Part shown: positions 1-64,000 of the stretch, piece by piece | Layout of the letters: every line of letters starts with the position of its first letter | Position numbering within the stretch: the first letter of the stretch is position 1 | Source of the DNA: an uncultured Chthonomonas sp. | GTDB taxonomy: Bacteria; Armatimonadota; Chthonomonadetes; Chthonomonadales; Chthonomonadaceae | Direction: 5' to 3' | DNA: 64,000 bases | Assembly (NCBI GenBank): GCA_903859705.1 | Contig: CAIONQ010000002.1 | Span: forward strand, 1-64,000 | Program-made: the position numbers and the translations under genes | The notes under the pieces: model-generated | The model's input: only the letters and a program-made list of their open reading frames with translations | What the model was told of the DNA's origin: nothing | The model's database searches: none

Positions 1-75
1 CAGCCATCCCGCCGTTTCTTCCCTGAGGCTGGGTGAAGAGGGCGAAGGCGGCGACGGAGTAACGATTGTAACCAT
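1..75 (-). CDS. Possible 5' end of a gene leaving the window (partial)
   Basis: From an ATG at 75-73, preceded by CAGGATTTC, a minus-strand frame stays open for 25 codons to the window edge. The peptide is Pro/Ser rich (MVTIVTPSPPSPSSP...) and matches no family I recognise. It would be divergent from the esterase gene at 177. It could be chance; only sequence to the left can tell. Confidence 0.25.
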   Translation of the reverse strand, partial: MVTIVTPSPPSPSSPSLREETAGWL

Positions 76-176
76 GAAATCCTGAAGCTGCTGTAATTGT
101 TAAATGAAGCAATACAAGGAATTTGCGCCTGCCCGTGGGAAATAAGTCCCGATCTATTCCAACACAGGAGTGTGGT

Positions 177-1670
177 ATGCGCAATTTCGCCAAACAGCTG
201 ACTTTAGTGGCAGCAGCAGCATTCGCCACCGGTATGTTACCAGCCGGTGCGCACGCTCAGGATGCCAACCATCCGTTTCTTAGCCCGATGTTCAGCAGCA
301 ATATGGTGCTGCAGCGTGGCATCAAAGACCCCGTTTGGGGCTGGACTACCCCGGGCTCTTCGGTAACCGTAACCATTGGGGGCAAAACTGCCACGGTAAA
401 GGCCGAAGCAGATGGCAAGTGGGAGGCCAAAGTTGGCCCTCTGCCAGTTGGTGGCCCATACACCCTGAGTGTTAAGGGTTCCGAAACCGTTTCTCTCGAT
501 AACATCCTCGTTGGTGATGTTTGGATCTGCTCCGGCCAATCCAACATGGAGATGGGGATTAAGAACTGCAACAACGCCGATCAGGAGGTGGCAAACGCCA
601 ACTTCCCCAACATTCGGCTGTTTACCGTTCAGAAGAAGATTGCCCTTACACCACAAACGGTTTGCAACGGCAAGTGGGATGTTTGCACGCCGGAAACCGT
701 GGGCGCGGGCGGCTGGGGTGGATTTTCTGCCGCAGGTTACTTCTTCGGCCGCACCCTGTATGAGAAAACGCATGTGCCGATTGGCCTGATACACACCAGC
801 TGGGGTGGCACCATTGCCGAAGCATGGACCAGCCCCGAGGCATTGAATGCGCTTCCAGATTTTGTGCAGCGCGTATCCGATGTGCAGGCTCGCGCCAAAG
901 ATCCCGGCCAGGTAGCCAACCCCGGCAACAACCCCAACGTCTCCACCGTTCTTTACAACGGCATGATTGCGCCGGTGGTGCCATTCGGCATCAAGGGTGC
1001 TATCTGGTATCAGGGTGAAAGCAACGCGGGGCGTGCCTACCAGTATCGCAGCCTGTTGCCAACCATGATCAAAGACTGGCGCGCGCGTTTCGGTGTGGGA
1101 GATTTCCCATTCTACATTGTTCAGCTTGCTAACTTTACGGCCACCAAGCCGGAGCCGGACGAGAGCGACTGGGCGGAACTGCGCGAAGCACAGCTGTTTA
1201 CTGCACTGAACACCCCCAAAACCTGGCTGGCCGTTATCACCGATATCGGTGACGACAAAGACATTCACCCCAAGAACAAGCAGGATGTTGGCAAGCGCCT
1301 TGCTCTGGCTTCTCTGGGCCGTGACTATGGTGTGAAGGGCGAATACTCCAGCCCAATCTATAAATCAATGACAGTTAGCGGCAACAGCATCGTGCTGAAA
1401 TTCGACCACACCGGCGCTGGCCTCACCACCCCCAACGGCGAAGAGCTAAAGGGCTTTGCCATCGCAGGGGAAGATAAGAAGTTTGTGTGGGCCACAGCAA
1501 AGATCGTTAGCAACACCGTGGTGGTAACCTGCCCGGCGGTAGCCAAACCTACCGCTGTGCGGTATGCCTGGGCACACAACCCGGTTGCTAACCTGTACAA
1601 CAAAGAGGGCCTGCCAGCCTCTCCGTTCCGCACAGATAGCTACCCTGGCGTAACCGTAAACAACAAGTAG
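177..1670 (+). CDS. Secreted sialate O-acetylesterase family protein (SASA domain)
   Basis: A 497-residue exported carbohydrate esterase expected to remove O-acetyl groups from sialic acid or other sugars in the periplasm or outside the cell. Residues 1-27 form a signal peptide ending AGAHAQ. The family blocks are visible: CSGQSN with the likely nucleophile Ser122, the HTSWGGT block, the WYQGESN block, and DIHPKNK with the likely catalytic His near 364. Residues 35-105 look like the usual N-terminal beta-sandwich. The ATG at 177 is chosen because AGGAG lies 6 nt upstream; an in-frame codon at 123 lacks a ribosome site and would bury the signal peptide. It is monocistronic, closed by the hairpin at 1699. 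The family is clear; the substrate is not. Confidence 0.9.
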   Translation: MRNFAKQLTLVAAAAFATGMLPAGAHAQDANHPFLSPMFSSNMVLQRGIKDPVWGWTTPGSSVTVTIGGKTATVKAEADGKWEAKVGPLPVGGPYTLSVKGSETVSLDNILVGDVWICSGQSNMEMGIKNCNNADQEVANANFPNIRLFTVQKKIALTPQTVCNGKWDVCTPETVGAGGWGGFSAAGYFFGRTLYEKTHVPIGLIHTSWGGTIAEAWTSPEALNALPDFVQRVSDVQARAKDPGQVANPGNNPNVSTVLYNGMIAPVVPFGIKGAIWYQGESNAGRAYQYRSLLPTMIKDWRARFGVGDFPFYIVQLANFTATKPEPDESDWAELREAQLFTALNTPKTWLAVITDIGDDKDIHPKNKQDVGKRLALASLGRDYGVKGEYSSPIYKSMTVSGNSIVLKFDHTGAGLTTPNGEELKGFAIAGEDKKFVWATAKIVSNTVVVTCPAVAKPTAVRYAWAHNPVANLYNKEGLPASPFRTDSYPGVTVNNK

Positions 1671-1698
1671 CACTTCCTTTACGGAGAGTATCGTTCCG

Positions 1699-1727
1699 CA
1701 GGCCACCTGACTAACGCAGGTGGCCTG
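1699..1727 (+). terminator. Intrinsic terminator of the esterase gene
   Basis: Perfect 11-bp stem CAGGCCACCTG / CAGGTGGCCTG with a 7-nt loop, followed by TTTCTT, 28 nt after the esterase stop codon. Confidence 0.8.
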
Positions 1728-1915
1728 TTTCTTGATAGCCCTTCGGCACATCTTCCGAAAAGCATGTAAAACGTTTGCAAAGTAAATGCCTTTCAGAAAA
1801 AATGGAAGACCAAAACCAATACAGGCCGCACAGATTTTCTTACTTTACACAATGCGTGCACTGCGGCCTTGCGTCAATAAGTCAATTGCCATCCAGCCAA
1901 TTTCGTGTGCCCGCC

Positions 1916-2280
1916 AAACGGTACCGTGAACGCCACAACTTCCTCTCCACGCGAGGAACGAGCTAAGTGGAGAGGCAAGGAGAGGCCCACCACCTTCCAG
2001 CACCCCCACACCTCAACCAAACGGTACCGTGCGCGCTATAACTTCCTCTCCACGCGAGGAACGAGCTAAGTGGCCCCTCCATGCTTCTCCGCTTTGCGCG
2101 CATGAGGGAACCTGGCAAGGAGAGGCCCACCACCTTCCAGCACCTCCACACCTCAACCCAAACGGTACCGTAGCCGCCATAACTTCCTCTCGGGTTCACT
2201 GCGCGTTGCGATAGCAACTACATCGTAGGGGCGAGGAACGAGCCATCGGGGAGAGGTTAGGAGAGGCCCAAAAGTTATCG
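1916..2280. repeat. Degenerate tandem repeat, about 2.5 units of 103-141 bp
   Basis: Units begin with AAACGGTACCGT at 1916, 2019 and 2160. They share the blocks ACTTCCTCTCCACGCGAGG, AACGAGCTAAGTGG and AAGGAGAGGCCCACCACC. The second unit carries about 38 extra bases and the third diverges after ACTTCCTCT before regaining GGCGAGGAACGAGC and GGAGAGGCCC. Frames through it are shadows of the repeat. It resembles a dispersed non-coding intergenic repeat; whether it occurs elsewhere in the genome cannot be seen here. Confidence 0.8.
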
Positions 2281-2298
2281 GCTAATATCACCAGGCGG

Positions 2299-2370
2299 AG
2301 CGCAGTAGAAACTGCTCTTCATGAACATCCGCACTTCAGCGTAGCGCTGTAGAAATTGCTCTTCATAAAC
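2299..2370. repeat. Direct repeat of a 28-bp element, 44-bp spacing
   Basis: AGCGCAGTAGAAACTGCTCT... at 2299-2326 recurs as AGCGCTGTAGAAATTGCTCT... at 2343-2370, with three mismatches over 28 bp. It lies between the tandem repeat and the microsatellite and has no visible coding role. Confidence 0.7.
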
Positions 2371-2412
2371 TTCCTCTTCGCGGCACCGCCGCCTTTGCTT
2401 GCTTTCTCAAGA

Positions 2413-2504
2413 ACCTCCCTACCTCCCTACCTCCCTACCTCCCTACCTCCCTACCTCCCTACCTCCCTACCTCCCTACCTCCCTACCTCCCTACCTCCCT
2501 ACCT
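2413..2504. repeat. Octamer microsatellite (ACCTCCCT)x11
   Basis: Eleven perfect copies of ACCTCCCT from 2413 to 2500, then ACCT. The plus-strand frame through it reads a Leu-Pro-Thr-Ser-Tyr low-complexity peptide with no start context or family match and is not called. The array abuts the 3' end of an Rhs-repeat remnant read on the minus strand. Confidence 0.95.
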
Positions 2505-2641
2505 GCGGCATCATAACCGATGCTGACAGTGGTCGTATCCGGATATGTGGTTGTTATCAACTGATCGGCATGGTCATACGAATAAGATATTGTGTACTCA
2601 TTGCCATCCGTATGGCTGGCGATTTTGCCGGTAGGCCCTCC
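2486..2641 (-). pseudogene. Rhs/YD-repeat remnant
   Basis: A 52-codon frame bounded by stops (2642-2644 upstream, 2483-2485 downstream), with no start codon or ribosome site. It reads GKIASHTDGNEYTISYSYDH, then ADQLITTTYPDTTTVSIGYD and AAGR. The pattern YxYDxAxxLxxxxYPDxTTVxxGYDAAGR is the signature of the YD repeats in Rhs and related polymorphic-toxin shells. Only one and a half repeats remain, and the reading frame then runs into the microsatellite. It is a fragment of a once much longer shell gene. The family call comes from the motif alone. Confidence 0.65.
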
Positions 2642-2794
2642 CTAACTTTCCTAACTTACCGCGCTTCCCCCGCATCTGCTCCCATCCGGCAGGCGGCACT
2701 AATCTGCTTTCAACCTATTGCACTGATTACGCACTAACTGGATTGGTGCTTACTGAAAGGCGGCAACTTTAGCAGGCGTTTGCGAATCGATCGC

Positions 2795-3175
2795 TCATTG
2801 CTTCCATGCGCGCCAATCAATGCGGTGGTTATAGACATCTCTTGCTTCGTTGTAGCGGCCCTGAGCCACAAGTGTGTTTCCCAGGCTCTCCAACGCTGTG
2901 CTTCTTACTTTAGGAAATCTCGCGACTTCATCTCGAGCAATTGCTTCAGCCGCTGTTGGTCTTCCAGCGTCAATCAAATCGAATACGTAGACTTCATAAC
3001 ACATATATTTCTCGGGATATTTCTCCAACTGCAATTTGTCGAACTCCAAAATGGATTGAGGTGGCCGGTGGTTCCCATATTCGCGTGTTTCCTTCGCTTG
3101 AATCTCAAAAGTAACCCAGCCAAGAGCCACAACCATAACTAAAACAAACATTCGATACCTACGTAGGTTGTTCAT
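2795..3175 (-). CDS. Hypothetical protein with N-terminal membrane anchor and TPR-like tail
   Basis: A 126-residue protein that I do not recognise. Residues 8-25 form a hydrophobic signal or anchor segment (MFVLVMVVALGWV). The rest is soluble, and residues about 60-120 have the spacing of two helical TPR-like hairpins (AGRPTAAEAIARDEV; AQGRYNEARDVYNHR). It lies on the same strand between an Rhs core remnant (3300-3533) and a YD-repeat remnant (2486-2641), where orphan immunity or tip genes are often found, so an immunity-type role is a possible inference only. The ATG has only a weak GGG upstream. Confidence 0.6.
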   Translation of the reverse strand: MNNLRRYRMFVLVMVVALGWVTFEIQAKETREYGNHRPPQSILEFDKLQLEKYPEKYMCYEVYVFDLIDAGRPTAAEAIARDEVARFPKVRSTALESLGNTLVAQGRYNEARDVYNHRIDWRAWKQ

Positions 3176-3299
3176 TTTAACCCATTGTTATAACAAAGAG
3201 CCCAGATGTGCTCAAGGTTCCGGAATGGACCACCCACCTTAACCCATAGCCTATCGAACTTCTGGTTTCCCTTGCTAATGATAGTATAGCCTATGCCCA

Positions 3300-3533
3300 C
3301 TATCCAGTTCTAATCCGAAACATCATGGTTGGGGTATCTTCACCATCATGCCCACTCGGATCCTTAGCATTGACCGGATCGTGCTCACTATAGAGATACG
3401 GCTTCTGAGCCAGATAGGTGTCACGCATGGTGAACGGCCCATCGCAGGTCTGGCGATAATACTTAAACTCATACAGACATTTCCCCCGCGCTGTATCGAT
3501 GAGCTTGCTGTTAGAGTTCAGCGGGGTTGCAGC
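3300..3533 (-). pseudogene. Rhs core C-terminal remnant
   Basis: A start-less frame of 77 codons ending at a TAG (3300-3302). It reads NSKLIDTARGKCLYEFKYYR, then QTCDGPFTMRDTYLAQKPYL and YSEHDPVNAKDPSGHDG. The tail YLYxxxDPVNxxDPSG is the hallmark that closes the Rhs repeat-associated core before the variable toxin tip. Here the tip is only about 14 residues and then stops. Upstream the frame is closed by a stop at 3534-3536, so the shell is missing. This is a degraded piece of an Rhs-type polymorphic toxin, oriented towards the 126-residue orphan gene that follows it. Confidence 0.7.
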
Positions 3534-3790
3534 CTACGATTGTGAAAGGCAAGAAAAGAAAATCAACTGTTCGGAGTCTCCAATTCACATGCCCCCAAGG
3601 GCCCTTGTTCTACCATTCAACCCCCAATGGGCGAAAAATTACAACGAAACCCGAGCCGGCTGGTCCATCTTGCCTGGGCCAACGCACTTCGCTGTAGTGT
3701 AAATCGCAGTAGGCGGTCTGCGTTTACGCTATATGGCTTTAATAGCTGCCATCTGCCAGCAGCTACCGGCGGAATAATCGCTTATACACC

Positions 3791-4939
3791 TCAGGTACTG
3801 GGGGCGTACCATGAATCACGGATGTATGTCATGGTCTGCCTGACGTTTTCGTTAAGAGCAATACATAAGATGTCGGCCCAGTACGCCGCAGCCTTTGGTG
3901 CATGAAGGTTGTGAAGCAGTTCCACAAGTACAGCATGATGTACATTCCAATTCAGCGCATAGTTCAGATTGTTCTGAACTAAATCCCAGGCCTCTTCGTA
4001 CCTTCCTGCACATCCCAACACGCGTGCAACATCGGCAACTGCTGCCAAATCTACAGTTTCCGTATCGGATATAGCTTTCCGAGCATATACCTCAGCAGAC
4101 TGTAGATCATTAAGGGCAAAGCAACTGATTGCCGCCATACGGTTCATCTGCGTTGGCGGCATGTCATCTTCTTTTGTTTTACAAACTCTGAGGCAAGCCT
4201 CATACTCTGAGCACCAGAACATTACCTGCGCCAGCTTAGTAGGTGAACAGTCTATTGGATCTATGCTGCTTCTCGTCTCTGGCAAACAGGCATAGCTGGC
4301 AAGCTGGCGCTCGGATTTAGGTAGGCTTTCTAACCACTGCTGTATAGAATAGTATTGTCGAAATGTGCAGAGGGAGTTCAGGCTCACTGCAGATTCTAGC
4401 GCGCGTGCATACCGAAACATGACGGCCAGATCCATGTTGCATACATCGCCACCATTATGTTTCATTTTATGGTTCGAGCCCCATTTAACGGCAAACTTGG
4501 CCCTGTCAGCATCTGATATATTCACTACCCACCGTGCATGGTAATCCCACATGGCCGGTAATCCCAACAACTGTAGTTTTTCCTGGCATCGTAGTTCTGC
4601 AGCATGATATGTAGAGTGTAAGGTGGTATAGTCCGTGTCTCTGGCGTCGGGGGTAGGAATGAGAACACGCTGCCTTACCATTGTAATCAAGCTATACTGT
4701 TTGTGAATCATAGGTATCTGTTCGGGCAGGCATAATACATAATCAAACCACCTTGCTCCGCGAACTCCGTCGCCCCATGCCATGAATCCCGGTTTGATAA
4801 CGGGATTGCTATAAGTGCCAAGGTGCACAAGCATTGAGGTTTTTGTGTCCTCAGGCATGCCGTACCATTTCGCAAGAATATTGAAAGCTTGCTGCGCCAG
4901 TGTGCTAAGTGCGAATAATTCATCGTTCGAAGGATTCAC
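3791..4939 (-). CDS. Hypothetical cytoplasmic protein with C-terminal TPR-like repeats
   Basis: A 382-residue protein with no signal peptide or membrane segment that I cannot assign. The N-terminal half is rich in Trp, Tyr and His (HARWVVNISDADRAKF, NHKMKHNGGDVCNMD). Residues about 235-370 carry helical pairs of TPR type (CSEYEACLRVCKTKEDD; LNDLQSAEVYARKAI; AGRYEEAWDLVQNN). It starts at a GTG with CGGAAG upstream, and that codon overlaps (GTGA) the stop of a short upstream fragment. Its codon use and base composition look less biased than the housekeeping genes nearby, as do the other genes between 2.5 and 7.3 kb. An immunity or accessory role is guesswork. Confidence 0.7.
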   Translation of the reverse strand: MNPSNDELFALSTLAQQAFNILAKWYGMPEDTKTSMLVHLGTYSNPVIKPGFMAWGDGVRGARWFDYVLCLPEQIPMIHKQYSLITMVRQRVLIPTPDARDTDYTTLHSTYHAAELRCQEKLQLLGLPAMWDYHARWVVNISDADRAKFAVKWGSNHKMKHNGGDVCNMDLAVMFRYARALESAVSLNSLCTFRQYYSIQQWLESLPKSERQLASYACLPETRSSIDPIDCSPTKLAQVMFWCSEYEACLRVCKTKEDDMPPTQMNRMAAISCFALNDLQSAEVYARKAISDTETVDLAAVADVARVLGCAGRYEEAWDLVQNNLNYALNWNVHHAVLVELLHNLHAPKAAAYWADILCIALNENVRQTMTYIRDSWYAPST

Positions 4940-5079
4940 TGTTTGTGCTTCCGTCTGTTAATTTGCCAGTTCGGAATATTACCGGCCACGTCTCGAAACA
5001 AACAATCGTTGGCAGGGATAAGTACCTGCAGCATCAGCGTGAATAGTCCATATTGAGAATTGTTATCCGTGCCACGGTG
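4936..5079 (-). pseudogene. Possible C-terminal gene fragment overlapping the next start
   Basis: A 47-codon frame without a clear start, preceded by an in-frame TGA. It reads HRGTDNNSQYGLFTLMLQVL, then IPANDCLFRDVAGNIPNWQI and NRRKHKQ. The composition is protein-like, and its stop codon overlaps the GTG start of the 382-residue gene (GTGA), as in a translationally coupled pair. It may be the end of a decayed gene or a frameshifted one. I recognise no family. Confidence 0.3.
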
Positions 5080-5348
5080 TCACTCGCCATGTGAAAGTAG
5101 CTCTGTTTTGGTGAAAAGTCTGCATTGCTTCGCGCCCCGATGCGCAGGCGATTACAATGTATAGAGCACGCTACGCTGGTTATCTGCTGTTTCGGTTAGT
5201 GCATCCTATCGTGAAGCCACTGATACACAGGTGCCCTGGCAGCTTTAGTTGCCGCTTTCCAGCGTGCAGTTCCTGCCACTGTTGTTATGCTGGTAAGGGT
5301 TGAAGCCCCCTTGCCCTGAACCACAGGCTCCGTCAAAACTACGCCGAC
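5080..5348. other. Intergenic region, nothing convincing
   Basis: Between the fragment at 4936-5079 and the HEAT-repeat gene. Short minus-strand frames exist (one reads FDGACGSGQGGFNPYQHNN before a stop) but none has a start, a ribosome site or a recognisable motif. No hairpin followed by a T-run was noticed. Confidence 0.5.
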
Positions 5349-6149
5349 CTACGGCGTCTCATTAGGAGGCCACTCTCGAGCCTGGGCCTGCAGTTTTTCG
5401 ATTATGGCACGCGCGTCACCAATCACAGCGCGGTGCCGCCTGTGTTTTATTCCACGCTTTAACGCCTCGATCACTGTGTGAAAATCCTCTGGATCAACAT
5501 CACTGAGGCAATTAATCGCAACCAATGCTTCCGGCACGCTACCGCTCATCACTACGGTTATCAGTTCTTTTAGCGCGCTTTTCACTCCAAGCCTATAAAG
5601 TGAACTATACACACCGCACAATGCCAGAACATCCGTTTCCATCCGCCTTCGTCGGTTCAACAGACGTAACGCGTTCGACTTCATTATGGTTGAATAGGCT
5701 ACTATTGCGTACCTTCGCACATGTGGTACAGTGTCATTTTCTATCACGAAAATCAACTCGCGGGCCACATGGCGGTGGTTGCCTTGAGAACCTATGGCCC
5801 CCATTGCTGAGGCAGCACTGGCACGCACAAGCCAACTCTCATCATGTAAACCGTGACTAACGCGGCGTAGATCTTGTGCGTTGCCAATCTCTCCTATGAT
5901 CTCCATGGCCGTGTTCCGTACAAACTCGTTCTCGTCCGAAATTGCACAGCGAGCGGCTAAGAGTGAATATTCAGATCCAAACTGGCAGAGCTCATCATCC
6001 GCGCGGTCACGAATATCGGGGTCAGAATGGCACACTAAACGTAACAACTGCCGTTCATCTTGCTCCTTAAATGGAGCATTGAGCGAGTCCATGAATATAG
6101 TTGCTTCCTGTATGCTCGGTTCACTTCCTGGCCCTGATTGGTGTTCCAT
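5349..6149 (-). CDS. HEAT-repeat protein
   Basis: A 266-residue soluble protein built of helical repeats. Repeats of HEAT/PBS-lyase type are readable at about residues 35-70 (DPDIRDRADDELCQFG), 72-105 (NEFVRNTAMEIIGEIG) and 107-155 (SWLVRASAASAMGAIG; VPHVRRYAIVAYSTI). The C-terminal third is also helical but less regular. Such proteins are binding scaffolds. In polymorphic-toxin neighbourhoods they often serve as immunity proteins, but no toxin partner is intact here. The ATG start is well supported by GAGGA 7-8 nt upstream. No neighbour is close enough to form an obvious operon. Confidence 0.75.
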   Translation of the reverse strand: MEHQSGPGSEPSIQEATIFMDSLNAPFKEQDERQLLRLVCHSDPDIRDRADDELCQFGSEYSLLAARCAISDENEFVRNTAMEIIGEIGNAQDLRRVSHGLHDESWLVRASAASAMGAIGSQGNHRHVARELIFVIENDTVPHVRRYAIVAYSTIMKSNALRLLNRRRRMETDVLALCGVYSSLYRLGVKSALKELITVVMSGSVPEALVAINCLSDVDPEDFHTVIEALKRGIKHRRHRAVIGDARAIIEKLQAQAREWPPNETP

Positions 6150-6585
6150 ATCTTTTCCTCGAATTTATGTTTTAGGTACACACACATGATAATATTGATG
6201 GGTTAATGTTTAACTAATACGACACCTTATATCCGCCAGGGCATCGAATACGCAGAAACTGCAGAATATTCGCGGTCAAGCCGTTCCCAGAAGCCGGACT
6301 ACCGCCTATTACGGGCGTCGCACGTGCGAGGAACCCTTTCGGTTACGGTCCTGGCTGAAGTAGGTCTGGCTTCTTGTGGAACCCCGTGCATCGCCGTGAT
6401 AAAACGAACTGGTTGAACTGCGGCGCTCTGCCGCCCATCCGTCAGGCGCTCCTAACTTCGGCGGTTCCCTTATAACCAGAACTGCCATCCTGCTGGAAGA
6501 ATCCTGAGTGCGGATAGGAAGCTATGTTGTAGTCACACTCAAGGCCGCGGAGACGCAAACTGGATACGTGCATTGAATGATGAGG
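6150..6585. other. Intergenic region without assignable genes
   Basis: 436 bp between two minus-strand genes. The minus strand has start-less frames of 30-45 codons (for example one containing CDYNIASYPHSGFFQQDG) that could be decayed coding sequence. A short GC-rich stem GCGGC/GCCGC lies near 6420. No family motif, tRNA or terminator was identified. Confidence 0.5.
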
Positions 6586-7125
6586 CTACATACGCTGGCC
6601 CGGAGCGCACTTCGGCTTTCTGTTTGTGATCAGGCTGTTTTCAGCTGCCCACCCGGGTGCCGCCTGGATGATCTCTCGGGCTAATTCGTCGCCGAATGCC
6701 GCAAACTGTTCTATGCTGGACCTTATGTAGTAGGATTTGAACTGATTGCTGTCACCTTGTTCCGCCAGGTACAAATACATTGCAACCGACGTATGGCGTG
6801 GGTTCGACCGAAATACCGCGTGCATCCAGGTGCAATTAACAAAATCCCAGCCACTTTCCACGTTCAACGGTAACTTTGCATCGCTGCCAACCGCTTGTTC
6901 ATTAGCGAGGCTTGAATACTTCCGACATCGCTTCGCAAAATACCATAAAGTGCTGTGACCCAACTGCCAGTGTGCAACAGATACTGAACGGGAAAACAAC
7001 TGACCGCCATTGCCAGACGAAAACTGCAGTTCATATTCGTACGATTCCCCCGTTTTAGAAGGAACGGGGGTCAGGTTGAAGCACACGGTGTCGAAATCAG
7101 GCGATTTGCCAGTCAGCTTTGCCAT
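6586..7125 (-). CDS. Hypothetical protein
   Basis: A 179-residue soluble protein without a recognised domain. The N-terminal half is beta-rich (YEYELQFSSGNGGQLFSRS), followed by a Trp/Cys-containing middle and a helical end (SIEQFAAFGDELAREIIQAA). I start it at the ATG at 7125, with GGTGGGA upstream, rather than at the TTG 24 nt earlier. It belongs to the set of orphan minus-strand genes next to the Rhs remnants; function unknown. Confidence 0.6.
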   Translation of the reverse strand: MAKLTGKSPDFDTVCFNLTPVPSKTGESYEYELQFSSGNGGQLFSRSVSVAHWQLGHSTLWYFAKRCRKYSSLANEQAVGSDAKLPLNVESGWDFVNCTWMHAVFRSNPRHTSVAMYLYLAEQGDSNQFKSYYIRSSIEQFAAFGDELAREIIQAAPGWAAENSLITNRKPKCAPGQRM

Positions 7126-7300
7126 ATTATTCCCACCGTACAGAAGCAAGACGAACGCCTACCGCTTGCGCAGGTCAAAGCCTGTGCCAACGTGCCAATT
7201 TGGAAGCGAGATACCGGGCACTTCCCGTTGCCTAACGCTTATGTGGATCGTTAACTGCAAACGGTGCACAGAATTTCACGCAATGCTTGTTAACACCACC

Positions 7301-7504
7301 TCATCGCGGCCTTCGGTACAAATAACTCGCGGCTGCACACACTACAATAAAGGCAAACAGTATGCCTGCATACTGCCCGTTGACGTACGCCTGGGTCATT
7401 CCCGGCTCTGCCTGCGAAAACAGGGTTTTTAGCACGACAAGTGCTCCCCACACAATGCCAACCCAGGCAAGAATTACTTTCCACTTCGGTTCTGGATTTC
7501 CCAT
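7301..7504 (-). CDS. Small two-helix membrane protein
   Basis: A 67-residue protein with two hydrophobic segments (about residues 9-28, VILAWVGIVWGALVVL; and 43-60, AGILFAFIVVCAAASYL), joined by a short polar loop and ending YRRPR. The ATG at 7504 has a perfect AGGAGG 8 nt upstream, so a longer frame beginning at 7564 is rejected. It resembles small uncharacterised inner-membrane proteins; no specific family is recognised. Confidence 0.7.
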   Translation of the reverse strand: MGNPEPKWKVILAWVGIVWGALVVLKTLFSQAEPGMTQAYVNGQYAGILFAFIVVCAAASYLYRRPR

Positions 7505-7730
7505 CACGCGTGCCTCCTGCAATGTGAGTGCAATTGCCTCGCATCGCAGCACAATATTCGGCAAAGCAGGCGCTGTACCCTGCGCACAATTGCCTGCCGC
7601 GCTCCGGATTGTGCCGGGTTCCCCGTATGCGGCACGTTCAAGCTTCCACGGAAATTACCGGCCGCCAGCGCCGCCGTAATGAGTAAGGAATGAGGCCTTT
7701 CCGGTTGTGATATACGGCCTGCGATTTTGT

Positions 7731-7759
7731 TTGACGCTATCCCCAATCCGGGCTATAAT
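7731..7759 (+). promoter_or_regulatory. Sigma-70-type promoter of tRNA-Leu
   Basis: TTGACG (7731-7736) and TATAAT (7754-7759) with a 17-nt spacer, placing the start of transcription about 10 nt before the tRNA. It is a near-consensus promoter, as expected for a stable RNA gene. Confidence 0.85.
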
Positions 7760-7776
7760 AGTTGCCTGCAGTTCGT

Positions 7777-7858
7777 GCCCGGGTGGTGGAATGGCAGACA
7801 CAAGGGTCTTAAAAACCCTGGCTCACAAGGCGTGCGGGTTCGAGTCCCGCCCCGGGCA
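7777..7858 (+). tRNA. tRNA-Leu (anticodon UAA)
   Basis: An 82-nt class II tRNA. The acceptor stem is GCCCGGG (7777-7783) with CCCGGGC (7851-7857) and discriminator A. The anticodon arm is AGGGT-CTTAAAA-ACCCT with anticodon TAA at 7810-7812. A long variable arm is followed by a T arm GCGGG-TTCGAGT-CCCGC. The 3' CCA is not encoded, so it must be added after transcription. It sits at the right edge of the accessory stretch. I found no second copy of its 3' end in the window that would suggest an attachment site. Confidence 0.95.
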
Positions 7859-7899
7859 TGCTGGCATCCTTCTCAAGAGGCTGCCATGGCATAAACAGA

Positions 7900-7943
7900 T
7901 GGCCCCCGCACAGTTAAACTGCGCGGGGGCCATCCGATTTTTT
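7900..7943. terminator. Terminator between tRNA-Leu and pheA
   Basis: Stem TGGCCCCCGC (7900-7909) with GCGGGGGCCA (7923-7932), extended inside by ACAGTT/AACTG pairing. T6 follows at 7938-7943 on the plus strand. It ends the tRNA transcript and, read from the minus strand, lies just after the pheA stop, so it may serve both. Confidence 0.75.
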
Positions 7944-7960
7944 GGGGTTTGCTAAGCGCG

Positions 7961-9025
7961 TTACTGAGATTCCGGATAGGAGCCCAGGATACGTACAAAT
8001 AGCGACTGCTCCGCGAGGAGGTTCAATGCCTTGGTTACTGCCAGATCTTTGTTGTGGCCCTGCACATCGATGTAAAACACGTAGCTCCATGCCTCGGTTT
8101 TGGTAGGCCGAGATTCGATCATGGATAGGTTTACATCATACTTTTCAAACGCGTTCAGAGCATGCACCAGCTCGCCGGCGCGGTTGTGCACCGAGAACAT
8201 AAGGCTGGTTTTGTCTTTGCCAGTGGGCTCTGGCTCGTTATAGCCCAGCACCAAAAAGCGTGTGCGGTTACCGGGGTTATCCTCTATATGCTCGCATACA
8301 ATGGGCAGATCGTTGCGTTCTGCCGCAATGGAGGTTGCGATGGCTGCAGAGCCGGGATCGGCGGCGGCGCGCTCAGCAGCCTTTGCAGTGCTGGAGGTTT
8401 CGATTCGCTCTACATTTGGCAGATGCTTGGTGAGCCACTGTTTGCACTGCGCCAGCGGCTGAAAGTGGCTGTACAGGCGCGTGATGCTGGCCAGATCAGG
8501 CGCGGTGGTCAAAAGGTTGTGCGTAATGTTCTGGTAGATTTCAGAAACAACCCGCAGGTTGGAGTTCATAAAAGTATCCAGAGTTTCAGGCACAACACCC
8601 GCCCAGGAGTTCTCTACAGGCACAATGCCGTAATCGGCCTCACTGCGCTCGATGGCAAGAAACACCTCTGCAATGGTTTCGGTGGGCACAAACTGGCAAG
8701 ATGTTCCGAATTTAGCAATGCTTGCCAGGTGTGTAAAGGTGCCCTCCGGGCCAAGAAAAGCTACCGTTAGCGGTTTCTCCAGAGCGCGGCATGCGGAGAT
8801 AACTTCGCGATAAATTGCTCGGATCGCGGTGGCATCCAGAGGGCCGTCGTTGCCTTCCAGAAGCTTCTTAAAAACGTTAACCTCGCGTTCCGGGGTAAAA
8901 TAGTGAGAGCGGGTATGCTGTTTGGCATGCCCGATCTGCTGTGCGGCGCGTGCGCGGCGGTTTAGCAGGTCTACAACCTGTTCATCAATACTGTCAATTT
9001 CTTTTCGCCATTCAGGCAGGCTCAT
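7961..9025 (-). CDS. pheA: Bifunctional chorismate mutase / prephenate dehydratase (P-protein)
   Basis: A 354-residue cytosolic enzyme converting chorismate to prephenate and then to phenylpyruvate in phenylalanine synthesis. Residues 1-85 are an AroQ-type chorismate mutase (EIDSIDEQVVDLLNRRA). Residues 90-265 are the prephenate dehydratase domain (FLGPEGTFTH; PVENSWAGVVPETLD; NRTRFLVL with the catalytic TRF motif). Residues 275-350 form the ACT domain with ESRP, the phenylalanine-sensing motif, so feedback inhibition by Phe is expected. The ATG follows AAGGGA at about 9 nt. It is a single gene, divergent from accD. No T-box or obvious attenuator was recognised upstream. Confidence 0.95.
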   Translation of the reverse strand: MSLPEWRKEIDSIDEQVVDLLNRRARAAQQIGHAKQHTRSHYFTPEREVNVFKKLLEGNDGPLDATAIRAIYREVISACRALEKPLTVAFLGPEGTFTHLASIAKFGTSCQFVPTETIAEVFLAIERSEADYGIVPVENSWAGVVPETLDTFMNSNLRVVSEIYQNITHNLLTTAPDLASITRLYSHFQPLAQCKQWLTKHLPNVERIETSSTAKAAERAAADPGSAAIATSIAAERNDLPIVCEHIEDNPGNRTRFLVLGYNEPEPTGKDKTSLMFSVHNRAGELVHALNAFEKYDVNLSMIESRPTKTEAWSYVFYIDVQGHNKDLAVTKALNLLAEQSLFVRILGSYPESQ

Positions 9026-9343
9026 CTTACCGATTTCCCTTCAAAATGCCCCAGAATTGCGGTATGCCAGGGAAGGAGCCCGCATAACCCTCGCAATCCT
9101 ATGTGGTTTCGTGTGGTTCTGTGCCGCAGCATGGTATTCCTGCAGAACAGCATATCCCCCTTACAGAACCAGCCGAAAAAGGGTACCCTGCTCTGTAAGC
9201 AGATGGATGCGGATTGGTGCGGATTGATGCAATTATTTATGAATTGCATTCAAGAGTCGGCACAATAATAGGTTGTGCCGCAGCAGATTTCTAAGTGTGA
9301 GGCCAATTCGGCAAAGCCGACTACAACATAACGAGGTGACAAT
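9026..9343. promoter_or_regulatory. Divergent intergenic region pheA / accD
   Basis: 318 bp that must hold both promoters. On the plus strand TTGCAT (9244-9249) and TAATAG (9266-9271), 16 nt apart, are a weak candidate for accD. The pheA leader contains GGGTACCC followed by a T-run on the minus strand, but no leader peptide or T-box was found. accD has GAGGTG 6 nt before its ATG. Confidence 0.35.
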
Positions 9344-10219
9344 ATGGCCCGTGGAGGATGGTTCTCCCGCAGCAGCCGTGGAACTGGCGCTCAGGCTACC
9401 GTACCGGAGGGCTTGTGGAGCAAGTGTCCGGGTTGCTCTGAGATCACCTACAACAAGGATCTTGAAAGAAACATGAATGTGTGCCCCAAATGTGGGCACC
9501 ATCACCGGCTCTCGCTTGCCGCTCGCCTGGCAATCACTGTAGATGAAGGCAGTTTCGAAGAGATCAATGCCGGTGTTCAATCTCTGGATCCGCTGGGCTT
9601 CCCGGATTATGGGACGAAGCTAAAGCGGGACATGGCCAAAACTGGCCTGAACGATAGCATAACAACGGGCCGCGCAACCATTGATGGCTTCCCGGTAATT
9701 ATCACCATTGCCGATTTCGGCTTTATGGGTGGTTCTATGGGGAGTGTTGCCGGCGAAAAGATTGTACGCGCGATGGAAACCGGGGTTGCAGAGCGCAAGC
9801 CGGTAATAATCTTTTCTGCCAGCGGCGGCGCTCGCATGCAGGAGGGGCTATTCTCGCTAATGCAGATGGCCAAAACCAGCGCCGGTGCCGCCAGGCTGGA
9901 TAGTGCTGGCGTGCCCTATGTTGTGGTGCTTACACACCCAACAACGGCTGGTGTTTACGCATCCTATGCATCGCTTGGTGATGTTATTCTGGCCGAGCCG
10001 GGCGCCACAGTAGGTTTTGCCGGGCTGCGAGTGGGCAACCAGAGCATGGGCGTAAAGCTGCCAGATGATTTTCAAACATCAGAGTTTCAGCAGCGATGCG
10101 GAATGGTAGATCGAGTGGTACCGCGCAAGGAGATACGAACCACTCTGGCTAAACTGCTGGCATTCTTCGCCTTCGCCACAGTCTCTGCCAAAGAGAAGGC
10201 ACCAGGGGTGACTGCATGA
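9344..10219 (+). CDS. accD: Acetyl-CoA carboxylase carboxyltransferase, beta subunit
   Basis: A 291-residue beta subunit of the carboxyltransferase that moves the carboxyl group from biotin to acetyl-CoA, giving malonyl-CoA, the first step of fatty acid synthesis. The N-terminal zinc ribbon is intact (Cys28, Cys31, Cys47, Cys50; CPGC...CPKC). The crotonase-fold core follows, with FMGGSMGSVAGEK and SASGGARMQEG, which help form the CoA pocket and oxyanion hole. The stop overlaps the start of accA by 4 nt (ATGA), so the two subunits are coupled translationally, fitting their need for equal amounts. Confidence 0.95.
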   Translation: MARGGWFSRSSRGTGAQATVPEGLWSKCPGCSEITYNKDLERNMNVCPKCGHHHRLSLAARLAITVDEGSFEEINAGVQSLDPLGFPDYGTKLKRDMAKTGLNDSITTGRATIDGFPVIITIADFGFMGGSMGSVAGEKIVRAMETGVAERKPVIIFSASGGARMQEGLFSLMQMAKTSAGAARLDSAGVPYVVVLTHPTTAGVYASYASLGDVILAEPGATVGFAGLRVGNQSMGVKLPDDFQTSEFQQRCGMVDRVVPRKEIRTTLAKLLAFFAFATVSAKEKAPGVTA

Positions 10220-11250
10220 TCAGCAACCCACTGGATTTCGAAAAACCAATAGCAGAGCTGGATGATCTTATCGAAGAACTGAAAAGAGTGAGCCGGGACC
10301 CGCAGGAGCGCCTGGAGGGAAAGGCCAACGGCATCGATATCGACGCAGAGATTGCGCGCTTCGAGGCAGCCCGGGAACAAATGGCGAAGCAGGTATACTC
10401 CACCCTTTCGCCCTGGAATGAGGTTCAGATGGCGCGCCATCCAGACCGCCCCTACACCCTCGATTACATCGGCATGATCTGTGACGATTTCCTCGAGTTG
10501 CATGGCGATCGCACTAATGCAGACGATCCCGCGATAGTTGGAGGCATAGCACGCTTCAACGGCCAGCAGGTGGTTGTGATGGGCCACCAGAAGGCGCGCG
10601 ACCTCAAGGGACGCCAGCTGCGCAACTTCGGCAGCGCCCGGCCAGCAGGGTTCCGCAAAGCCATGCGCCTGATGAAGCTGGCCGAGAAGTTCAATCGCCC
10701 AATAATTGTGTTTGTAGATACCCCCGCAGCCGAAGCCAACCTGATGGCCGAGGAAGAGGGAATATCGTTAACCATTGCGGTTTGCCTGCGTGAGATGGTT
10801 GGCCTAACCGTGCCGATAGTGGTTTCTGTTATTGGCGAAGGCGGCAGCGGCGGTGCCCTTGGCATAGCCGTTGGCGACCGCGTAATAATGCTGGAGCACT
10901 CTGTATACTCGGTTATTCCGCCAGAGGGTTGCGCAGCCATTTTGTGGAATGACCGCACACGCGCCGCAGATGCAGCAGGTGCGCTAAAGCTTACCGCAAA
11001 GCATGCGCTTGAGTTCGGCCTGGTGGATGAGGTATTGCCCGAGCCAGTTGGCGGAGCGCATAGAGACCCGGTAGCCACCGCAGCAGCGCTTAAAGAGGCC
11101 ATTGTGCGCGGCCTGGATGCGCTTGCAGGCAAAACCGCACAGGAGCTTACCGACGGCCGGTACGACAGATTCCGAAACATGGGGCGATGGGAAGAGGAGA
11201 CTCTGCCCGGCCCTGAATCAGATGAAAGTACCGAACAGCCAGAAGGCTAA
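10216..11250 (+). CDS. accA: Acetyl-CoA carboxylase carboxyltransferase, alpha subunit
   Basis: A 344-residue alpha subunit that pairs with AccD to form the A2B2 carboxyltransferase. It begins with the usual helical arm (LDFEKPIAELDDLIEELKR). It then carries the signature blocks RPYTLDYIGMICDDFLELHG, GRQLRNFGSARPAGFRKA and VIGEGGSGGALGI, which bind biotin and stabilise the enolate. The C-terminal tail is acidic (ESDESTEQPEG). Its length is close to that of other AccA proteins. It overlaps accD by 4 nt and is followed by a hairpin terminator, so accD-accA is a two-gene operon. Confidence 0.95.
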   Translation: MISNPLDFEKPIAELDDLIEELKRVSRDPQERLEGKANGIDIDAEIARFEAAREQMAKQVYSTLSPWNEVQMARHPDRPYTLDYIGMICDDFLELHGDRTNADDPAIVGGIARFNGQQVVVMGHQKARDLKGRQLRNFGSARPAGFRKAMRLMKLAEKFNRPIIVFVDTPAAEANLMAEEEGISLTIAVCLREMVGLTVPIVVSVIGEGGSGGALGIAVGDRVIMLEHSVYSVIPPEGCAAILWNDRTRAADAAGALKLTAKHALEFGLVDEVLPEPVGGAHRDPVATAAALKEAIVRGLDALAGKTAQELTDGRYDRFRNMGRWEEETLPGPESDESTEQPEG

Positions 11251-11272
11251 GATGGCCGCAGGGCATCGGAAG

Positions 11273-11303
11273 TGGGGAGCGCAATGTAACACCGCGCTCC
11301 CCA
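11273..11303 (+). terminator. Terminator of accD-accA
   Basis: Stem TGGGGAGCGC (11273-11282) with GCGCTCCCCA (11294-11303), loop of 11 nt, then TCTTCATTTG. The stem is strong and the T-tract weak. Confidence 0.65.
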
Positions 11304-11411
11304 TCTTCATTTGTGCCCGGCATAGCCGGGCGCGCATGGGGTAGTCTTTAAGCACGGAAATTGCTATGAGGCGGTTTCTGTTAGCGAAGAAATCACACGG
11401 GAGCAACTCAG

Positions 11412-12503
11412 GTGAACCAGTTTAATGGCCTTGGCATGGGGCTGCACAACATTTCACGGCTTTCACACGCAAAGACGCGTTCGATAAGCGCAGAGAACTT
11501 TACAGGCGAAAAAGGGAAGGCCGGAATGGCCACCGAGGGTACCGGCGCCAATGCTGCCAGAGACCTCGGTTTGGGCTGGAAGGTATCCCCTTCTATCCAC
11601 ATAGAGCCGCGCCAGATTGTAACTCTTGCCGAAATTGAGGGGCCGGGCGCCATTCAGCACATCTGGAACACGGTTGCACCGGAGTGGTGGCGCAGGCTGG
11701 TTCTGCGCATCTACTGGGATGGTGAGGAGACTCCCTCGGTAGAAGTGCCGCTTGGCGACTTTTTCTGCAATGGCTGGTGCCAGCGGTGCAACGTTACCTC
11801 ACTGCCAATAGCCGTTAACCCGGCGGGCGGCTTCAACTCCTACTGGGAGATGCCGTTCCACAAATCTGCAAAGATCACCCTGGAAAACCTCACCGAAGAC
11901 ATTTGCCGAGGTTACTACTATCAGGTGGATTACACGCTAACCGAGGTGCCAGAGGATTGCGCATATCTGCATGCGCAGTTCCGCCGCTCCAACCCGCTGC
12001 CCTACAAAACGGTACACACCCTGCTGGATGGTGTAAAGGGCCAGGGCCACTATGTTGGCACTTACCTTGCCTGGCAAGTAAATAATACGGGCTGGTGGGG
12101 CGAAGGCGAAATTAAGTTCTTTATGGATGGCGATACCGAGTTCCCAACCATTGCGGGCACCGGCACCGAAGACTACTTCGGCGGCGCATGGAACTTCGAG
12201 CATCCGCAGGGCCAGTACGGGGTGTTCTCTACAGCATATCTTGGTATGCCGCAGGTAATTATGGCTGGCGAGGCTGGCATGTATAAATCGCAGCAGCGCC
12301 ATGGCATGTACCGATGGCATGTTCCAGACCCCATTCGATTTGAAGAGGATCTGAAGGTAACCATTCAGGCCCTTGGCTGGCGCAGCGGCGGGCGCTATCT
12401 GCCACTGCAAGACGATATTTCATCCACCGTAGTGTGGTATCAGAGTGAACCGCATGCCCCCTTCCCCACCCTGCCAGACAGGGATGGGCTGGAGGTTATC
12501 TGA
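11412..12503 (+). CDS. DUF2961 / GH172-family glycoside hydrolase
   Basis: A 363-residue protein of the DUF2961 family, now glycoside hydrolase family 172, whose characterised members act on alpha-D-fructofuranosyl or alpha-D-arabinofuranosyl linkages. Visible family features are the N-terminal GPGAIQHIWNT block, DGEETPSVEVPLGDFF, and GTGTEDYFGGAWNF, which contains the conserved acidic catalytic motif. No signal peptide is present, so it appears cytosolic, acting on imported sugar. It starts at GTG 11412 with GGGAG 9 nt upstream. The downstream MFS gene begins 4 nt after the stop, which suggests uptake and cleavage of the same oligosaccharide. The substrate is not deducible. Confidence 0.88.
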   Translation: MNQFNGLGMGLHNISRLSHAKTRSISAENFTGEKGKAGMATEGTGANAARDLGLGWKVSPSIHIEPRQIVTLAEIEGPGAIQHIWNTVAPEWWRRLVLRIYWDGEETPSVEVPLGDFFCNGWCQRCNVTSLPIAVNPAGGFNSYWEMPFHKSAKITLENLTEDICRGYYYQVDYTLTEVPEDCAYLHAQFRRSNPLPYKTVHTLLDGVKGQGHYVGTYLAWQVNNTGWWGEGEIKFFMDGDTEFPTIAGTGTEDYFGGAWNFEHPQGQYGVFSTAYLGMPQVIMAGEAGMYKSQQRHGMYRWHVPDPIRFEEDLKVTIQALGWRSGGRYLPLQDDISSTVVWYQSEPHAPFPTLPDRDGLEVI

Positions 12504-12506
12504 GCG

Positions 12507-13847
12507 ATGGCGGGTACGGCGCAGGGCAGCGATGCCGGCGCCGTACCCGCCAGCCAGACCCGAGTTAGAAACAGGAAAGATCTTTTGACATCCGCAATAG
12601 GAAGCCCGCAGCTAACCGAAGCCGAAGAGCAGCAGGTTAAGCGCGATTGGGCTCGCTTCACGATACTTACGTTTTTGTTTTCTTTCGGCTTTGCCGTATA
12701 CAGCGGGGTTTTTCAGAACTTTCTGAGAGACAACCTGCATGCCAATGCGCTGCAGCTTGGCTGCCTGGAAGCCTACCGAGAGATACCTGGCCTGCTGGCC
12801 GCTATTACTGCTGGCACCCTGGTGGCCATGGCGGAAACCCGCGTGGCAGGGCTCGGTTTGTTGATTGGCGGAATTGGCATTGGTGCCTCCGGCTTTATGC
12901 CTACCTATGCGGCACTGGTTTGGATGACTGTTTTCTGGTCGATAGGCTTTCACCTGTGGGCCACCATGCAGAGTGCCATTACACTTACACTTGCCCGGGG
13001 AACCCACGGTGGTAAACACCTTGGCAGAATGTCTGCCGTTGGGGCAACGGCAACGCTTGCGGCACTTGGGCTGGCATGGGTGATGTCTAAGCTGCTGCCA
13101 AAGCACAGCTACAATCCGTTTTTTGTGCTTGGCGGAGCGTGCATTGTGGCCGCCGCACTCATCTGCTTTTCTTTATCGGCGCATGCCTCTACGCAGAACT
13201 CGCGGGCCCGAATTATTCTGCGCAAAGAGTATGGGCTGTACTATCTGCTTACCTTTATGGAGGGCTGCCGAAGGCAGATATTCTCGATTTTTGCATCGTT
13301 TGCGCTGATACTTGTGTACCACGTACCGGTGGATAGGATGCTGCTTCTGCAGTTTATCAACGCCATCCTGATAACAATAACAGCGCCAGCCATTGGCAGG
13401 CTGGTAGACCGCGTGGGAGAGCGCGGCCCGCTCACGTTTTATAGCATAGGCCTTATCGCAGTATTTCTTGGATATGCCACGTTCCGCACTGTGGGTGCGT
13501 TATACGGGCTATTCCTGATTGATAATGTTCTGTTCAGTTTTGGCGTGGGTTTCAGCACCTATCTGAACAGGATTGTGCGCCCGGGAGAGCTGACACCCAG
13601 CCTTTCGATGGGCGTTACCATGAGCCACATCGCGGCCGTTACCGTTCCGGTAGGCGGCGCGTGGTTGTGGGAGCACTACCATAACTACCAGGTACCCTTC
13701 TGGGTTGGCGTAGTGATTGCCGCTTTCTCGCTGCTGGCAACACGATGGCTGCCCACAGAACCGCCCGTAAAAATGCGGCATATCGCCGTGCCGGAGACGC
13801 CACCGCAAGAGGAGACGCCACCAATTTTACTGCCGGAAGAGGCGTAA
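12507..13847 (+). CDS. MFS transporter
   Basis: A 446-residue integral membrane protein with about 12 hydrophobic helices after a 45-residue cytosolic start. The typical MFS loop between helices 8 and 9 is seen as RLVDRVGERGPLTF. The C-terminus is a Pro/Glu-rich tail (PETPPQEETPPILLPEE). Its start lies 4 nt after the stop of the GH172 gene with no good ribosome site of its own, so translation is probably coupled. The pairing argues for import of the oligosaccharide cut by the GH172 enzyme, but the substrate and direction are inference. Confidence 0.85.
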   Translation: MAGTAQGSDAGAVPASQTRVRNRKDLLTSAIGSPQLTEAEEQQVKRDWARFTILTFLFSFGFAVYSGVFQNFLRDNLHANALQLGCLEAYREIPGLLAAITAGTLVAMAETRVAGLGLLIGGIGIGASGFMPTYAALVWMTVFWSIGFHLWATMQSAITLTLARGTHGGKHLGRMSAVGATATLAALGLAWVMSKLLPKHSYNPFFVLGGACIVAAALICFSLSAHASTQNSRARIILRKEYGLYYLLTFMEGCRRQIFSIFASFALILVYHVPVDRMLLLQFINAILITITAPAIGRLVDRVGERGPLTFYSIGLIAVFLGYATFRTVGALYGLFLIDNVLFSFGVGFSTYLNRIVRPGELTPSLSMGVTMSHIAAVTVPVGGAWLWEHYHNYQVPFWVGVVIAAFSLLATRWLPTEPPVKMRHIAVPETPPQEETPPILLPEEA

Positions 13848-13932
13848 CCTGCAAGACTATGCCGCGATCCGCCGCCGCTGGTGCCCGGTGGGATGGAGCG
13901 GTTGTGATTCAGAGAGCATGTGAGTATTTCCT

Positions 13933-15600
13933 ATGAATGGCTGGCTGCCTAAATCAATTCTGTGCCTGCGTGGATACACTATTCAACAGTTCACCGCCGA
14001 CTTAATTGCTGGTATCACTGTTGGTCTTGTTGCTCTGCCCCTGGCGATGGCTTTCGCTATCTCCTCGGGCGTGCCTCCTCAGGCTGGTATCTACACCGCG
14101 ATTATTGCGGGCTTCATCATTTCCGCACTCGGCGGATCTCGTGTGCAAATAGGCGGGCCAACTGGTGCCTTTGTTGTGGTGGTATCCTCCATCATCGTAC
14201 ATCACGGCATGGATGGCCTGTTTCTGTGTACCCTGCTTGCTGGCGTACTGCTGATATTGTTGGGCGCAACGGGCCTTGGAACGGCGGTGAAGTTTATCCC
14301 ACGCCCGGTTGTTATCGGGTTTACCAACGGCATTGCACTGCTAATTGCAAGCACGCAGGTTAAGGACTTCTTTGGGCTAAAGATAGATCATGTGCCTTCC
14401 GAGTTCTTCGCACGCTCCGTGGCGATTGGCGCGAATTTCGGCACCCTATCTGTCCCCAGCACGGTACTTGGGACAATTGCTCTAACGGTCATCTTACTAA
14501 CCGTGCGGTATGTAAAGCGCGTGCCAGGCTACATAGTTGCCCTTGTGGGCGGCACCATAGCTGTAGTTGTACTGAAGCTGCCAGTGGAAACCATTGGGTC
14601 CCGATTTGGCGGCGTGCCGCAGGGCCTGCCACACCTTACCCCGCTGCATCTGCACCTATCTCAGATACCGGCGCTTCTGCCCTCTGCCCTTACCGTTGCC
14701 ATGCTTGGCGCCATAGAATCTCTGCTTTCTGCCGTGGTGGGAGACCGCATGACCGGGGACCGCCACAACCCGAACGTAGAGCTGATAGCGCAGGGCGTTG
14801 CCAACCTGGCATCGCCGTTGTTTGGCGGCCTGCCAGCAACCGGGGCCATCGCAAGAACGGCAACCTCGATTCGCAGCGGAGCGCAAACCCCTATAGCGGG
14901 AATGATCCACGCAATCACCCTGCTGGCAGTAGTGGTGTTTGCTGCGCCGCTGGCGCGGTTTGTACCACTTGCAGTGCTCTCATCCATTCTGTTTGTTGTT
15001 TCTTACAACATGGGAGAGTGGAAAGAGATACCGCATCTGCTGAAGATGACAAAGGCAGATATCACGGTTTGGATTGTAACCTTCGGGCTTACCGTGTTTG
15101 CCGATCTTACCGTTGCTGTGGAAGTTGGAATGATACTGGCGGCACTGCTATACATCCGCAAAGTTACACTTACCACAACCATTTCTGAGATAACCGCCGA
15201 GGATATTGATGATGGCCGCCTGCATGTGATGCAGGACAAAGAGATACCGGAATATGCCGCGATATTCCGCATTCACGGTCCGTTTCTCTTTGGGGCTACC
15301 GATAAGGTGGAGGAGATACTGGACCGAATTCAGGAGCTTCCGCCCATTGTTATCTTGCGTTTACGCAATATGACGGCGATAGACTCCACGGGGATTCAGG
15401 CGCTGGAGGATCTGGCAGAGAAGCTGACATCTGCCCATAGAACCCTGCTGCTGTGTGGCGCAAGAGAGCAGCCTGCCAGGCTTATGGAACAAAGCTCTTT
15501 TGAAGAGCATATCGGCAAAGGCAACATCTGCCCGCACATTCAGGCGGCCCTGGAACGCGCCGAGGCCGTGTATCTCAACGAATATGCGGATTCCCTGTAG
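13933..15600 (+). CDS. SulP-family inorganic anion transporter with STAS domain
   Basis: A 555-residue membrane transporter. Residues 1-420 contain the multi-span SulP core. The start FTADLIAGITVGLVALPLAM and the block GGPTGAFVVVVSSI are characteristic, as is the conserved ATGAIARTATSIRSG region. Residues about 440-550 form a cytosolic STAS domain (LRLRNMTAIDSTGIQALEDL) that regulates transport. Family members carry sulfate, bicarbonate or other anions; the sequence does not tell which. Its SD site is weak. A 62-residue membrane protein follows after 11 nt and may be part of the same unit. Confidence 0.93.
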   Translation: MNGWLPKSILCLRGYTIQQFTADLIAGITVGLVALPLAMAFAISSGVPPQAGIYTAIIAGFIISALGGSRVQIGGPTGAFVVVVSSIIVHHGMDGLFLCTLLAGVLLILLGATGLGTAVKFIPRPVVIGFTNGIALLIASTQVKDFFGLKIDHVPSEFFARSVAIGANFGTLSVPSTVLGTIALTVILLTVRYVKRVPGYIVALVGGTIAVVVLKLPVETIGSRFGGVPQGLPHLTPLHLHLSQIPALLPSALTVAMLGAIESLLSAVVGDRMTGDRHNPNVELIAQGVANLASPLFGGLPATGAIARTATSIRSGAQTPIAGMIHAITLLAVVVFAAPLARFVPLAVLSSILFVVSYNMGEWKEIPHLLKMTKADITVWIVTFGLTVFADLTVAVEVGMILAALLYIRKVTLTTTISEITAEDIDDGRLHVMQDKEIPEYAAIFRIHGPFLFGATDKVEEILDRIQELPPIVILRLRNMTAIDSTGIQALEDLAEKLTSAHRTLLLCGAREQPARLMEQSSFEEHIGKGNICPHIQAALERAEAVYLNEYADSL

Positions 15601-15611
15601 GTAACCGAACA

Positions 15612-15800
15612 ATGTCAATCCTCGGATTAACAATATTTGTGCTGTCGGTTGGGTTGTGGAAGCTGCTGCGTGATGCAAGCTTTCAGAAACAGTACAATCT
15701 GCCTCGATGGATAGCTGTGCTGCCGGCCATCTTGATCATGATCAGTACAGTAATTACCATGCTTGGATTCTTTATTCTCATTCACCACGGTGAACGGTAG
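15612..15800 (+). CDS. Small two-helix membrane protein downstream of the SulP gene
   Basis: A 62-residue protein with two hydrophobic segments (residues 2-19, SILGLTIFVLSVGLWKLL; and 34-56, IAVLPAILIMISTVITMLGF) and a charged loop between them. AGGT lies 9 nt upstream of the ATG. It is 11 nt from the SulP stop and before a strong terminator, so it is co-transcribed. No family is recognised; a small accessory subunit of the transporter is possible but unproven. Confidence 0.65.
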   Translation: MSILGLTIFVLSVGLWKLLRDASFQKQYNLPRWIAVLPAILIMISTVITMLGFFILIHHGER

Positions 15801-15814
15801 ATAGTAGCCACGTT

Positions 15815-15862
15815 CAGCGTAAAAAGTGCCGTGCAGTTATCTGCACGGCACTTTTTACGCTG
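15815..15862. terminator. Bidirectional terminator (22-bp perfect stem)
   Basis: CAGCGTAAAAAGTGCCGTGCAG and its exact complement flank a TTAT loop. A-rich and T-rich stretches in both arms give a T-run on either strand. It separates the plus-strand SulP unit from the minus-strand RND gene, whose last codons lie inside it. Confidence 0.9.
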
Positions 15863-18800
15863 AGGGTTTGAACAGACGATGCTGCGTTCTTCGTATTACG
15901 ACATAGAGAATTGGGCCGAAGATGAGTGTAAAGATAGTTGAGAAGCTCAGGCCGCCGATAACACTGATTGCGAGCGGTTTCTGCATTTCTGCCCCTGCAC
16001 CCAGGCCCATTGCCAGCGGAACCAGCCCCAGCAAGGCGGTAAGCGTGGTCATTAAAATAGGGCGCAGGCGCACGCGCCCGGCATGCATCACGGCCTGCTC
16101 CACATCCATGCCATCGCTTTCGGCTTTGCGCGCCTGTTCCAGCAGGAGTATGCCGTTTTTCACCACAATCCCCACCAGCATAACTGCCCCCATTTTGGAG
16201 GATACGTTAAGCGGGATGCGCATCCACCAGAGCGATGCCACTACCCCGAAGAGCGAGAGCGGCATCACCAGCAGAATGGTGAGGGGCGCGGTGAACGAAC
16301 CGAACTGGAACATCATTACCGCCAGAACCAGCACAATGGCAAGTGCCAGCACAACCTGCAGGTTTGCCGAAGCCTCCTGCTCACTTTTGTACTGCCCCGC
16401 AAGCTCGTAGGTAATGCCTGTGGGCAAAGTTTGAGCGCGCATTAAGACTGCCACATCCTTCATGGCGCTGCCAAGATCCCGCTCAGAAAGCCCGGCTGTT
16501 ACGGCAATCATTCTGCGTTGATCGTCGCGATAGGACTCCGTTGTTCCTGGAACCGATTCGATGTTTGCCACGGTAGAGAGCGGCACAAAGGCCCCCGATG
16601 CGGTGTGGATCGGGATCTGCTCCATTAGCTGGCGGGTGTTGCGATACTCTGGCCGGAACCGTACGCGCACTCCCACCTGCCTGTCACCCTCAATCACCTG
16701 GGTGGCAACGGTGCCAAACATGGAGGTTTCAATCTGATCGGCTATCTGATCGGCAGAAAGGCCGAGGCGGCCCGCGAGCGTGGGATCGATTCTGGCAACA
16801 AGCTCTGGCCCGGATTGAACTACACCGGACTTGAAATCTACGAGCCCTTTAACCTTCTTCAGTTTTTCTTTAAGATTGGTAGCCGTGTCTTCCAGAAGTT
16901 GCCTATCCTCGCCGAAGAGTTTGATTTCTACGGGGGACGACGCACCAGCCAGGTCGCCAATGAGATCCTGAAGCACCTGAGAGAAATCGATATCGACCCC
17001 CGGCACCTCTTTGTTCACCCTATCGCGCACATCTGATATCACTTCTTCGATGGGCCGGCGCTTGCCGGATTTGAGTACAATGGCGTAATCGCCACGGTTA
17101 GTTTCTGTAATGGCAAAGCCCAGTTCGGTACCTGTTCGGCGGCTAAACCCGCTGATCTCCGGCGTATCCTTGAGGATGCCATCGATCATCTTCAGCAGGC
17201 GATCGCTTTCCTGCAGGGAGGTTCCGGGTGGGGTCCAGTAATCCAGGATGAAGGCACCTTCATCCATGGTGGGCATAAAGCCGCTGCCAAGCTGCTTGCC
17301 AAGAAAGATGGTGAGCGCAAGGATTAAACAGGCCGTGATGAGCGCTGCCATCCGCATTCTCAGGCCGGTGCGCAGGGCCTTCTCATAGAACCTCAGCACC
17401 TTTTCAAAAATGGGCCCATGCTCATGCGCGCTGCCCGTTCCCTTATTGCGGGTAACCAGGAAGGCAGCGCACAGGCTGGGGCTGGCCATAAGGGCCAGGG
17501 CGAGGGAAACCATTACCGCGATAGTAAGCGTGATGGCAAGCGCGGTAAAGAAGGCGCCTGCAACCCCCGTAAGCAGAACCAGCGGCAGGAAAACGACCAC
17601 CGTTGTGAGGGTGGAAGATACCATAGGCGCACTGATTTCGGCCGCAGCGCGCTGCACGGCAATGCGCCTATCTTCGCCATCACACAGGTGCCGAAACACG
17701 TTCTCCACCACCACAATGGCATCATCAATCACCAGCCCAATGCCGATGGCCAGCGCACCAAGGGTCATCAGATTAAGCGATAGCCCCGCGAGGCGCATTA
17801 GTAAGAAGGTGATGAGAACGGTTGCCGGGATGATGGCGGCTGTTACGATGGTGGCGCGAATATCGCCAAGGAACAGCAGCAGCACCAGAACGGCAAGGCC
17901 AGCGCCAATAAGAACGGCCTCTTCAACGCTCTGAACCGCCTCTTTGATGAGAACGGATTGATCGTAAAATTCGCCAACCTCAGTGCCGGGCGGCAGGGTT
18001 GCCTTGAGCGTTTTAAGGTCCTCTTTGAGGGCAGCGACAACGCTAACTGTGTTGGCAGCTGGCTGCCGAACAATGTTGATGAGAATAGACTCGGAGCCGT
18101 TGGCCTCTACCAGGGTGCGATTATCCTGTTCGGCCCGATGGATATCGGCAACCTGATCCAGAGTTACGGGTATGCCATTGTGCTGGGAAACCACAATATG
18201 TTTGAGTGCATCGATGTTGGTGGTTTCGCCAGAGACCAGGATTTCCACCTGCTGATACCGATGTTCCAGCCGGCCCGCGGCGCGCACAACATTTGCATTT
18301 GTGATTGCCTGGCTAACATCCGAAATGGCAAGTTTGTACGCGGCCAGCTTTTGAGGAGAGACATCTACCGCTATTTCTGGTACACGGCCGCCCTGCACCA
18401 CCACTCTTGCCACGCCGGGTATACGCGCGATGCGCGGGCGCAGCTTGTAGTTTGCAAGGCTCCACAACTCTGCCTGAGAAAGGCGGCTGGATTTGAGCGA
18501 GAGCCCGTAGATAGGAAAAACAGTGGGGTTCATCCGCTCTACAGTAACCTGTGCATCGGCAGGGAGCTGGCTACGCACCTCGTTAACGCGGGTGCTAACC
18601 TGCTGCTGCGCCGAGAGCATATCCATGCCCCAGTTAAAATCTATGGAGATTTCTGTGGCACCACGTTCCGTGGTAGAGCGAACGCGCTGAACACCGGGAA
18701 CGGTGGCTACCGATTCTTCGATGGGGCGTGTGATGCCAATTTCCACCATCTTCGCCGGGCGTTCGCCGGCCTCAACAATCACCACCACGCGTGGGAAGGT

Positions 18801-18917
18801 GATATCCGGCAGGATCGAAACGGGAAAGCTGGGAACCAGCCATGCCCCGATTGCGCACAGCACCACGGTTACAAACAGGATGGGCTTTATATGCGTGGAT
18901 GCAAACCGGCTGAGCAT
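15855..18917 (-). CDS. RND efflux transporter permease (HAE-1/AcrB type)
   Basis: A 1020-residue inner-membrane proton-driven pump subunit. TM1 is at residues 10-30, followed by the large periplasmic loops. TM4 carries the proton-relay pair in GIGLVIDDAIVVVENVFRHL, and the C-terminal half ends with the usual multi-helix bundle (VGIVVKNGILLLEQAR; LTALLGLVPLAMGLGAG). These two blocks place it with the hydrophobe/amphiphile pumps rather than heavy-metal pumps. Its start overlaps the stop of the adaptor gene by one base (TAATG), so the two are coupled. No outer-membrane channel gene is in the window. Confidence 0.95.
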   Translation of the reverse strand: MLSRFASTHIKPILFVTVVLCAIGAWLVPSFPVSILPDITFPRVVVIVEAGERPAKMVEIGITRPIEESVATVPGVQRVRSTTERGATEISIDFNWGMDMLSAQQQVSTRVNEVRSQLPADAQVTVERMNPTVFPIYGLSLKSSRLSQAELWSLANYKLRPRIARIPGVARVVVQGGRVPEIAVDVSPQKLAAYKLAISDVSQAITNANVVRAAGRLEHRYQQVEILVSGETTNIDALKHIVVSQHNGIPVTLDQVADIHRAEQDNRTLVEANGSESILINIVRQPAANTVSVVAALKEDLKTLKATLPPGTEVGEFYDQSVLIKEAVQSVEEAVLIGAGLAVLVLLLFLGDIRATIVTAAIIPATVLITFLLMRLAGLSLNLMTLGALAIGIGLVIDDAIVVVENVFRHLCDGEDRRIAVQRAAAEISAPMVSSTLTTVVVFLPLVLLTGVAGAFFTALAITLTIAVMVSLALALMASPSLCAAFLVTRNKGTGSAHEHGPIFEKVLRFYEKALRTGLRMRMAALITACLILALTIFLGKQLGSGFMPTMDEGAFILDYWTPPGTSLQESDRLLKMIDGILKDTPEISGFSRRTGTELGFAITETNRGDYAIVLKSGKRRPIEEVISDVRDRVNKEVPGVDIDFSQVLQDLIGDLAGASSPVEIKLFGEDRQLLEDTATNLKEKLKKVKGLVDFKSGVVQSGPELVARIDPTLAGRLGLSADQIADQIETSMFGTVATQVIEGDRQVGVRVRFRPEYRNTRQLMEQIPIHTASGAFVPLSTVANIESVPGTTESYRDDQRRMIAVTAGLSERDLGSAMKDVAVLMRAQTLPTGITYELAGQYKSEQEASANLQVVLALAIVLVLAVMMFQFGSFTAPLTILLVMPLSLFGVVASLWWMRIPLNVSSKMGAVMLVGIVVKNGILLLEQARKAESDGMDVEQAVMHAGRVRLRPILMTTLTALLGLVPLAMGLGAGAEMQKPLAISVIGGLSFSTIFTLIFGPILYVVIRRTQHRLFKPSA

Positions 18918-20566
18918 TACTTACTGCCCCCGGCGGATGGTGCAGCAGCCGACTTTCCATCGTCTTTTTTGTCTTCGGCTTTCACGGGTTTGATTTTGGA
19001 ACCATCCTCCAGTTCGTAGCTGCCCTGTGCGGCAATCTTTTCACCCACTTTGAGGCCGCTCTCAATAACGATGGTGCCGGTTTTTTCGTTTTCTGGCCCG
19101 GTAACAACTTCCCGAGAGTGGGCAACGTTGTCATTAGAAATTACATAGAGGCTGCTCTTGCCATCCCTGGAGAGTACAGCGGCCTTTGGCACCGAAATCG
19201 CTTCAGGATTAGACTTCAGCACGATGCTTGCTTTGCCGAATGTACCCACGCGAAGCCCTTTTGCAGACGGAGACAGTGTGAGACGAACGGGGGCAAGGTT
19301 GGTGGTTGGATCCACAATACCAACAAAGGATACTGCGGCTGATAAGGGTTCTTCCAGGCCTGCTGCCTTCAAGGCAATCCGGGCTGCAAGGCCTGCTTTC
19401 ACTTTCGAGGCATCTGCGGCGGTAAGGTTTGCTGCAAAATCGACCGAGGCGGAGCCTGTAACTTCTACGATGGTGCCGGTGGTATCGGCCATATCTCCCG
19501 GGTTGAGGGCTCTGCGGGTAACGATGCCAGCGATAGGCGCCCGCACCTCCGTGAACGAGGCTGCAGCGGCGGCCCCTTTGAGATCGGCGCGCTTTTGATT
19601 TGCGGTCTCTGCCTGAGCGCGGGCATCGCTAATTTTTGCCTGAACGGTGAGAGCGCTCAACTCTGCCTGTTTAACAGCGGCATCTGCCTGAGCAATATGG
19701 GCGTCTCCCGAAGTTTGTGCCTGCTTCAGGGCTTCCCGGGCGCCATCCAGCCGAATCTGCGCTGCCTGGATATCTTCTGGCCGGGTACCGGCGTGCATCA
19801 GGTTGGATTGAGCCCTGGCGCTGTTGAAGGCGGCCTCTGCGATATCGAAGGCGGTTTGCGAATCCTCCAGCTGCCTGCGGGGGGCAACGCCTGCATCCAG
19901 AAGTCGGCGTGTGCGTTTTAGTTCGATATCGGCACGGTCTCTGGTGGCCTTCGCCTGCGCCATCGCCAGGTCTGCCTGCGCTATCTCCTGCGGGCGGTTG
20001 CCGTTTTTCGCCTTCTTATAATCTGTTTCTGCGGCCAGTACCTGGTTGCGTGCGGCCGTTACAGCCCCATCTCTATCCAGTTTTGCGGATGCGAGCGTAA
20101 GCTGAGCAAGGCGCAAGGCGCTTGCCTGATCATTTGCGGCGGCACGTGCGGTAATATCTGCTTCTCTGGAAATCGCCTCGGCAGAGCCAGCGGCGGAGCG
20201 CGCACTTTCCAGTGCAGCGGTTTGCGGGCGGTTCTCCAGGGTGGCTAATAGCTGGCCAGCCTTTACGACGTCTCCCTCACGTACAACAACGGTTAGTAGG
20301 CGGCCCGGCGCAGCGGCAGCCACATGTGTTGCCCCACCCTGCGCGGGCACCACCACGCCGGGCGCCTCCACAAGCCATTCTGCCGGTGCGGTTTTCACAT
20401 CCGCTATGGCAACGGCTACGGGCCCTTTACTGTCATCGCCACCGGGTGCCTCTGGTGCAGGAGCCGGAGGGCGTTTGCAGCCCACAAACGAGGCGCAAAC
20501 CAGAAGCAGTGCAAGCGTATATGTCGGGGGAAAAGTGCGGGAGTGTGGGTTCGAAACTGAGCGCAT
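18917..20566 (-). CDS. RND efflux periplasmic adaptor, lipoprotein
   Basis: A 549-residue membrane-fusion protein linking the RND permease to an outer-membrane channel. A lipoprotein signal ends at CASFVGC with Cys30 as the lipidated residue. A lipoyl-like half-motif (VVPAQGGATHVAAAAPGRLL) is followed by an unusually long Ala-rich coiled coil at about residues 125-335. The second lipoyl half and barrel come next (EVRAPIAGIVTRRALNPGDM), and a C-terminal domain ends GYELEDGSKI-like. It is the first gene of a two-gene unit with the permease. The coiled coil is longer than in AcrA, suggesting a longer periplasmic reach. Confidence 0.9.
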   Translation of the reverse strand: MRSVSNPHSRTFPPTYTLALLLVCASFVGCKRPPAPAPEAPGGDDSKGPVAVAIADVKTAPAEWLVEAPGVVVPAQGGATHVAAAAPGRLLTVVVREGDVVKAGQLLATLENRPQTAALESARSAAGSAEAISREADITARAAANDQASALRLAQLTLASAKLDRDGAVTAARNQVLAAETDYKKAKNGNRPQEIAQADLAMAQAKATRDRADIELKRTRRLLDAGVAPRRQLEDSQTAFDIAEAAFNSARAQSNLMHAGTRPEDIQAAQIRLDGAREALKQAQTSGDAHIAQADAAVKQAELSALTVQAKISDARAQAETANQKRADLKGAAAAASFTEVRAPIAGIVTRRALNPGDMADTTGTIVEVTGSASVDFAANLTAADASKVKAGLAARIALKAAGLEEPLSAAVSFVGIVDPTTNLAPVRLTLSPSAKGLRVGTFGKASIVLKSNPEAISVPKAAVLSRDGKSSLYVISNDNVAHSREVVTGPENEKTGTIVIESGLKVGEKIAAQGSYELEDGSKIKPVKAEDKKDDGKSAAAPSAGGSK

Positions 20567-20725
20567 CGGGTTATCCGGAAACTGGGTTATTGCAGCCTGA
20601 ATCGAGCGTGTAAGGGCAGGATAGCGGCCACATAACCAGTATACCGGTGTGGATTAATGCGCTGAGAGGAATGCGCTTCCAGGGCATCTGAGACTTCTTT
20701 AAGCAATCCTCAACATCATCTCGAT

Positions 20726-22075
20726 TTACTGCTTGGGTGCGGTTGGAAGCGGCGGCCGCTTCTTAGCGCCAGCAAGATAGCCAGATACGATATCGCCCGG
20801 CATTGTGCCGGCATATTTGGCAGAGGTACCTGCATTGTCTTGCATATCTGGCCCAATGCTGTACACAACGAAGTGATTGTTCTGCAGGCGATAAATCAGT
20901 GGCCCCATGGTGGGTGAGAACGGATCGGAAGGAACAGATTTCAAATATACGGGTACCAACTGGCCCAGAGATTGTGGGTACTTCCCATTGGTTTTGAAAT
21001 AAAGCTCCAGCGCGATCTCGGTTTTGAGTACCCTGCGTACCGCCTGCATGCTCAACTGTTTTTCCCATGCAGTATGGAAAGAATCGCCCCAACCCATTGC
21101 GCCAAGGGAAATCGGCATCTGCGAGGCCAGGGACTTTTTGTATGGGCCGCTAACCTCTTTGCTAACCGAGCGGCAATATTCCAGATTGGCCTCAAGAAGG
21201 CCGCGCTTGCTGGCGAGGACAATCTTGGTCATCTTCCCGGTTTCGCGCAGTTTCCCCATGGTGCTCATATCACCCATAGCGCCACTGCCAAACGTATCAT
21301 GCAGTTCATCAACACCCTTTGGAGTGAGGCGAAAACCCTTAAATATTTCCTTTAGATAAGATGTTGAGGTATATCCCTCTTCCAATACGATATCGCTGTA
21401 ACTGGTTTCGGCGGCCTCTATGGCATCCAGATGTGCGGCTGCGCTTTTGAGCTGATCGGGAGGGAGGTGAGGCACCAGGTCCTCTATGCGCACCGCGGCA
21501 ATAGCGTGAACGGCTCCACCTACGAGTTGTGGGAGTATGCCCCCCTGGCGCGGTATTTTGACTCCAAATTCCAGTCCATCCAGCCGCAGTTCCATGGCTC
21601 GGCCATAGTCTCCTACAATCTCATAATGATCTGCCACTCCAGACAAGATGCGGGCGGTTTCTCGCATCTCAGCAAACTCGGGGATGGTGTCTTTGACACT
21701 GCGGGTAGCGTGCTCTACAAACGGCAGCTTAAGTGCGGAATGGAGAGCAGCCATCGTTTCCGTGGCATCGTTTGCGCAATTGGCATAATCCGCTACAGTT
21801 AACTGTTGCCCTGATCGTAAGGGCATGCTATATGGGGACTGATGTGCCATCCGCTTGCCGAGCAGGCTTACCTGGTGTAGGGCTGGAAGGGCGGAATCGG
21901 CCGGAACGGTATGTGTGGGGATATTCAGCTCTGATGTGCGGTTGTTTACCATCGCCACCACCAGCAGAACAACCACAGGCGTGAGCAGTGCAGCAACACC
22001 ATACAGCAGCATTCTGCCCGGCCGCCGTGTGGGCCGGGAGGGTTCTGCCGAATGGGTTTGAGTTGCTTTTGGCAT
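20726..22075 (-). CDS. Membrane-anchored hypothetical protein with pseudopilin-like C-terminus
   Basis: A 449-residue protein with one N-terminal transmembrane helix (about residues 22-43, LLYGVAALLTPVVVLLVVAM) and a large helical extracytoplasmic part. The final 100 residues (YFKTNGKYPQSLGQLVP; SVPSDPFSP; VYSIGPDMQDNAG) resemble the C-terminal domain of GspG-type pseudopilins. Similar anchored proteins are known from planctomycetes and relatives but have no defined role. The ATG at 22075 with GGTG 9 nt upstream is preferred to a GTG four codons earlier. It lies 34 nt after aminopeptidase P and is probably co-transcribed. Confidence 0.7.
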   Translation of the reverse strand: MPKATQTHSAEPSRPTRRPGRMLLYGVAALLTPVVVLLVVAMVNNRTSELNIPTHTVPADSALPALHQVSLLGKRMAHQSPYSMPLRSGQQLTVADYANCANDATETMAALHSALKLPFVEHATRSVKDTIPEFAEMRETARILSGVADHYEIVGDYGRAMELRLDGLEFGVKIPRQGGILPQLVGGAVHAIAAVRIEDLVPHLPPDQLKSAAAHLDAIEAAETSYSDIVLEEGYTSTSYLKEIFKGFRLTPKGVDELHDTFGSGAMGDMSTMGKLRETGKMTKIVLASKRGLLEANLEYCRSVSKEVSGPYKKSLASQMPISLGAMGWGDSFHTAWEKQLSMQAVRRVLKTEIALELYFKTNGKYPQSLGQLVPVYLKSVPSDPFSPTMGPLIYRLQNNHFVVYSIGPDMQDNAGTSAKYAGTMPGDIVSGYLAGAKKRPPLPTAPKQ

Positions 22076-22109
22076 GCGTTGCTGCACCTTTCACCAAGTG
22101 CGGTTCTTG

Positions 22110-23456
22110 CTACTCCGCCTTCAGGGCGGCCTCTAACTCGTCTACTCCACGCTCCAGAGGCGGGCCCAGCAGTTCCAGGCCATCCTCTGTTACCAGGTAG
22201 TCATCTTCAATCCGAACGCCAATGCCTTCGGATGGAATATAAAGGCCCGGCTCCACGGTGATAACATGCCCGGGCGCAAGTGGGATTAGCCTGTCGCCAA
22301 CATCGTGCACATCCAGGCCAAGGTGATGGCTCAGGCCATGCGGCATAAAGTTATCCAGCATTTGCTCAACGCCATTTGCATCTTTCGCTCGCTGAGGCTG
22401 TTCCTTGTAAAAAGCTTTGCATTTATCGGTGAGATCCTGGAGGGTATCGCCGTGCTTGAAGCTGGAGATCGCATGCTCCAGAGCCTGCAGCACCAGAGTG
22501 TAGATCTCCTTTTCACGATCGCCAAATACACCGCCCACGGGATAGGTTCTGGTGAGATCTCCGCAGTACGCTCCAGATTTTGCGCCGATATCCACAACAA
22601 CGAGCTGCCCCTGCTTCATCTGCGCACAATTCTCTTCGTAGTGCAGTACGGTGGCGTTTGCACCAGTGCCCACAATGCTGCCGAATGCCAGGCCAGCCCC
22701 GTGGCTACGGAATGCCTGCAGGGCGGCTGCCTCGGCCTCATATTCGTGCCGGCCGTCTCCGCCAGCTATTACTGCGCGAGCAGCGCGGTGGCCAGCCTGC
22801 GTAATCTCTATTGCTTCAACAATACGTGCGATTTCGGCGGGAGACTTCACCATTCTCAGATGGCCGATGGCATCGGTGGCATCCTTAAAATGGATGGTGG
22901 GCATTTGTGCCTTTAGCCTGTTCATTAACTGATACACGCGCGATGTCTCATTATCGGGTCCAAATGGCGCTTCCAAATAAAGGGTGGAGTTACGCCTTGC
23001 CCATGCCATGAGGGCGCCCAATACGGAAGATGAATCGGCAGTTTTCTGCACGCCGGTGGCGGCTTCTGCCTCCGTGCCCGGACCAAGCTTTGGCCCGGTC
23101 CAGGTTTCCATAGCGGCATCTCGTTTTGGCAGATACAGGATTTCGCGCACATCGGGGGCCGCGCCGCGCAGGCCAGCCACTGCAGGCAGATCTGGCGGAA
23201 GCAGCACCAGAAACGCTCCGGGGGTTACGACGCCTGTAAAGTACAGAAAGGTGCTGTTCTGCTGGTATCGGCCGGGGCTAACGGCTTCGTCTTCGGTAGA
23301 GCCTCGCAGTAGGATGATGCCATCCGGGCATGCAGAGCGGAGTGCCTGCCGGCGTGTGCGATACTCCTCGGCACTAAAGCCAAGCAGGGGAGCAGGCGGT
23401 GGAAGAAATACGGGAGCAGGTGAAGCAGCCTGCGGATCGGCGGATGGAACACTCAT
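22110..23456 (-). CDS. pepP: Xaa-Pro aminopeptidase (aminopeptidase P, M24B)
   Basis: A 448-residue cytosolic dimetal peptidase that removes an N-terminal residue before proline. Residues about 25-175 are the aminopeptidase P N-terminal domain (GFSAEEYRTRRQALR; QNSTFLYFTGV). Residues 200-435 form the pita-bread catalytic domain with all five ligands visible: the two Asp in VVDIGAKSGAYCGDLTRTYP, His in HGLSHHLGLDVHD, Glu in VITVEPGLYI and Glu in GVRIEDDYLV. GGAGAG lies 8 nt before the ATG. The membrane protein gene follows after 34 nt. Confidence 0.95.
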   Translation of the reverse strand: MSVPSADPQAASPAPVFLPPPAPLLGFSAEEYRTRRQALRSACPDGIILLRGSTEDEAVSPGRYQQNSTFLYFTGVVTPGAFLVLLPPDLPAVAGLRGAAPDVREILYLPKRDAAMETWTGPKLGPGTEAEAATGVQKTADSSSVLGALMAWARRNSTLYLEAPFGPDNETSRVYQLMNRLKAQMPTIHFKDATDAIGHLRMVKSPAEIARIVEAIEITQAGHRAARAVIAGGDGRHEYEAEAAALQAFRSHGAGLAFGSIVGTGANATVLHYEENCAQMKQGQLVVVDIGAKSGAYCGDLTRTYPVGGVFGDREKEIYTLVLQALEHAISSFKHGDTLQDLTDKCKAFYKEQPQRAKDANGVEQMLDNFMPHGLSHHLGLDVHDVGDRLIPLAPGHVITVEPGLYIPSEGIGVRIEDDYLVTEDGLELLGPPLERGVDELEAALKAE

Positions 23457-23529
23457 TTCAGGGACTCTCCATACAATAACGTTAAGATGAGAAAAGTATA
23501 CCTGTGCACAGGTTGTCGGAGGCGTAAAA

Positions 23530-23559
23530 ACGGCGGCTCCCGGTTAGGGGAACCGCCGT
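23530..23559 (-). terminator. Terminator of the alcohol dehydrogenase gene
   Basis: Read on the minus strand, ACGGCGGTTCCCC and GGGAGCCGCCGT form a stem of about 11 bp with one mismatch around TAACC, followed at once by TTTTT. It lies about 30 nt after the dehydrogenase stop. Confidence 0.8.
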
Positions 23560-23586
23560 GATGGTGTTGCGCTTACGCCGCGTAGC

Positions 23587-24711
23587 CTACATTCGGATTA
23601 CAGAGCGGATAACGTTGCCGGTTTCCATCTCATGGAACGCTTCTTCCACATCATCCAGGGTGATTTCACGGGTAACCATGCCATCCAGCTTAAGCTTGCC
23701 CTCCAGGTAGAGATTGGCAAGCATCGGGAAGTCGTAAGAAGGCAGGGTATCGCCAGCATGGCAAACGCAGAGGTTCACCTTGTTCCAGTAAACTCCCGTA
23801 TCCATGTTGCCAACGTTCAGGCTCACCTCATCGGTGGCGGCGGGGAAGCCGATTGTACAGGCGGTGCCGTTGTAGTTGACCATGCGAACGGCCTGCTCGA
23901 TGCACGCCATGCGGCCAGTGGCTTCGTAAGCAAAGTCTACGCCGCCTTCATAGCCGGGCCAATCATCGGTAACCAGTGCGCGAACAGCGGCAACGGCATC
24001 CACTTCACTGGCATTCACCAGGTCTGTAGCGCCGTACTCTTTTGCCCACTGTAGCTTCACGGGGTTCACGTCTACCGCAATAATCTGCTTTGCGTGTGCC
24101 AGCTTTGCACCCTGAATAACGCTAAGCCCAACACCGCCGCAACCAACAACTGCTACAGATGCACCCGGGAACACCTTTGTTGTGTTAAAGGTAGCCCCGA
24201 CTCCGGTTACAACACCGCAGGCGATGAGGCATGCTTTTTCAAGCGGCATGGCGGCCGGCATTTTGATGGCCGCCTTGGCATGCACCACAGTGTGGGTGCT
24301 GAAGGTACCGCATCGCAGCACCTGGGAGCAAAGTGCCCCATCCCGCTTGCGCCGAATCCGCTGCCCGGGCCGAAGCGCTGCATAGCAGTGGCGTGGATCG
24401 CCTTTGCGGCAGGCAGGGCATCGCTCACAGGGTGCACGGTAGGCAATTACTACAGGATCACCGGCGCTGAGATGCGTTACGCCCTCGCCAACCTGCTCTA
24501 CAATGCCAGCACCTTCATGGCCAAGGACAATTGGGAACGACATTCCGTTGCCATTTAGGACCTTAATTGTAAGATCAGTGTGACAAACGCCGCTGGCAAC
24601 CAGCCGGATTAATACCTCATTGGGCCCAGGAGCATCTACAATGATGTCCTCTACTTTGGCCGGAGTTCCGGCCTCATTCAGCAGTACGGCACGACCTTCA
24701 ACTGCAGGCAT
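23587..24711 (-). CDS. Zinc-dependent alcohol dehydrogenase (class III-like MDR)
   Basis: A 374-residue NAD(P)-dependent dehydrogenase of the medium-chain family. Catalytic zinc ligands are seen in SGVCHTDL, LGHEGAG and the Cys of IACGVVTG. The structural zinc motif CERCPACRKGDPRHC has the spacing C-x2-C-x2-C-x7-C, and the Rossmann motif is GCGGVGLSV. The overall pattern is closest to class III alcohol or formaldehyde dehydrogenases, including cofactor-dependent types, so the true substrate is open. The ATG at 24711 has AAGGAG 8 nt upstream; an extension to 24774 is rejected. It is a single gene with its own terminator. Confidence 0.92.
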   Translation of the reverse strand: MPAVEGRAVLLNEAGTPAKVEDIIVDAPGPNEVLIRLVASGVCHTDLTIKVLNGNGMSFPIVLGHEGAGIVEQVGEGVTHLSAGDPVVIAYRAPCERCPACRKGDPRHCYAALRPGQRIRRKRDGALCSQVLRCGTFSTHTVVHAKAAIKMPAAMPLEKACLIACGVVTGVGATFNTTKVFPGASVAVVGCGGVGLSVIQGAKLAHAKQIIAVDVNPVKLQWAKEYGATDLVNASEVDAVAAVRALVTDDWPGYEGGVDFAYEATGRMACIEQAVRMVNYNGTACTIGFPAATDEVSLNVGNMDTGVYWNKVNLCVCHAGDTLPSYDFPMLANLYLEGKLKLDGMVTREITLDDVEEAFHEMETGNVIRSVIRM

Positions 24712-25145
24712 GCTATTTCTCCTTATAATACGTGCGCATTTTGCCGAAACTGGCTGTGGCCGAAGCCCACGCACTCCAAAGATGTTTCGGGGGTGAATTT
24801 CGTCTATACCAGTGAATATTCCTTGATTTTTGTTTATTGAAAGTGGATTGCCGGCTCAGACAATAGTTGCATTGCACGCAAGAGTATTAAATAAAGCTGC
24901 AGTATTATTAAACATGCTGTGCACTTATATTCAAAGTGTGGCAATATTAAGAGTGTTAAACAGCCCGCAAGTTTCATGCAATTTCATGTGCATTTATTGC
25001 ACAAATCGAAACATAGATTGACAATAATCTTGCAGCCTATGTATAATTGCCTCGTAGGATTGTCACTGCTACAAGTATCAATCCAATGCAAAGCAAGCAA
25101 TTTCGTAAGACCAAGGGCGGTTCGTGATCGAAAGGGGAGCAAGAC
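24712..25145. promoter_or_regulatory. AT-rich intergenic region with promoter and TGCA-type repeats
   Basis: This 434-bp region is clearly richer in A/T than the genes around it. It contains a near-consensus promoter, TTGACA (25018-25023) and TATAAT (25042-25047) with an 18-nt spacer, about 100 nt before the prepilin start. Just upstream are TGCA half-sites at 24977, 24989 and 24998, the last two forming TGCATTTATTGCA. A further TGCATTGCA lies near 24870. These look like repressor or activator sites, and similar ones lie beside the LacI gene at 50.8 kb. The regulator is unknown. Confidence 0.6.
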
Positions 25146-25892
25146 TTGTACAATTTCGGAAGAGGATGTAGCCGCAGGGCGTTTACCCTCATTGAGCTTC
25201 TTGTTGTTATAGCAATCATCGCTATCCTAGCAGCTATTCTTTTCCCTGTGTTTGCACAGGCACGTGAGAAAGCACGGCAGACATCCTGCCTCAGCAATGA
25301 GAAGCAGATTGGGCTGGCATTCGCGCAGTATACTCAGGACTACGATGAGCATTACTCTGCGCGAGATATGGCTATTACCAACTCCACCAGCTATTCTTAT
25401 CGCTGGGCGTTGCAGCCTTACATTAAGAACACACAGATCTGGGTGTGTCCGTCCAACCCGACCGACCAGCTGGACCAGGGCTACACCCCAATCGGTTCCA
25501 GCACTGTACAACCAGGCTCCCAGGAAGCAACTGATTACGGAATCAACGATGCCAACTCACAGTTTGATGGCAACTATCCGAAGATCGCCGGAATCACTGC
25601 ACCTGCTCAGAAGATCCTTCTGGTAGAGACCCGCAATACCAACTGGGACGACTACGCTTCCCCGTGGTGGTGCGCAGGCAACACCCCGGATGGCGCCGCA
25701 AATGGCAACTGGGCCTTCGGCGGTTACGCCGGCCATACCCGCAACTGGAATGTGCTGCTCGCCGACTACCATGTTAAGGCGATGAAGCCCTCCGCAACTG
25801 CTGCTCCGTTCAGCATGTGGGACTTCAACCGTGACGACGTACAGAACTGCTACGTAACCGGTCTGCGCTCCCTCGAGGCGGCCTTCCCGTAA
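25146..25892 (+). CDS. Prepilin-type protein (DUF1559, H-X9-DG-like)
   Basis: A 248-residue type IV pilin-like protein. After a short basic leader (residues 1-11, ending CSRRA) comes [19 protein letters not shown], the class III signal cut by prepilin peptidase and then used as the membrane or fibre helix. The globular part ends with [20 protein letters not shown]: the H-X9-D spacing of this family is kept, but Gly of DG is replaced by Tyr. The TTG at 25146 is chosen because GGGGAG lies 6 nt upstream. Such proteins are very numerous in Armatimonadota and Planctomycetes; their role (pseudopilus or surface display) is unresolved. A strong promoter precedes it and a terminator follows. Confidence 0.9.
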
Positions 25893-25915
25893 ACAGGAAG
25901 ATCGTTTAATTGCGC

Positions 25916-25951
25916 GGATGTCCCGCTCCGGTACTCCGGAGCGGGACATCC
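25916..25951 (+). terminator. Terminator of the prepilin gene
   Basis: GGATGTCCCGCTCCGG and its exact complement (16 bp) around TACT, followed by TTGTTT, 23 nt after the prepilin stop. Confidence 0.9.
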
Positions 25952-25999
25952 TTGTTTATGGGCTAATATAATTAAAATAATTCTTCAGGCACTCTCTTT

Positions 26000-27250
26000 A
26001 TGTCCCGGTTAAATGCAAATCAAACAGCTGGTACTTCGCAGTCCAGAACTATCACTCTTGCCATCCTCGCTATTCTCATAAGCGTGGGCTCCATTGTGTA
26101 TCTATCCAGTGAGGGGTACAAACGCAGGCAAGCAGAGCAGATGTCTACGACTGCTCTGCAAAAAGAGGCGGATTCCCACAGTAGTTCTCCATGGATTTAC
26201 TATACGCTGGGCGTGCGTCTGGCGCGTGAGAAGCAACTGCCCGCCGCTGCCGAGCAGTTGTATGCAGCAGCAAAGCTAAAACCAGATAGTTATGATATAC
26301 AGTTTGCGCTTGGCCGATGCCTGGCATTTATGAATGCGGGCGATAGAGCCGAAAAAGCGCTTATGGATGCCATTGCTCTTAAGCCAGACGCTGGCGGCCC
26401 CTATGTTTACTTGACCATGGCCAGGCATGCACAGGATAGAACGGAACTGGCGATAGAATCTGCCCGTAAAGCTGTGCAGTACGATCCTAAGAACCCGGAA
26501 GCCTGGTATCAGTTCGGCATTCTCTACACGGCGGCCCTTGGAAATGAGGCGGAGGGTGTGCCGCACCTGAAAAAAGCGGTAGAGCTTGCACCGGATGCTG
26601 GCGTATACAACTTTGCCTATGGTTCTGCACTTACCAATGTTTCGCAATTTGCAGAGGCCATCCCATATCTGCGCCGTGCCGTGGAAAAGCTGCCGGGCAA
26701 TGCGTACGCGCACTTTTTGCTGGCAGTGTGCCTGCATCGCAACGGTGCTACGGCCGCAGATGCAGACACGGCGATTGCTGAGCTGAAGACGGCCGTATCG
26801 CTAACACCATCCGATTACAGAGCGCATTTTGAGCTTGGGAATCTACTTGAGGAGCGCAACCGATTTCCGGAAGCGATGGCCGAGTTTGAAACTGCTACAT
26901 CCCTCAATCCACGCCTGGGTGAAATATGGTTTCACCTGAGCAGAATGGCAGATAGAACTGGCCAGCCGCAAAAGGCCGCGGCAGCGCGGGCGAAGTTTCA
27001 GGAAATTCGCAGGCTGCATGTTGCATTCCAGACCCTGGCTCGAAGATTGCGCGACCATCCCGAAGATGTAAATGCACAGGTAGAAATTGGAGACGTGCTG
27101 ATGCAGCAGGGCAGCCTTAAGAGCGCGCTGGTGCAGTTTGAAGATGCACTTCACCGGCAGCCAAACAACTTGAAGGCACGCACACTGTTAGAACAGTGCC
27201 GACACCTGATGGCGGAGAGCGCCAACGCTCCGGCTGGAGGTGCAAAATAG
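26000..27250 (+). CDS. Membrane-anchored TPR protein
   Basis: A 416-residue protein with one transmembrane helix (residues about 18-37, ITLAILAILISVGSIVYL) and then a nearly continuous array of TPR units from residue 60 to 405. Clear units are LKPDSYDIQFALGRCLAFMN, YDPKNPEAWYQFGILYTA, LTPSDYRAHFELGNLLEER and LNPRLGEIWFHLSRMAD. TPR arrays bind partner proteins. The last codons contain the GGAGG ribosome site of the next gene, and the stop overlaps its proposed start (ATAG), so this protein and the ASPIC lipoprotein are coupled and probably work together on the cell surface or in the periplasm. Confidence 0.85.
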   Translation: MSRLNANQTAGTSQSRTITLAILAILISVGSIVYLSSEGYKRRQAEQMSTTALQKEADSHSSSPWIYYTLGVRLAREKQLPAAAEQLYAAAKLKPDSYDIQFALGRCLAFMNAGDRAEKALMDAIALKPDAGGPYVYLTMARHAQDRTELAIESARKAVQYDPKNPEAWYQFGILYTAALGNEAEGVPHLKKAVELAPDAGVYNFAYGSALTNVSQFAEAIPYLRRAVEKLPGNAYAHFLLAVCLHRNGATAADADTAIAELKTAVSLTPSDYRAHFELGNLLEERNRFPEAMAEFETATSLNPRLGEIWFHLSRMADRTGQPQKAAAARAKFQEIRRLHVAFQTLARRLRDHPEDVNAQVEIGDVLMQQGSLKSALVQFEDALHRQPNNLKARTLLEQCRHLMAESANAPAGGAK

Positions 27251-28917
27251 CACGCAGGCACACTACATCCGCTGTTTGCGCACTTGTACTTGTACTGGCA
27301 GCAGGTTGCAGCAAGCAGCCTTCAGCAACGCCACCTACGTCTCATGGCAGCGCCAGCACACCGCCGACAAATGCAGTACCAATATCTCTGGTGGACCGAT
27401 ACGCTGAGAGCGGAATCGACTTTAAGCTGGGGCATGGCGGCAGAACACCGTTAACCATTCAGGACACAATTGGCCACGGCATCGCGCTGATAGATGCCGA
27501 TGGCGATGGCCTGCTGGATATTGTGCTGACTGGCCCAGACCACGTTAAGTTGTATCGCAACATTGGCAATTTCAAGTTTCAGGACGTAACGGCGAGCAGC
27601 GGGCTCCGACAGCCGGGTTACTGGACTGGGATTTCGGTGGCCGATGTAGACCATGACGGGAAGCCAGACCTGGTTCTCTGCGCCAAAGGTGGCTTTGCCA
27701 TCTACAAGAACCTGGGTGGATTCCATTTTGAAGATAAGACCCCGGGCTCCGGGCTGGAGTGCAAAGATCCGAACCGGTGGAACTCTGCTGCACTGCTGTT
27801 TGATTACGACAAAGATGGCCTGCCAGATCTGTTTGTTGGTGCCTACGTAAACCTTGGTAACCACAGTGGGCTATGCCCGGGTGGGCCGGTGCTGATGGCC
27901 TGCGGTCCACAGAACTTTAAGCCGCAGTTTGGCGTGCTTTACCATAACGATGGCAACTTCCGATTCAGTAAGTGCGCGAACCAGCCGCCAACACACGGCA
28001 AAGTGCTGGGATTGCTGGCCGGCGATATCTATGGCACGGGCGATACCGAGCTATACATAGCAAACGACGTAATGGAAGCCGATATGCTGCACCGCTTACC
28101 GGATGGAAGCTGGAAATCTGAAGGGGTGATAAACGGCACGGCCTATGGCCCGGATGGACGCGCTATGGGTGGCATGGGCATTGGAGTAAGCGATTATGAT
28201 GGCGATGGCCAGTTGGATATGGCCATTGGCACGTTTAGCCGAGACCCCCGCAGCCTGTTTCACAACGATGGTGGCAGCCAGTTCAGCAACCGGGCTTTTC
28301 AGGCGGGGATAGTAACACCCTGTACACTTCAGGTTGCATTTGGCACTCAGTTTGCCGATTTGAAAAACGATGGCTTCCCGGATTTGATTATGGTGAACGG
28401 GCATGTTCAGGATAACATCGAAAAATCCGATGCACAAATTCACTATGCAGAATCCACAATGGTGCTGATGAATGAGGGTAACGGGCACTTCAAGGATATA
28501 TCAGCGGCAGCTGGCAAAGACATAATGCGCCCGATAGTTGGCAGATCTCTCTGTATGGGGGACCTGGACAATGATGGGCGTATCGATTTGATTGCTGGCG
28601 ACCTGGAGGGCGCTCCGTTAATACTGCAGAATAGCTCAAAGGCCGGCCACTGGCTCCGTGTAAAGTTAAAAGGCATGCACAGCGTAACCGATGGGCAGGG
28701 TGCAGTGGTAACGGTTACTGTAGGTGCAAAGAAGCTTGTGCGCCTGGCCACAACGGGCGGCAGCTACTTCTCGGCAAGTGATCCTCGCCTGCACTTTGGG
28801 CTTTCAGGCGCAGATAAATACGATTCAATATCTATTAAATGGCCGAGTGGCAAAACTCAGACCCTTACTGGAGGAGCAGCAGACAGAGAAGTGACGGCAG
28901 AAGAAGCGGCAAACTAA
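27247..28917 (+). CDS. ASPIC/UnbV and FG-GAP (VCBS) repeat lipoprotein
   Basis: A protein of about 556 residues with an N-terminal lipoprotein signal (VCALVLVLAAGC, lipidated Cys21), FG-GAP/VCBS calcium-type repeats (LIDADGDGLLDIVLTG; VADVDHDGKPDLVLC; FDYDKDGLPDLFVG; VSDYDGDGQLDMAIG; MGDLDNDGRIDLIAG) that form a beta-propeller, and a C-terminal ASPIC/UnbV domain (LRVKLKGM; HFGLSGADKYDSISIKWPSG). It is a surface scaffold rather than an enzyme. The start is odd: GGAGG sits 6 nt before an ATA codon (27247-27249) that would begin exactly at the signal peptide. The only in-frame canonical start, GTG at 27196, has no ribosome site and adds a charged extension ahead of the signal. Confidence 0.85.
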   Translation: MARRHTTSAVCALVLVLAAGCSKQPSATPPTSHGSASTPPTNAVPISLVDRYAESGIDFKLGHGGRTPLTIQDTIGHGIALIDADGDGLLDIVLTGPDHVKLYRNIGNFKFQDVTASSGLRQPGYWTGISVADVDHDGKPDLVLCAKGGFAIYKNLGGFHFEDKTPGSGLECKDPNRWNSAALLFDYDKDGLPDLFVGAYVNLGNHSGLCPGGPVLMACGPQNFKPQFGVLYHNDGNFRFSKCANQPPTHGKVLGLLAGDIYGTGDTELYIANDVMEADMLHRLPDGSWKSEGVINGTAYGPDGRAMGGMGIGVSDYDGDGQLDMAIGTFSRDPRSLFHNDGGSQFSNRAFQAGIVTPCTLQVAFGTQFADLKNDGFPDLIMVNGHVQDNIEKSDAQIHYAESTMVLMNEGNGHFKDISAAAGKDIMRPIVGRSLCMGDLDNDGRIDLIAGDLEGAPLILQNSSKAGHWLRVKLKGMHSVTDGQGAVVTVTVGAKKLVRLATTGGSYFSASDPRLHFGLSGADKYDSISIKWPSGKTQTLTGGAADREVTAEEAAN

Positions 28918-28937
28918 CAACGTAAGGATACGAAACC

Positions 28938-29393
28938 ATGCCAACCGCAGAAGAGCAGCTTGCAGTATTCATATCTCGGTACCTGCCAGAGATTGCAGAT
29001 CAGTTTGAACAGGCACATTTACGGGTGCGGGCTCTTTTGCCAGGTGCGGTGGAGATGGTTTATGATAACTACAACGCGCTTGTTATTGGCTTCTCTCCCA
29101 ACACACTCCCCTCTCATGCGATTCTATCCATTGCATCCTACCCGCGGTACGTCACGCTCTTCATTATGGGTGGGGAATCCATACCAGATCCTACAGGCAG
29201 GCTGGAAGGCACGGCAAAAACTGTTCGTGGCATCCGGCTGAGTGGCCCAGAAACCCTGGATGAACCAGACGTGGTAGCAATCATAAATTGGGCAGTGGAA
29301 AAAAGCGTATCGCCGTTTGAGACAGAGCAGCCAAACAGACTCATTATTCAATCGATATCAGCAAAGCAGCGGCCACGGCTACCTTCCAAATAG
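28938..29393 (+). CDS. DUF1801-like protein
   Basis: A 151-residue soluble protein that looks like the DUF1801 / YdhG group of the YjbR-CyaY-like fold: an N-terminal helix (FISRYLPEIADQFEQAHLRV), the central MVYDNYNALVIGFSP strand block, and YVTLFIMGG. Function is unknown for the family; some members bind small ligands. AAGGA lies 10 nt before the ATG and the gene follows the ASPIC gene by 20 nt, so it may belong to the same transcript. Confidence 0.65.
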   Translation: MPTAEEQLAVFISRYLPEIADQFEQAHLRVRALLPGAVEMVYDNYNALVIGFSPNTLPSHAILSIASYPRYVTLFIMGGESIPDPTGRLEGTAKTVRGIRLSGPETLDEPDVVAIINWAVEKSVSPFETEQPNRLIIQSISAKQRPRLPSK

Positions 29394-29578
29394 TTAAGGG
29401 CAACTTCGTGAGCGGTTGCTTGCTCCTAAACACAAACCAGCTGAATTATAAAAGAAAAGCCCCCTATTTCAACGCATCTTCGGGCCGGCAGGTTAAGCTA
29501 CGCGGTATCCTTTAGTCATAGGATTGAACGGGCGCACTCGGCGCCTGAAACAAAGCTCGTTTTCCGGGAGAGTAATAC

Positions 29579-30892
29579 ATGAGGCGAATTATCGCGCTGT
29601 TAACCGTAGCGGTTGCCCTGGTTTCTGGTATTGATGCCAGAGCCGATCTGGATGCCTATCTAAAACGTCCAGAGCCCGTTTACAAATGGGAAAAAACTGC
29701 CGAAACCACAGCCAATGGCTGCTCCATCACCACTCTGCATCTGGTATCTCAAACCTGGCAGGGAATTGTGTGGGAGCACAAGCTGCAGATTTTCCGGCCA
29801 GAGAACACCGCACACCCGCACTTTTGCGCACTGCTGAACACGGGCGGTAACGGCGGCAAGTCCGACGAGGCCATGGGGGCAACCGCAGCAAAATCTACAG
29901 GCAGTGTGTTCGCGATGCTTTTCAACATCCCTAACCAGCCGCTGTATGGTGGCAAAACTGAGGATGCCCTGATTGCGTACACCTGGAATCAGTTTCTGCA
30001 GACAGGTGATGAAACCTGGCCGCTGCACTTCCCAATGGCAAAATCTGTAATCAAAGCCATGGACGCCATTCAGGCATACACAAAGCAGGCAGGGCAGCCG
30101 GATATTGAAGGATTCCTGGTTACCGGAGCCTCCAAGCGTGGTTGGACCACCTGGCTGACAGGAGCCAGCAAAGATCCGCGCGTGAAAGCCATTGCCCCAA
30201 TGGTGATTGACACTCTGAATGCGGCGGTGCAAATTCCGCACCAGCTGGAAGCGTATGGCAAACCCAGCGAGCAGATTAAAGACTATACCAATGGCGGACT
30301 GCTGGACATTGCAGGCACGCCACGCGGCAAGCGCCTGCTGCAGATTGAAGACCCGTACAGCTACCGGGATCGCCTTACAATTCCCAAGCTGATTATTTCG
30401 GCCACCAACGATCGCTACTGGGCGCAGGATGCCGTTAACCTGTACTGGGATGGCCTGCCGGGCCCGAAGTGGCTGCTCTACAACCCCAATATTGGCCATA
30501 GCATGGCAGCCATGGATGCACAGCTGCGCATCGTGAACACGGTGGGCGTGTTTGCCAATGCCGTTGCGGGCGGAGCAGCCATGCCGAAGCTCAACTGGAA
30601 GTTTGCCCCGGCTACGGATGGCGTTACACTTACCGTTCATGGCGATGTAAAGCCGAAGAGCGCAAAGCTTTATCACACTACTGCGGCAACGCAGGACTTC
30701 CGGGATTCTATGTGGGTTTCGGACCCAATGACCGTTACCGGCGATGGCGCAACGGGCAAGTTTACCGCCCCCGCAACAGGTTATGGCGTAACCTATGCCG
30801 AGCTAACCTATGAGGTTGGTGGCCGCAGTTTTGCCATTACCACCCAGGTGCACATTGTGCCCTCGGCAGCAGTAACGGCCACAAAGAAATAG
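29579..30892 (+). CDS. PhoPQ-activated pathogenicity-related (PqaA-type) alpha/beta hydrolase
   Basis: A 437-residue exported protein of the PqaA family. Residues 1-22 are a signal peptide ending GIDARA. The alpha/beta-hydrolase core has the nucleophile elbow in VTGASKRGW (Ser185), an acidic residue in SATNDRYWAQD and a histidine in NIGHSM, giving a plausible catalytic triad. The C-terminal 120 residues are a beta-rich domain. The family is named after a Salmonella gene, but the name says little about function in a free-living bacterium; esterase or peptidase activity is likely. GGGAGAG precedes the ATG by 7 nt. A GNAT gene follows after 25 nt. Confidence 0.88.
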   Translation: MRRIIALLTVAVALVSGIDARADLDAYLKRPEPVYKWEKTAETTANGCSITTLHLVSQTWQGIVWEHKLQIFRPENTAHPHFCALLNTGGNGGKSDEAMGATAAKSTGSVFAMLFNIPNQPLYGGKTEDALIAYTWNQFLQTGDETWPLHFPMAKSVIKAMDAIQAYTKQAGQPDIEGFLVTGASKRGWTTWLTGASKDPRVKAIAPMVIDTLNAAVQIPHQLEAYGKPSEQIKDYTNGGLLDIAGTPRGKRLLQIEDPYSYRDRLTIPKLIISATNDRYWAQDAVNLYWDGLPGPKWLLYNPNIGHSMAAMDAQLRIVNTVGVFANAVAGGAAMPKLNWKFAPATDGVTLTVHGDVKPKSAKLYHTTAATQDFRDSMWVSDPMTVTGDGATGKFTAPATGYGVTYAELTYEVGGRSFAITTQVHIVPSAAVTATKK

Positions 30893-30917
30893 CACCACCG
30901 CTTAACAGAGGGAAATA

Positions 30918-31439
30918 ATGGCAACCGAAACTGTAAAACAAGAATTTGAGGAAGAAGAAGAAATGGCCGATATGCTGGTACAACTGCTAAAACTGCCGCC
31001 TGTTACACCGCTGCTTGATAAGCTGCGCGAAGACGGTGTGGTAGTGCGCAGAGCACATCCCTTTGAGCTCACGCAGATACGTAACTTCATTCAAACCAAC
31101 TTTTCCACGGGCTGGGCAGATGAATTAACGCCCTGCTACAGCCGCCAGCCGATATCCCTGTTTATCGCAATCCGCGATAAGAAAGTGATAGGCTTTGCCG
31201 CGTATGAGGCCTGCTCGCGGGGCTTCTTCGGCCCTACGGGTGTGGCAGAGTGGGAACGCGGTAAGGACATTGGCAAAGCGCTCTTGCTGGCAGCCCTGTG
31301 GGATATGCGGGCGATTGGCTACGCCTATGGCATTATCGCTGGTGTAGGCCCGGCCAGTTTCTACACAAAAGCCTGCGGCGCAACCCTGATACCAGACAGC
31401 ACACCCGGCATATACACTGATATGATAGACCGCGACTAA
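30918..31439 (+). CDS. GNAT-family N-acetyltransferase
   Basis: A 173-residue protein with an acidic N-terminal tail (QEFEEEEEMADM) and a GNAT fold from residue 40. The acetyl-CoA-binding region is readable as VAEWERGKDIGKALLLAALW, preceded by the strand KKVIGFAAYEACSRGFFG. The substrate is unknown. Start: ATG after GAGGGAAATA. It probably shares a transcript with the PqaA-like gene and is closed by the hairpin at 31472. Confidence 0.75.
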   Translation: MATETVKQEFEEEEEMADMLVQLLKLPPVTPLLDKLREDGVVVRRAHPFELTQIRNFIQTNFSTGWADELTPCYSRQPISLFIAIRDKKVIGFAAYEACSRGFFGPTGVAEWERGKDIGKALLLAALWDMRAIGYAYGIIAGVGPASFYTKACGATLIPDSTPGIYTDMIDRD

Positions 31440-31471
31440 GAACCGGTTTCTTGCGGTTAAAAATTATCAAA

Positions 31472-31511
31472 AAAAATCGAGCCCGGCGCTGCTGCGCCGG
31501 GCTCGATTTTT
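31472..31511. terminator. Bidirectional terminator (18-bp perfect stem)
   Basis: AAAAATCGAGCCCGGCGC and its exact complement around TGCT, with T-runs on both strands. It closes the GNAT unit on the plus strand and mscL on the minus strand. Confidence 0.9.
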
Positions 31512-31531
31512 GTTTGCTTGTTGGCGCGCTA

Positions 31532-31951
31532 TCAGGCTACCGTTAAGCTGGAAGCGCAGCACTTGCACTTGGTTGCATCGATGGCGTTGGCCTCTTTGCA
31601 GAAGGGGCACGTTTGCGTTGGCGCTGCGGGAGTTTCTGGGGCGGGTTTGAGCAGCCACTTTGTGATGAGGAACACCACAAGGGCGATGGCGATGAAGTCC
31701 ACCATGTTGCCGAGAAAGTCTCCGTACTTAATTGCGTTTTCGGTAACTTTACCGGCAGCATCCTTCGCTGTTGACAGTATGATTTTTTGTTCTCGCCAGT
31801 CTCCCTTAGGCAGAACAATAGCGATCACCGGCATCAGAATATCGTTTACGAGTGCTGTGACTACTTTACCAGAAGCCCCACCGATGATCACACCAACCGC
31901 AAGCGCAAGCGCGTTAGATTTTGTTAGAAATGCCTTAAACTCTTGTAGCAA
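31532..31951 (-). CDS. mscL: Large-conductance mechanosensitive channel with C-terminal zinc ribbon
   Basis: A 139-residue MscL homologue, the channel that opens under hypo-osmotic shock. TM1 is in ALALAVGVIIGGASGKVVTA, followed by the periplasmic loop (DWREQKIILSTAKDAAGKV) and TM2 (VDFIAIALVVFLITKWLL). The C-terminus is not the usual helix bundle. After a Pro-rich linker it carries CPFCKEANAIDATKCKCC, a Cys4-type zinc ribbon. The TTG at 31951 is chosen because GGAGGAGG lies 6 nt upstream and homologues begin at the same FKAFLTKSN block. A longer frame to 32170 is rejected. Confidence 0.92.
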   Translation of the reverse strand: MLQEFKAFLTKSNALALAVGVIIGGASGKVVTALVNDILMPVIAIVLPKGDWREQKIILSTAKDAAGKVTENAIKYGDFLGNMVDFIAIALVVFLITKWLLKPAPETPAAPTQTCPFCKEANAIDATKCKCCASSLTVA

Positions 31952-32323
31952 TGAATGCCTCCTCCACAATAGGCGGCGCATGGCCACCCATGCCCGCATT
32001 GTATATATAGGATTTGTTAGCGGGCACATTCTACCAGTTAGACGACGATTCCGCAATTTATGCACCGGTGTGCGGCGCCCTTTGTGTTCGGTGTGGGTGT
32101 TATTTGGGATGTGGGAGTAGGCACCTGTATTGAATCCGTGGTTGTGCCGAGCAGCGATAGCCTCACACATCGACTAGGGGCCGTGGCTTGTCCCGGCCCG
32201 AGCCACAGTTCGGAACTATTGCGGAACATTGGGTTGCCGATTTACTCTGGCAGGCAACACATCTCTCATTGCCCTCCCTTCTCCAACCCACCCGCCGGGT
32301 ATCATATCTGGCAGGAGATGATT
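31952..32323. other. Divergent intergenic region mscL / dipeptidase
   Basis: 372 bp between divergent genes. Plus-strand frame 32060-32323 is open and in phase with the dipeptidase but has no ribosome site and a non-protein-like composition, so I treat it as leader. No clear promoter was resolved. Confidence 0.45.
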
Positions 32324-33796
32324 ATGAAACCTGAACTACTTTTTGATAGATTCCGTGAGATTTCTGCCGTTCCCCGGGAAAGTGGCAATGAGGCCGGTAT
32401 GACGGCCTACTTGCAAGCGTTTGCCGCTGAACATGGGCTGGAATGCCGCAATGATGCCATTGGCAATACGGTGATTGCGGTGCCCGGACGGGGCAAGGGT
32501 GTGGGCGCAGATACCATTATTCTGCAGAGCCACACAGATATGGTGTGCGTTAAGGCCCCAGGCAGCGCACATAACTTCCTTACCGATGGCATTCAACTTC
32601 GCGTGGAACAGCGGGAAGAACACGGCAAGGTGCAGGATGTGCTGCTTGGCACCGATACCACGTTGGGGGCGGATAATGGCATGGGCGTGGCCGCAGCACT
32701 GGCTGCCGGGCTGGACCCTGCTATTGAGAACTGCCCTCCTCTGGAGCTGTTGTTTACCATCGATGAGGAGCGCGGACTCACCGGTGCAGCACAGCTGGAC
32801 CCATCCATTATTACCGGCACCTATCTGATCAACATGGATAGCGAAGAGCTGGGCGAGATATGCATTAGCTGCGCGGGCGGACGCGACATGACTTCGGTAT
32901 GGCCGTTAGTTCGCAGCGCTGCCTCCGGTGGCTGGAAGCCGATTACGGTTAGCCTAACCGGCCTTCCCGGCGGCCACAGCGGTGTGCAGATTAACGAGGG
33001 CCGCGGCAATGCGATTGCCATGCTGCTTGGTGCGATCTCCGATGCCGCGGGCACAGATGAGATTCGGGTTTCTAATATCACCGGCGGTTCTAAGCGCAAC
33101 GTTATTCCCAGCACATGTGAAGTAACTCTCTGGGCAGATGCGCCCGTGGCAGATAGAATCGCTACAGAGCTTGGCTCTGCTGCGCAGTTGGAGGCGTTTA
33201 AGTCAGCCCTGTGTATTGGGGCAGAGCTTGTAAAGGTAAGTGTGAGCACTCCCGAGCCCAACGCGGCAGGCGAGCCCATTGGCGCAGCGGAAACACGTAC
33301 CGTATTTGCAGCAATCCTGGCTGTGCCCTGGGGCCCGCAAACGATGTCCGAAGCGGTGCCCGGTCTGGTAGAAACCTCCAACAATGTGGCGGTAATCAGC
33401 ACCACAGACACGGCCATTACGTTAAGCTGCTCCACACGCTCCTCTGCGGCTGGCGCTATCGAAACGTTTCAGGATATCCACCGGCCTGCGTTGCAAGCCA
33501 CCGGCGCAGACGTAACACACAGTGATGGGTACCCAGGCTGGGAAGCAGACCGCGAAAACCCACTGCTAAAGACTGCCGAGAGCGTATTCGCCGGAGTGCT
33601 TGGCACGTCCCCGAAAATAACAGCAATTCATGCCGGGCTGGAGTGTGGAGTACTGAAAGGGATTGTGCCACGGCTGCGCATGATCTCTTTTGGACCCGAT
33701 ATCCGGGATGCGCATACCATACTGGAGCGCGTACTGCTCTCGAGCGTTCCCACCTTCTATGCATGCCTCACAGCTTTGCTGGAAGAGATGTGCTGA
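32324..33796 (+). CDS. pepD: Beta-alanyl/aminoacyl-histidine dipeptidase (M20, PepD type)
   Basis: A 490-residue cytosolic dimetal dipeptidase expected to cleave Xaa-His and other dipeptides. The M20 ligands are visible in ILQSHTDMVC, LGADNGMGVAAAL and TIDEERGLTGA (the catalytic Glu pair). The lid/dimerisation domain holds GLPGGHSGVQINEGRGNAI, and the C-terminal ligand region is ITAIHAGLECGVLKG. Start: ATG 32324 with AGGAG 6 nt upstream; the frame extends upstream without support. It converges with the amidohydrolase operon across a shared hairpin. Length and motifs agree with PepD. Confidence 0.93.
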   Translation: MKPELLFDRFREISAVPRESGNEAGMTAYLQAFAAEHGLECRNDAIGNTVIAVPGRGKGVGADTIILQSHTDMVCVKAPGSAHNFLTDGIQLRVEQREEHGKVQDVLLGTDTTLGADNGMGVAAALAAGLDPAIENCPPLELLFTIDEERGLTGAAQLDPSIITGTYLINMDSEELGEICISCAGGRDMTSVWPLVRSAASGGWKPITVSLTGLPGGHSGVQINEGRGNAIAMLLGAISDAAGTDEIRVSNITGGSKRNVIPSTCEVTLWADAPVADRIATELGSAAQLEAFKSALCIGAELVKVSVSTPEPNAAGEPIGAAETRTVFAAILAVPWGPQTMSEAVPGLVETSNNVAVISTTDTAITLSCSTRSSAAGAIETFQDIHRPALQATGADVTHSDGYPGWEADRENPLLKTAESVFAGVLGTSPKITAIHAGLECGVLKGIVPRLRMISFGPDIRDAHTILERVLLSSVPTFYACLTALLEEMC

Positions 33797-33822
33797 TAAT
33801 CCGCATCGTGTAGCTTAAGATA

Positions 33823-33859
33823 CAAAGAGGCGAGGATGCGTTGCATCCTCGCCTCTTTG
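33823..33859. terminator. Bidirectional terminator between pepD and the amidohydrolase operon
   Basis: CAAAGAGGCGAGGATGC (33823-33839) and its exact complement (33843-33859) around a 3-nt loop. It can end both converging transcripts. Confidence 0.85.
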
Positions 33860-33881
33860 CATTTTCAGGTTATGGCGCCTA

Positions 33882-35306
33882 TCAGTTGGTGCGCTGCGGC
33901 TTAATATGCTGGAAGAAGGTTGCTTTCTGCCTGTCGTACCGAAGTTTGCCGTTGATGTAGGTTTGCTCTACAAAGCTGCGATAATCCAGGGGATCTCCGC
34001 TGAGGATAAGCACATCGCCATCTTTGCCAGGATCCAGGCTACCGAGACGCTTCTCCATACCAATGGCCTTTGCGGCGGTAATGGTGATTGATTCCAGGGC
34101 TGCCTGCGCTCCGGCACCACCACGCATTACGTAGCTGCCTTCCAGCGCAAAGGTAAGCATATCGCGCCCCATTTCACCGCCAATAGAGAACGATGTATCT
34201 GGCGGAAGCACGGCAAAATTCACACCCGCTTTCGCCAGAATTCCTGTGCCCTCTGGATGGCTGCCGGTTGGGGCATTGCGGCGTTCATCTGGCATGGTAC
34301 GATCGCGCGCAGAAACCACAAGCAATGCTTTTTGAGCGGCAACCTCATCGGCTATTACCCAGGCTTCCCCAGCAGGTGAGATAACCATTTGAATGCCGAA
34401 CTCTTTAGCCAGGCGCAAAGCATAACGAATATCTGCTGTGGAGTTTGCGCTAACTCGCAGTAGCTTTTCATGCTTCAGGAGTGGCAGCACCGCATCCGCA
34501 TCCCCCGGTTTTGTGGGGGCCGTGCCCTGCTTTCCAGCCTTTTCAAACTTATCCTGAGCCTGCTGGTAATCAAACGCACGCTTTAGCTGATCGGCAATGT
34601 TGTAACGCGTGGTAAGGGTGCTGGATGTGCCGGCTGCAGCGCCACCACCCCTGCCCCCAAAGCCGCCGAAGCCGCCTCTGGCACTTTCAAGAGAAAGGGT
34701 TATAACGGTAGATTCGGCAGCGGGCATGCCATCCAGATCACCCTCCGTCATCTTCACCACAATGTTATTGGTGCTGAAGTTGCCATCTGCCGCTGCAGCA
34801 GGTGCAAACCTGCCACCGCCACCGCCACCACCGGGCCTGCGGCCACCTGCGCCCGTGCCAGAGAGATAAACCGAGGTAACACCGGATGCGGCCGCAAGCG
34901 AAACCGATAAAGAGTAAGGATCCAGAGAATCTCGCAGGCGATTGCCGGGCTGCACGGCACCACCGAGCTGGGCACCATCCGCAACAAAGCCTGGGGCTAC
35001 CACTTTGCCTTCGGCATGAACGATGGTTGCACCAGCTGGCACGGCAAGATCCGAGCCGCCAACCTTTTCGATTTTTGCGCCACGAATAATGACTACGCCG
35101 TTCTTAATAACACCATGGGTTACGGTCCACACATCGCCACCTACAATACATGTAACCGGTGCTGGCGCTGCCGCTTCCTGTGGCTTTGCAGGCGTTTCGG
35201 CGGCCGTTTCCTGAGCTTTTGCATTGCAGGCAAGCAAGCTCGCAAGCGAAAGGGCAGCAAGAACAGGGCCAGCGGGCCGGATTCGGAGGCTGCTATCAAT
35301 CGCCAT
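33882..35306 (-). CDS. Exported amidohydrolase-like protein lacking metal ligands (array member 8, last)
   Basis: A 474-residue protein with an N-terminal signal (VLAALSLASLLACNAKAQ). It has the amidohydrolase frame: N-terminal beta-sandwich strand motif GVIKNGVVIIRGAKIEKVGG, a TIM-barrel-like middle, and the C-terminal LGSLDPGKDGDVLILSGDPL. The normal PGxVDxHxH site reads APGFVADGAQLGG, so HxH is gone. The later VHA site reads RVSANSTADI, so that His is also absent. Two glycine-rich inserts (near residues 155 and 215) are unlike normal family members. Start: ATG 35306 with AAGGTGG 6 nt upstream, overlapping the previous gene by 11 nt. Probably not a metal hydrolase. Confidence 0.85.
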   Translation of the reverse strand: MAIDSSLRIRPAGPVLAALSLASLLACNAKAQETAAETPAKPQEAAAPAPVTCIVGGDVWTVTHGVIKNGVVIIRGAKIEKVGGSDLAVPAGATIVHAEGKVVAPGFVADGAQLGGAVQPGNRLRDSLDPYSLSVSLAAASGVTSVYLSGTGAGGRRPGGGGGGGRFAPAAAADGNFSTNNIVVKMTEGDLDGMPAAESTVITLSLESARGGFGGFGGRGGGAAAGTSSTLTTRYNIADQLKRAFDYQQAQDKFEKAGKQGTAPTKPGDADAVLPLLKHEKLLRVSANSTADIRYALRLAKEFGIQMVISPAGEAWVIADEVAAQKALLVVSARDRTMPDERRNAPTGSHPEGTGILAKAGVNFAVLPPDTSFSIGGEMGRDMLTFALEGSYVMRGGAGAQAALESITITAAKAIGMEKRLGSLDPGKDGDVLILSGDPLDYRSFVEQTYINGKLRYDRQKATFFQHIKPQRTN

Positions 35307-36678
35307 TGTAAACCACCTTGCCTTCCAGTACAACTTTAAGAACTCGGCTGTCGGGTTCAAAAGGCCCTGAATCCAGCAGAATGAGGTTGGCATCTCTGCC
35401 CACGGCAACGCTGCCAACCCTTCCAGAGATATTCAGCATCTCTGCCGGGGCAAGCGTTATGGCACGCAGCGCCATATCCGCATCCATACCCGCCTTTACT
35501 AACTGGCTCATCTGGAACCGGAGTGTGCGATAGCCTTCTACATCATCTGCAGTTGGCTTACAGGCAACTTTACAGCCGGCATCCAGGAACTTTGCGGCAA
35601 CATTTACCCGGTTTGTGGTGAGTGGCTCCAGCATAAGCGCTGCAGGCAGAACCACATCCTGGCTCTTTGCCCCAAGCAAGCTGGCCACTCTGTCACTATC
35701 GGGTGCCGTTAAAATGTAGATGGGTTTGAGCTTATCGAAGGAGGCAAAGAGCGGAAGTGCGTATGCCACCGAGGCATTATCCGGGCAGGCAACCATGGTA
35801 GGTATTTCGCCGTTAAATGCTTTAAGTACGGGCTGCTGCCGGGCGGCAGTGTTACCGCCAATTGGTCCAGCAGGCCCGCCACCGGGAGCACCACCTCGCC
35901 CCTGGCCGCGGCGCACCTGGCCAGGAGCCAGAGGGGGCCGTGCAGCGCCATCGCCACCAAAAATGTCTCCCATAGGATCCGCGCCGGGATCGACTGGTTG
36001 TGGCCGAGCTCCTTCGAAGGTGCTTCGGATCAGGTCCATGGTCTGGGTATTTGCAGCAAAGTGAACCGAAAGTACTGAGTTGGGGGCGATCGCCATAGAC
36101 TGGGCCGTATCGCCTGCCGGTTTGATTACTGTTCCCTGGCCAGGTATGCCGGTGCCTCCCGGCACAAGTGCCAGGGTGGTAACACCCTCGCGCGCTAGCC
36201 TGCTCCAGTTATCATCAAACGGGTAAAGCTCATCAAGCACCTTCAGGTGTGGGTTGGCCGAGGCGCGGGCCCCACCAAAACCTGCACCACCCGGCCCACC
36301 ACCCGGCCCACCGCCCGGGCCCGGTGTGGGTGTGGCCCCTGCGGCCGAAAGCCCAATTTGAGAGCTGATACCAACGATGCCTGGAATTACCGTATCGGCA
36401 CGCAGAATGGGCACTCCAAATGGCACCTTAACGTCTGCACCGAGCTTAATGATTTTGCCGCCACGGCAGAGAATAACACCATTTTGGATGATGCCGGAGT
36501 TTACCGTGATGATGTGCTTTGCCGCAATGGCAACGGTATCATCCGCAAATGGGTCCGTGAAAGTCTGCTGGCCCGCACTTGCGGCAGAGGCTGCAAAAGT
36601 AGTTAGTGCAGATAGGCCAAGGGCAGCGGCGGCACGGCGGGAGAAAACACGCGCATTTTTACGGGGCTGGGAAACCAC
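35296..36678 (-). CDS. Exported amidohydrolase-like protein lacking metal ligands (array member 7)
   Basis: A 460-residue protein with a twin-arginine-like export signal (RVFSRRAAAALGLSAL). The family sandwich motif (GIIQNGVILCRGGKIIKLG) and the C-terminal VGSVAVGRDANLILLDSG block are present. The HxH position reads VIPGIVGISSQIGLS and the later His position reads TMVACPDNAS, so no ligands remain. Pro/Gly-rich segments lie near residues 115-135 and 255-285. It starts with GTG sharing one base with the upstream stop (TAGTG) and ends 11 nt inside the next gene. An enzyme role is doubtful. Confidence 0.85.
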   Translation of the reverse strand: MVSQPRKNARVFSRRAAAALGLSALTTFAASAASAGQQTFTDPFADDTVAIAAKHIITVNSGIIQNGVILCRGGKIIKLGADVKVPFGVPILRADTVIPGIVGISSQIGLSAAGATPTPGPGGGPGGGPGGAGFGGARASANPHLKVLDELYPFDDNWSRLAREGVTTLALVPGGTGIPGQGTVIKPAGDTAQSMAIAPNSVLSVHFAANTQTMDLIRSTFEGARPQPVDPGADPMGDIFGGDGAARPPLAPGQVRRGQGRGGAPGGGPAGPIGGNTAARQQPVLKAFNGEIPTMVACPDNASVAYALPLFASFDKLKPIYILTAPDSDRVASLLGAKSQDVVLPAALMLEPLTTNRVNVAAKFLDAGCKVACKPTADDVEGYRTLRFQMSQLVKAGMDADMALRAITLAPAEMLNISGRVGSVAVGRDANLILLDSGPFEPDSRVLKVVLEGKVVYNGD

Positions 36679-38180
36679 TATTCTGAGCCCTTCCTGTTTT
36701 CAGCACCTGATTGTTCCTGGTTTTCGGTTTCGCCAGAGACTGGATCGGTTACGATAAAGCCACGGCGCACAGAGCCAGATTCCACTTTGCCATCTTCCTC
36801 TTCGCCATCCTCATCGGTAACGGCATCGTGCGAGGCAAATGGGCCAGCGCCAACGCCGCGGCGCTTTTGGCCGTGCTGATACACCAACTTGCCATTTATG
36901 TAAACGCGCTGAATGGGGTTGCGAACATCAAACAGCGATCCGTGCTTGAGCACGATATCGGCATCTTTGCCCACTTCCAGGCTGCCTACTCTATCCGCGA
37001 TGCCAATGCTCACTGCAGGATTGTAGGTAACAGCGCGCAGTGCCAGATCCTCATCCATACCCATCCGAACAGAAATAGTGCCCTGCAGAAACAGATCTTC
37101 AGCGGGAATAACGGGGCAGTCTGTATTTAGCGAAAGGGTTTGAACACCGGCATCGGCATATTTCTGCGCGATGCTGTAGAACTTGCGATCGTAGGTTTGG
37201 AACGAAAAATCGTAAAGTCGCGGGCCAACATTCACAGGTATATTGCGCTTTGCGGCCTCTTCGGCAGCTCTAAAGCCACCAAACTCGCCATGTGAGATGA
37301 TGAGGCGCACATCCATTTCATCATGGAACATGCGCATGGTTCCCATTACATCTCGTGCACCCGCAGTGTGCACCAGCACAGGAGTTTTCTTCTCGAGCAC
37401 AGCCCTCAGATTATCCAGGCCAATGATGCGGGGCGAAGGTGGGGCGGTATTGAGCACCACGTTTGGCCTGCCGTTTGCCGCGAGCTTGTTCGCGGGTACA
37501 GGCTCCCCATTCGATGCTACCGCTGCTGTGGCCTCGTAGGCTTTTGCGCGTGAGAACATCTCTCGGAGCATCCACCACATACCCATTCGGCTCAGGCCTA
37601 GATCGCCCGCCTGCCGTTCTGGATTGTATGCCTGTGCAACCTTCATAACTCCGAGCTTACGCAGGTACAGATCTTCTCTTGGGGCGCCGCCAAGCTTCCA
37701 GAGCACGCCAAAGCCAGAGTGGTTGCCGCCGCTGCCTGGGATGGTAAGCAGGGTGGTTACGCCACTGGCAATATCATCTCGAACCAGAGGATCATCCGGA
37801 TCAACGTAATCCCAGACACGAAATTCTGGATTAAGTGTGTGGACGTAATCGTGCAGGCCGGAATCGTTGCCAACATGCGCATGCAGATCAATTTGACCGG
37901 GCATCGCCCATTGATCCCGCGCATCCAGCACATCGGCATCTGCAGGGATAACCACATCCCGCTCGGAGCCAAGGGCAATTATCTTGCCGTTTTGAACCAG
38001 GATAATCCCGTTATCGATGCTGCCTTTAGTAACCGTTAAGATGCGGCCAGCGCGGATTGCCAGCGGGCGCTTCTGAGCATTGGCCGGGGCTGCGTGCAGC
38101 AGGCCGGCAGCCATGATAGCGGCTGCACCGAAGGCAGCACGTATTGTTTTATATTGAGTATCAGTGAACGCTTTTGCCAT
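36678..38180 (-). CDS. Amidohydrolase with intact metal site (array member 6)
   Basis: A 500-residue exported enzyme (signal about residues 12-36, ending APANAQ). It alone in the array has all expected ligands: His100 and His102 in DLHAHVG, His271 in VLVHTAG, His297 in LIISHGEFG and Asp354 in LNTDCPV. This pattern fits the imidazolonepropionase/prolidase-like amidohydrolases (COG1228 type), which hydrolyse cyclic amides or dipeptides. The C-terminus continues 45 residues past the usual VYINGKLVYQ end with an acidic tail (DEDGEEEDGKVESG). It overlaps the upstream gene by 20 nt and the downstream gene by 1 nt. The natural substrate is unknown. Confidence 0.9.
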   Translation of the reverse strand: MAKAFTDTQYKTIRAAFGAAAIMAAGLLHAAPANAQKRPLAIRAGRILTVTKGSIDNGIILVQNGKIIALGSERDVVIPADADVLDARDQWAMPGQIDLHAHVGNDSGLHDYVHTLNPEFRVWDYVDPDDPLVRDDIASGVTTLLTIPGSGGNHSGFGVLWKLGGAPREDLYLRKLGVMKVAQAYNPERQAGDLGLSRMGMWWMLREMFSRAKAYEATAAVASNGEPVPANKLAANGRPNVVLNTAPPSPRIIGLDNLRAVLEKKTPVLVHTAGARDVMGTMRMFHDEMDVRLIISHGEFGGFRAAEEAAKRNIPVNVGPRLYDFSFQTYDRKFYSIAQKYADAGVQTLSLNTDCPVIPAEDLFLQGTISVRMGMDEDLALRAVTYNPAVSIGIADRVGSLEVGKDADIVLKHGSLFDVRNPIQRVYINGKLVYQHGQKRRGVGAGPFASHDAVTDEDGEEEDGKVESGSVRRGFIVTDPVSGETENQEQSGAENRKGSE

Positions 38181-40698
38181 CGTACACCAGCTTTCCATCC
38201 ACAAACACAGCCTCTACATGTGAAGTGAGTTCCAGTGGATCCCCACTGAGAATTACCAGATCAGCATCTTTGCCAGAATCTATGCTGCCAAGCCTGCCTT
38301 CTACATGCAGTGCTTCTGCAGGAGACAGCGTGATCGCCCTCAGTGCATCCTGCGGGTTCAGGCCCTGGCGTGCAGCGCTGGCCGCATTTAATCTCAAGAA
38401 CCGCGTGCCAGAGGCGCTGCCGCTTTGCAGAATAACCTTTACACCTGCATCTGCCAGCACCGCGGCGGTGTTGATGGTGGCACCATGATCTGCACGGAGA
38501 ACACCTGGGCCGGAAGCAACGCTTACACCGCGCTTTCTGAGGTCTTCCGGAATGCGGTAGGCATCCGCAGCACCGAAGAGTGTAACTGGCAGATCGGCAC
38601 CATCTCGGAACGCTTTGAGCGCATTCAAAATCTCATCTGAACGCGAAGCATGAACAAGGGCAGGGATATCGTGTTTAAAGAGGCCCAACAGGGCATCCAT
38701 ATCCTCATCTTGCGCAACCTCTTGCGGTTCCGCAGGCAGTTCCTTTTTGAGCCGCCTGGCCTCATCACGATCAACTTCCCACTGTTTGTGCTCTCGCACG
38801 TAGAGAGTGCGGCGCTGAAGGTAGGACTTTGCTCCCGCCAGCATCTCTTCCAGTGCCCAGGGCTGCGCCATGCGCGGGCTGCCACCCACCGCATTGAATA
38901 CAATAGCGGCGGCATCGCGAACTACGCGAGACTTTGGCCCATCGGTACTATCTGGCGCATCCACGGTTTTCAGCAGGCTGGCGGTGCCGGAGATGGCTCC
39001 GGAGGCAGGTGGCGAAAGGAGAATGCTGGTAACACCGGAAGCCAACGCCTCGGCGAGCGCTGGATCATGCGCCCTTAACGCCATGTAAAGCCTGGTTTTT
39101 CCAGATATTGGTCCTGCAACTGGCGCTCCAGGCACGGCCGGGATCGGCTCAGAATCTGTGTGAAGGCCAAGGTAGCTTCCGCTATCGATGATGCCCGGAA
39201 TGATTGTGGACCCCGGTTTATCGATGAGCTTGGCTCCCGGTGGAACCTCACCATCCGTGCGGATGCCTACAATTTTGCCGCCACGAACGAGCACAACACC
39301 ATTTTCGATAATGCCATGAGATACGGTGTATACGCGCTTAACTCGAATGGCCGTTAGCCCTGCAGCCGAGGCATCACCATGCTCATAGGCAAGTTTGCCA
39401 TTAACAAGCGCCAACTCTACATGAGAGCCCCCTGCCAGGGGTTCTCCACTCAACACCAGGATGTCTGCGTCTTTGCCTTTTTCCAGGGTTCCAACGCGAG
39501 AAGATACCCCGAGCGTTTCCGCAGCCGATCGAGTGATCAGGCCAAGAGCTTCCTGAGGAGTTAGCCCCTGCCCAACCTGAGCTGCTGCCGCGCCGAGCAG
39601 ATCGTTAAGCAGGCTGCCAGATGCAGGCATTAAAGCGGTTTTTACCCCGGCATGCACCAGGCGGGCGATGTTATCGGCACTCTTCTTACCGCTCAGCGAT
39701 TCCCGAGCAAGATCCTCACCGATGGACGCTGCAGGATCAATGGGCGTGGAAGCAACAACGGGAACGTGCCGCGCCGCAATCTCTGCGGCTATTGTTCCAC
39801 CCTCTGCCACACCTTCCAGCACTATCGGAATACGCTGTTCGGCTGCAAAGCGGAGAGATGCACGAATTTCTGAAACGGTATCGGCATGAATTCTAAGTGG
39901 GTATGTGCCCCGCAGAATATCGACAAGGGGAGCCAGCTTGGTTTTTCGTTCTGCTGGATGCCTGTCGGCATCCGGAGCACCAATACCAGCGGAGCGCACC
40001 GCATTGGGGAACAGTATTGCAGCTCGCGCGTCTGCGAACAGCTGGCGAAGCACCGCAAACTGGGATGGCACGGTGGTTATTAGTGGTCGCTGGGCTGGCA
40101 GAAGCGGGTTTTCTGTTGTGGGCGGAATGGCCGGCCGAAACAATGCTGGTGCACTGTGAACGGCATCTCCAATCACAACGCGCAGATCTGCGGAAGCGCG
40201 CACGGTGCGTGCCGATCGAGATCCTGCAATGGCTCCTCCTGGCTTGACAACACCTCCCTGCCCCGCAAGCAGACGATGCGCGGGTGTGGAGAGGTAGAGC
40301 GAGGTTATGCCACTTTGGAGCAGTTTTTTGCCCGAGGCGGTGAAATCATATCCATCGATTGCGCGGGCATCAGGCGAAACAGATTCGGCTGCATCTGCCT
40401 CCAGAGGAGCGGAGTAGGCGGCAACCAGCCCGGGAATGGCAATGCCGCTGCGCGCATCGATTATTCGCGCGCCGGCAGGCACTTTGATTTTTGAGGCTGG
40501 GCCAACCTCAATAACACGCCCATCTCGGATAAGCAGAATGCCATCTTTAATATCAGCACCGGTGCCGGTGATGATACGGCCGGCGTGTACAGCCGTAATC
40601 CCGACCCCGGATGGGGAGGCGGCGGCTGGCTTTGCCGATGGCGGGGGTGCGGCGATTGCGGCCGCACACAGGCCGGTTATCAGCAGATCAGCGAGCAT
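38161..40698 (-). CDS. Double-domain amidohydrolase-like fusion without HxH (array member 5)
   Basis: An 845-residue exported protein made of two complete amidohydrolase-like units. Unit 1 (about 30-440) has IKDGILLIRDGRVIEVGP and ends LEKGKDADILVLSGEPL. Unit 2 (about 450-845) has IENGVVLVRGGKIVGIRTDG and ends IDSGKDADLVILSGDPL. HxH is replaced by AIPGLVAAYSAPLEA in unit 1 and IIPGIIDSGSYLGLH in unit 2. The third-ligand His is kept in both (LRIHADTVSEI; ALVHASRSDEI). AAGGAG lies 7 nt before the ATG inside the previous gene (11-nt overlap). It probably arose by fusion of two neighbouring array genes. Confidence 0.9.
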   Translation of the reverse strand: MLADLLITGLCAAAIAAPPPSAKPAAASPSGVGITAVHAGRIITGTGADIKDGILLIRDGRVIEVGPASKIKVPAGARIIDARSGIAIPGLVAAYSAPLEADAAESVSPDARAIDGYDFTASGKKLLQSGITSLYLSTPAHRLLAGQGGVVKPGGAIAGSRSARTVRASADLRVVIGDAVHSAPALFRPAIPPTTENPLLPAQRPLITTVPSQFAVLRQLFADARAAILFPNAVRSAGIGAPDADRHPAERKTKLAPLVDILRGTYPLRIHADTVSEIRASLRFAAEQRIPIVLEGVAEGGTIAAEIAARHVPVVASTPIDPAASIGEDLARESLSGKKSADNIARLVHAGVKTALMPASGSLLNDLLGAAAAQVGQGLTPQEALGLITRSAAETLGVSSRVGTLEKGKDADILVLSGEPLAGGSHVELALVNGKLAYEHGDASAAGLTAIRVKRVYTVSHGIIENGVVLVRGGKIVGIRTDGEVPPGAKLIDKPGSTIIPGIIDSGSYLGLHTDSEPIPAVPGAPVAGPISGKTRLYMALRAHDPALAEALASGVTSILLSPPASGAISGTASLLKTVDAPDSTDGPKSRVVRDAAAIVFNAVGGSPRMAQPWALEEMLAGAKSYLQRRTLYVREHKQWEVDRDEARRLKKELPAEPQEVAQDEDMDALLGLFKHDIPALVHASRSDEILNALKAFRDGADLPVTLFGAADAYRIPEDLRKRGVSVASGPGVLRADHGATINTAAVLADAGVKVILQSGSASGTRFLRLNAASAARQGLNPQDALRAITLSPAEALHVEGRLGSIDSGKDADLVILSGDPLELTSHVEAVFVDGKLVYDGKSVH

Positions 40699-41968
40699 CC
40701 GCAGGCTCCTTGCCGGTCAGCAGTTTCTGCAGCCTGATATCGTTCTTGCGCTCGTAGGCCAGGTGGCCTTCAATATAAACGCGATCCACCCAGGTGCCGC
40801 TTGCCAGTGGATCCCCGGTTAGCAGCAGAATGTTTGCGTCTTTTCCTGCCTCCAGGCTGCCCGTTCTGGCCTCCAGCCCGATAAGCTCAGCAGGAGTGAG
40901 GGTTATAGAGCGGAGTGCCGTTGCACGGGGCACGCCATAACTAACGGCCTGAGCGGCCTGATAAAACAGGTAGCGCGATGCGAGGGATGTTGGCGCTGCT
41001 TCCAGTGCAAACTTTACGCCTGCCCGGTAGAACTCCAGAGGCAAAATGTGGCGAACCTCTTTATCCTGGTCTTCATCGGTTTCCCAGGTTACCAGTTTTG
41101 GATCCAGCACTACGGACAAACCGGCCTTAGCGATGGCACCTGCCGTGCGGTAACAATCCGGGCCGAGCACCAGAACAACCTTGATCTTTTGGGCCATTAC
41201 AAAGTCGATAGCTCGCAAAACCTCAACATCTGATGGGCAGTACAGGAATGCCTTGAGGCGGCCGTACACCAGATCAAGCATGGCGGCCTGCTTTGGGTCG
41301 ATAGCCTCTTCAGGCTGACCGGCCTTTTTTGCCGTTGCGCGCCGCTCATCCAGCCCTTTGCGGTAGGTAGTGAAGTCCTCAAACGCACGTTTTAGTTCTG
41401 CCAGTTGGGTAATGCGGCTGCGCCCACCAGAGGGTGCGAGCGAGAGCTTCATTGCTCCGGGGCGCTTCACAAGCATGTTTTCAACGGTGGGACCAACGGG
41501 CCGCACGATGATGCCGGTTCCGCCCACCACGGTGTTATTGCCCTGAATAATCTGAAGCGTGGTAATGCCATCTCGCAGGGCATCTTCAAAGGTGATATTC
41601 ACCGGGTCGATGCCATCTGCGGTAGAAACAAATGGAACCACAGAAACGTTTTCGTTGGGTGCATCCATACCGCGTGAGGTATGTGCCTCCACGGTGCCCG
41701 GCATCGCCACATCGGCCTGAACAACAGTTGCATCGGGCGGAATCGGAACCGAAGCAGCCGGACCAACGGCGACAATTTTTCCGCCACGGATCAGGATGAC
41801 ACCGTTTGAAATCTCGGCACCAGAGATAGGTATGAGCTTTGCAGCCCGGATAGCAGTAACGGCATCCTGGGCCTGTGCTGCGTAATCTGCCAGAGAGAGG
41901 CACATTCCCGAAGCAAGAACCGCAAGCCCTATTTTGCGCGCATAGCGTGTTCGCTGGCTATTATTCAC
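40688..41968 (-). CDS. Exported amidohydrolase-like protein, incomplete metal site (array member 4)
   Basis: A 426-residue protein with a signal peptide (GLAVLASGMCLSLADYAAQA). The sandwich motif is ISNGVILIRGGKIVAVGP and the C-terminal block is TGSLEAGKDANILLLTGDPL. The first site reads MPGTVEAHTSRGMD: one His is kept and the second is replaced by Ser-Arg. The later VHA and SD sites are not recognisable (VLVLGPDCYR; FALEAAPTS). Start: GTG 41968 with GGTGG upstream, overlapping the preceding gene by 8 nt. Catalysis of the classical kind looks unlikely. Confidence 0.85.
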   Translation of the reverse strand: MNNSQRTRYARKIGLAVLASGMCLSLADYAAQAQDAVTAIRAAKLIPISGAEISNGVILIRGGKIVAVGPAASVPIPPDATVVQADVAMPGTVEAHTSRGMDAPNENVSVVPFVSTADGIDPVNITFEDALRDGITTLQIIQGNNTVVGGTGIIVRPVGPTVENMLVKRPGAMKLSLAPSGGRSRITQLAELKRAFEDFTTYRKGLDERRATAKKAGQPEEAIDPKQAAMLDLVYGRLKAFLYCPSDVEVLRAIDFVMAQKIKVVLVLGPDCYRTAGAIAKAGLSVVLDPKLVTWETDEDQDKEVRHILPLEFYRAGVKFALEAAPTSLASRYLFYQAAQAVSYGVPRATALRSITLTPAELIGLEARTGSLEAGKDANILLLTGDPLASGTWVDRVYIEGHLAYERKNDIRLQKLLTGKEPADAR

Positions 41969-43151
41969 TGAACACCACCCGTCCGTTTACCAGTACTTTC
42001 TCAATATGTGTTGTGGGATCCAGCGGATCGCCATTCAGGATCAGAATATCGGCATCCTTGCCTGCCTCGAGCGAGCCTACCCTATCGGCCACGCCGGAAA
42101 TTTCGGCAGCGGTGCGGGTAATAGCCTTTAGCGCTGCATCTGGCTTCATGCCGCCATGCACGGCACTAATGGCCGCATGGCGCAGCAGTGTTTCATCGCC
42201 ACCGCCAGTTCCGAAAGCCACACGAATGCCCGCATCTGCCAGCAAGCCTGCCGTGTTTAGCAGAGCGCTTGTGCGTTCTGGTGCGAAGGATTGCGGATCG
42301 TTGAATGGGCCGAGTACAACAGGGATATGGTGTGATGAGAGCACATCCATCACCTGTGTGGCCTCAATTGCATCATCGATCACCAGAGAGCGCACATGAA
42401 ACTCATCTGCGATGGTGACAGCCGCACGAATGTCGTTTGCAGCACGCGCGTGCACTCTCAGTGGGGCAAGGCCATTTACAACCCGCGTAAGGGCGGGGTA
42501 GCGTATGGCCTGGCTGAGGGCATGGCGAAGTTCAAATACAGATGCCATTTTGGAGTTGGGCCGCCGCAGATAGATATTGGTAAGGTTGCTGCCCGCGGAG
42601 CGAAACCCGCCATTGCCACTAAACGCATCTTCCCCAAGGGCAGCGCGCACGGCAACATTCTTGCGAACGGTTGCAGTTTCAATGGATTCTGCATCAGTTT
42701 TCACCACTGAGCACTGTCCGCCAACAATATTGGCCGAGCCCGGGGTTAAACAAAGTGTAGTGATGCCGGATTGAAGGGCGCGCTTAACATCAATGCTGTA
42801 TGGCCGATATTGCTGAACCACCCGGAACTCTGGAGTAACTTCTGCATACTGCTCATTGGCATTGTCTTTAAGGCCAATGCGCGAGTTTGCATCCACAAAG
42901 CCCGGCACGGCCGTCTTGCCACTGAGATCAACAACGCGATAGCCCGAGGGAACAGCAGAGCCCGCAGCCACAGACTTGATGATGCCACCCTCGATGAGGA
43001 TGGTGCCTGACGCAATCTCTGCCCCCTGCACCGGGATGATATGAAGCCCGGTGAGGGCGATCTTTTCTGCCTTTTGCTGCCCGGCAGCATGCAGGGCGGG
43101 CAGTAGTGCCAAAGTAGCCGGCACCCATCTGCACAGCTGTTTAAGATGCAT
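41961..43151 (-). CDS. Exported amidohydrolase-like protein lacking HxH (array member 3)
   Basis: A 396-residue protein with a signal peptide (VPATLALLPALHAAGQ). The family motifs are IASGTILIEGGIIKSVAAG and VGSLEAGKDADILILNGDPL. HxH is replaced by AVPGFVDANSRIGLK; the third-ligand His remains in LRVHARAANDI; the SD position reads VAFGTGGGDE. A perfect AGGAGG 8 nt before the ATG lies inside the upstream gene, so translation can be strong despite the 11-nt overlap. Either a pseudoenzyme or a protein using a different site. Confidence 0.85.
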   Translation of the reverse strand: MHLKQLCRWVPATLALLPALHAAGQQKAEKIALTGLHIIPVQGAEIASGTILIEGGIIKSVAAGSAVPSGYRVVDLSGKTAVPGFVDANSRIGLKDNANEQYAEVTPEFRVVQQYRPYSIDVKRALQSGITTLCLTPGSANIVGGQCSVVKTDAESIETATVRKNVAVRAALGEDAFSGNGGFRSAGSNLTNIYLRRPNSKMASVFELRHALSQAIRYPALTRVVNGLAPLRVHARAANDIRAAVTIADEFHVRSLVIDDAIEATQVMDVLSSHHIPVVLGPFNDPQSFAPERTSALLNTAGLLADAGIRVAFGTGGGDETLLRHAAISAVHGGMKPDAALKAITRTAAEISGVADRVGSLEAGKDADILILNGDPLDPTTHIEKVLVNGRVVFSE

Positions 43152-44373
43152 GGGCCGAGCCTCCTGTAACCAGTTTACCGCGCGATACTACGCCCTCTAT
43201 GCGTGTGCCGTAATCAAGCGGATCTCCATTCAGAAGTACCAGATCGGCAGGTAAACCGGGCGATATTGAGCCAGCAAAGCCTGCTGCACCCGCGTGCTGC
43301 GCAGCGGTTTGCGTGATGGCCGCCAGCGCAACTGCCTCTGGAAGCCCGAATTGCACTGCAAGGCAGGCCGAGCGCCGGAGCGAATCGGGAGCGGTTAGCG
43401 GGGCATCAGAGCAGAATGAAACCTTAACTCCCGCCGCACTTAGCTTTGCTGCGTTGCCAAGCGTTCGATCAGAATCTGTAAGTGAAAGAGGGCTAAGAGC
43501 TACCCCTACTCCAGCTTTCGCGATGTTGCCCGCGATGCGATAGGCATCCGCAGTGTGCAGCAGCACAGCTTTAAGGCCAAACCTTGCGATCAACTCGAGA
43601 GCAATCTCTGCATCATCGGCACCAGGAGCATGAAAGATACCTGGTACCTTACGATTGAGCAATGGCAGGAGCGCTTCTGCCCGCTGACTTAGCCCCGTTG
43701 GTATCCCGATAAGCGGGGTGCTTTGTGTGGTACTGCTAACTCCAAGCCCACTCTTAGCTGCGGTAAGCGCCTTACCGAACAGCACGGCGGCACCATCTCG
43801 GGATGTTGGGTTTTTATCGGCGGCGGCGGCATCTGCAGAGACGGATATTTTCTGGGCAGCATAACTCGCAACAACTTCCGATGTACTTCCGAGATGAACG
43901 AGCCCGGCCTTGCCTGCAAGTACCCCGGAGTTACCAGGGGCAACAAGCGCGGTGGTTATGCCCGCTGCAACTGCTGCCAGAACATGCCGATCATCCGGAA
44001 CAAAAGCGTCCAATGTCTGAAAATCTGGAGTCACGGCATCTACGGGTTCGCTGTTCTGGCCGTACACTCCAAGATAGGAGTGCGGATCTACCAGGCCCGG
44101 AATTACGGCCGCAGCATGCAGCACCTTTGCACCAGCTGGCACCGAGAGCCCGGCACCCACGGAAGCGATGCGCCCACCACGGATGATAACTACGGCATTC
44201 TTAATACCAGGGCTGCTAACCGGGTAAAGAACATCGGCCCGGATGGCGATTACGGAAGCGGCGGCATTTGCAATGCCATCTGCTGCAAGGGTGAGCATCC
44301 CCGCTGCGGATAGACCGAGCAGATTGCGCCGAGTAAGCGGGCTATTGCCCACATTGGGGTTATAGTGCGCCAT
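43141..44373 (-). CDS. Tat-exported amidohydrolase-like protein, four of five ligands kept (array member 2)
   Basis: A 410-residue protein with a classical twin-arginine signal (LTRRNLLGLSAAGML), which implies export in a folded, possibly metal-loaded state. The first site reads IPGLVDPHSYLGV: His98 is present but the second His of HxH is Tyr100. His248 (GIFHAPG), His273 (LLHTADAY) and Asp323 (FCSDAPL) are in place. It is thus intermediate between the intact member 6 and the stripped members. Start ATG 44373 after GCAGGTAT; an in-frame extension to 44457 is rejected because it precedes the Tat signal. Overlaps: 14 nt upstream, 11 nt downstream. Confidence 0.87.
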   Translation of the reverse strand: MAHYNPNVGNSPLTRRNLLGLSAAGMLTLAADGIANAAASVIAIRADVLYPVSSPGIKNAVVIIRGGRIASVGAGLSVPAGAKVLHAAAVIPGLVDPHSYLGVYGQNSEPVDAVTPDFQTLDAFVPDDRHVLAAVAAGITTALVAPGNSGVLAGKAGLVHLGSTSEVVASYAAQKISVSADAAAADKNPTSRDGAAVLFGKALTAAKSGLGVSSTTQSTPLIGIPTGLSQRAEALLPLLNRKVPGIFHAPGADDAEIALELIARFGLKAVLLHTADAYRIAGNIAKAGVGVALSPLSLTDSDRTLGNAAKLSAAGVKVSFCSDAPLTAPDSLRRSACLAVQFGLPEAVALAAITQTAAQHAGAAGFAGSISPGLPADLVLLNGDPLDYGTRIEGVVSRGKLVTGGSAHAS

Positions 44374-45697
44374 ATACCTGCACCCCCCCAACAAATACCT
44401 GGCTGACATGCGTTTGCGACCGGAACGGCGAGCCTGTAAGCACCACGAAATCGGCATCCTTTCCAGGTTTCAAACTTCCCACTTTTTCGCCAACACCCAG
44501 CATTTCGGCGGCATCCAGCGTTACCGCTTTTAGTGCGGCATCTTCGCTTAGGCCAGCCGAAATTGCCATGCATGCCGTTTGCAGCAGGAAGCGAGAGGCT
44601 ACACCACTGCTGCTTCTGGCCGATACTGCCAACTTAAGGCCGGCCTTTGCGATACCTGCCGCTCCGGTTGGGCTATACAGATTGGATTCGAGTGTGGGGG
44701 CCCCCTCGGCACGCATTGGCGACCAGATAATGGATACCCCGCGTGACTTGATCTGGCTGAGAACTAAATCGGCTTCCTCTGGAGACTCAAGAATGAGTTT
44801 GAAGTGGAACTCATCCTGAAGGCGCAGAGCATTCAGAATATCATCGGATCTATGGGCTTCAATACGTACAGGTATTTCGCCCTTTAGTGCAGCTGCCAGC
44901 GTTTCCTGAATTGGCTGTGTTCTGGGTGCCGCCGATTGCTGTGGGCGCGGCCCCTGGCCACCACGTGGAAACTGGCGACGCTGTGCCATATCTTCGGTTG
45001 CAGCATCGGGCTCTGGCTCACGCGCAGCAGGGCGCGGCGGCCCACCGGCGGGCGCTGGCTGGGCTGCTTTCTTTTCTGCCTCGGCCTTTTCCTGTTGTTT
45101 TAGGTAGTTCTTAGCGGAGGCAAATTGAGCGCGCAACGCCTGGTAGGATGCAAGCCTATCCAGAGAGGAAGAGCGGCCAGCAGATGAAACACCGAGCGTC
45201 ATCTGAAGGCCAGCCTTCTGCTTAAGCGCCGTTTCAAATATTGGCGCAACACCTTTTGTTGTTTCGGCGGTAGGAAGCTGAAGCTTAACCACGCCACCGA
45301 GGCCACCACGGCCGCCCGGCGAAACATATACCGTGGTTATCCCGCGCTGCAGTACCTTTGCGGCATTCTTATCAAAAGGATCGATACCATCCAGCACATT
45401 TTGATCAGGACTGGCGGCGCCCCCAAACGTCTCCTCTGTGATGAACAGCGACGAAGACGCATCCACGAGGCCCGGTATAACCGTTGCCCCATGAAGATCT
45501 ACACGCCGTGCGCCGGGAGGGATGATGGGGCTCTTTCCGACAGCGGTGATTTTGCCGCCGGAAACTATGAGGGTGCCATCGGTTATGGGGGCTCCGGAAA
45601 CGGGATAGATTCTGGCGTGCACATACGCAACCGGAGAATCTGCATGTGCAGCAACGCCACACACTAATCCCGCGAGAGCGAAGATTTGTTTTATCAT
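44360..45697 (-). CDS. Exported amidohydrolase-like protein lacking HxH (array member 1, first gene)
   Basis: A 445-residue protein with a signal peptide (IFALAGLVCGVAAHA). Sandwich motif ITDGTLIVSGGKITAVGKSP; C-terminal VGSLKPGKDADFVVLTGSPF. HxH is replaced by VIPGLVDASSSLFIT; the third-ligand His is kept in VRIEAHRSDDI; the SD position reads LAVSARSSSG. A charged and Pro-rich insert (about residues 190-265: KQQEKAEAEKKAAQPAPAGG and RRQFPRGGQGPRPQQ) interrupts the barrel. It opens an eight-gene overlapping unit. No good ribosome site is visible before its ATG. Confidence 0.85.
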   Translation of the reverse strand: MIKQIFALAGLVCGVAAHADSPVAYVHARIYPVSGAPITDGTLIVSGGKITAVGKSPIIPPGARRVDLHGATVIPGLVDASSSLFITEETFGGAASPDQNVLDGIDPFDKNAAKVLQRGITTVYVSPGGRGGLGGVVKLQLPTAETTKGVAPIFETALKQKAGLQMTLGVSSAGRSSSLDRLASYQALRAQFASAKNYLKQQEKAEAEKKAAQPAPAGGPPRPAAREPEPDAATEDMAQRRQFPRGGQGPRPQQSAAPRTQPIQETLAAALKGEIPVRIEAHRSDDILNALRLQDEFHFKLILESPEEADLVLSQIKSRGVSIIWSPMRAEGAPTLESNLYSPTGAAGIAKAGLKLAVSARSSSGVASRFLLQTACMAISAGLSEDAALKAVTLDAAEMLGVGEKVGSLKPGKDADFVVLTGSPFRSQTHVSQVFVGGVQVYGAL

Positions 45698-45931
45698 GTC
45701 AGAGGCAGATCTGGAACGAACTCAGAGTACAGATTCATGGCAGAAGCGATGCCATGTTCACACCGACCGTACTTCGGGCATCATCCTGATGCCCTCGGCA
45801 CAACATTCCGGTACAGCGCTGTTTTCTGGAATGGCGAGAGGATGTCCTTATCCAGGACTCAAAACCGCCATAGGATACAACTACTGTTAACCAAAATCCT
45901 TCTGTGTTTACGGGTATTGGCATTATGCCTA

Positions 45932-48340
45932 TCACTGTTTAGGTGGCCCATATGCCTGTAGCTCCGCACAGCTCGTAAAGTTCTGAGCAGGGTTATCTCC
46001 TGAAGAAGGTTTGCCCCCAATGCGCACAGCATAAACGCGAATGGAAGGGAATGTAAGTTCGAACTTCTGCCCGGGAGTTAATCCGGCAGAATTGGTATCC
46101 GTTGTGTGCGGGTAGCTTTCCAGCGTTGCAACCGGGGTCCAGGGTCCATTAATTTCCGTCTGAACCTCGACCGTTGGTTTACCACGGTTTGTATCGAACC
46201 AGCCGCCATCGTGAAATGTCTTGCCGTGCATAAACACCACCCTGTCGATTGTTACAGGTGTAGTGCGTGAGAGGGCATACCAATCCCGTTTCTCAAGGCT
46301 ACCGTTAAATGTAACCCGGTAGGTGGTGGGGTCATCATCCGTGATATCGCCATCAGCATTGCCCGTTCGGGAAACGGTAACCAGAGCCCCTGCAAAAAGA
46401 GATGCAGAAACGCGCTGTTTAGCGCCAAATCCTGGCCGCGCAACCCATACCGAAAACTGGCTTCTGCCATCCACGCCGGCTTCAGCGAATGGAGAGAGGT
46501 AAGCCGTTCCGGGCTTAATATCGATGCCGTACTTCACATCTGCCTTCAAGATGAGGCTACAGTATTTTGCCGCAGAGCCAAGCCCCTCGCGCTCTTTAGC
46601 TGTAACAGAGCGCAGGTGCAGGCCGGATACAGTTTGCGAAGCCAGCTCCACATTCTTGAGCATGCCCAGGTTTGGATTGAGGGCAGAATCCAGGGCAAAG
46701 ACAAGTGGGCCATGGGTGATCATAGCGCGTTTTGCCTCGGTGCCCTTGCCTGCCACCAGCTTTGTTTCTACCGGGAGATCAAGAACAACCGTATCGCCTC
46801 GGTGCCAGTTGCGGCGGATCTCCAGAAAGCCATTAACCAGCCTGGGTGCGGCAATGGCTTTGCCGTTAACTGTGGCACGCCAGCCTCCGTTCACAGCAAA
46901 GGCAGGTATTCGCAGGCGCAATGCGAAGTTAGAATTCAGCGCGTTCGGCCGTACGTTGAACTCAACTCTGCCCTCCAGGGGGTAGGCAGTTTTTTCAGTT
47001 ACAGTTACGGCACCCGCCCCTGGCAGCGAGGTGGTTACGGTGCCGGCGTTGTATAGCACTGCGGTGAGCGAAGGAGCACCACTACCAGAGGTCATCCAGC
47101 TGAACTCTGGCAGCAGGGCTACCCCGCGCGGGCCGCTGGAATGGCAGCACGTGGTGTAGTTATCATACTGTTTACGGCCATCCAGCGGGGTGTAGTAAAC
47201 CCAATCGCCGCCGTAGGGCCGCTGTGCAGCAAACAGGTGGTTGTAAACCGAGCGCTCCACTTCATCGGCAAACTCAGATTTGCCAAGCAGCCGAAGCAGC
47301 TGAAGGTTCATCTGCTCCCAGGTAACGGTAACACAGGTTTCGCAGATATTGGCGGCGTTTCCGGGCGGGAACACCCCGTTCTCCTGAAACACTTCATAGG
47401 AAGATGCACTGCCGGTTGGGTAGAGGCGGTTGGAGGTGATATCATTCCAGGCAATCTGCATATCCTTAAGGAGGCGGGTGTCTCCGGTGATACGGTACAG
47501 CTCCAGCAGGCCATTGAAATTAGATGTCATCTCATACGCTTTGCCATTGGCAACACGGCGCACAGAGTGAGTTTTTTCCAGCGATGCCAGTACGGCCGGG
47601 CCGCCGGTAGTATCGTAATTCTTAACAATGTAGCGCGCGAAATTAAGGTAACGGGCATCGGCCGTGGCGCGGTACAGCAGCAAAATGGGCTCCAGAACGC
47701 TATCTGCTGCCATGCCCATGTGCTCACCAGCGCGATTAATATCTTTTTGGCCCGGCCCAAAGCCGAAAGTGTGAATTAAGAGATCACCCATGCGCTTAGA
47801 TGCCTCAAGCGCGGGCACACTGCCAGTGTACTGGGCATAGGTTAGCAGGCCAATAATATTGTATTTGTGCACCCACACATCCCAGCTGGTCCACTTATGC
47901 TCCGGCACATAAGAGCCAAGATAGCCATCTGGTTCCTGCGTTTTCAGGAGCCTACCAACTACCCTATCCATCATTGGTCTCAAGCCGGTATCGTGATTTG
48001 CTCCCCGGGTAAGCGTGGTTGCCCAGGTAAGGGTTGCAGCATGCAGCCATTTGCCCACATGCTCACCTGCCCAATCCTGATGGGGTGTTGTGCGGCGCTC
48101 AAAGCAATCCAGCAGCTCGTTTTCATCCACCTTACTAAGTCGCGCCTGTGCGTTAAGGTCCCAGCGTTGGCCAATAAGCCCGCCTGTAAACTTTGCCTCG
48201 CCGGGTTTAAGGGGGTTTAAGGCATCGTTGACAACTGCTGTATTTGGCCTGGCAAACCCGGCCGGGTTTTGCTGGGCGGGTGCAGCGATGGCAGCAAGAG
48301 TGATTGTTGCAGCGACGAGTGGAATATTCACGCATTTCAT
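45932..48340 (-). CDS. GH127-family (DUF1680) beta-L-arabinofuranosidase-like protein
   Basis: An 802-residue exported glycoside hydrolase. After a signal peptide (PLVAATITLAAIAAPAQQ) comes the alpha/alpha-barrel of GH127. Catalytic-site elements are the Glu and Cys in ICETCVTVTWEQ (about residue 331) and the Cys pair in TTCCHSSGPRG (about 397), matching the Cys/Glu zinc site of GH127 arabinofuranosidases. C-terminal beta domains follow, the last resembling a discoidin-like fold. ATG 48340 has GGAGA 9 nt upstream; an extension to 48427 is rejected. It lies downstream of the LacI-prepilin-lipoprotein genes and acts on plant-type arabinose-containing glycans by inference. Confidence 0.9.
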   Translation of the reverse strand: MKCVNIPLVAATITLAAIAAPAQQNPAGFARPNTAVVNDALNPLKPGEAKFTGGLIGQRWDLNAQARLSKVDENELLDCFERRTTPHQDWAGEHVGKWLHAATLTWATTLTRGANHDTGLRPMMDRVVGRLLKTQEPDGYLGSYVPEHKWTSWDVWVHKYNIIGLLTYAQYTGSVPALEASKRMGDLLIHTFGFGPGQKDINRAGEHMGMAADSVLEPILLLYRATADARYLNFARYIVKNYDTTGGPAVLASLEKTHSVRRVANGKAYEMTSNFNGLLELYRITGDTRLLKDMQIAWNDITSNRLYPTGSASSYEVFQENGVFPPGNAANICETCVTVTWEQMNLQLLRLLGKSEFADEVERSVYNHLFAAQRPYGGDWVYYTPLDGRKQYDNYTTCCHSSGPRGVALLPEFSWMTSGSGAPSLTAVLYNAGTVTTSLPGAGAVTVTEKTAYPLEGRVEFNVRPNALNSNFALRLRIPAFAVNGGWRATVNGKAIAAPRLVNGFLEIRRNWHRGDTVVLDLPVETKLVAGKGTEAKRAMITHGPLVFALDSALNPNLGMLKNVELASQTVSGLHLRSVTAKEREGLGSAAKYCSLILKADVKYGIDIKPGTAYLSPFAEAGVDGRSQFSVWVARPGFGAKQRVSASLFAGALVTVSRTGNADGDITDDDPTTYRVTFNGSLEKRDWYALSRTTPVTIDRVVFMHGKTFHDGGWFDTNRGKPTVEVQTEINGPWTPVATLESYPHTTDTNSAGLTPGQKFELTFPSIRVYAVRIGGKPSSGDNPAQNFTSCAELQAYGPPKQ

Positions 48341-48425
48341 AGCGATCGGTCTCCGACAATGGATGGACATTGGGGAGATTGTACCAGAATTGGATTTGGC
48401 TTGGATTTGGCACTCGGAAAGCAGC

Positions 48426-48461
48426 AAGGGCCAGATCGAGTGATAGCTCGATCTGGCCCTT
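48426..48461. terminator. Hairpin between the lipoprotein gene and the GH127 gene
   Basis: AAGGGCCAGATCGAG and its exact complement (15 bp) around TGATAG, about 45 nt after the lipoprotein stop read on the minus strand. The T-tract is better on the plus strand (TTTATTT), so termination of the minus-strand transcript may be partial. Confidence 0.6.
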
Positions 48462-48504
48462 TATTTAGTGGAGAAAGCACATGCTGATTTCGCGAAAAAG
48501 CGCC

Positions 48505-48762
48505 TTACTTGCCACCGCCCTGTGCACCGGGAGGCGGACCACCGGCTCCGGGTGGTGGACCACCTTTGCCGGCCTTATTGGCTTCTTCAAACATCTTCTT
48601 TGCTTGCTCAGGCATCTCTTTGGGCGGACCCTCTTTCAGCCTGCTAACATCTGATTTACTCAGCTCAGCATCGCCTTTGCACCCGCCAGTTGCGAGGGCA
48701 CAGGCGCCGCAGAGCCCAAGGGCAAGTAGCAGAATTCCTTTTGGAGCGCTGCTTAACTTCAT
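48505..48762 (-). CDS. Small Gly/Pro-rich lipoprotein
   Basis: An 85-residue protein with a lipoprotein signal (LLLALGLCGACALATGGC, lipidated Cys near 28), a charged helical middle (KSDVSRLKEGPPKEMPEQAK) and a Gly-Pro-rich tail (GGPPPGAGGPPPGAQGGGK). GGAG lies 9 nt before the ATG. It is 63 nt downstream of a prepilin gene, an arrangement that suggests a shared surface role. No named family is recognised. Confidence 0.75.
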   Translation of the reverse strand: MKLSSAPKGILLLALGLCGACALATGGCKGDAELSKSDVSRLKEGPPKEMPEQAKKMFEEANKAGKGGPPPGAGGPPPGAQGGGK

Positions 48763-48825
48763 ATCCGTAGTCTCCGGTGCCGGCTGCCACCCCGGTGGAT
48801 CAGCAGCCGGCTCGAACTGGGGTGC

Positions 48826-49629
48826 TTAGTTGCGGGTAGCGTCCCACATATTCTTGCTGAGCAGAACAGGATCGCTGGTGTACAGATCGCCAGGGTTGGT
48901 TGCCGAAGGCTTCATCGCCTTGGAGTGGCCATCTGCAAAGCTGAAGTTGTTCATACCCCCATGCTTGTTAGCTGCGCAGCCATCCGGGCCATTTGGATAT
49001 GCAGCGGTTGCACTGCGTGTGCCAACGGGGATGGAACCACAGCCCCAAGACCAGTTCCATACGCCGTCGCTGTAGAACTGAGAGCGCGGTCCCCACCAGG
49101 GCAGGTTATCCGGATCGTGCTTTTCGCCGAGCATGATGGTTTCTGCCGGGCGGCCAACATAAGACAGTGTTGCGATGTTGTTACTGATCCAGCTCTGGTT
49201 TAATCCGATGACACCTATCATCGTATTGGCACCATTCGTCCACTTAATGAGTCCGTTTGCTGCGTAGGAGATTTTGGGGCCAGCCCAACTCATATCGGTG
49301 GCTGCGCCACCGCTATCTGTCTTCTGAGCCTGGTTGGAATCGCTGGGGCACTTAAAAACCTGGGTGTTCTTAACGTAGGGCTGAACGGTGTTTTCCCAGG
49401 TGTAGAACCACCAGTCATCCGGGCATGCACGGGGATACGTTTCATCATAATCCTGAACGTACATCAGGATGGCCGTTCCGAGCTGCTTGGTATTGCTAAG
49501 GCAGGAAGTTTGCCTGGCTTTTTCACGTGCCTGGGCAAATACTGGGAATAGGATGGCCGCCAGAATCGCAATAATTGCGATAACGACGAGCAGTTCGATA
49601 AGAGTAAAGGCTGACTTGCTTCGCTGCAT
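48826..49629 (-). CDS. Prepilin-type protein with H-X9-DG motif (DUF1559)
   Basis: A 267-residue type IV pilin-like protein. The leader MQRSKSA precedes [19 protein letters not shown]; the first 45 residues of the mature form are almost the same as in the prepilin at 25146. The C-terminal motif [20 protein letters not shown] is a canonical H-X9-DG. The ATG at 49629 has GAGGG 7-8 nt upstream. It lies between a LacI regulator and a lipoprotein on the same strand, near glycan hydrolases, which hints that it is expressed with the sugar-use genes. Confidence 0.92.
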
Positions 49630-49752
49630 TGTTTTTCCCTCTGGTAAGGATATCGGTAGCAACCTTAGATGATTCCCCTGCTGCTGCCATTGCCTTGAGA
49701 GCTACAGACAGCTAACGCTGAAGACCAGCGTACGCGGCGGCAGGATCCGCTA

Positions 49753-50820
49753 TCAGGGCCGACGAGGCGGCCCGGTAGATTCACGGTTAACAACGCTAAC
49801 AGGAACCTGGCTGCAGATGCAGGGTTCCGCCAGCGATGCCTGGGAAGCATGCATGCGAGCATGCAGCCGACGAACGGCGAGCCTCCCCATGAACTCTTTC
49901 TCAACCCGCACAGTTGTCAGCGCCGGATGTGTATGAGTGCACATTGGCAGGTCGTCGAATCCGGTAATACTGAGATCCAACGGCAGTTTGAGCCCGAGCT
50001 CTCTTGCCACAGTCATTGCCACAAACGCATAGTAATCGTTGGAGGCCATCACTGCAGTTGGTCGGCCCGGGGAGGCAAGCAGTGCGTGCAGGTTATGCCG
50101 CGCTGCAGCTTTTGAGTCTCCGGAGATAACCAGCCCGGGATCTGGGCTTAGCCCTGCTTTGCGCAGAGCGGCTTCGTACCCGCGCAGCCTATCCATAAAT
50201 GCGGGCACATTTTGTTCACACATAAAGAAAGCTATTCTGCGGTGGCCAAGCCCAAGCAGGTGCTCAGTGAGAGCGCGCGCGCCGCGTGTGCCATCCGAAA
50301 TCACGCTTTCGAATGTGCCAGCCTCATCACGATGATCCAGTAGCACTACTCTCGGCACACTTCGTGCAAAGGCGGAAAGCGTATCTGGCTCGGCCATGCC
50401 CACCAGAAGCATCCCACCAACCACATGATCCTGCACCATCTTGGGCAGATCTTGAGCGCCGGCGCGCCTATCTGATTCATGCAAAAGCAGGTGCATCCCA
50501 AGGTTGGCGGCTTCCGATTGAGCCCCGGAGAGCATCGGAAGGTAAAACGCGTTGGTGCTGAGTGTATCTTCCGGTTCAGCAGAGAAAAACTGAAAGCCGA
50601 TGTAGTCTCTGGCAGCTTCTGGCACTGGCCCGGAAAGATCCCAGGTATCCAGTTCCGGCAATGGGGCCCGGGAGCCACGTGGCCTGTAGTTGAGAACACG
50701 TGCTGCTTCCAGAACGCGTCCGCGGGTTTCCTGGCTAATCAAGTCCGGCGCGGAAAATGTTCTGGATACGGTAGCCGTCGAAACTCCGGCTTTTTTAGCT
50801 ACTTCGTGAATGCTCGCCAT
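49753..50820 (-). CDS. LacI-family transcriptional regulator
   Basis: A 355-residue DNA-binding regulator. Residues 1-50 are the LacI helix-turn-helix and hinge (SIHEVAKKAGVSTATVSRTF). Residues 75-340 form the periplasmic-binding-protein-like effector domain (FSAEPEDTLSTNAFYLPMLS; GHRRIAFFMC; TAVMASNDYYA; ITGFDDLPMC), expected to bind a sugar. No conventional ribosome site is near the ATG. A palindrome ATGTTAACAT lies 7 nt before the start and may allow autoregulation. Likely targets are the prepilin, lipoprotein and GH127 genes behind it and perhaps the PrxQ/GH5 genes in front; this is inference from position. Confidence 0.92.
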   Translation of the reverse strand: MASIHEVAKKAGVSTATVSRTFSAPDLISQETRGRVLEAARVLNYRPRGSRAPLPELDTWDLSGPVPEAARDYIGFQFFSAEPEDTLSTNAFYLPMLSGAQSEAANLGMHLLLHESDRRAGAQDLPKMVQDHVVGGMLLVGMAEPDTLSAFARSVPRVVLLDHRDEAGTFESVISDGTRGARALTEHLLGLGHRRIAFFMCEQNVPAFMDRLRGYEAALRKAGLSPDPGLVISGDSKAAARHNLHALLASPGRPTAVMASNDYYAFVAMTVARELGLKLPLDLSITGFDDLPMCTHTHPALTTVRVEKEFMGRLAVRRLHARMHASQASLAEPCICSQVPVSVVNRESTGPPRRP

Positions 50821-50826
50821 AACAGT

Positions 50827-50867
50827 ATGTTAACATGCCTCAAAAAGTACTGTCAATGCAAATTGCA
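50827..50867. promoter_or_regulatory. Candidate operators upstream of lacI
   Basis: Two exact palindromes: ATGTTAACAT (50827-50836) and TGCAAATTGCA (50857-50867). They stand at the edge of an AT-rich 400-bp divergent region that contains more TGCA pairs (for example TGCAAATACTGCA near 50941 and TGCAATTTGATTGTGCA near 50980). Position and symmetry suit repressor binding, but which protein binds is unknown. Confidence 0.45.
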
Positions 50868-51232
50868 GAAAATATGCCTATATTTGCATTAAATTAAGAA
50901 ATTTTTACATTTGATTAAACTATAAATCAGTCTGAAATCATGCAAATACTGCAAATTATATATCCACAGCCACAGCATGATGCAATTTGATTGTGCAACA
51001 AATGGCATGTGTAATTTGTCGATAAATCCTGCCATGCGATTTATTGCGATCTAAGGCATAAATCGCAGTGAATTCGCATTTACCGCAACGGCATGACAAC
51101 ATGTAACAGAAATTGAGGGCAGGTTTGAGGGGGATACACGCAGAACCTGCACCCATAGCCAGGTACCTTGTTATGCATAGCATTTATGCATGCCGTTACA
51201 GCTACACCCGTTTACCCAGCAGGAGAGTTCAA
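50868..51232. other. AT-rich divergent intergenic region lacI / peroxiredoxin
   Basis: The region is strikingly A/T-rich with runs such as AAATTAAGAAATTTTTACAT and many TGCA/ATTTGCAT words. It must contain the divergent promoters, but no pair of hexamers stands out. An in-frame upstream extension of the peroxiredoxin gene across 51113-51232 is judged non-coding. Confidence 0.5.
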
Positions 51233-51700
51233 TTGGGACAACCCGGTGATTTGATATCCGAAGGAGATAAAGCTCCGGAGTTTGAAGCCGTAGATGACAG
51301 GGGCAACCCGATATCCCTACGATCGTTGCTTGCAAACGGCGCGGCTGTGCTTGTTTTCTACCCAGGAGACAATACTCCCGTTTGCACTTCTCAGTTGTGC
51401 GCCTTCAGGGATAATTACGCAGAGCTTACTGCTCTTGGGGTAACGGTGGCGGGTGTAAATGCTGCCGGGGTGGCAAAGCACCGCAGTTTTGCCGAGAGGC
51501 ATAGCTTTCCTTTTCCTCTGATTGCCGATATTGGGGGGGAGATTGCTAAAAAATATGGCTGCAGAGCAATGTTCGGCCTAACAAAACGCACCGTATACGC
51601 AATAACAGCAGACGGTGTGATCTGTTGTGCAAGGCGAGGTAACCCCAACCCGGCCGAGATAGTAAAGGCCTTAAAGGCGGCAGGCAAAGCCTCGCAATAA
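51233..51700 (+). CDS. bcp: Peroxiredoxin, PrxQ/BCP type
   Basis: A 155-residue thiol peroxidase reducing hydrogen peroxide and organic hydroperoxides. Peroxidatic Cys51 and resolving Cys56 are in TPVCTSQLCAFRD, the C-x4-C spacing of the PrxQ subfamily. The fold motifs APEFEAVDDRGN and VLVFYPGD precede it. The TTG at 51233 has AGGAGAG about 5 nt upstream and gives the usual family length; an ATG-less extension to 51113 is rejected. A GH5-like gene follows after 50 nt. Two extra Cys in ICCARRG near the C-terminus are unusual. Confidence 0.9.
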   Translation: MGQPGDLISEGDKAPEFEAVDDRGNPISLRSLLANGAAVLVFYPGDNTPVCTSQLCAFRDNYAELTALGVTVAGVNAAGVAKHRSFAERHSFPFPLIADIGGEIAKKYGCRAMFGLTKRTVYAITADGVICCARRGNPNPAEIVKALKAAGKASQ

Positions 51701-51750
51701 CCCGCGATGCCAGGCCCCACTTTCTATATTGCAGGAGATAACCCTCAGAG

Positions 51751-53688
51751 ATGAGAAACCGGTTACTGCTTGTGTTAAATGTTGCTGTGGCCCTTGCTGC
51801 CCTACCCACCCACCCTGTGGCAGCACAAACGGGCAAACCAGTATTTCGAACTTCTGCCGATCAGATTCAAAAAGACGGCCAGGAGTTCGTGATACATGGC
51901 ATCAATATCAATGGGCCGGGTTATCCGAACCACCACAAGGTTACCGAAGATGCCGAGCTGATTGCCCGCACCTGGAAGTTCAACACAGTGCGGGTAGCTT
52001 GCAAAATAGCAACAGACTTAACAAAAGCCAACCCTAAAACCGATAGTACTCTGGATGAGATTGTGCAGGCATTTACTGCACGCGGAATTGTGGTTATTGT
52101 TTCTCCAAGGGATCATATCGGCGGATATTATGATGACCCGCCAAAGCCAGACAAATCTCCCGGGCTTTCCGACCTCGTTGCCTGGTACAAACCGATTGCC
52201 GAAAAGTACCGCTCCAACCCGTATGTATGGTTTGAAGTGCAGGCCGGCCCCGGTAACCGTGATGAACGCGTTATCCCGGTAACCTACCGATTTGAGCATG
52301 AAACGATTTTGAAGACCATCCGTTCGGAGGCATCGGCAGGCAACATAGTTATTTGCGAGGGGTACGGCAATGGTGATGACGACGGCAATTCTGGCGCGTT
52401 ACCAACAAAAGATAATCACAGTGCCATCTTGAGCCTGGGTGTTGAGCTCACAAAGGCATACTCCAATCTGGCTTTCTCTTTTCACTGTTCCGAAACATGG
52501 AACGCGGGCGCAGAGTGGAAACTGAACGATATGCTGGATAGAACCCACGCCCGGAACCTACCTGTTTTCGTATCCGAATTTGGCCTACACCCCTGGGCCT
52601 ACTCTATGCGAGCAACAGAAGCCGTTTTTGCGGTTGGCAAGGCGAGGCACCTGGGCCACATTGTATCACAGTGGACCCCTACCGACCGATCTATACTCTG
52701 CTGCACCGATGACCATATGGGTGGATGGGATATCGACGTTAAGGATGGCTCCCGCCCTGGAAACCTATCATGGCTGGGCGACAGAGTGTGGATAGACAAC
52801 CACGTAGAGCCGTTTCATGGCCCGATGCTGGATAGATCTGGCTGGACTGCTTCCAGCTTTACCGGCGACAAGCCCAAAAACGGATACCGCAATCAACCCG
52901 ATGGTGTGTTTGCAGAGTATGCACCTCAGGAAGACACATGGTGCTCTGATAAAGCGCAGGAACCCGGGCAATGGTTCATGGTTGATATGGGTGCACCGCA
53001 AAAGTTTACACGCATCATGGTGGATACCGGTGCTATTGGCACCGATTATATGCGCGGATACGAACTGTATGCATCGAGCGATGGAATGAACTGGGGCAAA
53101 CCCATAGCGGCAGCCAAAAATGACCAATCTGTACTGCGCATTTCATTCCCGGTACAAACGGCCAGATACCTGCGGCTTGTACAAACTGGCAAACACTGGC
53201 GTTACTGGCGGATAGGTGCCTTTGAAGTGTATGCCCCCTTCACCGGCCAGATACCGGCAAAGCGGCCAGCGGTGAAAGAGGTTGCTCTGGACATGCATGG
53301 CTGGCAGATGAGCGGTAAGCCAGATACGTGGTACGACATTCAGATGCCGTTACGCCCACGAACGGATGAGTGGGAACGTGCAACCTCAAACAAGAAGGTG
53401 GTTCCCGGAGACTACTATCAAGTTGATATGCAAAAGCCCCAGAAGATACACCGCATCACACTAAATAGCGGGCATTTCCAGGGCGAATACCCACGTGGCT
53501 ACGCGCTGTTTGTAAGCAACAACGGCACAGATTGGGGCAAGCCACTGGTTACTGGCCGCGGCGCCCCCATAACCAACATACAATTTACAGAAACCACCGC
53601 GCGCTATATACGCATACAGATAACGCGCGGCGATGTTGCAGACTGGGTAATCTGCGAGTTACAGGTGTACGGCGAGCCCGCACACTAA
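51751..53688 (+). CDS. GH5-like cellulase-fold protein with two discoidin (F5/8C) domains
   Basis: A 645-residue exported protein. After the signal peptide (residues 1-26, ending PVAAQ) comes a GH5/clan GH-A barrel (FVIHGININGPGYPNHH; AFSFHCSETWN; nucleophile Glu near 275 in FVSEFGLHPW). The acid/base motif NEP, expected near residue 163, reads EVQAGPG, so the proton-donor Glu is missing. Two F5/8 type C domains follow (about 350-505 with YMRGYELYASSDGMNWGK; 515-645 with YPRGYALFVSNNGTDWGK), which usually bind glycans. It may be a binding protein rather than an active glucanase. Its stop overlaps that of the converging MFS gene by 4 nt. Confidence 0.85.
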   Translation: MRNRLLLVLNVAVALAALPTHPVAAQTGKPVFRTSADQIQKDGQEFVIHGININGPGYPNHHKVTEDAELIARTWKFNTVRVACKIATDLTKANPKTDSTLDEIVQAFTARGIVVIVSPRDHIGGYYDDPPKPDKSPGLSDLVAWYKPIAEKYRSNPYVWFEVQAGPGNRDERVIPVTYRFEHETILKTIRSEASAGNIVICEGYGNGDDDGNSGALPTKDNHSAILSLGVELTKAYSNLAFSFHCSETWNAGAEWKLNDMLDRTHARNLPVFVSEFGLHPWAYSMRATEAVFAVGKARHLGHIVSQWTPTDRSILCCTDDHMGGWDIDVKDGSRPGNLSWLGDRVWIDNHVEPFHGPMLDRSGWTASSFTGDKPKNGYRNQPDGVFAEYAPQEDTWCSDKAQEPGQWFMVDMGAPQKFTRIMVDTGAIGTDYMRGYELYASSDGMNWGKPIAAAKNDQSVLRISFPVQTARYLRLVQTGKHWRYWRIGAFEVYAPFTGQIPAKRPAVKEVALDMHGWQMSGKPDTWYDIQMPLRPRTDEWERATSNKKVVPGDYYQVDMQKPQKIHRITLNSGHFQGEYPRGYALFVSNNGTDWGKPLVTGRGAPITNIQFTETTARYIRIQITRGDVADWVICELQVYGEPAH

Positions 53689-55043
53689 TCTGGCAGGGGC
53701 TTTCCTCTGGTTTCCGGCGCAATAGCTACGCCAATTACGCCAAGGATGTAAACGCATGCCACCGCACTGGCTGCGTTTCGGAAACCCATAGAGATAGAGA
53801 GTTTGCCAAGCAAAAACGGTGCCCCGGCGGCGAGAATGCGGGCACAGTTGTAGCAGAAGCCACAGCCTGTAGTACGCAGGCGTGTGGGAAACAGCTCTGG
53901 GAAATAAACCGTGTAAGCGGAGAACGGGCCAAGCAGGCAGAACCCAAGCACAGGCGCAAGTGTTAGCAGCTGACTGTAGCTGTTTGCAGTTTGAAACACC
54001 AGTTGTATAGCGCCGAATGCCAGCACGAAGAAGAATAGCAGAGCACCGCGCCGGGTTGTTCGCTCCGATAACGCTGCGTATGTGTACGCCCCAAAAAATG
54101 CCCCAAAGTTCTGGGCCAGAAACACATAACTTTTGTACTTGCTTACATCTGCATCCATTAAATGCAGCGGGCGCAGTGCCTCTTTGGTAAGCTCCGGCAT
54201 CCAGTTGCCTACCCCCCAGAAGCCTCCCACGCCGGCAGCAGCCATAAGCACGCCTGCGATGGTATTGCGCCGTAATTTGGGATCGGTAAACAGCTGCATG
54301 ATGCTGCCAAGTTCATTGGTAGTTGCGCTCTTCTTTGCCTCAGATTGAGCATGTTCCCACTTCTCAGGCTCTTTAACCGATTTGCGGATCCACAGCACCA
54401 GCAGCGCAGGCAGAGCGCCCACAAAAAATGCATATCGCCATTGCTCGCCGTGCAGTTCCATCTTGCCTACTACAATGGGCAGCACCAGCAATACAGTGGC
54501 GGCCATCATGTTGCCAACGGCAGAAAGTGCCTGCAGCAGACCAAGTGCGCGGCCACGGGACCTGTGCGGGAAGATCTCGGCAACTATCGCGGCCCCCGCA
54601 GCCCACTCGCCGCCAACGCCCAGCGCGGTTAAGAACCGGTAGAATGCAAACATGGGTATGGAGTGAGACAAACCGCTGAGGCCAGTAAACAGCGCGTAGA
54701 TCAGAATAGTAATGATCATGGTGCGCGTTCTGCCGAGCCTATCGCCGAGCACACCGAACACCAGGCCGCCAACTGCCCAGCCAAGCAGGAACACGGCGGT
54801 TACCGTGCCGGATGCGGAATTGACTGCCGCAGCCTGTGCTTTTGTAAGCGCACTGGATGCAATACCCGGATATAAAAGCGAGCTAACAGCCGGCTGCCGA
54901 ACCAGTGTAAACAGGTTCTGATCCATGGTATCAAACAGCCAGCCCAGCGCGGCAATTGCCAGCACCACCCAGGCATACCTGGGCACACCCTGGTACCACC
55001 TGAGGTTCTTGCCGTTACTCTCTTGTTCTTCAGACTGTCCCAC
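53685..55043 (-). CDS. MFS transporter (sugar/acid:H+ symporter type)
   Basis: A protein of about 452 residues with 12 hydrophobic helices. The loop motif between helices 2 and 3, GDRLGRTRTMIITI, and the sequence FLTALGVGGEWAAGAAIVAE with its Arg-rich partner PHRSRGRALG are typical of the metabolite:H+ symporter group (sugar, sialic acid or aromatic acid carriers). The GTG at 55043 is preferred since GGAAGAGG lies 6 nt upstream; an in-frame start at 55082 is possible. It follows the SDR gene by about 50 nt on the same strand. Substrate unknown. Confidence 0.88.
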   Translation of the reverse strand: MGQSEEQESNGKNLRWYQGVPRYAWVVLAIAALGWLFDTMDQNLFTLVRQPAVSSLLYPGIASSALTKAQAAAVNSASGTVTAVFLLGWAVGGLVFGVLGDRLGRTRTMIITILIYALFTGLSGLSHSIPMFAFYRFLTALGVGGEWAAGAAIVAEIFPHRSRGRALGLLQALSAVGNMMAATVLLVLPIVVGKMELHGEQWRYAFFVGALPALLVLWIRKSVKEPEKWEHAQSEAKKSATTNELGSIMQLFTDPKLRRNTIAGVLMAAAGVGGFWGVGNWMPELTKEALRPLHLMDADVSKYKSYVFLAQNFGAFFGAYTYAALSERTTRRGALLFFFVLAFGAIQLVFQTANSYSQLLTLAPVLGFCLLGPFSAYTVYFPELFPTRLRTTGCGFCYNCARILAAGAPFLLGKLSISMGFRNAASAVACVYILGVIGVAIAPETRGKPLPD

Positions 55044-55091
55044 AATCAACCTCTTCCTGCGGCAACCTCGGAGCACCGCCATTATCCGAAG

Positions 55092-55910
55092 CTACTTCTC
55101 CTGATGCCCGGCGCGATTGCGCCTAAATGTTCTGGTGTTCGCCAGAACCATGAGTCCGGGGGCCAGCACATTCGCAAGAAAGGCCAGCCGAATGGGTCTG
55201 TACGGCCACACTTCTGGCACGGGGCGCACAGAGCATGCACAGCGTACAATGCTATTTGCAACCTGCTCGGCTGTGATTACCACACCCAGCGGGCGGTAGG
55301 CTTTGCCGCGGGCCCTATCAAAAAACGGAGTGCGCACCGATATTGGCACTACCTCAGATACAAACACATTGTGTACCCTTGCCTCCACACGCAGCGCCTG
55401 CGTGTAGGCATGCACAGCCCCCTTACTTGCGGAGTAGCTGCTCATATTCGCGCAGCCAAATTGCCCCGCTGCTGAAGATATATTGATAATTCTGCCTGTT
55501 CCACGCGCCGTCATCTTTGCCAGAAACTGGGTACACAGGGATGCAAGCGCAAAGAAATTCACTTCAAATAGAAAGCGGGTGTCTTCCATTGGCCGTTCGC
55601 CAACCAGGCAACGCATACCCACGCCAGCATTGTTCACCAGGGTATCGATGGGGCCGGCGAGTGCCTCTGCACGTTCTGCAAGATCAGCCACCTGATCTGG
55701 TTTGGAAAAATCTACATGAAGTGGAATTGCACTACCGCCCACGGAGCCATACTCTTTGTTGATCCTATCAGCAGCCTGAACCAGATCCTCTTCCCGTTCC
55801 GAGGTAATTACCACCGTAGCGCCAAGAGATGCCATCGCACGCGCGGTTGCTTCCCCAATACCGGAAGACGCGCCCGTAACCATCACTTTTCTGTTTTTCA
55901 TGCTGGACAT
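55092..55910 (-). CDS. Short-chain dehydrogenase/reductase (SDR)
   Basis: A 272-residue NAD(P)-dependent oxidoreductase. The cofactor motif TGASSGIG (residues 12-19), the NNAG motif, the catalytic Ser in NISSAAGQ and the YSASK Tyr-Lys pair are all present. The C-terminal 45 residues include a hydrophobic stretch (LAFLANVLAPGLMVLA), suggesting membrane association as in some classical SDRs acting on lipids. It probably forms a unit with the MFS gene behind it. Substrate not deducible. Confidence 0.92.
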   Translation of the reverse strand: MSSMKNRKVMVTGASSGIGEATARAMASLGATVVITSEREEDLVQAADRINKEYGSVGGSAIPLHVDFSKPDQVADLAERAEALAGPIDTLVNNAGVGMRCLVGERPMEDTRFLFEVNFFALASLCTQFLAKMTARGTGRIINISSAAGQFGCANMSSYSASKGAVHAYTQALRVEARVHNVFVSEVVPISVRTPFFDRARGKAYRPLGVVITAEQVANSIVRCACSVRPVPEVWPYRPIRLAFLANVLAPGLMVLANTRTFRRNRAGHQEK

Positions 55911-55944
55911 TTATTGCCGACCATTCTGCTGCCGGGCCGAAGAA

Positions 55945-56121
55945 TTAACCGGCCATTGCGGCAGCCAACCCTTGCCGCGCAGCGTGTGCAAGTTCTGCAG
56001 GAGGCTCCGCCGTTCCTGCCTGAATAGCCTCTGCAATCAGGGAGTTGCGGTGCTGTGGTCCGCGCGTAGGGGTGTTATGTGTTTCACAGGGCAGGAAAAG
56101 CGAAACCTGTGATGGAAGCAT
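55945..56121 (-). CDS. Possible small protein or C-terminal remnant (58 aa)
   Basis: A minus-strand frame reading MLPSQVSLFLPCETHNTPTR and then GPQHRNSLIAEAIQAGTAEP, ending ARQGLAAAMAG. The composition is protein-like and its end has the look of a genuine helical C-terminus. No ribosome site is seen before the ATG, and the frame stays open ten further codons upstream (GWVISYHNYA) to a stop, so it may be the remains of a longer gene. It ends 35 nt before the SDR gene on the same strand. Confidence 0.4.
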   Translation of the reverse strand: MLPSQVSLFLPCETHNTPTRGPQHRNSLIAEAIQAGTAEPPAELAHAARQGLAAAMAG

Positions 56122-56216
56122 GGCGTAGTTGTGATAGCTGATAACCCAGCCGCGTTACCGGGAGTTATGCAGTGCGCGCTTTACAATTCAAGCCGCGCTG
56201 CCAGAGGGAGAAGCAG

Positions 56217-56396
56217 ATGAAAAATCTGGCTGCACTGATTCTTTCTATCGTCATCGTATGGTTTGTGTGGAACCTGATTGGGGGCCTTGTTGGTGGCCTG
56301 CTGCACCTGGCTATTGTGATTGCCGTGATTAGCCTGTTTGTTTGTGCAGTTGCTGCGGTTTACCGCATGCTTACCCGGCAGAAGCAAACTTACTGA
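56217..56396 (+). CDS. Small two-helix membrane protein
   Basis: A 59-residue protein, almost wholly hydrophobic, with two helices (residues 4-24, LAALILSIVIVWFVWNLIGG; and 28-48, LLHLAIVIAVISLFVCAVAA) and a basic tail (YRMLTRQKQTY). GAGGGAGAAG lies just upstream of the ATG at 56217; a longer frame from 56172 is rejected. It stands alone, with a terminator behind it. It resembles small stress-type or DUF5670-like membrane proteins, but I do not assign a family. Confidence 0.7.
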   Translation: MKNLAALILSIVIVWFVWNLIGGLVGGLLHLAIVIAVISLFVCAVAAVYRMLTRQKQTY

Positions 56397-56429
56397 TATA
56401 GCAACCGCTGATTTTCGCCGAAGCAAATT

Positions 56430-56468
56430 GGACCCTGTACCACTCAGAGATTGAGTGGTACAGGGTCC
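56430..56468. terminator. Bidirectional terminator
   Basis: GGACCCTGTACCACTCA (56430-56446) and its exact complement (56452-56468) around 5 nt; GTATGCTTTTT follows on the plus strand. It lies between the small membrane gene and comB, which end towards each other. Confidence 0.85.
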
Positions 56469-56498
56469 GTATGCTTTTTCGCCAATTATTACTTGAAC

Positions 56499-57275
56499 TC
56501 AGGCCGTTGCAATTAACTCTTCAGTAACCAGTATAGCCGGGCAAGATGGGCGGGCTTCAGAAGCTGTGGCTTCTGTTGTTAGCACTGGCACATGGGATAT
56601 GGTATCGATTTGAGCGCAAAACGCCACGTCTTCCCCGAAGCCAAGGTTAGCCAGGGTATGTGCATGGGCACCTTCCATCCAACCACGAAGCATATTAGGC
56701 TCTTTTTGCCACAGGCGGCGACAGGCAACAGCGGAATCTGCGATATCTGGAATCGTCCACGGTCCGGCAAATCCGCCAATAGCCTCTACAAATAGCCCTG
56801 CAACGGTTGCATCTTCCAGCGTGAAGTGGCCATTTGTGCCAGAACACACAATCTCAATATCGTAGCCACCCTCTACCGCGAGTTCCCATGCCAACCTTGC
56901 TGCTGTCATGCGGTTTACCGCTGCACCCAGCAACACATGGGGAGCGGCATTTACTGCGGCTATTGCACGGGTGCCATTAGTAGTGGATAGCACTACGGGC
57001 TTTCCCGTAAGATTAATGGTGCTGAACTCTACCGGCGAATTACCGTAATCAAAATCCGGTACTTTTTTGCCGCCAGATTCTCCGCAAAGCAGGTACCCAC
57101 GGGCACGTGCAAAGCGGCGTGCCAGATCATGGGATGGAGCAGCATACAGCGCAGGGCAACCAGATTGAAACACTGCTGCCGCCACGGTGGTAGCGCGCAG
57201 TGCATCGATAACAATACAAACCGAACTCGCCGTGCTGGCGGCGAGTTCGGGTAAAAGGGCGGCACGAATTTGCAT
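56499..57275 (-). CDS. comB: 2-phosphosulfolactate phosphatase family protein (ComB)
   Basis: A 258-residue protein of the ComB family, Mg-dependent phosphatases that give sulfolactate in coenzyme M synthesis in archaea; in most bacteria the physiological substrate is uncertain. Family motifs: VIDALRATTV, LLCGESGGKKVPDFDYGNSP, STTNGTRA and CSGTNGHFTLEDATVAG. No ComA or ComC gene is in the window. It lies 22 nt after the macrodomain gene at the end of the cmk-plsC-upp run, so is probably co-transcribed. A second, divergent ComB copy is at 60924. Confidence 0.88.
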   Translation of the reverse strand: MQIRAALLPELAASTASSVCIVIDALRATTVAAAVFQSGCPALYAAPSHDLARRFARARGYLLCGESGGKKVPDFDYGNSPVEFSTINLTGKPVVLSTTNGTRAIAAVNAAPHVLLGAAVNRMTAARLAWELAVEGGYDIEIVCSGTNGHFTLEDATVAGLFVEAIGGFAGPWTIPDIADSAVACRRLWQKEPNMLRGWMEGAHAHTLANLGFGEDVAFCAQIDTISHVPVLTTEATASEARPSCPAILVTEELIATA

Positions 57276-57297
57276 TGCAGGTACTCAGAAGGGTGGG

Positions 57298-57954
57298 TTA
57301 CGCAGTTACTGCCTGGCGGCCATTCTTCTTCAGGCGATCCAGCTCGGCAACATAGTACGATGCATTGGCAGGATCCCACACCCAAATCCGAACGGTCTTC
57401 ACGTTGGATCCAGCCGTGAGAATTGCGTCTACAAGCAGGCGAGAGGTGATGGCGGCTGTTTGTTGGCGCTGCTCGGTGGTTATCCAGTTAGGCTGGGTTA
57501 GCAGGTTCTCGGTATAATCTGGAACAACTACCGATCTGGCACCTTTTTCTCTTAGTTTGCGCATTGCGGCCGCAAGCGATTCAGAAATGAAAGCCGCAGA
57601 CGTTCGCTTAGACTCATCAAAAATTACTGTGAGAGCAGTGTACTTGTACCGAAATTTAGCGCCTGTGCCAACAAAGGCATCGCCTGGCTCTAATGGCGCT
57701 ACTGCGTTTGCCTCGTATTGCACTGCGTCTGCACCCATATCGCGCACCATTTTGGCGATTCCGAATACCATTTTAAGGTCCGGTGCAGTAGGAACCACTA
57801 TGGCATCTGCGCGAAGGAGCATGGGGAGCTTGCGCTGGCAAACCCAGAGCTCAATTGTTAGATCCGGAAGTACAACACGCTTCCGCGGCCAGAATGCGGT
57901 GGGCACAATCCAGCGCTTAAGTACCGTCGTAACCTGATCCAGAATGCTGTTCAT
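57298..57954 (-). CDS. Macrodomain-like protein
   Basis: A 218-residue cytosolic protein that looks like a macrodomain (Appr-1''-p processing fold). It has the first-strand motif LLRADAIVVPTAPDLKMVFG, a GD-x-FVGTGAKF segment where macrodomains have the G-x-V-x-T-x-G strand, YTALTVIFDE in place of the I-H-xV strand, and the helix AFISESLAAAMRKLREKGAR before SVVVPDY. The Asn of the usual NAAN motif is replaced by Thr/Pro (VVPTAPD), so ADP-ribose hydrolysis is doubtful and binding of a nucleotide or derivative is more likely. Neighbours are upp upstream and comB downstream. Confidence 0.65.
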   Translation of the reverse strand: MNSILDQVTTVLKRWIVPTAFWPRKRVVLPDLTIELWVCQRKLPMLLRADAIVVPTAPDLKMVFGIAKMVRDMGADAVQYEANAVAPLEPGDAFVGTGAKFRYKYTALTVIFDESKRTSAAFISESLAAAMRKLREKGARSVVVPDYTENLLTQPNWITTEQRQQTAAITSRLLVDAILTAGSNVKTVRIWVWDPANASYYVAELDRLKKNGRQAVTA

Positions 57955-58028
57955 TTTGAAACGATATCTCCAGAAATATGCCGGCCGTTGCCGGAAAAAG
58001 TTTAAGTGATTATAGCATACGCACCGTA

Positions 58029-58646
58029 TCAGGTGCCGAATAGCCTGTCTCCAAAGTCACCAAGGCCGGGAAGAATGTACTTCTTTTCATTCAACTCCCT
58101 ATCCAGCGAGGCTGAAATAATTTCAAGCTGAGGATGTGCCTGTTGTAGGAACGCTACACCTTCGGGAGCTGCAACAATGGCCACCATAATGACTCTTGCC
58201 GCGCCAGCTGCATACACATGGGTGGCAGCGGAGGCTGCCGAGCCCCCGGTTGCCAGCATAGGATCCAGTAGCAGCACGGTTTTCCCGTTTAAATCCGGAA
58301 GGTTGCAGTAATACAGTTTTGCCTCGGCTGTTGCCTCATCTCGCGCAAGGCCAATGTAACCAATAGAAGCCTCTGGCAAAATCTCCTGTGCGGCAGGCAC
58401 CATGCCCAGCCCAGCCCGCAGAATAGGCACCAGAACAGGCGCGGCAGTAAGCTGCGTACCCAACATGGGCTCTAACGGGGTTGTTATGTGTTTAGGTGTA
58501 GTTTGCAGCGAACGGGTGGCCTCCACAATCAGGATGGAGGCAAGGCGGTGTGCCAGGGTTCGGAACTCTGGCGAGGGTGTATCTGTTTCACGCAGGCGTG
58601 TTAACAGATGCCCGGCAACGGCATGATCAAGCGTTTGAAAAGACAT
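58029..58646 (-). CDS. upp: Uracil phosphoribosyltransferase
   Basis: A 205-residue salvage enzyme making UMP from uracil and PRPP. Clear signatures: PVLVPILRAGLGMV, YIGLARDE, the PRPP-binding loop LLLDPMLATGGSA and the uracil-binding C-terminus PGLGDFGDRLFGT. I start at the ATG 58646 (MSFQTLDH), which fits the family length, but ATGs at 58655 and 58667 are in frame and no strong ribosome site decides. It follows plsC by about 40 nt. Confidence 0.93.
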   Translation of the reverse strand: MSFQTLDHAVAGHLLTRLRETDTPSPEFRTLAHRLASILIVEATRSLQTTPKHITTPLEPMLGTQLTAAPVLVPILRAGLGMVPAAQEILPEASIGYIGLARDEATAEAKLYYCNLPDLNGKTVLLLDPMLATGGSAASAATHVYAAGAARVIMVAIVAAPEGVAFLQQAHPQLEIISASLDRELNEKKYILPGLGDFGDRLFGT

Positions 58647-58684
58647 GGCATTCATCCAGACCGGCACCGCGGTGGTGCCTGCGT

Positions 58685-59422
58685 TCAGTCGTCACTGTTC
58701 GCGCTCTGTGCCAGCAGAGCTGCCCTTTCGGCCCCCGGGGCCTCTGTAGGAACTCCATTTGCTGTCAATAGCGCTGCAATCTCCGTCATAATCCGGTCTA
58801 CAATCGCCTCCTTAGAATCAGCGCGTGTAAAGTAGAGCGGTTTGCCGGCAATAAGCCGAATGCGGCAACGTTTGAGCTTTCGGCTGCCCTTAGGCAGCAT
58901 TTCGAAGGTGCCAATAAAGGCAACGGGCACAACGGGTGCGCCACTTTTCTGAACCAGCAACCCTACTCCTGGCTGCCCTGGATTCAGCTTTCCATCTATT
59001 GTGCGGGTGCCTTCAGGAAATATGCCAATGGCATCTCCATTCGCCAGCCCATCCAGCACATTACGAAACATAGAGCGATCGGCAGTGCCCCGATTCACGC
59101 TTATAGCACCATGGGCGTTCATAACGTAGCTGGAGAACTTTGTACTCCATAACTCCATCTTTGCTACACCCCGAATGCGCCGAAATCCGTAAAAGGCTGC
59201 CCAGGCAAGAGGTGGATCCAGATTGCTGGCGTGGTTGGCGCATAGCACCACCGGGCCTTCTGCGGGCACACTCTCCCGCAATCCTTCTATTTGAACGGTA
59301 CCATACACCCGGAAGAATATCTTGAGGAATATTCCTGTAAGGTGGTATACCACCACTTGCATGGGTGAATACTTGCGGGCGGACGCGTTTTGTTTTTTTT
59401 GCGGCACCTGTTCCGTGGTCAA
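58685..59422 (-). CDS. plsC: 1-acyl-sn-glycerol-3-phosphate acyltransferase
   Basis: A 245-residue membrane-associated acyltransferase forming phosphatidic acid. The catalytic motif NHASNLDP gives the HX4D pair His64 and Asp69. FPEGTR (about 135-140) binds the phosphate, and a hydrophobic segment (VVYHLTGIFLKIFFRVYG) anchors the N-terminus. It starts 16 nt after the cmk stop; cmk-plsC pairs are common in Firmicutes-like and related genomes, which supports the assignment. Confidence 0.93.
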   Translation of the reverse strand: MTTEQVPQKKQNASARKYSPMQVVVYHLTGIFLKIFFRVYGTVQIEGLRESVPAEGPVVLCANHASNLDPPLAWAAFYGFRRIRGVAKMELWSTKFSSYVMNAHGAISVNRGTADRSMFRNVLDGLANGDAIGIFPEGTRTIDGKLNPGQPGVGLLVQKSGAPVVPVAFIGTFEMLPKGSRKLKRCRIRLIAGKPLYFTRADSKEAIVDRIMTEIAALLTANGVPTEAPGAERAALLAQSANSDD

Positions 59423-59437
59423 GTGATCTCCTACTCG

Positions 59438-60127
59438 TTAGAAAGCCAGCGATGTTCGGCTGGCCCACAGTTCCGCAATTTCTGCGACCACCTCATCTAT
59501 AGATTTGCCATCTGTGTCTACAAATACGGCATCGGCAGCCGGGGTTAGCGGCCCCGCTTCCCTGCCGGAATCTCTCTCATCCCGTTCGATCTGATCTTTC
59601 AGCACATCGGCAAACGAGCGCTCGATCCCTGAGCGCTGCAGCTCTACAAACCGCCTTCTAGCCCGTTCTTCCGGGCTGGCAGTAAGAAACACCTTAAGTT
59701 CGGCATCCGGAAACACCACAGTACCAATATCCCGGCCTTCCAGCACCACTCCCACCGTAGCCCGTGCCGAAATGGCACGTTGCGCGTTCACCATCACTTC
59801 TCTCAGCGTGGGAACAGCGGCAATCTTAGAAGTGAGTGCCGATACTTCCGGCGTACGAATAGCACTTGTTGCGTCCAAACCATTTACGCTCAGGCTCTGC
59901 TTTAGATCCTCGGTAAGTGGGCCAAATTCAATTAAACTTTCCGCGGCAAGGCGAATTAGGCTGGCCTCATCCTGTGCATCGATGCCGCCCTCTAGCGCAA
60001 GCCAGGCGGTGGCACGGTACATTGCACCGGTATCGAGGTAAGTAAACCCCAGGCGGCGAGCCAATCGCCGCGCAACCGTGCTCTTGCCGGCTCCTGCCGG
60101 GCCATCAATAGCAGCCACTACGGCCAA
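59438..60127 (-). CDS. cmk: Cytidylate kinase
   Basis: A 229-residue kinase phosphorylating CMP and dCMP. P-loop GPAGAGKS (residues 9-16), the LDTGAMYRATAW block that binds CMP, GVVLEGRDIGTVVFPDAELK, and the LID-region SPEERARRR are all present. It opens the minus-strand run cmk-plsC-upp-macrodomain-comB, joining nucleotide and lipid functions. Confidence 0.95.
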   Translation of the reverse strand: MAVVAAIDGPAGAGKSTVARRLARRLGFTYLDTGAMYRATAWLALEGGIDAQDEASLIRLAAESLIEFGPLTEDLKQSLSVNGLDATSAIRTPEVSALTSKIAAVPTLREVMVNAQRAISARATVGVVLEGRDIGTVVFPDAELKVFLTASPEERARRRFVELQRSGIERSFADVLKDQIERDERDSGREAGPLTPAADAVFVDTDGKSIDEVVAEIAELWASRTSLAF

Positions 60128-60303
60128 TGGTCACTCCTCCCACATTCCCTTTACACCGGTATTTGTTCGGTTAGTACAGGCGCAAATCCTGCCGAAACAG
60201 TTGCCAGGCTGCCATCCAAATGCATTGGAACAGTGCAAACATTTACATTTGCTCGTTTGGTACCGGTGCAGGAAACGCCATACAATGCGCGGAATGCACG
60301 CTC

Positions 60304-60915
60304 ATGAGTACCGCACAACCAACCGGGTTGCCGGCCGATAGCCGCAGCCAACAATTTGTAAGTTTGCCCTGCTGGCGTTTTACCGTGCCTCAGGATAGCG
60401 TGCTAGAGGTTCGCCCTGCCGGCCCAGAAGATGCTGAAGCAATTTGGCACATCACATCCGAGGCATACAGGGAACATCGAGGGCAGTTAGATCCGCCAAA
60501 TGGCTCTGATATAGAAACGCCTGAGGATGTGCGGCTGCAAATAGTCCAGAATGGTGCGCTGATTGCACTGTTGAATGGCGTTCCTGCAGCATCTCTCAGG
60601 ATAACCCATGAACTGGGATTTCTGTATATTGGCCGCGTAGGTACTACGCCAAATTTCCGGAGATGCGGTGTTGGGGCGAAGTTAATGCGTTGCGCTCATG
60701 CCGCCGCTCACCTGCTCGGGTATACTCAGGTTCGCCTTGGCACCCGGGCTCATTTGCCAGCGAATATTGCGTTTTATTCTGCACTTGGTTACTTTGTAAC
60801 TCTGCGGCATCGGCATCCGCGTGGCAGCGATGAAGTTGTGCACTTTGCGCGGGCGGTAAGTGCTGCTGATGCAGCTTTGTTGCAGCAATACCGGGTAACA
60901 GACGAACAGGCTTAA
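60304..60915 (+). CDS. GNAT-family N-acetyltransferase
   Basis: A 203-residue acetyltransferase. The GNAT fold starts at about residue 40 (LEVRPAGPEDAEAIWHITSE) and the acetyl-CoA loop is VGTTPNFRRCGVGAKLM, matching the R/Q-x-x-G-x-G/A pattern. The motif LPANIAFYSALGYF is the usual final strand. The ATG at 60304 is used; a frame from 60220 has no support. The ComB paralogue follows after 8 nt, so they are likely co-transcribed. Substrate unknown. Confidence 0.85.
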   Translation: MSTAQPTGLPADSRSQQFVSLPCWRFTVPQDSVLEVRPAGPEDAEAIWHITSEAYREHRGQLDPPNGSDIETPEDVRLQIVQNGALIALLNGVPAASLRITHELGFLYIGRVGTTPNFRRCGVGAKLMRCAHAAAHLLGYTQVRLGTRAHLPANIAFYSALGYFVTLRHRHPRGSDEVVHFARAVSAADAALLQQYRVTDEQA

Positions 60916-60923
60916 TCTGTATA

Positions 60924-61661
60924 ATGAGTATAGAGATCGATTTCTGTTGGGGCCGCCAGGGTGCTCGCCTTGCTGCGCTGAATACTGCCACAGTTGCCAT
61001 AGTGGATGTGCTTAGCTTCAGTACTGCGGTGGCTGTTGGGTGTGCGGCTGGTGCCCGCATATCTCCCTTTACCAGTGCAACCCATGCGCGCGATGCCGTG
61101 GCTGCAAAACCCGATATGAAGCTTGCTGTTCGGCGTGAAGAGGCCAGCCCGGGAAGGTTCAGCCTTTCCCCGGTGAGCTTTCTGCACGCAACACCTGAAG
61201 ACTGGATAGCGCTTCCCTCGCCCAATGGCGCAACTTGCTGCACAATTGCTGTTGAGTATGGGGCCACGGGTATTTTTGCTGGCAGCCTTGTAAACGCAAC
61301 AGCCACCGCACATGCGTTGCAGGCAGAAGCCGATAGAACTGGATGCTGCATATGGGTGGTTGCTTGCGGAGAGCGCACAGCACCACAGGGGCTGGACGAT
61401 GCCATCCGTTTTGCGCTGGAGGATTATCTGGGGGCCGGGGCCATTTTGAGCCAACTTGAGGGGAGATTCAGCCCGGATGCCGAGTTGTGCCGCTCAGCGT
61501 ACAGGGCCGTTGCTGCCAATACCGCGAAACTGATTGCTGCATGCGAAAGCGGTATTGAGCTTATAGCTCGAAACTGTGAGGGAGATGTTTCGCTGGCATT
61601 GCAAGCCGACTTATATCCGTGCGCTGCGCGAATGGTGAACGGAAGTTTTACTGCGTTCTAA
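60924..61661 (+). CDS. ComB-like protein, divergent paralogue
   Basis: A 245-residue protein with the ComB frame: AIVDVLSFSTAVAVGCAAGA corresponds to VIDALRATT in the first copy, LPSPNGATCC to TTNGTRA, and VVACGERTAPQGLDDAIRFA to the CSGTNGHFTLED block. The Arg of LRATT is Ser and the GESGGKK block is replaced by RREEASPGRFSLSPVSF, so activity may differ from true 2-phosphosulfolactate phosphatases. It is coupled to a GNAT gene, which is a different context from the first copy. Confidence 0.75.
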   Translation: MSIEIDFCWGRQGARLAALNTATVAIVDVLSFSTAVAVGCAAGARISPFTSATHARDAVAAKPDMKLAVRREEASPGRFSLSPVSFLHATPEDWIALPSPNGATCCTIAVEYGATGIFAGSLVNATATAHALQAEADRTGCCIWVVACGERTAPQGLDDAIRFALEDYLGAGAILSQLEGRFSPDAELCRSAYRAVAANTAKLIAACESGIELIARNCEGDVSLALQADLYPCAARMVNGSFTAF

Positions 61662-61719
61662 CCCCGAAACCGGGCGGAATTGCGATCTCACCGAAGCTGG
61701 TGAGCAAAGAGAAGAATCG

Positions 61720-64000
61720 ATGTTCAATTCAACCGAGCCCGCCAAGGGACTCGCCCTGAAACTTTTTGGGCCGTTTGAGGCACTGTTTGCCGGCAATAAG
61801 CTGCCGCCGTTCCGCTCGCGATCCGGCCAGTGGCTGCTTGGAATGCTGGCATTACAGCAGGGACAGGCTATAGACCGCGATGAGGCAGCAGGCCTGTTAT
61901 GGCCAGAGAGCACCCAGGAGCAATCGCTTGCAAACCTGCGGCGCACTCTCACCGATATCCGCAGTGCGCTTGGCCCGGCAGCGGATAGACTTTCTGCTCC
62001 CACCTCAAGATCGCTCGCGCTCAAGCTGCATCAGGATGATAATTGCGATCACCACAATGTGTTAGAGTGGCTCGCTTCCAGCGATCCACACCAGGTGGAG
62101 CTAGCAATCAACGCTGCGGAGCAACAGTTGCTACCCGGATGTGAAGTACCTGCGGTATCTGATGCCCGTGTGGAAATCGAAGCCCGCATTGTACAGGCAG
62201 TGGAGCGCAGTGCAGAACTTCAGATGGCTACAGGAAACGCGGAACAGGCAATTCCTATGCTGCGCCGGGTTACAACCCGATCCCCACTTGAAGAAGGGGC
62301 TCAACGCCTGCTCATACGTGCATTGGCTTTTACGGGCAACCGCGCAGCGGCCATTCTGGCATACCGCAATCTCAGACTGTTGCTGTTTCGAGAGCTGCGC
62401 ACAGAGCCAGACCCCGAAACCACGAGCCTGTATGAACAGATACGAAACGAGGTGCTTACGCCTGCCGTTTCGCAGGGGTTAAACAGCAGCGCAACCAAAG
62501 CTGGTACGGATACACCTTCCACGCTGCGTTCTCGCCGATTGCCCCGCCCACTTACTCCCCTTGTTGGCCGCCTTAACGAAGTTAGCAGCATAGAGTTTGA
62601 AGTGCAGAATGGCAGGCTGGTAACCCTGCTTGGCCCCGGCGGAATAGGCAAAACGCGCCTCTCTGTGGAGGTTGCTACACGCCTTGAAACGAGCTTTAGA
62701 GATGGTGTTTGCTTTGCCGATCTCTCTGGCATAACTGCCGCAGAGATGGTGCCAGGATTTATTGCCGAATGCCTCGGTTTGCAGGGAGAGCCATCCGCGG
62801 ACCCATTACGGCGTCTCTGCGATGGACTTGCAGATAGGCAGCTGCTGCTTGTTCTGGATAACTGCGAGCACTTGATACAGGCTTGCGCAACCTGTGTAAG
62901 TGCTATGTTGGATAGCTGCGAGCACTTGCATGTGCTTTCCACCAGCCGGGAAGCTCTGGGCATTGGCGGGGAACGCCGATGGCTGGTGCCTGCACTCGCC
63001 TCGCCCCGATTGCCCTCCACCGGGCCAGGCAGGCCAGCACCGCAGTTAGCCGAAATAGCCGATTTGGATGCCCTGGCGCAGTTTGATGCCGTAAGGTTGT
63101 TTGAAGAACGCGCAAGAGCTGCGCTGCCTTCCTTCCGGTTATCTGCAGATAATGCACATTCAGTAGCAGCAGTATGCGCCAGATTAGATGGCATTCCACT
63201 GGCAATAGAGCTTGCGGCCGCGCGGTTAAATGTTTTGACCGCCAGCCAGATAGAGGCTCGATTAAGCAACCGTTTTACCCTGCTCACCGGGGGATCTCGC
63301 AATGCATGGCCGAGGCATCAAACACTGGCAGCCCTCATTGAGTGGAGCTATGATCTGCTAACCGAGCCGGAGAAGGAGCTGTTTCGGCAGCTTTCAGTGT
63401 TTAGCTCTGGCTGGGATGTGGAAACACTAACCAGTGTGGTGGCACCTACTAACTCTGCAGATCCGATAGACTTGATGAGCTCTCTGCTTGACAAGTCGCT
63501 CATATTTGAGGCGGAGTCTCACTCGGCAGATAACCGCCGCTTCTCTATGCTGGAATCTCTGAGAGACTTTGCTGCTGCGCGTTTGCAGGAAACCAGAGAG
63601 CAGGAAGGGGCATTCTCGCGCCACATAGCATACTTTATGGAAGTGGCAGAAAAGGCAAGCGCTGCGCTGGTTGGCCCAGAGCGTGAGCAATGGATACGCC
63701 GGATAGATGCCGAAGCAGATAACATAAGGGCAGCGCTGAGCCGTGGCCTTGCATCCGATACCGAGAGGACTTCTGCTGTAGAAATTGCCTGCAGCATGGT
63801 GCGTTACTGGTATGCCCGCAACCAGTATTCCGAAGGCAAACACTGGCTGGAATATTGCCTGGATACCATTCCAGAAATGACAGATTCCCAACAGGCGCGG
63901 GCTGCAAACGGGGCGGGCAGTTTTTGTTGGGCTATGGGCGAGTACGATTGCGCTACACGTTATTACGAACGGCACCTGGAGATTAGAAGGCAGCAAAACG
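61720..64000 (+). CDS. SARP/AfsR-type STAND ATPase regulator (partial, runs off the window)
   Basis: At least 760 residues, still open at the window end. Residues about 10-95 are an OmpR/SARP-like winged helix (LKLFGPFEALFAGNKLP; LLWPESTQEQSLANLRRTL). Residues 100-250 are the bacterial transcriptional activator (BTAD) domain. Residues 275-560 form a STAND/NB-ARC-type ATPase with Walker A GPGGIGKTR near 304 and Walker B LLLVLDNCEH near 375. Helical TPR-like repeats begin at about 630 (ARNQYSEGKHWLEYCL; AMGEYDCATRYYERHLEI). Such proteins switch on pathway genes after sensing a signal through the repeat region. AGAGAAG precedes the ATG. Its targets cannot be told. Confidence 0.88.
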   Translation, partial: MFNSTEPAKGLALKLFGPFEALFAGNKLPPFRSRSGQWLLGMLALQQGQAIDRDEAAGLLWPESTQEQSLANLRRTLTDIRSALGPAADRLSAPTSRSLALKLHQDDNCDHHNVLEWLASSDPHQVELAINAAEQQLLPGCEVPAVSDARVEIEARIVQAVERSAELQMATGNAEQAIPMLRRVTTRSPLEEGAQRLLIRALAFTGNRAAAILAYRNLRLLLFRELRTEPDPETTSLYEQIRNEVLTPAVSQGLNSSATKAGTDTPSTLRSRRLPRPLTPLVGRLNEVSSIEFEVQNGRLVTLLGPGGIGKTRLSVEVATRLETSFRDGVCFADLSGITAAEMVPGFIAECLGLQGEPSADPLRRLCDGLADRQLLLVLDNCEHLIQACATCVSAMLDSCEHLHVLSTSREALGIGGERRWLVPALASPRLPSTGPGRPAPQLAEIADLDALAQFDAVRLFEERARAALPSFRLSADNAHSVAAVCARLDGIPLAIELAAARLNVLTASQIEARLSNRFTLLTGGSRNAWPRHQTLAALIEWSYDLLTEPEKELFRQLSVFSSGWDVETLTSVVAPTNSADPIDLMSSLLDKSLIFEAESHSADNRRFSMLESLRDFAAARLQETREQEGAFSRHIAYFMEVAEKASAALVGPEREQWIRRIDAEADNIRAALSRGLASDTERTSAVEIACSMVRYWYARNQYSEGKHWLEYCLDTIPEMTDSQQARAANGAGSFCWAMGEYDCATRYYERHLEIRRQQN

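Follow-up and report, generated by a model that had tools for sequence, protein, structure and literature searches.

A conserved array of nine amidohydrolase-fold domains in which only one position keeps a complete metal site

Why should a bacterium carry, side by side, nine domains of one enzyme fold when only one of them retains a complete metal site? The question is raised by positions 33882-45697 of the window (the whole stretch of 64,000 nucleotides from an uncultured Chthonomonas sp. analysed here), where eight open reading frames on the minus strand encode nine amidohydrolase-fold domains. An original prediction, made from the sequence alone, had described nine amidohydrolase-type domains in one overlapping run, and had suggested that the loss of the metal site in most of them reflects selection for a non-metal role.

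The positions of the array are numbered in order of transcription, and the eight genes (g1 to g8) are all read from the minus strand. Position 1 (P0008, 44360-45697) is the first array gene and is followed by position 2 (P0007, 43141-44373), which overlaps it by 14 bases, position 3 (P0006, 41961-43151) and position 4 (P0005, 40688-41968). The next reading frame (P0004, 38161-40698, 845 amino acids) holds two domains, 5N and 5C, giving a total of nine. Position 6 (P0003, 36678-38180), position 7 (P0002, 35296-36678) and position 8 (P0001, 33882-35306) complete the array, and all frames are open. Using the most plausible starts, with better-placed ones for P0007 at 44373 and for P0001 at 35306, neighbouring genes overlap at all seven junctions by 1-20 bases each. 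The curated cut-off of Amidohydro_1 (PF01979) was passed by all eight proteins and that of Amidohydro_3 (PF07969) by seven, and the predicted overlapping run of nine domains held. In most array members it is the C-terminal part that the Pfam matches cover, which agrees with divergence of the metal-binding half. A C-terminal block of the type GSLxxGKDADxxxLxGxP had been claimed for all members; this held only in part, P0002 having GSVAVGRDAN and P0007 GSISPGLPAD.

A hydrophobic export-type leader is found on all eight window proteins, being Tat-like in P0007 and perhaps in P0002, and across the relatives such leaders are seen at nearly all array positions. Between the end of the array and a converging dipeptidase gene lies an inverted repeat with 26-base arms and a 3-base loop (33814-33868), which is likely to be a two-way terminator closing the array unit against that gene. 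Scans for promoters and terminators performed no better than on shuffled sequences.

In the alignment of the nine window domains, the five metal ligands, located at the HxH motif, the beta-5 His, the beta-6 His and the beta-8 Asp, are complete only in P0003 (DLHAHVG, with His100 and His102, and further His271, His297 and Asp354). Within the window the claim that HxH is intact only in this gene, together with His271, His297 and Asp354, thus held. The motifs quoted for the other domains were all confirmed, namely DASSS (position 1), DPHSY (2), DANSR (3), EAHTS (4, with Tyr at beta-5), AAYSA (5N), DSGSY (5C), GISSQ (7) and ADGAQ (8). That only one member keeps the metal site is correct for the full site and has to be refined for P0007, the least degenerate inactive member, in which a Tyr replaces the second His of HxH and the other four ligands remain (H,Y,H,H,D). 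The beta-5 His is retained also in P0006 and in both halves of the P0004 fusion. The inactive window domains are 25-28% identical to the active one.

The active protein was matched in 4 of 291 genomes of Armatimonadota (E 1e-45), and in all four the same array surrounds the active gene. Besides the window's genome these are G014, from another genus of the same family, where the array is split over contigs, and G023 and G275 from two other families. The array is also larger in reach than the original prediction could see, since GTDB species genomes scanned with an alignment of the active subunit revealed it in many Planctomycetota. There, 105 of 392 evenly drawn genomes had an active-subunit match (E 1e-70), or about 100 without module-type hits, i.e. 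approximately a quarter. Each of 20 genomes sampled from those 105 carried the array, or as much of it as the contig could contain, and in most of them there were exactly nine domains with a single HHHHD site; in the divergent loci of this sample the first two or three positions were labelled with low confidence, gene number and order still fitting. Domains were assigned to positions by best match, and the order 1-2-3-4-5N-5C-6-7-8 was found without exception in 29 loci from two phyla, allowing for contig and fetch ends (L122 is the same locus as L044, one genome being present in two collections). Chance is excluded because the same order recurs in dozens of genomes.

Records L063 and L058 also carry the array. 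The latter is titled Flavobacteriales bacterium MAG_34, its array genes are 94-97% identical in protein to a Planctomycetota array, and its contig has probably been mis-binned. Most genomes surveyed are metagenome-assembled. The collection scan relied on two short peptide patterns, so that phyla beyond Armatimonadota and Planctomycetota are not covered conclusively. TrpD-like, MOSC and phospholipase-D genes are conserved neighbours of the array in Planctomycetota; the GH127 and dipeptidase neighbours of the window were sought beside other arrays and not found, and gene neighbours are uninformative on function. In G014 a caspase-like reading frame (peptidase C14 type, by motifs only; L033 5313-7634) lies directly upstream of the array.

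All five ligands are present in 79 of 79 position-6 domains and the full set occurs at no other position; in a larger set of 103 position-6 domains the four His and the Asp are invariant. The closest exceptions are the 5C domains of G014 and G023, where HSH is present without the other ligands. The ligand losses are position-specific. At position 4 the first HxH place is His in 21/24 domains and the second mostly a small residue, while beta-5 is Tyr in 20/24 and beta-6 is Leu, Ile or Val. At HxH, Tyr-x-Arg is found at position 7, where the beta-8 Asp remains in 25/30, and Ser-x-Arg is the commonest form at position 3. The partial site of position 2 is not kept across genomes. Every inactive position has its own conserved polar residues, among them one conserved His and one conserved Cys at position 4. 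A conserved alternative set of three or more His or Cys was looked for at the inactive positions, and none was found. Two observations named beforehand as refuting the prediction, alternative metal ligands in every member and relatives in which all members keep HxH, were accordingly not made. Most of the array genes that carry the annotation 'amidohydrolase' do not encode metal hydrolases.

In both phyla, domains 5N and 5C form one protein at every locus where the two are readable, and neighbouring positions are also fused elsewhere, 1 with 2 in four loci and 7 with 8 in one. An apparent fusion of 3 with 4 in L044/L122 was set aside, the locus containing a run of unread bases. In many Planctomycetota position 6 is present in three to five tandem copies (L045, L047, L049, L055, L057, L059, L064 and L066) of two diverged types, with HTQ versus HTAG or HCAG after beta-5; the inactive set stays at eight domains.

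A second, paralogous locus in the window's genome (L001 5880-10317; G000:C76:61879-66316) encodes a 560-residue inactive protein followed by a 921-residue fusion of an active domain (HSH,H,H,D) with an inactive one. This module belongs to the same superfamily branch as the array and places its active domain, fused to an inactive one, beside a further inactive gene, but it has three domains rather than nine, and these form clades of their own in the domain tree. Modules of this type are found in several other genomes of the family and such pairs also in Planctomycetota, so the pairing of active with inactive domains is common in this branch and the array is its extreme form. In a Ruminococcaceae genome (L069 8717-11164) there is a tandem pair of related proteins in which one member has the complete metal site and the other lacks part of it, possibly a simpler pairing of this kind in Bacillota.

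Positions 6 and 4 occur together in 97 of the 392 Planctomycetota genomes; the thresholds applied leave 8 and 5 exceptions. The exceptions that were inspected consisted of contig ends (L121, L136, L139, L140, L141, L148), a broken frame (L125) and loci of the module type (L142-L144); for G389, G472 and G476 the judgement rests solely on partial matches or on coordinates close to a contig end. G005 belongs to the same genus as the window's genome; there the orthologs of the flanking dipeptidase (59%) and GH127 (60%) genes lie side by side, about 70 bases apart (G005:C316:11295-11366, compared with 33796-45932 in the window), and the whole array is absent. Sister species of a single genus differ by the array as a whole, which is gained or lost as a block. 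An assembly or binning artefact is ruled out, both by these same-genus flanking orthologs with the array missing exactly between them and by the sister array that an independent genome from a different genus carries.

A tree built from 128 domains places the members of each array position, from both phyla, in a single clade (SH-aLRT 87-100). The distribution of the fourteen groups on this tree is explained by 13 changes, which is as few as there can be, and that of active and inactive domains by one. Since each position is its own clade in both phyla, the nine copies diverged before the lineages did and each has kept its place since. In a concatenated, midpoint-rooted tree the Armatimonadota arrays and one Planctomycetota array (L042) group among the Planctomycetota arrays. 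Transfer of the whole array between phyla would fit this tree and is a possibility only, the root not being established.

Mean identity within a position is 49% at position 4, 50% at position 8 and 47% at position 6, meaning that the inactive positions 4 and 8 are conserved like the active one, position 8 being among the most conserved inactive positions. Pairwise dN/dS (NG86) at the inactive positions is approximately 0.04-0.44 for pairs above 70% identity, usually somewhat above position 6. Values up to 0.75 in two more divergent pairs involving L045 probably result from underestimated dS, and the pair of the window and G014 is saturated. The inactive positions are under purifying selection, which supports the suggested selection for a non-metal role; a dN/dS near 1, which would have spoken for simple decay, was not seen.

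The AF2 model of position 4 (P0005; pLDDT 92.9, pTM 0.88) has 3OOQ as its best PDB match (TM 0.75/0.83), and this 'inactive' member is thus predicted to keep a complete amidohydrolase fold. In the model of the P0004 fusion both domains are well folded, their orientation to each other is not confident (pTM 0.54), and a match to 3OOQ is seen here too. This structural-genomics entry, an amidohydrolase of Thermotoga maritima with all five ligands, is the best profile match of the nine domains as well (E 3e-86). It differs from the array in being a single active protein in the crystal entry, the title of which does not state an activity. The nearest functionally named relatives of g6 are Xaa-Pro dipeptidase, Xaa-Arg carboxypeptidase Cc2672 (3MTW) and imidazolonepropionase, and to our knowledge no set of inactive paralogs lies beside any of these. 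None of the named-enzyme models tried (NCBIfam, including Xaa-Pro dipeptidase and HutI) was met by P0003, the best scoring 67 bits against a cut-off of 500.

Inactive relatives of enzymes are known as subunits of larger complexes. The aspartate transcarbamoylase (ATCase) of Pseudomonas aeruginosa needs for its activity a pseudo-dihydroorotase, an inactive chain of the amidohydrolase superfamily within the hetero-oligomer (PMC7053772); it differs from the array in having one kind of pseudo-chain, in serving cytosolic pyrimidine synthesis, and in that its active chain is not an amidohydrolase. The chloroplast Clp core contains ClpR, i.e. paralogous subunits without catalytic residues within one particle (PMC8197885). 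The RNA exosome and the proteasome beta ring likewise combine, in one particle, paralogs lacking catalytic residues with few active subunits. These three machines have other folds, whereas the array has eight inactive domains to one active in a single exported bacterial gene array, and its association is unproven. The array is a member of neither the ATCase-pseudo-dihydroorotase nor the Clp system.

The explanation that we favour, with moderate confidence, is an exported hetero-oligomer in which position 6 is catalytic and the other eight domains are pseudo-subunits. The array would then encode one exported multi-subunit enzyme built from nine diverged amidohydrolase-fold domains, with position 6 as its only catalytic subunit of the zinc type (HxH/H/H/D). 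The eight pseudo-subunits may serve as the body of the particle, may complete or mould the environment of the catalytic subunit, or may bind ligand in pockets put to a new use. In Planctomycetota with three to five active copies, these would be alternative catalytic subunits plugging into a constant frame. By analogy with the nearest characterised relatives the reaction is probably hydrolysis of a small amide, a cyclic amide or a dipeptide, an analogy that offers a lead but no test.

That the members work as one machine, and not as independent proteins, is indicated by the one-to-one orthology together with the fixed order, the co-inheritance, the gene overlap, the fusions of neighbours and the export-like leaders; these last five are shown, as are the fold, the loss and retention of ligands and the purifying selection. 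The natural fusion of an active with an inactive domain in the paralogous locus speaks for it as well. One criterion for a pseudo-enzyme hetero-oligomer, that inactive paralogs are under purifying selection and inherited with an active one, is fulfilled. Assembly, activity and the dependence of activity on the pseudo-subunits are inferred, and the heteromeric assembly around one active subunit that was originally suggested remains an inference. Against it, there is no direct evidence of physical association, gene overlap and fusions of neighbours being only indirect; the AF2 model of the fusion lacks confident packing of its two domains; the active genes vary from one to five with a constant inactive set, which a strict ring of fixed stoichiometry does not predict; and position 2 of the window, with its four ligands, may still bind metal.

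A possible but less likely alternative is that each of the eight inactive domains acts separately as an exported protein binding ligand, for the capture, sensing or delivery of related compounds, and that position 6 hydrolyses what is delivered, in which case one particle is not needed. The polar residues particular to each inactive position and the intact fold of position 4 allow that pockets persist. Under this explanation, however, single losses, duplications or reorderings would be expected and none is seen at the inactive positions, and the fusions and the gene overlap favour association. It is unlikely that some 'inactive' members are enzymes with other chemistry or fewer metal ligands, making the array a multi-step pathway of related enzymes. 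The ligands left in P0007, the conserved His and Cys of position 4 and the beta-8 Asp of position 7 speak for such a pathway; against it, conserved sets of three or more His or Cys are absent from all inactive positions, and the partial site of position 2 is not maintained across genomes.

A role as exported decoys or antigens, by which inhibitors, phages or competitors are kept from the active enzyme or the cell, would agree with the export of all members and with the fold that they have in common with the active one. Decoys should, however, resemble the active subunit in surface and pocket and change rapidly, whereas the inactive members are ancient, about as conserved as the active subunit, mutually divergent and of low identity to it, and we regard this role as very improbable. 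Roles as decoys or in ligand capture, both part of the original prediction, are thus less supported and not excluded. Decaying tandem duplicates without function are what tandem paralogs with lost catalytic residues in a single genome would at first sight suggest. This explanation is practically excluded: the frames of the window are all open, position-specific orthologs exist across two phyla, dN/dS is well below 1, and positions 4 and 8 are conserved like the active position. The tree clades, the conservation and the dN/dS reject chance tandem duplication in the same way as decay.

Returning to the hetero-oligomer, a bolder reading, which we consider about as likely as not, is an exported nine-domain particle made entirely of diverged copies of one metal-dependent hydrolase, eight of which have given up catalysis, with interchangeable active subunits in a constant pseudo-enzyme frame. 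It would be a bacterial counterpart of the exosome ring or the Clp core. No published description of the array was found in the open-access literature searched, which leaves out most subscription papers. The novelty concerns the gene system with its architecture, pseudo-enzyme subunits being known in principle. Such subunits usually occur one or two at a time, and large inactive sets beside a few active paralogs are known mainly from eukaryotic machines. The relatives offer plausible intermediates, from a single active protein (3OOQ) through the active/inactive module to the nine-domain array. If the assembly is confirmed, the array would offer, in an exported bacterial system, a compact model of the way in which inactivation of subunits gives rise to heteromeric machines.
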